From Candidatus Heimdallarchaeota archaeon (GTDB lineage Archaea; Asgardarchaeota; Heimdallarchaeia; Heimdallarchaeales; Heimdallarchaeaceae), in NCBI GenBank assembly GCA_016839875.1, contig JAEOTK010000364.1, positions 1-29,469 of the forward strand: a stretch of DNA of 29,469 bases, written 5' to 3'. The notes under the pieces were generated by a model. The model ran no database searches. It was not told the DNA's origin and saw only the letters and a list, made by a program, of their open reading frames with translations. Below, piece after piece: positions 1 through 29,469 of the stretch (position 1 is its first letter; the number at the start of each line of letters is the position of its first letter). Position numbers and translations under genes: made by a program.

Positions 1-1287
1 GAAGCACATAATCTTCCGGCAACAGCTGTAGATATAAGCAGTGCTTCACTATCAAATTTCACTCTTGAAGGAGCCCAATCTGAAGCATTAAAACAAAAGA
101 TGGGAGAAGCATATGATTTTCTTGAAGCCCTTACTAACGTACTTACTCAAGAAACTAAAAATTTAGTATTGAATGAAGAAACTCGAATTGATCCGAAAAT
201 ATTTCTCTACAATGTAGAAAGAAGGTCAAGAATATCAATTGATGAGGAGCTTGTTGAGAGTCTGAGCAATCTAGCAGATCACGTGAAAAAAGAACAAATA
301 AACAGAAACAAAGCTCCTATGTCCTATACCTCATCAGTAGTTAACTTTATTGCACAACTTCTAGAGACAAAGGGAAGAACAGACTACGCTCATTTTGTTT
401 CTAAATCAGAATCTAGAACTGGAAATCCAATCTCTAGAATCACTGCATTATCACTTGATCCTAGAGTTGTAACTGAAAAGATTTTCAATGATGTATTCCT
501 GTCAGTCTCTACATCAGGTACATTAGAACCAATTGAAGCTTATGTTTCCCTTATAGGTCTAAACCCAAATAGAGTTGATAATCTTATTTTACCCTCTCCT
601 TACCAAGAAGAAAATAGTGTCACCATTGTTATTGACAAAATATCCTCAAAGTTAGACGATAGAATCCCTGCAACTTACGCAAAAATGAAAGAGATTGTAA
701 AAGCAGTAGTTGAAGCAACACCAAAAAACACTGGTGTCTTTTGCGCTAGCTATTCAGTAATGGAGAGTTTACTCAAAACAGGTCTAGACAGAATTATTTC
801 AAAACCTCTTTTTATTGCTCATAAAGGAATGTCTTCTCTTGAAAGTGATAAATTAATAAATGATTTCAAAAAAGAATCAAAGAAAAATGGAGGAGTCTTA
901 TTTTCTGTTTTGGGAGGACGTGCATCTGAAGGAAGTGATTATCCTGCAGCTGAAATGCAAAGTGTAATCATTGTTGGGATTCCATATGCCAAACCATCAC
1001 CAACAATAGATGCTACAATTGACTATTTAGACAGCCAATTTCCAACCAAAGGTAGAGAATATGGATACAATATACCAGCATTAACAAGAGCAGCTCAAGC
1101 AGCAGGTAGACCAATTCGAAGTTTAGAAGACTTCGCAGTAATTGTACTGATGGATTATAGATTTGCTCGTTACTATTACAAGAAACATCTCCCAATTTGG
1201 TTAAAACAAAATATGTCAATAGTTCAACCTGAGAAACAAGAGATTCATGAAAGAGTAAAAAGATTCTATGCTTATCACCATGCATAA
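1..1287 (+). CDS. XPD/Rad3-like DEAH helicase, C-terminal part
   Basis: Partial gene. The reading frame is open from base 1, and its first residues are Glu-Ala-His, so the window begins inside the DEAH (Walker B) box of a superfamily 2 DEAD_2 helicase. About 428 residues remain. Visible family motifs are TSGTLEPIEAY (helicase domain 2 start), GRASEGSDYPA (motif V region) and QAAGRPIRSLEDFAVIVLMD (motif VI, with the arginine finger). The family unwinds DNA 5'-3' and in archaea is linked to repair. The Walker A motif and Fe-S cysteines would lie upstream and cannot be checked. An ATG at 100 is internal to the gene and should not be taken as the start. A same-strand unknown gene follows 61 nt later. 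XPD versus another Rad3/DinG-like paralogue cannot be decided from this part. Confidence 0.88.
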   Translation, partial: EAHNLPATAVDISSASLSNFTLEGAQSEALKQKMGEAYDFLEALTNVLTQETKNLVLNEETRIDPKIFLYNVERRSRISIDEELVESLSNLADHVKKEQINRNKAPMSYTSSVVNFIAQLLETKGRTDYAHFVSKSESRTGNPISRITALSLDPRVVTEKIFNDVFLSVSTSGTLEPIEAYVSLIGLNPNRVDNLILPSPYQEENSVTIVIDKISSKLDDRIPATYAKMKEIVKAVVEATPKNTGVFCASYSVMESLLKTGLDRIISKPLFIAHKGMSSLESDKLINDFKKESKKNGGVLFSVLGGRASEGSDYPAAEMQSVIIVGIPYAKPSPTIDATIDYLDSQFPTKGREYGYNIPALTRAAQAAGRPIRSLEDFAVIVLMDYRFARYYYKKHLPIWLKQNMSIVQPEKQEIHERVKRFYAYHHA

Positions 1288-1348
1288 GTTAGTTTTGTGG
1301 AATTAGTTCAGTAGAAACAGATTTATTTCATTATGCAAATTGAATGGT

Positions 1349-1804
1349 ATGAAAGTGATATTTGTTCCCAAGGATAAGAACTTGCTATTAGGACAATTTG
1401 AAGAAGCTGCCAACTATTATCAAACCGAGGTCAAGCCACATGATAAAGGAGAAGGGCATTTCATTTTTGTTAGATCAAGGATAATGATAGCTGAACTAAT
1501 TAGAAACAATGAAGTGCAAATTCATGTATCTGGTGCAAATGAAGAGGATCTCAGTTTTCTAACAGGTGTTTGGGGAGACCCAATCAGTGTTGTAAAGGAA
1601 AAGAGATCACCTATGGAATTTGCCAAGGAAGTTGCTGAAATCCCAAATATTGACCAATTTAATAAAACAGACATAATTGCATTGTTAGATATTACAGAAG
1701 CAGATTATAGCCAATACATAAGATATTTGGAAAGAGTAGCAAGAAGACCAAATACAGCTGAAGAGGTTGTAAAAGCTGTACAAATTCTCAAAGATAAAGC
1801 CTGA
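1349..1804 (+). CDS. conserved-looking hypothetical protein, 151 aa
   Basis: I do not recognise this family. The frame can be extended to a TTG at 1340, but the ATG at 1349 gives a natural N-terminus (MKVIFVPKDKNLLLG) and is preferred; no clear ribosome binding site separates the two. The product is a soluble, mixed alpha/beta protein with no signal peptide, membrane segment or cysteine cluster. The N-terminal ~80 residues look strand-rich (HFIFVRSR, VQIHVSG). The C-terminal part is helical, with a segment reading DIIALLDITEADYSQYIRYLERVARRP that could be a small helix-turn-helix-like bundle. It lies 61 nt after the helicase gene on the same strand and may be co-transcribed with it, which weakly hints at a DNA-related role. 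No function is claimed. Confidence 0.75.
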   Translation: MKVIFVPKDKNLLLGQFEEAANYYQTEVKPHDKGEGHFIFVRSRIMIAELIRNNEVQIHVSGANEEDLSFLTGVWGDPISVVKEKRSPMEFAKEVAEIPNIDQFNKTDIIALLDITEADYSQYIRYLERVARRPNTAEEVVKAVQILKDKA

Positions 1805-1860
1805 AGAGAAAATTTGTTTCGACGATAGGTATTTATTAACTAATTTTTTTATATATATTT

Positions 1861-3885
1861 ATGAAAAGAAGAAAATTCGTTTCAATTATGTTTCTTGTAT
1901 TAATGTTGCCATTATTCAGCTTAGCTAACACCAACGATTCAGTTCAAGCTGAAGGTATGACACCTTTAATTACGAGAGATACAATCGACGCAATTACAAC
2001 AACTACCTACAAAGGTACTTACAATATCACAACATTTGTGGGACCCGATAATGCTTTTAAAGTTGTTAGTGATTCTATTAAAGCTGCTCAAACTTCCTTC
2101 TATCTGGAAGTTTATACACTCTCAAGTGAAGCACTAGTAGATGAACTGATTGCAGCAAAAGGTAGAGGAGTTGATGTAGTTGTTCATTTATCTGAACATC
2201 GTGTGAATTCTTATGAAAATGATTATACCGAAGAATCTGCATGGAGACTAGACAATGCTGCGATAGATGTATATTGGATTGCTGCTTCGCAATTTACATA
2301 CACTCATTCAAAATTCTGGATTGTTGACACTCAGGTAGCTTATGTTTATTCAGGTAACTGGGCACCCTCCAGTTTACCTATGTCTACAGATGCTCGAACA
2401 AACAGAGAGATGGGATTTGCATTTAATGATTCAACAATAGCACAGTATTATGAAGATGTGTTCTTTGATGATGGGTTAAACTATGGAACAGCATATGTAT
2501 CTGGTGCACACACAGGAACTCTTCAAAGCGAAGTAACTGGAACATATGTACCTCAAATAGCTTCTCAAACCTTTGTTGAATATGCAGAAATAACCCCAAT
2601 ATTCGCACCTGACAATAGTTATGAATTGCTTTCAAGTCTGATTGAGAATGCTACAACATCAATCGATTTAGAACTTCAATACATCAAATTTGACTGTGAA
2701 TTGTTATATGACTTAATTGATGCTGCTTTAGGTGGTGTATCTGTTAGAGTGATGATTCCTGAACCTGGTTCAGCTAATGAAAACGTTACAGAAACTCTAA
2801 TCAACAATGGAATACAAATCAAATTCTTCAAGGGAATGTATGATCATAACAAGTATATCTCTGTAGATAATGAAATTGTGCAAATTTCAAGTATAAACTG
2901 GTCAAATAATTCTGTAGTGAACAATAGAGAATCAGGAGCAATAGTAAAGAATTCTAATATAGCCAGTTATTTCAAAACTATATTCGATTATGACTGGGCA
3001 AATAGTGAAACACCAGTTGGCTTTGCAGAACCTGTGGCACTAGCATCTCCAAAACCTGGAGGTATTGCATCTGGTACATTCAATATCCAAGCATCTTTTG
3101 CTATCAACAACTATACATCAGGAGAATTATTTATTGATTCTGTATCTGTCCATACTTGGTCAAATCCTGACGGTATTGAAGGATATAGTGTTGATACAAC
3201 AACATATGATGATGGAATTCATACAATCAAAATAATAGGAACTCCCGATGTTGGTTCACCAGTTCAAATTGAAGAGAAAATTAACATCATTAATACAGCA
3301 GATTGGCTTCTTCTAATATCAGAAATCAGATATGATGGTGTAACTGAACCAAATGGAGAATTTGTAGAATTATACAATGGTTTTAGTTTTGCGCTTTCAA
3401 TTGAAAACTGGGAAATAACAGATAGTGAAGGAGAATACATTATCCCTGATGAAGCTCAAATAACCGCTGGTGGTGTATTAGTTTTCGCTCAAGACAGTAC
3501 AACTTATGTGGACGAGATGAGTGATTTAGGAATAACTGTTGCAGCAGCCGATTATGGTTTAGGAGATATAGCTTTGAGTAACACAGGTGACGATGTTCTC
3601 TTGAAAGATCCTTCAGGCAACACTAAGGATGCTGTTGCATGGGGTTCAGGATCTGTCTCTGGAGTTGTTTCTTGGAGTGGTGGATCCACAGGTGATGATG
3701 AGACTCTTCAAAGAGAACCTGCAAACTCGGATACAGATGACTGTGATGCGGACTTTGTAATTGACACACCAACCCCTGGTACCGTTGGTGCTGTAACACC
3801 GGAATTCACAAAGATTTTCATAATTCCTATAATTGGACTTTTTGCAGTAGTATCAATATTTATTCGACAAAAAAGAAAGAGGTAA
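1861..3885 (+). CDS. Secreted, membrane-anchored phospholipase D-like protein with lamin-tail domain
   Basis: 674 aa. The N-terminus is a signal peptide (MKRRK, then a hydrophobic stretch; cleavage probably near residue 30). Two PLD-type HKD motifs follow: H149-x-K151 with D156, and H329-x-K331 with D336, each followed by the usual S-x-N-W segment, so one polypeptide carries a full two-motif active site. Residues ~405-475 look like an Ig-like beta domain. Residues ~483-645 match a lamin-tail domain (LLISEIRYDG...GEFVELYN...IENWEITD). A membrane helix at ~650-668 followed by RQKRKR anchors it with the catalytic part outside. The PLD superfamily cleaves phosphodiester bonds in lipids or nucleic acids; the substrate here is unknown. 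The gene appears to have its own promoter: a TATA-like stretch near 1830-1837 lies ~26 nt before the ATG, and an AT tract directly abuts the start. Confidence 0.85.
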   Translation: MKRRKFVSIMFLVLMLPLFSLANTNDSVQAEGMTPLITRDTIDAITTTTYKGTYNITTFVGPDNAFKVVSDSIKAAQTSFYLEVYTLSSEALVDELIAAKGRGVDVVVHLSEHRVNSYENDYTEESAWRLDNAAIDVYWIAASQFTYTHSKFWIVDTQVAYVYSGNWAPSSLPMSTDARTNREMGFAFNDSTIAQYYEDVFFDDGLNYGTAYVSGAHTGTLQSEVTGTYVPQIASQTFVEYAEITPIFAPDNSYELLSSLIENATTSIDLELQYIKFDCELLYDLIDAALGGVSVRVMIPEPGSANENVTETLINNGIQIKFFKGMYDHNKYISVDNEIVQISSINWSNNSVVNNRESGAIVKNSNIASYFKTIFDYDWANSETPVGFAEPVALASPKPGGIASGTFNIQASFAINNYTSGELFIDSVSVHTWSNPDGIEGYSVDTTTYDDGIHTIKIIGTPDVGSPVQIEEKINIINTADWLLLISEIRYDGVTEPNGEFVELYNGFSFALSIENWEITDSEGEYIIPDEAQITAGGVLVFAQDSTTYVDEMSDLGITVAAADYGLGDIALSNTGDDVLLKDPSGNTKDAVAWGSGSVSGVVSWSGGSTGDDETLQREPANSDTDDCDADFVIDTPTPGTVGAVTPEFTKIFIIPIIGLFAVVSIFIRQKRKR

Positions 3886-3894
3886 ATTCCTCAC

Positions 3895-3909
3895 TTTTTT
3901 CATTTTTTT
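3895..3909 (+). terminator. T-run terminator after the PLD/lamin-tail gene
   Basis: Ten nt after the stop codon the + strand has six T, then CA, then seven T. Archaeal RNA polymerase terminates at such oligo-T tracts without needing a hairpin. It separates this gene from the dinB promoter just downstream. Confidence 0.5.
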
Positions 3910-3912
3910 AGG

Positions 3913-3920
3913 TTTTTATA
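3913..3920 (+). promoter_or_regulatory. TATA box of the dinB-priL-priS operon
   Basis: A tttttata element is centred about 29 nt before the dinB ATG at 3946. With the usual ~26 nt between TATA and transcription start, the mRNA would be leaderless or nearly so. No Shine-Dalgarno is seen before the ATG, which fits. Confidence 0.45.
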
Positions 3921-3945
3921 GCGAAAAAAAGATTATTTTCTTGGC

Positions 3946-5079
3946 ATGGTATTAGCTAACCAAGAAATCTATTTCTCTGAAAAAGAGCAAGTGTTTGACT
4001 CTATTATCTTATACATGGATTTAGATGCTTTTTTTGCTTCAGTGGAAATTAGAGAAAATCCTAGATTAGCTGGAAAGCCTATGATGGTTGGAGGAAATCC
4101 TGAAACTAAGCAAGGTGTAGTTAGTACATGTTCATACGAAGCAAGAAAATATGGTGTTCATTCAGGGATGCCAGCATCTCAAGCTGCTAAACTGTGCCCT
4201 GATATAATTATGGTTAGAGGATCATTCAGTCTCTATAAACAAGTATCAGATAATATAATGGGGATTGTCAAACATTACTCTCCTGTTATGAAGGTTGCTG
4301 GCAACGATGAGGCATATCTAGACCTTACAGATGTTGTTGCTGATTATGAAGAGGCAAAAAGACTAGCAATCGAACTTAAGGATGACATCTATGCGAGTGA
4401 GAAATTAACATGTTCAATTGGAATTGCTCCAACAAAAATTCTTGCCAAGATTGCTAGTGAAACTGATAAACCAGATGGATTGGCAGTTATCAAACCTCTG
4501 GAAATCGCTGAATTTCTTGCTCCTGAAAAAATAACTATTATTCCTGGTATTGGAAAGAAGAGTGCGGAAATATACAAAAAGAATAATATCTTTACATGTG
4601 GTGATTTAGCTAAACTTCCTTATCAACTGGTTCATCAAAAATGGGGTAAGTATGGACTAAAAACCTGGAAGTTGGTTAATGGATTCAATACTGAAAATAC
4701 TGAATCTAAATTTACAAGTAGGGAAAGAAAATCTGTAAGTGAAGAAAGAACTTTCTTCAATAAACACAACGACTGGAAAGAAATCTGGACTCACATAGAT
4801 TCAGCAATAAAGACTATAGTTACTACTGCCAATGAAAAGAATATGAGTTTTAGAACTGTCACATTGAAAATAAGGTTTCAAGATTTTGAAACTTTTACAA
4901 GAAGTCATTCACTTCCAAGTTATGAGAAAACAGAAAAAATTGTTAGAGAGGTTGTAAAAGTACTCCTTGAGGAGTTCAAAAACAAAGCTCCTAACGAAAT
5001 TAGACTTGTAGGAGTAAAAATTTCTAACTTAAGAAAAATAACGAATGATCAAAAAACCTTGGCACAATTTTTTAAATGA
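3946..5079 (+). CDS. dinB: DNA polymerase IV (Y-family translesion polymerase) with PIP box
   Basis: 377 aa, a full-length Y-family polymerase that copies past damaged template bases. Catalytic acids: D25 in DLDAFF and D121-E122 in NDEAYLD. The aromatic steric gate is F30. Other signatures are SYEARKYGVHSGMP, CSIGIAPTKILAKIAS and a thumb helix-hairpin-helix (IPGIGKKSAEIY). The protein ends in QKTLAQFF (369-376), a textbook PCNA-interacting peptide. Where relatives usually have S-I-D-E, this one reads G-N-D-E; the acids are kept. The N-terminus has ~20 residues more than the minimal family start, but no later ATG precedes the catalytic motif. The stop overlaps the priL start (ATGA), so translation is probably coupled to the primase. 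Confidence 0.95.
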   Translation: MVLANQEIYFSEKEQVFDSIILYMDLDAFFASVEIRENPRLAGKPMMVGGNPETKQGVVSTCSYEARKYGVHSGMPASQAAKLCPDIIMVRGSFSLYKQVSDNIMGIVKHYSPVMKVAGNDEAYLDLTDVVADYEEAKRLAIELKDDIYASEKLTCSIGIAPTKILAKIASETDKPDGLAVIKPLEIAEFLAPEKITIIPGIGKKSAEIYKKNNIFTCGDLAKLPYQLVHQKWGKYGLKTWKLVNGFNTENTESKFTSRERKSVSEERTFFNKHNDWKEIWTHIDSAIKTIVTTANEKNMSFRTVTLKIRFQDFETFTRSHSLPSYEKTEKIVREVVKVLLEEFKNKAPNEIRLVGVKISNLRKITNDQKTLAQFFK

Positions 5080-6461
5080 AAAAAATAAGTGTTACCAAGA
5101 AAGTGGAACACAATATGTCTATCGAGCTTCCAGATTGGTATGTTTTGAAGGATCCTGGTGATATTACGGTAGATGTTGAAAGCTGGTATAAATTTGCTAA
5201 TACCAGGTTGGATCGTCTATTGTCTGAGGACTTATGGATAATCAACAAACCAACATGGATGTCTGAAGATGATTGGTTTGAAACCAAAGTGGAGGAAATA
5301 GGAGGGCATTACCTTCTGCGTTTATCAGTTGCACAAGATCCTCGTTTAACATCTTGGATTGTAGAAGTAGAGGGAGATCTTTTCGAATTCAGATTTGTAA
5401 GTAGTTCTAATTTTGAAGAAAAAGTATCTGTTCTAAAAAATCTATACGGCATTGAAAATGTCCAGACTGTAGAAGAAATAAATTCCATTTTCAAAATTGA
5501 TATTTATAGAGATTTTCATCTCTCTGATGTTCCTTACAGATCAAGCCGTTATGCAAGAGGAAGGTTCGGGACAAGAGTAAGAGACTTAGATAAAAGAATT
5601 GCAATTAAATTCTTCAAAATTCCATCTGTTATAGCAGCAAAGAAAGCTTTGTTGTATCAGGGTTGGGCAATAGTTAGATTATCAGATATTAGACTTTCTT
5701 TAAAAAGAGAATTCGAAAAGCAATTGAAAGACATAATAGAGCAAACACAAGCAATTATCGAAAGCGATTCATCAATAAAAGAAACGATCAAACCAATCGA
5801 AGAAAAAATAACAAAAATAGCCAGAACAACACGTCTTTCTGGAGATTTCTCTAAACTTGGAATAGAGGAAGGTGAAGATGTATTTACAAAACCAGATGTT
5901 TTTCCTCCGTGTATACAAGAACTCCTCTCTTATCTTCAATCCAAGGGGCACTTATCACATGTTGAGAATTGGCAACTTGGAACTTTCCTAAAACGAGCAG
6001 GAATGTCTGTTGATGAGCAATATCGTTTTTGGTATCAAAATTCAGTTGATAATCTAGGTATGTCTTATGAGGAATTTGTAAATAGAGTAGGGTATCAAAT
6101 AAGACATATCTATGGTAAAGAAGGAGGAGGAATAGATTATTCTCCCCCAAGTTGTAAAACCTGTATTAGTGTTTATTATTGTTATTGGGGACATAAGAAA
6201 CTAGAAGAGATTAGAGAAGATATAAAAATTAAATTTGAAGATAGGAATGCTCAAGTTGTTGAGAAGGCAATTGATGACATCTCAAGATTAATAACTAATC
6301 AGAAATTTCAGGAGGCGTGTGCAAGATACTTTACTTTCTTCACTGGTTGGAAAGTAAGGGGTTTCAAAATTAACCACATGCTAAACTATTCAAGACAAGC
6401 TTATAGAAGATTCTACCAAAAAAAGGATGTGAAAGAAGATGAGCGAAAAACTAACTCCTGA
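5076..6461 (+). CDS. priL: DNA primase large subunit PriL
   Basis: 461 aa. The large subunit of the archaeal/eukaryotic primase is needed for primer initiation and binds a 4Fe-4S cluster. The C-terminal iron-sulphur region is recognisable: C279 in FPPC, C360 in YSPPSC, C369 in YYC and C415 in QEACARYF are the likely four ligands (C363 is an extra one nearby). The N-terminal half is divergent but contains the helical scaffold expected for binding PriS (RSSRYARGRFG and following). The start ATG overlaps the dinB stop by 4 nt. The end overlaps the priS start by 23 nt, so the three genes form one operon. The lysine-rich tail after residue ~445 may be a local extension. Confidence 0.92.
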   Translation: MKKISVTKKVEHNMSIELPDWYVLKDPGDITVDVESWYKFANTRLDRLLSEDLWIINKPTWMSEDDWFETKVEEIGGHYLLRLSVAQDPRLTSWIVEVEGDLFEFRFVSSSNFEEKVSVLKNLYGIENVQTVEEINSIFKIDIYRDFHLSDVPYRSSRYARGRFGTRVRDLDKRIAIKFFKIPSVIAAKKALLYQGWAIVRLSDIRLSLKREFEKQLKDIIEQTQAIIESDSSIKETIKPIEEKITKIARTTRLSGDFSKLGIEEGEDVFTKPDVFPPCIQELLSYLQSKGHLSHVENWQLGTFLKRAGMSVDEQYRFWYQNSVDNLGMSYEEFVNRVGYQIRHIYGKEGGGIDYSPPSCKTCISVYYCYWGHKKLEEIREDIKIKFEDRNAQVVEKAIDDISRLITNQKFQEACARYFTFFTGWKVRGFKINHMLNYSRQAYRRFYQKKDVKEDERKTNS

Positions 6462-7473
6462 GATAATTTCAGAGTATTATGAAAAGAAGTTTCCTATGAA
6501 ACAATTCATGCCATTCATAGGTTTATCAGATTTTCAAAATCGGGAGTTTGGATTTGTTGTTGGAGAGAATAGATTCATCAGGAACATTTCTTTCAATAAC
6601 ACTGATCTTCTCCGAGATTTTATGGTTAAGAATTCAGTCAAAGATGCCTATGTTGGAGCTGTCTTTGATACATCACCATCAAAAGAAACTCCGATACAGA
6701 AAATAAAATGGAAATTCAGAGAATTCATTTTTGACCTTGATATCGATGAATATGACGCATACGAGGAAAAAGGATCAAAGGGAGAGGAAACAAAGGATGA
6801 AAAACTGTATGTGGGGGTTCGCAATTGCGGATGCAGAGAGGATAAGTTTTGTAGGGAGTGTTGGTCTTTAATTCAAGATGCTGCAATTTTCATTGATCAA
6901 ACAATGAAAGAAGATTTTGGTTTTAAAGACGTCATCTGGATATTTTCAGGGAGAAGAGGAGTTCATGGTTGGGTAAGAGAAAAAATAACTCAAGAATTTG
7001 ATAGAAATCAAAGACGAGCAATATTAGATTACTTGACATTTATTCATGATCCTACTAGAACGCAGTCAATCGAAGATATACCTAGTGAAGCAAAACCTCT
7101 TCGAAACAGAATATATTCATTAATTGCAAAATCATTTCTAACTAGATCAACACCTAAAGAACTGAATAATCTTGGAATCTCACTTGCTAAAGCACGAGAT
7201 ATCATCAAGAAAGTTAATGCAACTGAACAATTCGATCATAATAAATACAATATACTTATTCCAGATAACAAACTAGTTCGAAAAAAACTATCAAGTGAAA
7301 TTATACGCATGAGATATCCTCGAATTGATAGAAAGGTTACAATGGATACAAACAGAGTGAGTCGAATGCCATTTTCTGTACATGGAAAGACAGGTCAAAT
7401 TGCTATAGTAATAAAAGATTTGAAGAGTTTCTATCCTGTTTCTGCACCTACAATTTGGGATTCATTGAAGTAA
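6439..7473 (+). CDS. priS: DNA primase catalytic small subunit PriS
   Basis: 344 aa, the polymerising subunit of the archaeal primase. The metal-binding acids are D99 and D101 in FDLDID. A zinc-knuckle (C130, C132, C138, C141 in NCGCREDKFCREC) and the nucleotide-binding SGRRGVH motif (170-176) are all present and in family order, so it should be active. It overlaps the priL 3' end by 23 nt in another frame. It is last in the operon and converges with the acetyltransferase gene only 20 nt away. Confidence 0.96.
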   Translation: MSEKLTPEIISEYYEKKFPMKQFMPFIGLSDFQNREFGFVVGENRFIRNISFNNTDLLRDFMVKNSVKDAYVGAVFDTSPSKETPIQKIKWKFREFIFDLDIDEYDAYEEKGSKGEETKDEKLYVGVRNCGCREDKFCRECWSLIQDAAIFIDQTMKEDFGFKDVIWIFSGRRGVHGWVREKITQEFDRNQRRAILDYLTFIHDPTRTQSIEDIPSEAKPLRNRIYSLIAKSFLTRSTPKELNNLGISLAKARDIIKKVNATEQFDHNKYNILIPDNKLVRKKLSSEIIRMRYPRIDRKVTMDTNRVSRMPFSVHGKTGQIAIVIKDLKSFYPVSAPTIWDSLK

Positions 7474-7479
7474 AAAAAA
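7472..7479 (-). terminator. T-run terminator of the Eis-like gene
   Basis: On the minus strand eight T follow 14-21 nt after the stop of the acetyltransferase gene; the tract overlaps the priS stop. A 7-bp inverted repeat (ATGCAGA/TCTGCAT, 7479-7506) spans the gap between the convergent genes and might add a hairpin, but archaeal termination usually needs only the T-run. Confidence 0.4.
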
Positions 7480-7492
7480 TGCAGAAGATAAA

Positions 7493-8683
7493 TTAGAAAT
7501 CTGCATGCAAATATGGATAAGCGATTGGAAATAGTTCAAGTATTTTCATTCTTGTTTCTTCAGAAATCTTTCCCCATCCTTTGAATTCGAAATCATCTAG
7601 ATTATAGCAACCATAGATTATAGCAGATAATCCTTGGATAGTTAATTCACAATCAATTTCATCTGTTTCAGTTACATCAAGTATTCCGTTTTTGCTTTCG
7701 AATTTGTAGATTTTATTGTTCCATTCACATTGCTCATCGTTGATTTTGATTGAAATTTTTCCAGTTCCCACATGAAGTCCTGAAAGTTCTTCTACCACAA
7801 TCACTCTTCCCATAGCTGAAGGCACCCAAGTTCTGGTCATAATTTTTCCTTTTTCTCCCCAAAAGGTATCATTGTACCATGTTTCAGGATATTCACTATG
7901 TAGAAGAGGAAGTTGAATTTCTCTTACTTGATCAGCATGATGTGCCACCCATTGAAGTAGTAGGTATTTTCCTAAAGAATTCTTATAATAGAAATGCCTA
8001 GCTTTTAGTTCTTTCCAGAAACCAGTGATTTTGTAAGTCAATATGCCAACAACTTCATCATCATTGTTTCTTGCTATAGCAAGCCAATAAGCTGATTCAT
8101 CTTTCAATCTTGCTTGTTCAACATCATGCTTTATACCCATCCCATGAATCGATTTCTGAATCGTTTTTATAAAATTCAGATATACATCAAATCCTTCTTT
8201 GATATTAACTCTCTCGACATTTCCTTCTAGTTTAACTTTGAGCAAACTTTCTATAGAGTTTGGTGAGAATATAGCAGTACGGTATTGAGGATATGTAACG
8301 TATCCTAACCTTTCATAGAACGATTCTTTGAAAGGATAAAGTGTTGAAAAAACTTGATTTTGTTCTTTCATTTTTTCATAGGATAGAATCATCAATTGCT
8401 TTGCATAACCCTTTCTTCGAGCTTCTGGATTAGTCACTACCTCAGCTACTCCACACATGGATTTCATTGCTCCTCTCACATTTTGCGGGATAGGTTTACA
8501 CATCAGACCAGCTACGGGCTTATCATCTTCATAAGTGACTAAGACTAAATCCTCTTTGAAGTAAGGTTTGTTCTTTGCTAATCGTTCCAGATCTCCAGGA
8601 GTACTGAAGAAACCATAGAAGGTCATTTCAAGAATAGGATCTATGTCTTCTCCCCGTAATTCCTTTATCTCTATCTTATTCAT
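7493..8683 (-). CDS. Eis-like GNAT acetyltransferase
   Basis: 396 aa, soluble. The N-terminal GNAT domain contains the acetyl-CoA loop (VVTNPEARRKGYAKQLM), preceded by the GVAEV strand, and then FYERLGYVTYP, as in the Eis / enhanced-intracellular-survival family. A second GNAT-like domain covers roughly 150-290. The C-terminal ~100 residues (GTGKISIKINDEQCEWNN... to the end) fit the sterol-carrier-like domain that closes Eis proteins. Members acetylate amines on varied small molecules or protein lysines; the substrate here cannot be predicted. The gene is divergent from alaS with a 108-nt shared upstream region and convergent with priS. An operon partner is lacking. Confidence 0.85.
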   Translation of the reverse strand: MNKIEIKELRGEDIDPILEMTFYGFFSTPGDLERLAKNKPYFKEDLVLVTYEDDKPVAGLMCKPIPQNVRGAMKSMCGVAEVVTNPEARRKGYAKQLMILSYEKMKEQNQVFSTLYPFKESFYERLGYVTYPQYRTAIFSPNSIESLLKVKLEGNVERVNIKEGFDVYLNFIKTIQKSIHGMGIKHDVEQARLKDESAYWLAIARNNDDEVVGILTYKITGFWKELKARHFYYKNSLGKYLLLQWVAHHADQVREIQLPLLHSEYPETWYNDTFWGEKGKIMTRTWVPSAMGRVIVVEELSGLHVGTGKISIKINDEQCEWNNKIYKFESKNGILDVTETDEIDCELTIQGLSAIIYGCYNLDDFEFKGWGKISEETRMKILELFPIAYPYLHADF

Positions 8684-8752
8684 ACAAAGAATTCTCTGAA
8701 AAACTCTTAAAAAAGTATTGCCAATCTGAAGTTTTTGCCATTAATACGAAAT

Positions 8753-8766
8753 TTTATTATATTTTA
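8753..8766 (+). promoter_or_regulatory. TATA box of alaS
   Basis: The AT tract tttattatatttta is centred about 32 nt before the alaS ATG (8792), predicting a 5' leader of only a few nucleotides. The G-run just after it (8766-8771) is too far from the ATG to serve as a ribosome binding site. Confidence 0.5.
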
Positions 8767-8791
8767 GGGGGTTTCTGCTTTTAGAGCTATA

Positions 8792-11548
8792 ATGTCTATA
8801 TCCAAAGAACAACTAAAGGAAAGATTCAAAAAAGAAGACTATGAAGTCGCTCTTTTCAAGGAAAAGGGTTTCACACGAAAGCAATGTCCTATTTGTAACC
8901 ATAACTTTTGGACACTAGTACCAGAACAAGAAGTATGTGGAGATACTAGATGTGCTGGCGGATACAAATTCTTAGATAAGAAAGGCAAGAATCTGGATTT
9001 TGATAAAGCAATTAAAAGTTTAACAGATTTCTTCGTTAAAAATGGTCATACTGCCATAAGAGATTATCCTGTTGTTTCCAGATGGAGAGCTGATATGGAT
9101 TTCACAATTGCTTCAATTGCAGATTTCCAACCTTGGGTTTTAGAAGGTGTTATTGATCCTCCTGCGAATCCACTCGTAGTTCCCCAAATGTGCATTCGAA
9201 CTGGAGGTGAGTTTAGTGATATAGACAATATTGGCAAGACAGCTAGACATCTAACCAGTTTCGTTATGTTTGGTCAGCATTCATTTAATTCTGCGACTTT
9301 AACTGATGGATATTGGATGGATAGATGCTTGGAACTTAATTTCAAATATCTAACAGAAGAGTTAGCACTAAAACCTGAAGAAATATCTTATGTGGAAGGC
9401 ATATGGTCTGGTGGAGGTAATTTTGGTCCCAACCTAGAAGCAATGTCCTATGGAGTTGAAGTTGTAAATAATGTTTTCATTGCTTACGGATTTGAAAATG
9501 GTGCAGTAAAAAAACTAGATATGCAAGTTATTGATGTTGGTTGGGGATTGGAACGATTATCATGGTTTAGTCAAGGAACACCTACAATCTACGAAGCTAT
9601 TTTTCCTAAAGCTATTGAATATCTGCAAAAAGAAAATGGATACAAACCAGATCGTGATTTGTTACTAGAATATAGTAAATTATCTGGACTTTTAGCTGTT
9701 GAAGAAGCTAAAAATCTAAAGCAAGAAAGAATTCAGATGGCTAAAAATCTGGGTATGACCTATGATGAAATGATAGACAAATTAGGAAAACAAGAAGCCA
9801 TATATGCAATAGCGGATCATGCAAGAACACTTTCATTCACTATTGCAGATGGGGCAATTCCATCTAATGTGGGTGGTGGGTATAATCTCAGAGTGCTCCT
9901 AAGAAGGATAGTAGCTCTGAAAGAATTATTCAATCTTCAATTCTCTATTGGTAAGCTTTTTGATATGCAAATTGACCATTTATCTGTTTCTTATCCCAGA
10001 GTAAGGGAACATAGAGAAGATATTCACAAAATCATAGATATTGAAGTAAAAAGATATGAAGATACAAAAAACTCTGGAAGAAGGATAGTCAATCAGCTTC
10101 TCACTAAGCAGAAAGAATTCGATTTTAAAACTCTTCTTGATCTTTATCAAAATAATGGTATCAATCCTCTTATGATTAAAGAATTAGCCAAAGAGAAGAA
10201 TGTAGAAGTAGATGTTCCTGATGATTTTTACATTAAAATGGAAGATATTCTTGTTAAGCAAGCTTTGAAAGAGAAGAAGATCAAAGAAGAGGAAATTGAG
10301 TTTAAAGAAGAACACACAACTCAACAAGCATTTTATGAGGATGTTTACAAAACCGAATTTGAAGCAAAAGTTGTAAGTGTTATTAATGACCACTATCTTG
10401 TTCTTGATACAACTTTATTCTACCCAACAGGTGGTGGACAGATACACGATATTGGTACTATTGAAGCAGATGGAAATGAATTCCATGTAGAAGATGTTTT
10501 CAAGAAAGGTCCTACAATTGTGCACAAAACAACAGAAAAATTCTCTCTAAAAGCTGGTGTAAAAATTAAAGGAAAAATTGATGGAAAACGAAGATTAGCA
10601 ATAATGCGTCATCATACTGCAGTTCATGTCGTGAATAATGCTGCAAGGGAAGTTTTAGGTCAGCATGTTTGGCAAGCTGGTGCAGATAAAACAGAAGAAA
10701 AAGCAAGACTTGATGTTACTCATTATCAATCTATTTCATTTGAAGAACTACAAAGAATAGAGATGCTAGCTAATAAAATTGTGTTTGAAAATCGGTCTAT
10801 ATCAAAAATCAATCTAGATAGAGATGAAGCAGAAAAAGACTATGGCTTCCAAATTTATCAAGGAGGAGTTGTGCCTGGTAAAACTCTTCATATTGTTTCT
10901 GTAACTGATTGGGATATTGAAGCATGTGGAGGGACACATCTTGATAATACTGGTGAGATTGGAATAATCAGATTAACAAGTAGTGAAAGAATACAAGATG
11001 GTGTTGTTAGGATAGAGATTCTAGCAGGAGAACCAGCACTGAAGTATATACAAGGACAGGAATCATTGCTGTTTGAATCAGCTTCAATACTTAGCATTGA
11101 ACCTAAAATCCTACCAAAAACAGCAAAACGATTCTTTAATGAATGGAAAGAACAGAAGAAAACAATCGAAGCTCTGAACAAGCAAATTGCAGAACTACAA
11201 TTTTCTCCTTCAAAAGTTCAATCAAAGAAAATTAAAGATGTTGATGTAATCGTTAAGCAAACAACAGGTAATCAAAAGGAGCTAATAGTACAAGCTGCTG
11301 AAGCAGTTAAATCATTTGAGAAAGGATTATGCATACTGTTCTCAAAGCAGGAAAAGAAGGTTCTCATAGTTTGTTCCAGATCTCCAAATTCTAATTTGGA
11401 TATCTCAAACATTATACAAGAGATTTCATCGTTACTCGGTGGTTCAGGAGGAGGAAAAGGAGATATTGCAGTAGGTGGAGGACCTAATATTGACAAACTT
11501 CCAGAGGTCCTTAAAGAAGTAAATAGGATAATAGAATCAAAAGTATAA
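8792..11548 (+). CDS. alaS: Alanyl-tRNA synthetase (archaeal type)
   Basis: 918 aa, the usual archaeal length. It charges tRNA-Ala and hydrolyses misacylated Ser/Gly-tRNA. The N-terminus has the archaeal cysteine-rich extension (CPICNHNF...CGDTRC). The class II core includes DYPVVSRWRADMDFTIASI and FGQHSFNSATLTDGYWMDR. The editing domain has the zinc ligands H607-x3-H611 (HHTAVH) and C712-x3-H716 (CGGTH). The C-Ala end carries the glycine-rich GGSGGGKGDIAVGGG. All catalytic and editing residues that I can see are intact. It is monocistronic, with its own TATA box and a T-run after the stop. Confidence 0.97.
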   Translation: MSISKEQLKERFKKEDYEVALFKEKGFTRKQCPICNHNFWTLVPEQEVCGDTRCAGGYKFLDKKGKNLDFDKAIKSLTDFFVKNGHTAIRDYPVVSRWRADMDFTIASIADFQPWVLEGVIDPPANPLVVPQMCIRTGGEFSDIDNIGKTARHLTSFVMFGQHSFNSATLTDGYWMDRCLELNFKYLTEELALKPEEISYVEGIWSGGGNFGPNLEAMSYGVEVVNNVFIAYGFENGAVKKLDMQVIDVGWGLERLSWFSQGTPTIYEAIFPKAIEYLQKENGYKPDRDLLLEYSKLSGLLAVEEAKNLKQERIQMAKNLGMTYDEMIDKLGKQEAIYAIADHARTLSFTIADGAIPSNVGGGYNLRVLLRRIVALKELFNLQFSIGKLFDMQIDHLSVSYPRVREHREDIHKIIDIEVKRYEDTKNSGRRIVNQLLTKQKEFDFKTLLDLYQNNGINPLMIKELAKEKNVEVDVPDDFYIKMEDILVKQALKEKKIKEEEIEFKEEHTTQQAFYEDVYKTEFEAKVVSVINDHYLVLDTTLFYPTGGGQIHDIGTIEADGNEFHVEDVFKKGPTIVHKTTEKFSLKAGVKIKGKIDGKRRLAIMRHHTAVHVVNNAAREVLGQHVWQAGADKTEEKARLDVTHYQSISFEELQRIEMLANKIVFENRSISKINLDRDEAEKDYGFQIYQGGVVPGKTLHIVSVTDWDIEACGGTHLDNTGEIGIIRLTSSERIQDGVVRIEILAGEPALKYIQGQESLLFESASILSIEPKILPKTAKRFFNEWKEQKKTIEALNKQIAELQFSPSKVQSKKIKDVDVIVKQTTGNQKELIVQAAEAVKSFEKGLCILFSKQEKKVLIVCSRSPNSNLDISNIIQEISSLLGGSGGGKGDIAVGGGPNIDKLPEVLKEVNRIIESKV

Positions 11549-11594
11549 GGATGATAGCTGCAAGTTATTAATCTTCTAATATTGGATCATCAGT

Positions 11595-11948
11595 CTATAG
11601 TTTTTTTTGCTCCTCTAATCTAACTGGAGATAATGAACGAATCTCAATAGGTACAGAGTTTGGTGCAACCATTACAGTTTCTGCAGAAACCATTTTTAAC
11701 GTTGCATGTAATTTAGAAGATTGGTCTTTGAGAGATTTCAAAAAATCCCTTTTTCTTTCAGGAAAAGAAGCAATTCGACTGATATTTAAAAATATTAAAT
11801 TCCCTTCTTCAACCTCTTCCATTATTCGATCAGTTTTTACTACATCCACTAGAGAAAAGAACTTAACTCCAGGTGGTTTTTCTGCAGCAATATTTTCTTC
11901 TTTAGTTACATTGGATGATTGACGAGAAAATTTCCTCTTAAGAGCCAT
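11595..11948 (-). CDS. sepF: Archaeal SepF-like cell division protein
   Basis: 117 aa from the ATG at 11948; a TTG at 11969 would add seven residues, but the ATG has an AGGTG about 10 nt upstream and is preferred. The C-terminal ~80 residues match the SepF core: KFFSLVDVVKTDRIMEEVEEGNLIFLNIS, a helix (RKRDFLKSLKDQSSKL), then VSAETVMVAPNSVPIEI, like the family's strand-helix-strand with the 'vlvtP..v.i' end. The basic N-terminus (MALKRKFSRQ) resembles the short membrane-targeting helix of SepF. In archaea SepF tethers FtsZ to the membrane and was described in most FtsZ-containing lineages. It converges with alaS and lies upstream of nothing obviously divisome-related. Recognition is by pattern only and could be wrong. 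Confidence 0.7.
   Translation of the reverse strand: MALKRKFSRQSSNVTKEENIAAEKPPGVKFFSLVDVVKTDRIMEEVEEGNLIFLNISRIASFPERKRDFLKSLKDQSSKLHATLKMVSAETVMVAPNSVPIEIRSLSPVRLEEQKKL
11601..11608 (+). terminator. T-run terminator of alaS
   Basis: Eight T on the + strand, 53 nt after the alaS stop. The tract lies inside the last codons of the convergent sepF gene, where it encodes lysines on the other strand. Confidence 0.4.
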
Positions 11949-12068
11949 AGGTTTTACACCTAATATCAAAAACTGAGAATCATCTTAAAAGCAGATTAAT
12001 ACAGTAGTAACATGAGGGTAATACTAGTTAAGATTGAAAAATGAACAAAAGAAAAGGAAGAAGCTTAA

Positions 12069-13022
12069 CTAGAACTTCCAAGGATCGCGTATATATACAG
12101 GTGCGCTTGCTGCTCCGCGTTTAACAATTACATCAGAGAATTCTAAAGCATCAACAATTTCGCGAAATCTATTTCGTAATGTTACAGGTGTTGTTTTGGC
12201 TGCTTTGGCAACTTGCTGTTGTGTTCTTCTTTCACCAGTTCTTATTCCTGCAATGTAGATTGCTGCAGCAGCAACACTCAATGGATTCTTTCCCATATCC
12301 AATCTTCTTGATTTGCTTTCCTCAAGAATTTTTAATGCTTCATTCTGAGTTGCTGTTGTTAAATCAAGTTCATTACATAATTTTGATAATAAAACTGCTG
12401 GGTCAATTGGAGTTGGTTTTATGTTTAATTCTTGAACATATAACCTGAAACATCTAGCGATTACTTTTCTGTCAGCATGAATGTGCTTTTCTATATCTTT
12501 CAAAGTTGTTGGATTATTATACTGTCTTGCTGCAATATATACAGCAGCAGCTACCATAGATTCTATACTTCGACCTCGGATTAGATCAGCTTTCAAAGCT
12601 TTTCTATAAGTTGTAGCAGCTGATTCTGCTATTTCATCACTTAATTCTAACTGGCTGACCATTCTCTTTAATTCTCTAAGAGCAATTCGAAGATTCCTAA
12701 TTTGAGATCTGGAATCTCTTTTGTTCAACCATCGTAATCTTCTCATTTTAGCCATGACATTTGGATCAAGTTTTTTACCAAATATGTCCATATTTCCAAA
12801 ACTAATTTGTGAGGACACACCGTAGTCAGATTTCAATGCTGAAATAGGTGCGCCTGTTCTGCTTCGTGCAGCTCTTTCTTCACCTGAAAAAGCTCTCCAC
12901 TCCGGTGATGTATCAATTAATTTGGAAACCACTAACCCACAGTTACTGCAAATAGATTCACCTCTAGTGTAATCATCTACAATTTCTTCTGAATTGCAAT
13001 TAGGGCAGCGATCTCTACTCAT
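12069..13022 (-). CDS. tfb: Transcription initiation factor IIB (TFB)
   Basis: 317 aa. TFB recruits RNA polymerase to TBP-bound TATA boxes and reads the BRE. The N-terminal zinc ribbon has C6, C9, C25 and C28 (CPNC...CSNC). It is followed by the B-reader/linker region (SPEWRAFSGEERAARSRTGAP), and then two cyclin repeats (about 105-200 and 205-300) with the typical IAARQYNNPTTLKDI and IAGIRTGERRTQQQVAKAA stretches. The length and all domains are complete. It has a strong own TATA box and a very short leader. Whether the genome has further TFB paralogues cannot be seen here. Confidence 0.97.
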   Translation of the reverse strand: MSRDRCPNCNSEEIVDDYTRGESICSNCGLVVSKLIDTSPEWRAFSGEERAARSRTGAPISALKSDYGVSSQISFGNMDIFGKKLDPNVMAKMRRLRWLNKRDSRSQIRNLRIALRELKRMVSQLELSDEIAESAATTYRKALKADLIRGRSIESMVAAAVYIAARQYNNPTTLKDIEKHIHADRKVIARCFRLYVQELNIKPTPIDPAVLLSKLCNELDLTTATQNEALKILEESKSRRLDMGKNPLSVAAAAIYIAGIRTGERRTQQQVAKAAKTTPVTLRNRFREIVDALEFSDVIVKRGAASAPVYIRDPWKF

Positions 13023-13054
13023 CCATTCACTCTCTATGTCAAGATACGCATGGA

Positions 13055-13066
13055 CATATATAAATC
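13055..13066 (-). promoter_or_regulatory. TATA box of tfb
   Basis: On the minus strand the sequence reads gatttatatatg, a near-ideal archaeal TATA box, centred ~38 nt before the tfb ATG. This predicts a leader of about ten nucleotides. Confidence 0.6.
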
Positions 13067-13229
13067 TAGCTAATCAAATGTAGATAGAAGAGCCCTAATA
13101 CGTAAATTCGGCACGTATAGAAATCACTTAATTAAATAAAAAATACGATATTTTAATTTATCAATTCAATTTTAAAGAAAAAAGTACTTAATTATAAATT
13201 GAAGAAAAGTAAAGAGAAGAAAATGTATT

Positions 13230-15122
13230 TTATGACTTGTGTCTGATTCTCTTCCTTCGATATACTATGAAACCTGTCAGAGTTAGGAGAGTGAGAGCAC
13301 CTGAAATTGCATACGGAGTCTCAAGAGGAGTGGTTATAACCTCTGGCAGTACAATATTGAATTCTATGTAAGAATTATATTCATTTCCAGCTTTATCCAC
13401 AGCTGATATCTTTACAGTATAATTACCACTGAGCACATAATAATGGAAAGCATAAGTATCATCAGTTACATTAAGAATAGTTCCATCATCCCAGTCAATA
13501 TATACATATAGAATTCCTGAATAATCATCACTATAACTAAACTCTAATTCAACATATCCATTTTCTATTGCTGTTTCATTATCTGAGAAACTAGATATTT
13601 CCAGTAATGGTGGTGTAAAATCTAAATAGATGAAACTGGATGTATCATTTGTTGTTCCTAATGATGTATTCACATACAAAACAACAGTAAAAGATGCAGA
13701 TGCTCCGCCTACACTGTATGTGTGTGTTGTTTCAACATATTCTTGACCATTTTCCTCTAGAACAAAGAGGGTAAGATTTTCTAATGGAGTTCCATCTCCG
13801 TAGTCAAACAATACTCCAGTAATATTTCCTCTTACTGTATCAATATCACAAGTGAAAACTATTGTTTCATTATTGAAATAAGTTCCATTCAATGGATGAA
13901 TTGATAATACAGGTACAGAATTGAAGATTTCAATGGTTCTTAGTGTGAATGTTTCATTGTAATATTCTCCATAGTAGATATTATAAGCTTCATAATGAAT
14001 GATGTTGCCTAGATCAAACACACCTATTGAAACATTGAATTCCCTAATAGTATCATTGAAACCATTTAGTTTTGTATAATTATATTCAGCTCCAAGAATC
14101 CCTTCACTCAAGGTCCAAGGAACAATCTCTGTATCATTTGTAGAACTTTCAGTTACATAATACTGAATTCCAAAGGTTTCAACATCAGTGGCATTAGCTG
14201 TTTTAATCGTAAAATCTACGCTATCCACATCAGTATGTGACTCACTTAAGATGGTCCTTGAGTTGAAATAGAAACCATTGTTTATTCTATAAATGTTCAA
14301 ACTATCTCGTAACTCGTTTGTACCTCCCCAGGTGTCCCAACCATGGGAATTATTTGCACAGAAATATATTGTTCTTGCAGTAAGTGTTATTGTTGTATTA
14401 AATGTTTCAAATTGAGGAATAGATGAATTATACCAATCCAGTTTAATGAAAGTTATATCAGAATCAAAGATATTTAATGAAGCATTAAAGATTTTATCTC
14501 TGTATACTGAAAGAGCCAAGGTAACATTATCTTCAGGAGTACCACCATAAACTTTATAGCTTATAGATATTGTGTGGTTAGTTTGATTTGAAGGTGCATA
14601 ATATTCATTAGGAGTGGGGGTTTGTGTTGCATTAACTATACTGTGAAACTCTGGGGGGAGTCCTTCCTCATTTACGAACAAATAATGCCATGGTTCTAAA
14701 TGATTGAATACTTCAACTTCTTCATAGGTTCCATTTGTTTTCAAACCAATGTAACCGTACCCTTTGAAGATTGTATTCCCAGTGAGTGTAAATGTTCCGG
14801 TATAGTAAGATCTATCGACAGCCGAACTAGAATAATTTAACTCTAAGCTCACACTTGGATCCATATCTAATCCAGATCCACTTCCAACTATTACAACTCC
14901 GCTTACACCAACAAAACGGTCAACAGAGTACTCAACTGTTATTTCAGTTTCATTGGGAAAGTTAATACCAGCATATGTTTCAAATCCTTCTGCTGTAAAT
15001 CCTTCAAAAACAGGTTCTGCTGTACTTGCAGCTTTTACATTGTTGTTTAACAAATGTCCCATAGTAAATGAAAATGCTATTATTGTAAGTAATAGTAAAG
15101 TGCTTGCTTTTCTGTTTCTCAT
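13230..15122 (-). CDS. Large cell-surface glycoprotein with PKD/Ig-like domains and C-terminal anchor
   Basis: 630 aa. The N-terminal signal peptide is clear (MRNRKAS then LLLLTIIAFSFTMG; cleavage near KAAS, ~residue 32). The rest is beta-rich and very rich in N-x-S/T sequons (NTT, NDT, NGT, NET, NYT and more), as in N-glycosylated archaeal surface proteins. Two PKD-like modules are visible: FDYGDGTPLENLTL with a later HTYSVGG, and IDWDDGTILNVTDD followed by GNYTVKISAVDKAGNEY. A C-terminal hydrophobic helix (AISGALTLLTLTGFIVY) and RRKRIRHKS anchor it in the membrane with the bulk outside. It could be an S-layer-associated or adhesion protein; no enzymatic motif is seen. A TATA-like element (15153-15165, minus strand) lies ~37 nt upstream of its ATG. 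Confidence 0.82.
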   Translation of the reverse strand: MRNRKASTLLLLTIIAFSFTMGHLLNNNVKAASTAEPVFEGFTAEGFETYAGINFPNETEITVEYSVDRFVGVSGVVIVGSGSGLDMDPSVSLELNYSSSAVDRSYYTGTFTLTGNTIFKGYGYIGLKTNGTYEEVEVFNHLEPWHYLFVNEEGLPPEFHSIVNATQTPTPNEYYAPSNQTNHTISISYKVYGGTPEDNVTLALSVYRDKIFNASLNIFDSDITFIKLDWYNSSIPQFETFNTTITLTARTIYFCANNSHGWDTWGGTNELRDSLNIYRINNGFYFNSRTILSESHTDVDSVDFTIKTANATDVETFGIQYYVTESSTNDTEIVPWTLSEGILGAEYNYTKLNGFNDTIREFNVSIGVFDLGNIIHYEAYNIYYGEYYNETFTLRTIEIFNSVPVLSIHPLNGTYFNNETIVFTCDIDTVRGNITGVLFDYGDGTPLENLTLFVLEENGQEYVETTHTYSVGGASASFTVVLYVNTSLGTTNDTSSFIYLDFTPPLLEISSFSDNETAIENGYVELEFSYSDDYSGILYVYIDWDDGTILNVTDDTYAFHYYVLSGNYTVKISAVDKAGNEYNSYIEFNIVLPEVITTPLETPYAISGALTLLTLTGFIVYRRKRIRHKS

Positions 15123-15211
15123 ATATTCTCACTTTGTCCGTGCTTGGTAGTGGTATTTTACACCTTTTTTATGCTTTTTGTCTAATACCTTTTTATGAAA
15201 TTATGTTTTCT

Positions 15212-15766
15212 TCATTCTTTGAATGTAAATGGATCAAAAACAACAAAGGATGCAGAGCAACCAAATTTTTTTGTAACAATCAATTGAGATGTTATTGTTT
15301 TTAATCCTGAATCTCCCCATGTTAGATCGAGACTAGCTTTTCTTTTTTCAGCCATATTTCTAACCCCAATTATCGCTGCGTTTTTCACGTTTTCTAGATC
15401 TTTTCCATTAGTTTCATATGCAAGCATGAAGCATTTTAGCTCTCCTTTTATTTCAAGCATTACTTTGGCTAATGCTATACAACTTGCTATAGTATCACCT
15501 TTTTTCCCACTTCTAATTGATCGAACAACATAGAGTATTTCACTAATTGGAAGCAACCTTAATTCATCTTTTATTGGAATGTATGTAATTCCGTTTTTCT
15601 TATCAATGGTTGGAAAGATTTCTTCAGAAGGTGGGATAGAAGAAACCGCAACATGATTCTGATACCCCAATCCGGAATCTAGAAAAGCAAAATCAACTGC
15701 TTCTAATTCTGAATTCTCAGACTCTCCTATTCCAGAAGATAACCAGAATCTTGTAGGGGTTGTCAT
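15212..15766 (-). CDS. pdaD: Pyruvoyl-dependent arginine decarboxylase
   Basis: 184 aa. It matches the PvlArgDC family: start TPTRFWLSSGIGESE, then the self-cleavage site HVAVSSIPP with Ser42-Ser43. In the family the bond between these serines breaks to give a small beta chain and an alpha chain whose new N-terminus becomes the pyruvoyl group. The glutamate in CFMLAYE is in the place of the family's catalytic acid. The enzyme converts arginine to agmatine, the first step of archaeal polyamine synthesis. The length is between typical archaeal and chlamydial members. It is divergent from glutamine synthetase, and a TATA-like gtttaaataatt (15795-15806) lies ~35 nt upstream. Confidence 0.9.
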   Translation of the reverse strand: MTTPTRFWLSSGIGESENSELEAVDFAFLDSGLGYQNHVAVSSIPPSEEIFPTIDKKNGITYIPIKDELRLLPISEILYVVRSIRSGKKGDTIASCIALAKVMLEIKGELKCFMLAYETNGKDLENVKNAAIIGVRNMAEKRKASLDLTWGDSGLKTITSQLIVTKKFGCSASFVVFDPFTFKE

Positions 15767-15865
15767 CGGGTTTCTGAAGACGCATCTTTATCGAGTTTAA
15801 ATAATTGTCGAAGAGGTAGATTTACTAGTATATACATAAACAGCTGAAAAGTAGTATCGAAAAAC

Positions 15866-15877
15866 TATATATATAAT
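15866..15877 (+). promoter_or_regulatory. TATA box of glnA
   Basis: A tatatatataat stretch is centred ~49 nt before the glnA ATG at 15920, predicting a leader of roughly 20 nt that contains a purine-rich AAAAGG directly before the start codon. Confidence 0.55.
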
Positions 15878-15919
15878 CCTAATTCTTCTCGTATAAACAA
15901 TTGAGCCAGGTTGAAAAGG

Positions 15920-17215
15920 ATGGATGATCTAAAATCTTTCTACAAGGAAAAACAAATCGAATTTATTCAGTTTCAATTCACTACAATTTTTGGAGATTTA
16001 AAAGCAGTTGAATTTCCCTCAAATATTTGGGACGAAATGAGTGGTGGTACAGGTGTAGATGGATCATCATTAGGTTTTCTAGAAACTGAACAAAGTGATA
16101 TGAAAGTGATTCCTGATTACAAAACACTTGGCATCATTCCTTGGGAACCAAGAGTGGCAAGATTCATTTGCGATATCCATGACAATGACGGAAAACCTCA
16201 TCCAACAGATCCGAGAAGTATTCTAAAGAGAACTATTAACAAAGCAAATGATTTAGGATTCAGTTATAAGACAAGACCTGAGCTCGAATGGTTCTTCTTA
16301 GATGAAGATTTAGAACCAGTAGAGAATGGACAATATATGGATACATTGCCATATGATGTTCTAGGAGTGCTTCGTCGATCCATAGCACTCGATATGATGT
16401 CAATGAATATACCTGTAAAAACTATCCATCATGAGTGTGCAAATGGACAGCAGGAAATTGAGTTTATGGTTCAAGATGCCCTTATTCAAGCTGATAATAC
16501 TCAAACAGCGAAATTAATAATTAAAGCTGAATCTCTTTTCGATGAAGTTATTGCTACTTTCATGCCAAAACCTTTTGCAGATCAAGCTGGATCTGGATTT
16601 CATATCCATCAGTATATAGCAAGAGAAGGAAAGAACATATTTGCAGGTGAAGGAGAGGATATTAGTGAAAACCTAAGGTTCTTTGTTGGTGGAATATTGG
16701 AACATGTAGATGCCATGACAGCGTTTTTCAACCCTACTACAAACTCCTACAAACGTCTCGTTCCAGGACATGAAGCTCCAGTTTTCAAATCCTGGGGAGT
16801 TGGTAATAGAACAGCTCTGATACGAATTCCAGGTTATGAAAAGAAAGCAAGAATTGAATATCGAGCAACAGATGGTGCGAGTAACATCTATTTAGCTTCA
16901 GCTTTATTGCTAGCAGCTGGTCTTGAAGGTATAAAGAAAAAATTGGAACCAATAGAACCGACAACTAAGAATATAGAGAAGCTTACTTCAGAAGAAAGGA
17001 AAAACATGGGCATAACACAATTACCTCAAAACCTTGGTGAAGCTTTGGATAATTTAGAACAAAGTACTTTTGTTTCTGATATTCTTGGTAAGGATATTGT
17101 GGAGATTTTTCTTGAAGTAAAAAGAGATGAATTAAAACAATTTTCAGAAGCAAAAAGTAAGGGAACAGATGAAGAGTGGGAATGGGAATACGACAAATAT
17201 TTGGAAAGAGCTTGA
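15920..17215 (+). CDS. glnA: Glutamine synthetase, type I
   Basis: 431 aa from the ATG at 15920; an in-frame TTG at 15911 would add three residues, but the ATG is the better start. It makes glutamine from glutamate, ammonia and ATP. Family signatures: the N-terminal beta-grasp with FIQFQFTTIFGDLKAVEFP; the metal-binding glutamate region RPELEWFF; GSGFHIHQ; NSYKRLVPGHEAP; and ARIEYRATDGASNIYLASAL. The region that carries the adenylylated tyrosine in enterobacterial GlnA reads KNIEKLTSEERKNMG and lacks a tyrosine, so control by adenylylation is unlikely. It has its own promoter and is divergent from arginine decarboxylase. Confidence 0.96.
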   Translation: MDDLKSFYKEKQIEFIQFQFTTIFGDLKAVEFPSNIWDEMSGGTGVDGSSLGFLETEQSDMKVIPDYKTLGIIPWEPRVARFICDIHDNDGKPHPTDPRSILKRTINKANDLGFSYKTRPELEWFFLDEDLEPVENGQYMDTLPYDVLGVLRRSIALDMMSMNIPVKTIHHECANGQQEIEFMVQDALIQADNTQTAKLIIKAESLFDEVIATFMPKPFADQAGSGFHIHQYIAREGKNIFAGEGEDISENLRFFVGGILEHVDAMTAFFNPTTNSYKRLVPGHEAPVFKSWGVGNRTALIRIPGYEKKARIEYRATDGASNIYLASALLLAAGLEGIKKKLEPIEPTTKNIEKLTSEERKNMGITQLPQNLGEALDNLEQSTFVSDILGKDIVEIFLEVKRDELKQFSEAKSKGTDEEWEWEYDKYLERA

Positions 17216-17315
17216 GCTGATTCCCACCTTATATTTTGAAATTAGAAAACCTATTGTTCAGAATAAAGTAAGGTTAATAAGTCACGTTAATCAATATTAG
17301 ATTAATATTTTAGAG

Positions 17316-19391
17316 TTGATAACACTGAGCTTTGAGCGAGAAGATATCTATAATCTGGATTTTTCTGAATTGGATATTCCAGATATAAAATTAACCAAGA
17401 CAAAAAGAGCTCATTTATTATCTTCATTATTTCTGTATAGGGATATAGTTTTATCTGAGTATGCATCAGAACTTGAAACTTCAGAGGAATCTATAAAGCA
17501 ATATATCCAACTCCTTATTCAAGCATTAATAATCAGAGGGTATTATCGTAAGAATAGATTCATAGTTGCATCAGTCTATAGACATCCAGAAATAAGCTCG
17601 GGGAGACTAACAACTCTAAGAAAGAACATATTAGGAACATTAATTGGATCTCCAAAAATCAAAATTTCTCACCTTTCTAAGATTCTAAATATCTCAAAAA
17701 AAGACATTGTAGGTCATTTACTATTTCTTACAAGTAAAGGCCTTCTTATTGGTAATCTTAGACAAGAGGAGCTTACAACTGTATGGATTTGGAATCCTGA
17801 AGACAAAGTCAAAATAACGGCAAATGATACTTTCATCATTGGAACATGTATGATGTTGAGAAATGCAAACTTAGAAGAAGTAGCAAAATACACAGAGTTC
17901 TCACGTGAAGAAATTTTTGAAAAAATTGCAAATTTAATGCTTCACAGAAAGCTTGAAGCTTCAATTACTATTGGACCAAAAGTACTGGGAAAAAGCAATA
18001 TATTAGTAAATGTAAGAAAATATCTTATCTCACCAAAAATTCTCCCATTAAGCTCTTTGCAGGGTGATGAAAGAGATATAGTAGGATACACACTAATTAA
18101 AAAACGAATTTCCATTCAAGAGCTTGCTAAACTTACTGAAAAAAAACCCATAGAAATTGTGAGGATTCTAGCTTTCTTAACAGCAAGAGGAACTTTTCAA
18201 TTTGTTTTTGCACAACCTAATATCCTTGTTCCTGTTGTAGTTCCAGAACTAACACCAAAGCGTACAATTGAGGAGATGGCTACTCTTTCATTTTTCAATT
18301 ACGAGGCCCTTTTCGGTTTATTATCCACACAAAGCAGAATCACATTGAAGAAGCTAGCAGCGCTGATGAATAGAACAGATGATGAAATTACTGAAGGCAT
18401 AATTACCTTAGTGTTGGAAGGATTTGTTTCTTGTACTCTCAAAGGAAACGTCCTATCCTTAGATAAGATTAAGCGATATAGTAGAGCACAAGAAGGGACA
18501 TTAGATCGATGGGAAAAAATTGTCTTAGGAATGATTATTGCAAAAACAACCATTACAGTAAAGGATATCTCATTAGCATTGGGAATAGACAAGTATTTTG
18601 CAAAAGAGAAACTATATGCGTTTTATGGAAAGGGATTAATTAAGGGTACAATTAGTGGTAGTCGATTGATTCCAGATGAAATACCTATATTTCCTCCACT
18701 AGTCCAACTCGATGATTTACCGGTTCATTTTCAGGAAATATTCGGTTTCTTGGTTGGTAATGATAAAGCTTCAATAAAAAACATCCAATCCATTTGGGAA
18801 AAAACTCCAGTCGCTGCAAGAAACATTATCTATGAAATAACAGGATCGGGTTTAGCACATATTGAATTAAATGGAGGTAAAATTGGTCTAATATCTCACC
18901 AGAAGATACTTCCCAGTAAAGAACTAGAAGATATGGGGGAGACATATGTTAAGCTTGTAAATGAAATCGAGAAATCGAGAAGAAGAAGAACTAGGATTAG
19001 CAATATAGCTGATAAAATCTCATTAGCAGAACATGATGCCTTCAAAATGATTTGTCAATTGATCGCAAATGGATATTATAAGGGAAATCTTACAGCAACT
19101 TTCTTTGAAAGAGTGGGAAGATTGAGTCTGCCTTCAAAGAAAATGCATTGTCTAAATTGTGGACATGTTATTACTTCTGTTCACCAATCATGTGGAAATT
19201 GTGGTCAGTATCCTCAAAAGTGCATTATTTGTCAAGGACTAGTTAAAAGAGGAGATAATATTCTGGAATGTCCAAACTGCAATAATCTAGCTCACAAAGA
19301 TCATATGTTACAATGGCTTAAGATTAAAGAAGAATGCCCAATCTGTAAAACAAAAGCAACTCGTCGAACATTGAAAGCTTACGCCACATAA
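17316..19391 (+). CDS. Tandem winged-helix protein with C-terminal zinc ribbon and RING-like domain
   Basis: 691 aa from a TTG start; no in-frame ATG occurs before the first folded repeat. Residues ~20-600 are a chain of about eight winged-helix-like units of 60-80 residues, recognisable by recurring patterns such as ISIQELAKLTEKKPIEIVRI and ITLKKLAALMNRTDDEITEG followed by a basic or hydrophobic wing. Residues 612-629 form a CxxC-x10-CxxC zinc ribbon. Residues 636-677 form a second domain: C636xxC639, C652xxC655, H660xxH663, then WLK and C674xxC677. This eight-ligand order resembles RING/Nse1-type cross-brace fingers. Tandem winged helices plus RING-like recalls Nse1, and tandem winged helices alone recall UFL1, the UFM1 ligase; both links are structural guesses. 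A DNA-binding or scaffold protein is the alternative. Confidence 0.85.
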   Translation: MITLSFEREDIYNLDFSELDIPDIKLTKTKRAHLLSSLFLYRDIVLSEYASELETSEESIKQYIQLLIQALIIRGYYRKNRFIVASVYRHPEISSGRLTTLRKNILGTLIGSPKIKISHLSKILNISKKDIVGHLLFLTSKGLLIGNLRQEELTTVWIWNPEDKVKITANDTFIIGTCMMLRNANLEEVAKYTEFSREEIFEKIANLMLHRKLEASITIGPKVLGKSNILVNVRKYLISPKILPLSSLQGDERDIVGYTLIKKRISIQELAKLTEKKPIEIVRILAFLTARGTFQFVFAQPNILVPVVVPELTPKRTIEEMATLSFFNYEALFGLLSTQSRITLKKLAALMNRTDDEITEGIITLVLEGFVSCTLKGNVLSLDKIKRYSRAQEGTLDRWEKIVLGMIIAKTTITVKDISLALGIDKYFAKEKLYAFYGKGLIKGTISGSRLIPDEIPIFPPLVQLDDLPVHFQEIFGFLVGNDKASIKNIQSIWEKTPVAARNIIYEITGSGLAHIELNGGKIGLISHQKILPSKELEDMGETYVKLVNEIEKSRRRRTRISNIADKISLAEHDAFKMICQLIANGYYKGNLTATFFERVGRLSLPSKKMHCLNCGHVITSVHQSCGNCGQYPQKCIICQGLVKRGDNILECPNCNNLAHKDHMLQWLKIKEECPICKTKATRRTLKAYAT

Positions 19392-19404
19392 GAAGGTGCA
19401 ATAT

Positions 19405-19728
19405 ATGGATTTGAAAGATATTATTGATGAATTACGTATATTTCTGAAAGAAAGAGAATGGTTGGATTTCTCTCAACAAGATGTTTTTGTTCATTTGATT
19501 GAGGAACTAGGTGAGATAGGTAAGTATTTACTCTTTTCAACTGGATATAAGACTGAAGAAAGAGGACATGAGAAACCAACAAAGGAAGAACTGGCTAGAG
19601 AATTTGCTCAAGCTTTTTCTCTATTTATTCAATTGTGTATACTTCTAGAAATTGATTTGGAGGAAGCGTGGAAAAACGAGATTGAATTTATGAGAAAAAG
19701 ATTTCCACCAAACGATAAATACAAATAG
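19405..19728 (+). CDS. MazG-like nucleotide pyrophosphohydrolase domain protein
   Basis: 107 aa. The start at ATG 19405 is favoured over the GTG at 19396 because AAGGTG sits 6 nt before it. It is all-helical: VHLIEELGEIGKYLLF carries the EExxE part of the MazG metal site. The second helix (EELAREFAQAFSLFIQLCIL) should carry ExxD but reads E-F-A-Q, so one acidic ligand seems replaced by glutamine. The end (IDLEEAWKNEIEFMRKRFP) is characteristic of the family. MazG-type enzymes hydrolyse NTPs to NMP and pyrophosphate, often clearing damaged nucleotides. Activity is uncertain given the substitution. It lies 13 nt after the winged-helix/RING-like gene, so they are probably co-transcribed. Confidence 0.7.
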   Translation: MDLKDIIDELRIFLKEREWLDFSQQDVFVHLIEELGEIGKYLLFSTGYKTEERGHEKPTKEELAREFAQAFSLFIQLCILLEIDLEEAWKNEIEFMRKRFPPNDKYK

Positions 19729-19750
19729 CTTTAGAGGTGTTAAAAATCGA

Positions 19751-20491
19751 ATGAAAAAAACAGAAAAGAGCCAGCAATCCAGTAGTAAGAAGAAAAGAAG
19801 AAGTAAGAGCAGCTTCATTACTGTGAAAAATGTCTCTAAGAGCTATTCGCTAGGAGAAGTAGAGGTAAAAGCTTTGGATAAAGTATCTATTTCCATAAAT
19901 CAAGGTGAAATTGTCTCGATTGTTGGCCATTCAGGGAGTGGAAAAACAACATTGCTTAATGTGATAGGAGCATTAGATTATGTTGATTCAGGATCTATTG
20001 TTGTCAATGGAAAGAAGCTAAGTGAGATGACTGATCGAGAATTAAGTTTTCTTCGTAGAGAAACAATAGGATATGTTTTTCAGAATTTTAATCTGCTAGA
20101 AGAAATAAATGCGGAGAAAAACATTGAAATGCCTTTGATTCTTGCAAGAATTCCAAAAGAAGAAAGAAAAAAACGAGTAGAAGAATTACTTGAATCTGTT
20201 GGATTAGTCAAACGAAGAGGGCATAAACCTGATCAGCTCAGTGGAGGAGAACAACAAAGAGTTGCAATAGCTCGAGCACTAGCAAACAATCCTAAAATCA
20301 TCCTAGCTGATGAACCCACAGGTAATCTTGATTCATCAACCGGAGAAAAAATCTTGGACCTTCTTCTCGATTTAAGTAAAACTCATAAGAAAACACTCGT
20401 GTATGTCACTCATCAACACGATCAAGCAATTTTAGCCTCAAGACAACTATTAATGACTGATGGTACTATTGTTGAAGATTCTTCAGGTTAA
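19751..20491 (+). CDS. ABC transporter ATP-binding protein (LolD/MacB type)
   Basis: 246 aa. Complete ABC ATPase: Walker A GHSGSGKT (59-66), Q-loop YVFQNFNLL, signature [15 protein letters not shown], Walker [12 protein letters not shown], and H-loop VTHQHD. The sequence is closest in pattern to the LolD/MacB/FtsE group, which normally pairs with a FtsX-like permease. It has an unusual lysine/serine-rich N-terminal extension of ~20 residues. GAGGTG lies 11 nt before the ATG. No FtsX/MacB permease is nearby; the next two genes encode other membrane proteins, which may or may not be partners. Confidence 0.92.
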
Positions 20492-20596
20492 GATAAGAAT
20501 CCAGTTCAAGTTTGTGATGGTTGAATTTGTATTTCTCGAAGGATTTAGAAATATTAATAAGGAAGCAGAGCAGTAAGAATCAACAGTGATTAAGAA

Positions 20597-20977
20597 ATGC
20601 CAAGACCAGCTTCATTTCTAGGAGGAGCCCTAACTGCAATAGGAGTTTTCGGAGTTATAATATCAATTGTACAATTAACTGACCCCAAATTTTGGTGGAT
20701 GCTTTTCTACTTAGGAATAGGTATTCTAGGTGGATTTTCATTAGGCTCAGTCTCAAGAGTATTCAGATCTGAAGAGAAAAATGCCTATTTGGTTATGACA
20801 GGTTTTATGTTAGCAGCTCTAATACTACTGACGGTCTATCTTGCTGTATGGCAAAGAAGCCTTCCCGATCTTAATGCCACACTTAGTGGTGTCGCAGTCA
20901 TTATGATTGCAGCAGGATCCGGTTTACTCACATTTATTGGCACAACTTTGATGTCTATTGGTGGTAATAAGAGGTAA
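20597..20977 (+). CDS. Small four-helix membrane protein, unknown
   Basis: 126 aa, not recognised. Four hydrophobic helices are visible at about 8-28, 33-52, 64-86 and 96-118 (for example FLGGALTAIGVFGVIISIV and LVMTGFMLAALILLTVYLAV). Glycine-rich faces (GIGILGGFSLGS) suggest tight helix packing. No catalytic motif. It follows the ABC ATPase by 105 nt on the same strand, with a clear T-run after it. It could be a permease-like partner or independent. Confidence 0.7.
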   Translation: MPRPASFLGGALTAIGVFGVIISIVQLTDPKFWWMLFYLGIGILGGFSLGSVSRVFRSEEKNAYLVMTGFMLAALILLTVYLAVWQRSLPDLNATLSGVAVIMIAAGSGLLTFIGTTLMSIGGNKR

Positions 20978-21001
20978 TTTTCGTCTTCCTTATCCAAAAT
21001 C

Positions 21002-21009
21002 TTTTTTTT
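21002..21009 (+). terminator. T-run terminator after the small membrane protein
   Basis: Eight T on the + strand, 25 nt past the stop codon, followed by CCCC. Likely ends transcription ahead of the next membrane-protein gene. Confidence 0.5.
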
Positions 21010-21059
21010 CCCCTTGTACATAATATACTTTAATCAGTATTAAACGTAAGAAGAGAACG

Positions 21060-22214
21060 ATGTTTATGACAAATATAAAATACTTTCATCTTGGGCAGTT
21101 TTTCAAGAAAAAAGCTTTGCTTTCAACTTTCTTTGGTATAGCGCTTGTAGCTTTAACAGAATTCGTTCTTCCGTGGTTGGGGCATGTAAGAGTAGAAATG
21201 CTTTGGCAATGGATTACTCCCGCAACAATAACTTTCACGTTAGCTATTATACTAGTTTTCTGTGCTTTAGCGAAAAATGTAGTTTCATCAACTTTCATTG
21301 GTGTTGCTGCAATTTTATCCTTCTATAATCCATATATTGGAGTAGATAAAGGATTTGCTGCAGTAATAATAATCTATTTAGTAGTAGCTTTCTTTGCAGG
21401 ACTTTTCGCAACACTAGAGATGTCAGGAAGAACAGCTTTGCTTGTAGTAGGAATAGTTGTTGGTCTTCAAGGATTAATCGGAGCAGGAACTAGTATGTTC
21501 TTCAGCCTTACAGGAGCATACAATGATTTTCATGCAAGTTCAATTGGAGCTGCATATGGAGGATTTATTGGGACATTCCCACTCTATGATGTAATCGTTG
21601 CTGGTGTTTCGGTTATTTATATGATAGTTTTTATCATACTATCAAGAAGAAATAAAACTGTTACTCATACTGGAAAGAAGCATGAAATTTTAGGTCAAAT
21701 CTTTATCTTTTTAGCTATTGCTGGGGGGCTTGTATACATCATAATTGCACCTCGAGTTATATTTGACCAAAATACCGCAGTATCAATTTTTGGATTAGCT
21801 AATACTCAATTTCTGAATACTATTTTTGCTAAAACAATAGGAGGATCTTTAGGAACATATACAGCTTATACTTTGCTCAACGTGTTTTACCTTCTACCAA
21901 TTGTAAGCTTTGTAATAGGTATTGGAATTGCTTTCATTGTTCATCAGAGAGCAAATGGAACTGTGGGTAAATTCAGGTTGAACTTTGAAGGACCGTTTGT
22001 TATTCTAAATCTTGCACCTTTCTTAGTGATATGTGCTTTCAGCTACATAGTTCAAAATTGGATTGGAGATACTAGTTACTACTTCATGAATACACCAGCA
22101 TGGTTAACATTCTTCACAGAATATACCAGCCTTCTTGTATTAAACCTACTAATTGCTTATTTGATACTCAAAATATTCGGTTTCATAAAAGCAGTATCCC
22201 AACGAAATAAATAG
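21060..22214 (+). CDS. Polytopic membrane protein, unknown
   Basis: 384 aa with about ten predicted membrane helices (for example STFFGIALVALTEFVLPWL, FAAVIIIYLVVAFFAGLF, ALLVVGIVVGLQGLIGAGT, IFIFLAIAGGLVYIIIAP and SLLVLNLLIAYLILKIFGF). The family is not recognised. The N-terminus is cytoplasmic in appearance (KYFHLGQFFKKKALL). The loop at ~200-215 and the C-terminal SQRNK are basic, fitting the positive-inside rule. No transporter signature was identified. A further ATG six bases into the frame (MTNIKYF) is an alternative start. Spacing from the preceding gene and an intervening T-run suggest its own transcript. Confidence 0.75.
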   Translation: MFMTNIKYFHLGQFFKKKALLSTFFGIALVALTEFVLPWLGHVRVEMLWQWITPATITFTLAIILVFCALAKNVVSSTFIGVAAILSFYNPYIGVDKGFAAVIIIYLVVAFFAGLFATLEMSGRTALLVVGIVVGLQGLIGAGTSMFFSLTGAYNDFHASSIGAAYGGFIGTFPLYDVIVAGVSVIYMIVFIILSRRNKTVTHTGKKHEILGQIFIFLAIAGGLVYIIIAPRVIFDQNTAVSIFGLANTQFLNTIFAKTIGGSLGTYTAYTLLNVFYLLPIVSFVIGIGIAFIVHQRANGTVGKFRLNFEGPFVILNLAPFLVICAFSYIVQNWIGDTSYYFMNTPAWLTFFTEYTSLLVLNLLIAYLILKIFGFIKAVSQRNK

Positions 22215-22227
22215 GAAAATTTCCTTC

Positions 22228-22241
22228 TTTTTTTTCTTTTT
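22228..22241 (+). terminator. T-run terminator of the polytopic membrane gene
   Basis: Eight T, C, then five T directly after the stop codon on the + strand; it ends at the stop of the convergent ATPase gene. Confidence 0.5.
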
Positions 22242-23554
22242 CAAGTAGCAGCTATTTTACTTTCTTCACTTAGTGGAGGAACTTTCTTATCATTGGATTT
22301 CAACAATCTTTCCCTCATTTTTGGATTCAAGCCAAAAAGAATAGATCTACCTCTTTCTCCTTTTGTAATAACCACATTCTTATCCTTCAATCTTTTTAGG
22401 AAACTTTTAGTCCCCATGTATTTACTTCTATATTCAGATGAAGGTAATTCTCCATATAGAAAAACAGTTATTTCTTTAGCAGTTGCATCTTTGTGAATTA
22501 GATATTCACATACTTGTCTTTCTCTTTGAGGAAAATTATTCAACGCTTGCTGAATGATGAATTTATCACTGTCTTCATAACCTTCCTCTGAAGGACTACT
22601 TGAGAACATTTCACTAATTGCTACAATATCATCATTACTAACAGTCTTTGAACCTCTTTTTTGTGAGAAAGAATATGCATTAGCTAAGATAGAGATTAAA
22701 ACCCAAGGATTTCCTTGAGATTCTAGCCAGGCTGTATCAATAGCTCTTTCGGTGAACAAATCGAAGATTTGAACATTTGATTGATTCAGAGCATAACACA
22801 TTCTGGATCTAATTACTTCTTTTGCTTCTTCAAGAGATAAAACAGGCATATGAATAGAATATGAGAAGTGATCATATCCTCCCAAATTTAATCCCTTGGT
22901 ACAATTCTGTACATCTCTTAAGTTACAAGCAATAATGCAAGAAAAATGATTTCTCAAAGGTTTTAGAATCTTAACAGAATCATGAGAAATAGAAAGAAGA
23001 TTGTTTGCTTGAAAATTATCTAATAAGATTATTAACAAACAATTATTATTTTCGAGGTATTTTTTCAAATCAATAAGATTTTGATCTTTTGAATGATCAT
23101 ATTTTCCCATTACTTGTTCTGCTATTTTTTGCATGTAAATTGTTTGAGAATATTTCTTAAAATCATCCGAATTAAAAATTAGCACAATAACTTTTTCGTA
23201 TTTTGTGTATTTCCATAGTGATTCCTGTAATCCTTCTCTTAGAAGATTCAAAAGATATGATTTTCCTGATTTAAAATCACCAGTTATTGAACAAATAGCA
23301 TTACCATCCTTAATAGTTTGAACTAATTGTGCTATCTGGCTGTTGAGTTTTTCTGAGGAAACAAAAAGTTCTGGTAGATAATCCATTGTCCAGGGATCTC
23401 TTCTAAATTCTTGATTTTGGACGTCATACTTATCATCCTTCAAGTATTGAGAAATTTTGAAGATTCTATCTAATAGATTACCTTGCAATATATACCCCTT
23501 GCTAATTTGATAATCTTTGTATAAATACTTTGTTAAAATGGAAATGGGATTCAA
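22241..23554 (-). CDS. AAA-like P-loop ATPase with C-terminal winged helix
   Basis: 437 aa. P-loop GDFKSGKS (92-99); Walker B-like strand LLIILLDN ending in Asp179-Asn180 rather than Asp-Glu; a sensor-like strand SCIIACNLRD; then a helical lid (LSLEEAKEVIRSRM). The C-terminal ~85 residues form a winged helix (ATAKEITVFLYGELP, then KSFLKRLKDKNVVITKGERG). The arrangement resembles Cdc6/ORC-like and STAND-type ATPases, but no family-specific motif lets me name it. The start is TTG; no in-frame ATG occurs before residue 57, and the residues before it look genuinely coding. It is divergent from a galactokinase-like gene. The lack of the Walker B glutamate may mean weak hydrolysis, a switch rather than a motor. 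Confidence 0.75.
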   Translation of the reverse strand: MNPISILTKYLYKDYQISKGYILQGNLLDRIFKISQYLKDDKYDVQNQEFRRDPWTMDYLPELFVSSEKLNSQIAQLVQTIKDGNAICSITGDFKSGKSYLLNLLREGLQESLWKYTKYEKVIVLIFNSDDFKKYSQTIYMQKIAEQVMGKYDHSKDQNLIDLKKYLENNNCLLIILLDNFQANNLLSISHDSVKILKPLRNHFSCIIACNLRDVQNCTKGLNLGGYDHFSYSIHMPVLSLEEAKEVIRSRMCYALNQSNVQIFDLFTERAIDTAWLESQGNPWVLISILANAYSFSQKRGSKTVSNDDIVAISEMFSSSPSEEGYEDSDKFIIQQALNNFPQRERQVCEYLIHKDATAKEITVFLYGELPSSEYRSKYMGTKSFLKRLKDKNVVITKGERGRSILFGLNPKMRERLLKSNDKKVPPLSEESKIAAT

Positions 23555-23627
23555 ATGTTTCCATCTAGCTGGAATACTAAAAAAACAAAGAATTATTAAT
23601 AAGGAGGGGAATTATCTGCTGACTTTA

Positions 23628-24707
23628 ATGTATCATTCGTCTGCTCCTTCAAGGGTTTGTCTTTATGGAGAACATCAAGATTATCTTCAATTGAAAGTTA
23701 TTCCATGCGCTATAGATCTAAGATTAGATATTCACTCTAATCAAATTGATAAGGACATACTAATCATTCAAAGTGAGAATCTAAAAGAAACAGTAGAAAT
23801 TCATTCAAAAATAACAAAACTTAGCGAGCATCAAATTAGCTTTAGAACTTACCTCGAAGCAGGTATTTTAGCACTTAAGAATTCTTTTAGAGAGATAGAG
23901 ATTCCATCTTTAGAGGTTAGCATTCTAAGCGACATTCCTATAGCTAGTGGTTTATCTAGCTCAGCTGCACTTCTAGTGGGGTGGATCAAACATCTTAGTG
24001 GAATACTCAAGCTTCCACTAAAAAACAACGAACTTGCTGAACTCGCTTATGAAGCTGAACATGATATTATGGATATACCATGTGGAAGAATGGACCAATA
24101 TTCTTCTACTTTTGGTGGTATAATCAGCTTGCTTTGCACTGAACCACCCAAGCTGAAACAACTTCAAATTCCAGATTTCAAACTGATTGTTGTTGACAGT
24201 AAAACTCCAAAACTAACTAGTGAAGTACATAGAAAAAAAGTTGAAGAGATAAAATCAGCAATTAGAGAATTTGAGAAAATTGCTAATGTTTCGTTTTATG
24301 AAACTTCTGCAGATAATATTAATAAATATCAACATAGATTGAAAGCAAGCGAAATGAAAATATTGGAAGGAGTAATTTCAATAAAGGACAATACAGAAAC
24401 GGCAGAAAAAGAGCTTCTAAAAACAGTTCCTAATTTAGAACTTCTTGGGAAGTTACTAACTTCACAGCAAAATGCTCTACGTGATGGTATTGGTGTCTCT
24501 TTACCAATACTTGACAAGATAGTTAGTCTAGGAAAGAAATACGGGGCATTAGGGGGAAAACTGACAGGTGCAGGTTTAGGAGGAAGTGTAGTATTATTAA
24601 CCTCAGAAGATGACTTCGAATTAATGTATAAAATGGAACAAGAATTACAGTTACCTATATGGTCAGTTAAGATTGATCAAGGAGTAACATTTAGAGAAGA
24701 TAACTAA
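23628..24707 (+). CDS. GHMP-family sugar kinase, galactokinase-like
   Basis: About 359 aa from the ATG at 23628. Galactokinase-type motifs are present: APSRVCLYGEHQDYL (sugar-binding GEHxDY), IPIASGLSSSAALLV (phosphate loop), DIPCGRMDQYSSTFGG (catalytic Asp in MDQ), and KLTGAGLGGSVVLL near the end. It phosphorylates a sugar, most likely at C1; galactose is the default guess, but the R-V-C-L-Y in place of R-V-N-L-I and Gln in GEHQDY suggest another hexose or a sugar acid. Start choice is open: the strong AAGGAGGGG (23601-23609) is 18 nt before this ATG but only 6 nt before an in-frame CTG at 23616, which would add four residues (LLTL) and complete the first strand. It is divergent from the ATPase gene. 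Confidence 0.85.
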   Translation: MYHSSAPSRVCLYGEHQDYLQLKVIPCAIDLRLDIHSNQIDKDILIIQSENLKETVEIHSKITKLSEHQISFRTYLEAGILALKNSFREIEIPSLEVSILSDIPIASGLSSSAALLVGWIKHLSGILKLPLKNNELAELAYEAEHDIMDIPCGRMDQYSSTFGGIISLLCTEPPKLKQLQIPDFKLIVVDSKTPKLTSEVHRKKVEEIKSAIREFEKIANVSFYETSADNINKYQHRLKASEMKILEGVISIKDNTETAEKELLKTVPNLELLGKLLTSQQNALRDGIGVSLPILDKIVSLGKKYGALGGKLTGAGLGGSVVLLTSEDDFELMYKMEQELQLPIWSVKIDQGVTFREDN

Positions 24708-24709
24708 AA

Positions 24710-25570
24710 CTAATTCTCTCTATAGTTTATGATTGTTTCAGCTACTCGAATTGCATCTAATGTTGGTTTGACATCATGTGTTCTTACAATATGAGCTCCT
24801 TGAATTATTGCAAGTATTGTAGCACCAATGGAACCAAATAATCTTTCATCAGGAGGTGCATCATTTAGTATTTTGCCTATTGAGGTTTTTCGACTTATTC
24901 CAACATATATTGGTTTATTTATAATTCTAAAATCCTCAAGATTTTGAATAATATTATAATCATGTTTATAGTCTCGCGCTTCCCAACTTCCAATTCCTGG
25001 ATCAACCATTATTTTTTCTTCATCTATTCCAGCTTTTCTTCCAATATCAACACTGACTTCTAATTCTTGAATAATATCTTGTATTTGGAAGACATCACCA
25101 GGTTTTTCTCTTGCTGCCATCACAACGGCAGTACCTTCAAAATCAGCTATGATTTTAGCTAATCCTTTATCATTTTTAAAACCAGAAATATCATTAATAA
25201 TCGGTACTTCTTTTTTTAGAGCAAATTCTGCTACTATGCTTCGAGTTGTATCAACCGATAATTCTACATTATCGTAACTTCCCGATACATCTTGTAAAAT
25301 TGTAACAGCTTCTTTAATCATTTTGAGTTCAGTTTCTTCATCAACTCTTCCTTCCCCTCCGTAAATTTGAATTGGACGAGTAGATTGTGCACCAACATCT
25401 AGACCTTGAGCTCCTTCTTCTATCATTCGAACAGCTATTTGCTCAATGTTTTTCGAGGAGGATGCAACTGATTGCTGGTAGAACGAAGCATGTGAAAGAT
25501 TAATCACGCCCACAATTAATACTGGAAATTCATCTCCAACTTCTTTCGAACCTAATTTTCCTTTAATCAT
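24710..25570 (-). CDS. Dihydropteroate synthase-like protein (FolP family)
   Basis: 286 aa from the ATG at 25570, which has GGTGAT 9 nt upstream; a GTG at 25582 would add four residues. It is a TIM-barrel of the DHPS family: VGVINLSHASFYQ, EGAQGLDVGAQSTRP, SVDTTRSIVAEFAL, IINDISGF, MVDPGIGSW, VGISRKTSIGKIL and RTHDVK. In folate makers DHPS joins pterin pyrophosphate to p-aminobenzoate; archaeal homologues often have an unclear part in folate or methanopterin synthesis. The first motif is changed: the usual Asp-Ser-Phe-Ser-Asp is replaced by Ala-Ser-Phe-Tyr-Gln, which is similar to archaeal members rather than bacterial FolP. Its start overlaps the cofE stop by 8 nt, so the two are co-translated. 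Confidence 0.82.
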   Translation of the reverse strand: MIKGKLGSKEVGDEFPVLIVGVINLSHASFYQQSVASSSKNIEQIAVRMIEEGAQGLDVGAQSTRPIQIYGGEGRVDEETELKMIKEAVTILQDVSGSYDNVELSVDTTRSIVAEFALKKEVPIINDISGFKNDKGLAKIIADFEGTAVVMAAREKPGDVFQIQDIIQELEVSVDIGRKAGIDEEKIMVDPGIGSWEARDYKHDYNIIQNLEDFRIINKPIYVGISRKTSIGKILNDAPPDERLFGSIGATILAIIQGAHIVRTHDVKPTLDAIRVAETIINYREN

Positions 25571-26378
25571 TTTGAATATCACCAGCTATTTGTTCTCTTA
25601 GACAAGGCAAAATAGGACCTATAAACATACAATTTTCTGCAGTAATTAAGGAATTAATATCGATTTCTTCCTCTTTGCTTATTTTTTCGAAAGGATATCC
25701 ACGAATTATAACAAAGGGAATACGTTCATTAGTTTCTCCCATCAAGGTTTCAGCAGCTGTTGCTAATTGATCAGCTATTGCTCTTGTAGTGATGTGCATT
25801 GGTCTTCCAAAAAGATCCTTATTCCCACGCTCATCAATGACAGATCGGAAACCAAAAGTTGCTAGAGCCCCACCTACTGTTCCTAAACGCAGCGGCATTG
25901 TTCTAGAATCTGCTATTATTATTCCAATATACTTACCTGTTTTACTTTTTAGTTCTTCATGTAATTTTTCTGCAGATTCCTTACAATTCTTAGGGAGCAT
26001 TATAATCTGATTATCTTCCACATTTGATTGATCAGAACCAGCATTTGCTAATAATCCATATTTATTTATTGTAGTGATTGCTCCAGGTACGCACCCAATG
26101 TATTCATCATCGGTTTCGTCCAAAATTACTTGTGCAAATTCTGGATCGATTCTCGCTTTCACAGCTAATTTTTCTGCCAATTTAGTTGGTGTTATGGATG
26201 AATAATGAACTATACGATTTTCAACAACAGATACTATTTTACTAGCAACGACTAATATATCATTTTCTTCAAAAGAAAGGTTCTCTTGTTTCATAGATTC
26301 AAAAAGAACTGAAACTAAATCGTCATCTTCTTCTAGGATTTTATTAGATTCAATTGGAATAATTTCTAGTTTCGGCAT
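25563..26378 (-). CDS. cofE: Coenzyme F420-0:L-glutamate ligase
   Basis: 271 aa from the ATG at 26378 (MPKLEIIPI); a TTG at 26405 would add nine residues of poor quality. It adds gamma-linked glutamates to F420-0 using GTP. Matching family stretches: ENDILVVASKIVSVVENRIV, PEFAQVILDETDDEY, GLLANAGSDQSNV, IGIIIADSRTMPLRLGTVGG and KDLFGRPMHITTRAIADQLA. It implies the organism makes F420. The gene overlaps the downstream DHPS-like gene by 8 nt, forming a two-gene cofactor unit, and follows the JAMM protease gene by 72 nt on the same strand. Confidence 0.93.
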   Translation of the reverse strand: MPKLEIIPIESNKILEEDDDLVSVLFESMKQENLSFEENDILVVASKIVSVVENRIVHYSSITPTKLAEKLAVKARIDPEFAQVILDETDDEYIGCVPGAITTINKYGLLANAGSDQSNVEDNQIIMLPKNCKESAEKLHEELKSKTGKYIGIIIADSRTMPLRLGTVGGALATFGFRSVIDERGNKDLFGRPMHITTRAIADQLATAAETLMGETNERIPFVIIRGYPFEKISKEEEIDINSLITAENCMFIGPILPCLREQIAGDIQND

Positions 26379-26450
26379 TGATATCAATCTCAAATAATAT
26401 TTCAAAAACTCTTCTAATAATGTTAATTTTCAAAATAGTCACAGATAGAT

Positions 26451-27293
26451 TCAGGTCAGAAATGCAAGTAGAAACCAGACTATAGCTATGAGCACTATTG
26501 AGACAATATTAAGAATTGCATACAAATTGAATGTTTCTTCATTGTATATCTTATTCACATTTTGAGCTATTGTATTCAATCTAGTATCAATAGATTCGAG
26601 TATTTCTTTACCTTCTCCTCCTTCAACATATTGCTCAGATGCTTCACTTAAAACATCAACAAAACCATGTAGAAGCTCTTTATCTTCACTTTCTAATGAA
26701 GGTGAAACGACAGTTTCAAGCTTCTGATGCAGAATTCGAACCTCAGCTTTAGAAAGCTTAGGAAGCTCCCATTTCAAATCAACTTCAACTAGATTTGACA
26801 GATGCTTAGTTATATCATCAAAGAAGTACCCAAATGGAATAGCTTGATAATCTAGATCACTTATTAGTCTGAAGAATTGAATCTCTAAATCCTTCTGTTT
26901 GGATGTCTTGTAATATTTTGAAGGATCTATGACTAAAGCAACTGCTTGAGGAAATAAATTCTGATAAGTACGTTGAGTACCCTTATCTGTCCCAGATAGA
27001 AAACATCCATATGAGGGGTGAGTATGAGCCCACCCTACGATAGATTCCCTTTTATCTCGATGTTGTAAATCTTCAACAATTTGTACAAGAGCTTCATCAT
27101 CTAATACAACGAACGTAGATGTTTGTTTTTGCTTTCCTGTATCAAAATCTGTTATTACTAAAGTTTCCCCATCATCACTGAGATACCCTAATAAGACACC
27201 AGCAGATTCCTTTGAAGGATCTATAGCATCAACTGTAAGTATCTTGGCTATAGCATATGCGGATATCAGGATTTCTTTTTTAGAATGAGTCAT
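26451..27293 (-). CDS. Tail-anchored Rpn11/CSN5-like JAMM isopeptidase
   Basis: 280 aa. The MPN+ domain covers ~1-150: E29 in KESAGVLLG, then GWAHTHPSYGCFLSGTD, giving H90-x-H92-x7-S100-x2-D103, the full JAMM zinc site. The surrounding wording (G-W-x-H-x-H-P-x-x-G-C-x-L-S-G-x-D, then TQ) follows eukaryotic Rpn11 and CSN5 more than bacterial or simple archaeal JAMM proteins. These remove ubiquitin-like proteins from substrates. Residues ~150-250 are helical and partly coiled-coil-like (KAEVRILHQKLETVV, IDTRLNTIAQNVNKI). Residues ~257-279 form one hydrophobic helix at the extreme C-terminus, so the protein is probably tail-anchored with its active site in the cytoplasm. It follows the atypical kinase gene by 49 nt. 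Confidence 0.9.
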   Translation of the reverse strand: MTHSKKEILISAYAIAKILTVDAIDPSKESAGVLLGYLSDDGETLVITDFDTGKQKQTSTFVVLDDEALVQIVEDLQHRDKRESIVGWAHTHPSYGCFLSGTDKGTQRTYQNLFPQAVALVIDPSKYYKTSKQKDLEIQFFRLISDLDYQAIPFGYFFDDITKHLSNLVEVDLKWELPKLSKAEVRILHQKLETVVSPSLESEDKELLHGFVDVLSEASEQYVEGGEGKEILESIDTRLNTIAQNVNKIYNEETFNLYAILNIVSIVLIAIVWFLLAFLT

Positions 27294-27342
27294 ACTTTAA
27301 ATAATCATCTCACACATTCTTTTAATTTTTTTCCTCTTCCAT

Positions 27343-28389
27343 CTATATATGTGTATTCAATTCTTTTCCAATGGGTTGCTCAGTCAAGAAATAATATGCA
27401 AAATCCTTCATTAGAGCTACATCAGGGTGATCTATGGAGATGTTTAGATTATTAGTTTTATCTATAATATCCATCATTGCCCAAGTTGATAAGAATAAGT
27501 CAAGAGGATATCCTTTTGGATATAATTCCTGGAGAGAAACTCCATCTATCTCTTTCAGGTGCACATTATAACCTTGTAGAAATTGTTGGATATCACCTAT
27601 TGTTCTAATTATTGATTGAGTCTCTCGATATTCTAGATAAGCCTGTCTTCCAAAAAACGTTCCAACATCTTCAAAACGATCAAATGAACCTTGCATCCAA
27701 AAAGTGGGATCTATCAAAGCAATACTTACAACTTGACCTTGAGGTGTAGCTCTTATCATTAGATTACTTTGGTGAAAATCTCCAAAAGCATCTCCTCCTC
27801 CTTGAGAAGAAGCTACCATTTCTATAAGATTTTTAGATTGTTCCATAATTTCTTGTTCTTTGTCATCTCCACCATATATCGATAAAATTAATCTTCGATA
27901 TAACTCCTCATAGATATCAATTATTACAGGACGAGGTTTTCCCTCATGGATTATTGATAAGACATACCCAGCCCAGAAGCTTTTATCCACAACTGTATGA
28001 GCATCTTCATAATTTAATCCAGTTATTCCTTCATAAGCAATGAAAGTAGGTTGTTTTAGATTAACGTATATGTATCGAGGGATTTTGACAATTGAACGGG
28101 TAGAGAATTTTTTTTCTAAAAATGATGAATTTCTAATCTCTGTTAAGACGTCTAGTGCGCTTTCGATGAATTTGATTGCGAGTTTAGTTTTATGTTTTCC
28201 AAACTCTGACGAATAGAAGACATCAGCTACATAAACATCTCCAAATCGTCCTCCGGCTTTATAATACTCTAAATCAGTTATCTTTACTTCGAGAACATCT
28301 TTACCTACATCTTTTCTGGCTTCATCAATTAGATAATAAGAAAATGAACTAATCAGTTGTATGAGATGCGGTTTCAGAGAAGAATTCAT
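27343..28389 (-). CDS. Atypical kinase, APH/RIO-like fold
   Basis: 348 aa from the ATG at 28389; a TTG one codon earlier is unlikely. A kinase-like order is visible: a glycine loop GGRFGDV (46-52), lysine in LAIKFI (K73), a hinge-like FIAYEGITGLNY, the catalytic loop GDFHQSN (D204, N209, as in aminoglycoside-kinase HGDxxxxN with His replaced by Phe), and IDPTFW (D227, the DFG-like metal aspartate). DRFEDVGTFFGRQ follows, as in phosphotransferase-fold proteins. It may phosphorylate a protein or small molecule; no substrate can be named. It has its own TATA box 25 nt upstream, suggesting a leaderless mRNA that may continue into the JAMM gene. The divergent neighbour is the acidic repeat protein. 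Confidence 0.75.
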   Translation of the reverse strand: MNSSLKPHLIQLISSFSYYLIDEARKDVGKDVLEVKITDLEYYKAGGRFGDVYVADVFYSSEFGKHKTKLAIKFIESALDVLTEIRNSSFLEKKFSTRSIVKIPRYIYVNLKQPTFIAYEGITGLNYEDAHTVVDKSFWAGYVLSIIHEGKPRPVIIDIYEELYRRLILSIYGGDDKEQEIMEQSKNLIEMVASSQGGGDAFGDFHQSNLMIRATPQGQVVSIALIDPTFWMQGSFDRFEDVGTFFGRQAYLEYRETQSIIRTIGDIQQFLQGYNVHLKEIDGVSLQELYPKGYPLDLFLSTWAMMDIIDKTNNLNISIDHPDVALMKDFAYYFLTEQPIGKELNTHI

Positions 28390-28407
28390 CAACCTATTAT
28401 TACTTGC

Positions 28408-28419
28408 ACTTTATAAAAT
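28408..28419 (-). promoter_or_regulatory. TATA box of the kinase-JAMM unit
   Basis: On the minus strand attttataaagt is centred ~25 nt before the kinase ATG, so transcription would start at or next to the start codon. Confidence 0.55.
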
Positions 28420-28503
28420 ATTTTTGTTAGATTTTCCTTAAACTACTGCAAAACGCTTCTTTGAAAACTTGCCTTTAAAAACTTAAGTAAATTTCTCACT
28501 TAG

Positions 28504-28519
28504 AAGTTTAAGAAAACTT
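28504..28519. promoter_or_regulatory. Operator-like inverted repeat before the acidic repeat gene
   Basis: AAGTTT-N4-AAACTT is a perfect 6-bp inverted repeat 6 nt before the ATG. The AAAACTTAAG that includes its right arm (28513-28522) is repeated 35 nt upstream (28478-28487), next to a TATA-like tttaaaaa at 28474-28481. The spacing suits a repressor site over the transcription start, but AT-rich DNA makes chance possible. Confidence 0.3.
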
Positions 28520-28525
28520 AAGAAC

Positions 28526-29469
28526 ATGATGACTAGTAGTGAAATAGAGCTTCAACTAAAATCTAAAACAAGTGATATTCTTATGAATCCGGAGGAAAAT
28601 GAAGAAGAATTAGTAGACTGGGATAAAAGGAATATTACAAGATTTGCTCAATATCTATACAATCTTGCAAAAGAAAAGGTGAAACAAGATAAGGATATTG
28701 AAGAAGATGTTCTTGAAGAAGTGCTAAAAAAAGTTGAAGAAGAAGTTAAAGAGGATCTTAAAGAAAAAGTGAGGGAGAAAGTAAGAGAAAAAGTTATTAC
28801 TGGAATAAAAGAAGAACCTCCTCCAATAACGGTTTCAGATTATGATTCATTAGATGATAGAAGTGCTAGAGAACAGACACTAGAAGAGGTAACAATCGGT
28901 TTAGCTAAAGCTGTAGATGGAGAGGAGATAACAGGAGCAATTGAACCTGTAGATCAAGCTGAGATTAGAGAAATTATTGAAAAAGAACAAATACCTATTC
29001 CTTCCGAAGATTTAGAAGTAACACATAAACTTGAAGAAAAAATGGATCTTGAAGAGATTTTTGAGCCAGAGATTTCCTTTACTTCTGAAAGTATAGAAGA
29101 AGTTGTTGAAGAAATAGTTGAAGCAACAATTGAGAGTTTAGAACCTATAATAGAAGAACATATGAGTAATCTTGAACCTGTCAATCTTTCAAGCCCTATT
29201 GTTATGGAGCCCATTATAGATGAAGAAGTACTTATCCAACCAGATAGCATTCCTGAAGATATTCATAAAATAATATTTGTGGATGAAGTTACTAGTGTTC
29301 CAATTACAGAAGAAGAAGCAATTGAGATGGAAGAAATTATCTCAATTAAACCCTCAGAAGAGGTAGTAGTCACAGAACCTGTAGAAGAAGTAGTAGTCAC
29401 AGAACCTGTAGAAGAAGTAGTAGTCACAGAACCTGTAGAAGAAGTAGTAGTCACAGAACCTGTAGAAGA
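28526..29469 (+). CDS. Very acidic repeat protein, N-terminal part (cut by window end)
   Basis: Open from ATG 28526 (a second ATG follows at once) to the last base; at least 314 residues, no stop reached. The N-terminal ~50 residues look like a small folded helical segment (VDWDKRNITRFAQYLYNLAKEK). Next comes a charged helix with the short repeat KEKVREKVREKV, then a long Glu-rich, low-complexity region (IEEVVEEIVEATIESLEPIIEEH), and at the end perfect 9-residue units EEVVVTEPV. No signal peptide, cysteine or membrane segment is seen in this part. The family is not recognised. Such a chain could be a linker, scaffold or stalk preceding a C-terminal domain or anchor outside the window. It is divergent from the kinase gene with a 136-nt shared upstream region. 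Confidence 0.82.
   Translation, partial: MMTSSEIELQLKSKTSDILMNPEENEEELVDWDKRNITRFAQYLYNLAKEKVKQDKDIEEDVLEEVLKKVEEEVKEDLKEKVREKVREKVITGIKEEPPPITVSDYDSLDDRSAREQTLEEVTIGLAKAVDGEEITGAIEPVDQAEIREIIEKEQIPIPSEDLEVTHKLEEKMDLEEIFEPEISFTSESIEEVVEEIVEATIESLEPIIEEHMSNLEPVNLSSPIVMEPIIDEEVLIQPDSIPEDIHKIIFVDEVTSVPITEEEAIEMEEIISIKPSEEVVVTEPVEEVVVTEPVEEVVVTEPVEEVVVTEPVE
29357..29469 (+). repeat. 27-bp in-frame tandem repeat
   Basis: Four complete 27-bp units (29357-29383, 29384-29410, 29411-29437, 29438-29464) plus five bases of a fifth. The first unit differs by one silent base (GAG for GAA); the others are identical, indicating recent expansion or ongoing homogenisation. Each codes for EEVVVTEPV. The array is cut by the window end, so copy number is unknown. 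Confidence 0.95.

Follow-up and report, generated by a model that had tools for sequence, protein, structure and literature searches.

A predicted RING-type ubiquitin ligase carried on eight winged helices in Heimdallarchaeota

What does a protein do in an archaeon when it joins a row of winged helices to a RING-like zinc module? Such a protein is encoded on a 29,469-nt stretch of a Candidatus Heimdallarchaeota contig, here called the window, in the Asgard archaea, the archaeal group nearest to eukaryotes. The gene, termed WH8-RING (17316..19391, plus strand, stop included), has a TTG start, which is supported by the same start position in many homologues, and encodes 691 aa, confirming the length and coordinates given in an earlier note made from the sequence alone. 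Our analysis indicates that its product is probably a scaffold-type E3 of Heimdallarchaeaceae and related Asgards.

A protein search yielded 42 homologues, which cover 77–100% of the window protein, and two of their records bear the source names “E3 ubiquitin protein ligase” and “RING finger domain-containing protein”. No relative outside the Asgards is named in the 43 and 44 rows of two protein searches, each of which includes the window's own protein as one row, leaves most rows without an organism name and scored only ∼8000 word-sharing candidates of similar length. The earlier note had considered an “ancestral” E3, for which we find no backing, as no eukaryote-named match stands among the rows listed. 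At the genome level, 14 loci were obtained (13 from Heimdallarchaeota and one from an “Asgard group archaeon”), and a hand count of best profile matches with E below 1e-30 gave 33 Asgard genomes carrying the family, 23 with close and 10 with divergent members. A wider family set has nine members, eight of them at 21–53% identity to the window protein. In the open-access literature, a search which leaves preprints and most subscription journals outside, we recognised no paper on this family.

An AlphaFold2 model built with 29 sequences (mean pLDDT 88.2, pTM 0.69) shows eight winged helices, then a zinc ribbon and then a RING, much as the earlier note had read the chain (eight or so winged helices, a ribbon and a RING-like module). 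Independent zinc ribbons in place of a RING, which that note had taken to speak against its reading, did not occur in the model. By AlphaFold2 secondary structure, the first three winged helices lie at 17397..17588 (residues 28–91), 17613..17789 (residues 100–158, with weak HTH and regulator matches) and 17820..18023 (residues 169–236). They are followed, likewise on the plus strand, by winged helix 4 (18063..18233, residues 250–306), which fits a UFL1/DDRGK1 winged helix and regulators equally well, by winged helix 5 (18300..18470, residues 329–385), which has an acidic third helix and the best stretch of a Pfam PCI match, and by winged helix 6 (18507..18674, residues 398–453), the most conserved of the eight. 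Winged helix 7 (18723..18899, residues 470–528) is PCI-like, and winged helix 8 (18939..19115, residues 542–600) carries a basic patch near residues 554–561. In the 29-sequence alignment, 19 of the 56 columns of winged helix 6 reach ≥97%, and its two flanking linkers (residues 386–397 and 454–469), at 85–86% majority residue on average, are more conserved than the domain itself. A partner or substrate is expected near this domain and its linkers.

Among the whole-model Foldseek matches listed, a UFL1-DDRGK1 chimera (8b9x, E 4e-7) comes first, followed by TFIIIC tauB and by UFL1 on the 60S ribosome. Query-normalised TM-scores are at most 0.13 among these matches, indicating that the likeness lies in the tandem winged helices and not in the whole arrangement. 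With VIA-align, single winged helices matched COP9, the proteasome lid, eIF3 and UFL1/DDRGK1, and several DNA-binding regulators reached a similar Z. The Pfam PCI domain matches only as a sum over the whole protein (E 3.7e-9), since no stretch passes by itself. In the model, the winged helices thus appear to resemble most the UFL1/DDRGK1 and PCI scaffolds, while their single domains match regulators about equally. A search for plain-regulator matches, proposed in the earlier note, is therefore not clean: UFL1-DDRGK1 leads for the whole model, but the single-domain alignments do not separate scaffolds from regulators. A second model, of residues 460–691 (mean pLDDT 78), had no PDB match at E ≤0.001; its RING matches were short but close, and 8b9x was again the best Foldseek match.

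The likeness to UFL1 suggested in the earlier note thus stands for the tandem winged helices and falls for family membership, which we reject: PF09743 (UFL1, the family that we also take IPR018611 to be) is absent among Pfam matches up to E 1, and hhalign against six Asgard PF09743 proteins gave a probability of only 33% (E 4e-4 for the one comparison). PF09743 ORFs of 252–284 aa occur in 10 of 23 carriers (six were read) and are different genes from WH8-RING. A UFC1-like E2 was found at E 0.01 in only 4 of the 23 carriers and passed the PF08694 cut-off in three. Separately, in L077 (1782–4711) and L078 a ThiF E1, UBA5-like on reading, is clustered with a JAB-type protease and a UFC1-family E2. 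The accessible part of one study describes UFL1 and DDRGK1 as apparently of Asgard origin and UFC1 and UFM1 as seen only in eukaryotes (PMC10183829); as far as that part goes, the UFC1-family E2s in Asgard carriers stand against a eukaryote-only UFC1. In the part available of a survey of Asgard ubiquitin genes, one E3 accession, IPR018611, was used (PMC9192718), and neither paper, in these parts, concerns the WH8-RING family.

At the C-terminus, a zinc ribbon (19140..19211, plus strand, residues 609–632; Cys 612, 615, 626 and 629), the less confident part of the AlphaFold2 model (pLDDT about 72–79), leads into an srfp-type RING (19212..19364, plus strand, residues 633–683), whose ligands C636, C639, C652, C655, H660, H663, C674 and C677 stand in cross-brace order. 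The 12 predicted zinc ligands of the two units are invariant in all 29 aligned sequences and are also kept in 9/9 of the wider family set. In alignment A2, where modules were picked by their ligand pattern, ligand invariance is an effect of this selection; alignments A1 and A6 were picked by homology. The RING model matches RNF165, Rad18, RNF4 and the Prp19 U-box, the best structures with rmsd 1.2–2.1 over about 50–57 residues. These fold matches point to a cross-brace topology, and with the invariant ligands they bear out the C2-C2-H2-C2 cross-brace-like finger of the earlier note. Pfam zf-RING_2 scores 31.9 bits on the tail alone and 26.7 bits, just below its cut-off of 27.3, on the whole protein.

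The ligand layout, C-x2-C-x12-C-x2-C-x4-H-x2-H-x10-C-P-x-C, is common to RING frames of 80–132 aa near E2/E1 genes in other Asgards, one of which has a loop one residue longer. A profile of such RINGs (srfp) was built from 10 RINGs near E2 genes. Nine of the 13 E2 loci behind it had been picked for a RING match on their contig; a RING ORF is present in 11 of the 13, and one of these ORFs was excluded by length. This profile finds WH8-RING with 63.7 bits (E 6e-16) and also 44 of 45 protein entries, and the best of all PDB sequences, EL5, reaches 32.3 bits. The real stretch alone scores 71.6 bits, compared to a maximum of 32.5 bits for 300 ligand-fixed shuffles. We rejected a chance zinc motif on the ligand invariance and on this distance from the shuffles. 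With the same profile, ribbon-RING tails of other Asgard proteins reach at most 66.5 bits, and some share 39% identity over the module, compared to 31–35% for three aligned operon RINGs. Given these similar scores and identities, operon RINGs and ribbon-RING tails form one group, and the RING of WH8-RING groups with srfp without srfp being its nearest relative, as some Asgard tails are slightly closer. Judged from sequence, it belongs with the archaeal operon RINGs and the other Asgard tails, and not with Nse1 or UFL1. A ligase-type RING is thereby better supported than it could be in the earlier note, as it groups with archaeal RINGs encoded beside E2 genes.

For the srfp of Caldiarchaeum, the available text of PMC5654768 describes third and fourth ligands displaced by two, an extra cysteine, and mutations showing that I30, W58 and R69 matter. 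The counterparts in WH8-RING are I638, W667 and K678, the residues expected to contact E2; for I638 this presumes that I30 of srfp stands two positions behind the first cysteine. I or V at 638, W667, P675 and K678 are found in all 29 aligned sequences. In the wider set, W is kept in 8/9 and K or R at the linchpin in 8/9, and in L059, the member that diverges most, these two positions are Y and G.

Partners for such a RING are widespread. An E2 (PF00179) is encoded in 167 of 227 Asgard genomes and in all 33 counted as carriers of WH8-RING, and ubiquitin was found in 23/23 carriers tested. Among 19 E2s from 19 carriers, the loop 1 phenylalanine is always present and loop 2 reads W-[TA]-P-A in 18; from these relatives, an E2 of this kind is expected in the window's own organism. 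With the srfp-type RING, its E2-facing residues, the ribbon and the eight winged helices seen in sequence or model, we predict with some confidence that WH8-RING is a scaffold-type RING ubiquitin E3. The RING would dock on a canonical Asgard E2 (loop 1 F, loop 2 P-A) via I638, W667 and P675, and K678 may act as linchpin in closing the E2~ubiquitin intermediate. The winged-helix array would serve as a PCI/UFL1-like platform, with a protein partner or substrate held near residues 386–470, and the zinc ribbon might set the position of the RING. Ligase activity, a substrate and pairing with a canonical E2 are all presumed in this scheme. Against an E3, WH8-RING lies away from genes for ubiquitin, E1 or E2, some other Asgard tails are slightly closer to its RING than the operon RINGs are, L059 lacks W and K at the contact positions, and GATOR2 and IFT-A have similar ribbon-RING tails, which are structural. 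As the protein is basic (pI 9.3), a role with nucleic acids may also exist.

The neighbour genes pointed to no function for WH8-RING. A glutamine synthetase gene (15911..17215, plus strand) lies upstream of WH8-RING, a position conserved in most of the Heimdall loci read. Downstream, a 110-aa ORF (19396..19728, plus strand), a conserved neighbour without a Pfam match which we take to be MazG-like, starts 4 bases behind WH8-RING and is followed by a conserved ABC-transporter ATPase gene (19751..20491, plus strand). The ATPase gene is present in 13/13 Heimdall loci reaching that far, with the MazG-like ORF in between in 10 and uncalled in three by an ORF caller that required ATG and 80 aa. Among the 22 window ORFs scanned (a set without the large ORFs 1861–3885, 8792–11548 and 28526–29467), none matched E1, E2 or ubiquitin families, and in G007 no RING of the WH8-RING pattern was found in 7–8 kb stretches around the ubiquitin/E1 and E2 genes. 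In three of seven divergent loci (L056, L057 and L058), a PKD-domain membrane protein lies directly downstream of WH8-RING; its homologue in the window (13230–15122) is a PKD-domain protein with a C-terminal hydrophobic segment. The window also encodes a SepF-like protein (11595–11969) and, 7 kb from the RING gene, a JAB/MPN-family protein with a C-terminal hydrophobic segment (26451–27293).

The ribbon-RING tail is not restricted to WH8-RING. In each of eight Heimdall genomes, the family profile found one full-length member and, at E up to 0.001, 4 to 15 other places that match the tail or little more. A profile match at 1e-6 occurs in 159 of 227 Asgard genomes, counted from at most five scored candidates per genome, and some of these are small operon RINGs. 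Tails were seen on membrane proteins, Ig-like surface proteins and a Dna2-like nuclease-helicase. The latter (L027, 1468–4458) has its RING at the C-terminus, and ORFs of 984–1072 aa with a RING match occur in 6 of 7 other Heimdall genomes profiled. A 1022-aa probable secreted or membrane protein (L034, 835–3903) ends in a zinc ribbon-RING, with ORFs of 1014–1022 aa matching this type of tail in seven other Asgard genomes, and a 3558-aa ORF (L043, 2460–13136) has a zinc ribbon-RING near its C-terminus. Across both zinc units, the module profile can also be aligned to the tails of WDR19 and GATOR2. As a tentative and rather doubtful scenario, the operon srfp might have given rise in Asgards to a portable ribbon-RING tail that was added to many scaffolds, the UFL1/PCI-like winged-helix array of WH8-RING being one of them. 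Eukaryotes might have inherited this tail, which would work as an active ligase in some proteins and serve as a structural joint in coat-like complexes (GATOR2, IFT-A). If so, WH8-RING would be a present-day relative of the step that produced multidomain substrate-selecting ubiquitin ligases, before eukaryotes.

The same tail alignment gives equal ground to another explanation, in which the ribbon-RING is a structural joint and WH8-RING a non-catalytic scaffold of a PCI-like or membrane-associated complex. The C-terminal zinc modules of GATOR2 and IFT-A are structural, and subunits of both complexes have tails like that of WH8-RING. However, the E2-contact W and K/R are kept in all 29 close and in 8/9 wide family members, the E2-linked RING profile scores WH8-RING about twice as high as any PDB sequence, and the model has no beta-propeller, so that we regard a joint as unlikely. 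The RING could also serve another ubiquitin-like modifier. Heimdall genomes harbor a second ubiquitin-like system, seen at L035 (3162–9789) and, similarly, at L038 and L039, with an E2, a JAB protein, two membrane proteins, a membrane RING protein, a 118-aa Ubl and a ThiF E1. Some carriers have this cluster and several have Ubl genes of its kind, but it brings its own RING gene in both copies where this was seen (L035 and L038), and the RING of WH8-RING falls among those encoded next to canonical E2 and E1 genes, which leaves such an E3 quite improbable.

A nucleic-acid-binding regulator or transcription factor with TFIIIC- or RPC62-like tandem winged helices, to which the zinc modules would be accessory, is still harder to reconcile with the data. 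In seven of the eight winged helices the third helix has a mean net charge of −4.1 to +0.8, and only winged helix 6 reaches +1.8, which argues against ordinary DNA reading by most of them; the Foldseek E-value of UFL1/DDRGK1 is about 10-fold better than that of the best TFIIIC match among those listed, and the ligase-type RING would be left unexplained. We consider this reading very unlikely, and extremely unlikely the proposal that WH8-RING is an Nse1-like subunit of an SMC5/6-type complex. Nse1 likewise has winged helices and then a RING variant, but only two winged helices compared to eight. Among Pfam matches up to E 1 no Nse1 family was found, and the Foldseek and VIA-align matches listed include no Nse1 structure. 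We therefore rejected Nse1 membership on sequence, and the Nse1 or chromatin-complex subunit envisaged in the earlier note was not borne out.

Among known systems, GATOR2 (WDR59, WDR24, MIOS) and IFT-A (WDR19) share with WH8-RING a ribbon and RING alignable over nearly the whole module. Their subunits carry a beta-propeller and an alpha-solenoid before the zinc module, whereas WH8-RING has neither and consists of winged helices throughout in the AlphaFold2 model. In contrast to the PCI proteins of the COP9 signalosome, the 26S lid and eIF3, no helical PCI half is visible, and eight winged helices stand in a row with a RING. The UFM1 E3, UFL1/DDRGK1 (UFBP1), likewise uses tandem winged helices as its scaffold, and UFL1 is described, in the available part of the report, as without features of known E3 domains (PMC9627666).

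With srfp, WH8-RING shares the RING subtype, the ligand layout with its extra cysteine, and I/V, W and K/R at the E2-contact positions. The reconstituted archaeal ubiquitin ligase, in the accessible text of its description, is a minimal operon RING (PMC5654768). The RINGs of the srfp kind that we read belong to small frames of 80–132 aa near E2/E1 genes, whereas in WH8-RING, which has 691 aa and an unrelated locus, the RING forms the tail. Finding this RING subtype on a long conserved scaffold suggests that dedicated substrate-selecting E3s existed already in Asgard archaea, and with RING residues to mutate and a likely E2 at hand WH8-RING is a concrete test protein. Thus, in contrast to the stand-alone operon RINGs, we expect on balance that WH8-RING is an E3 whose srfp-type RING is carried on a scaffold of eight winged helices.
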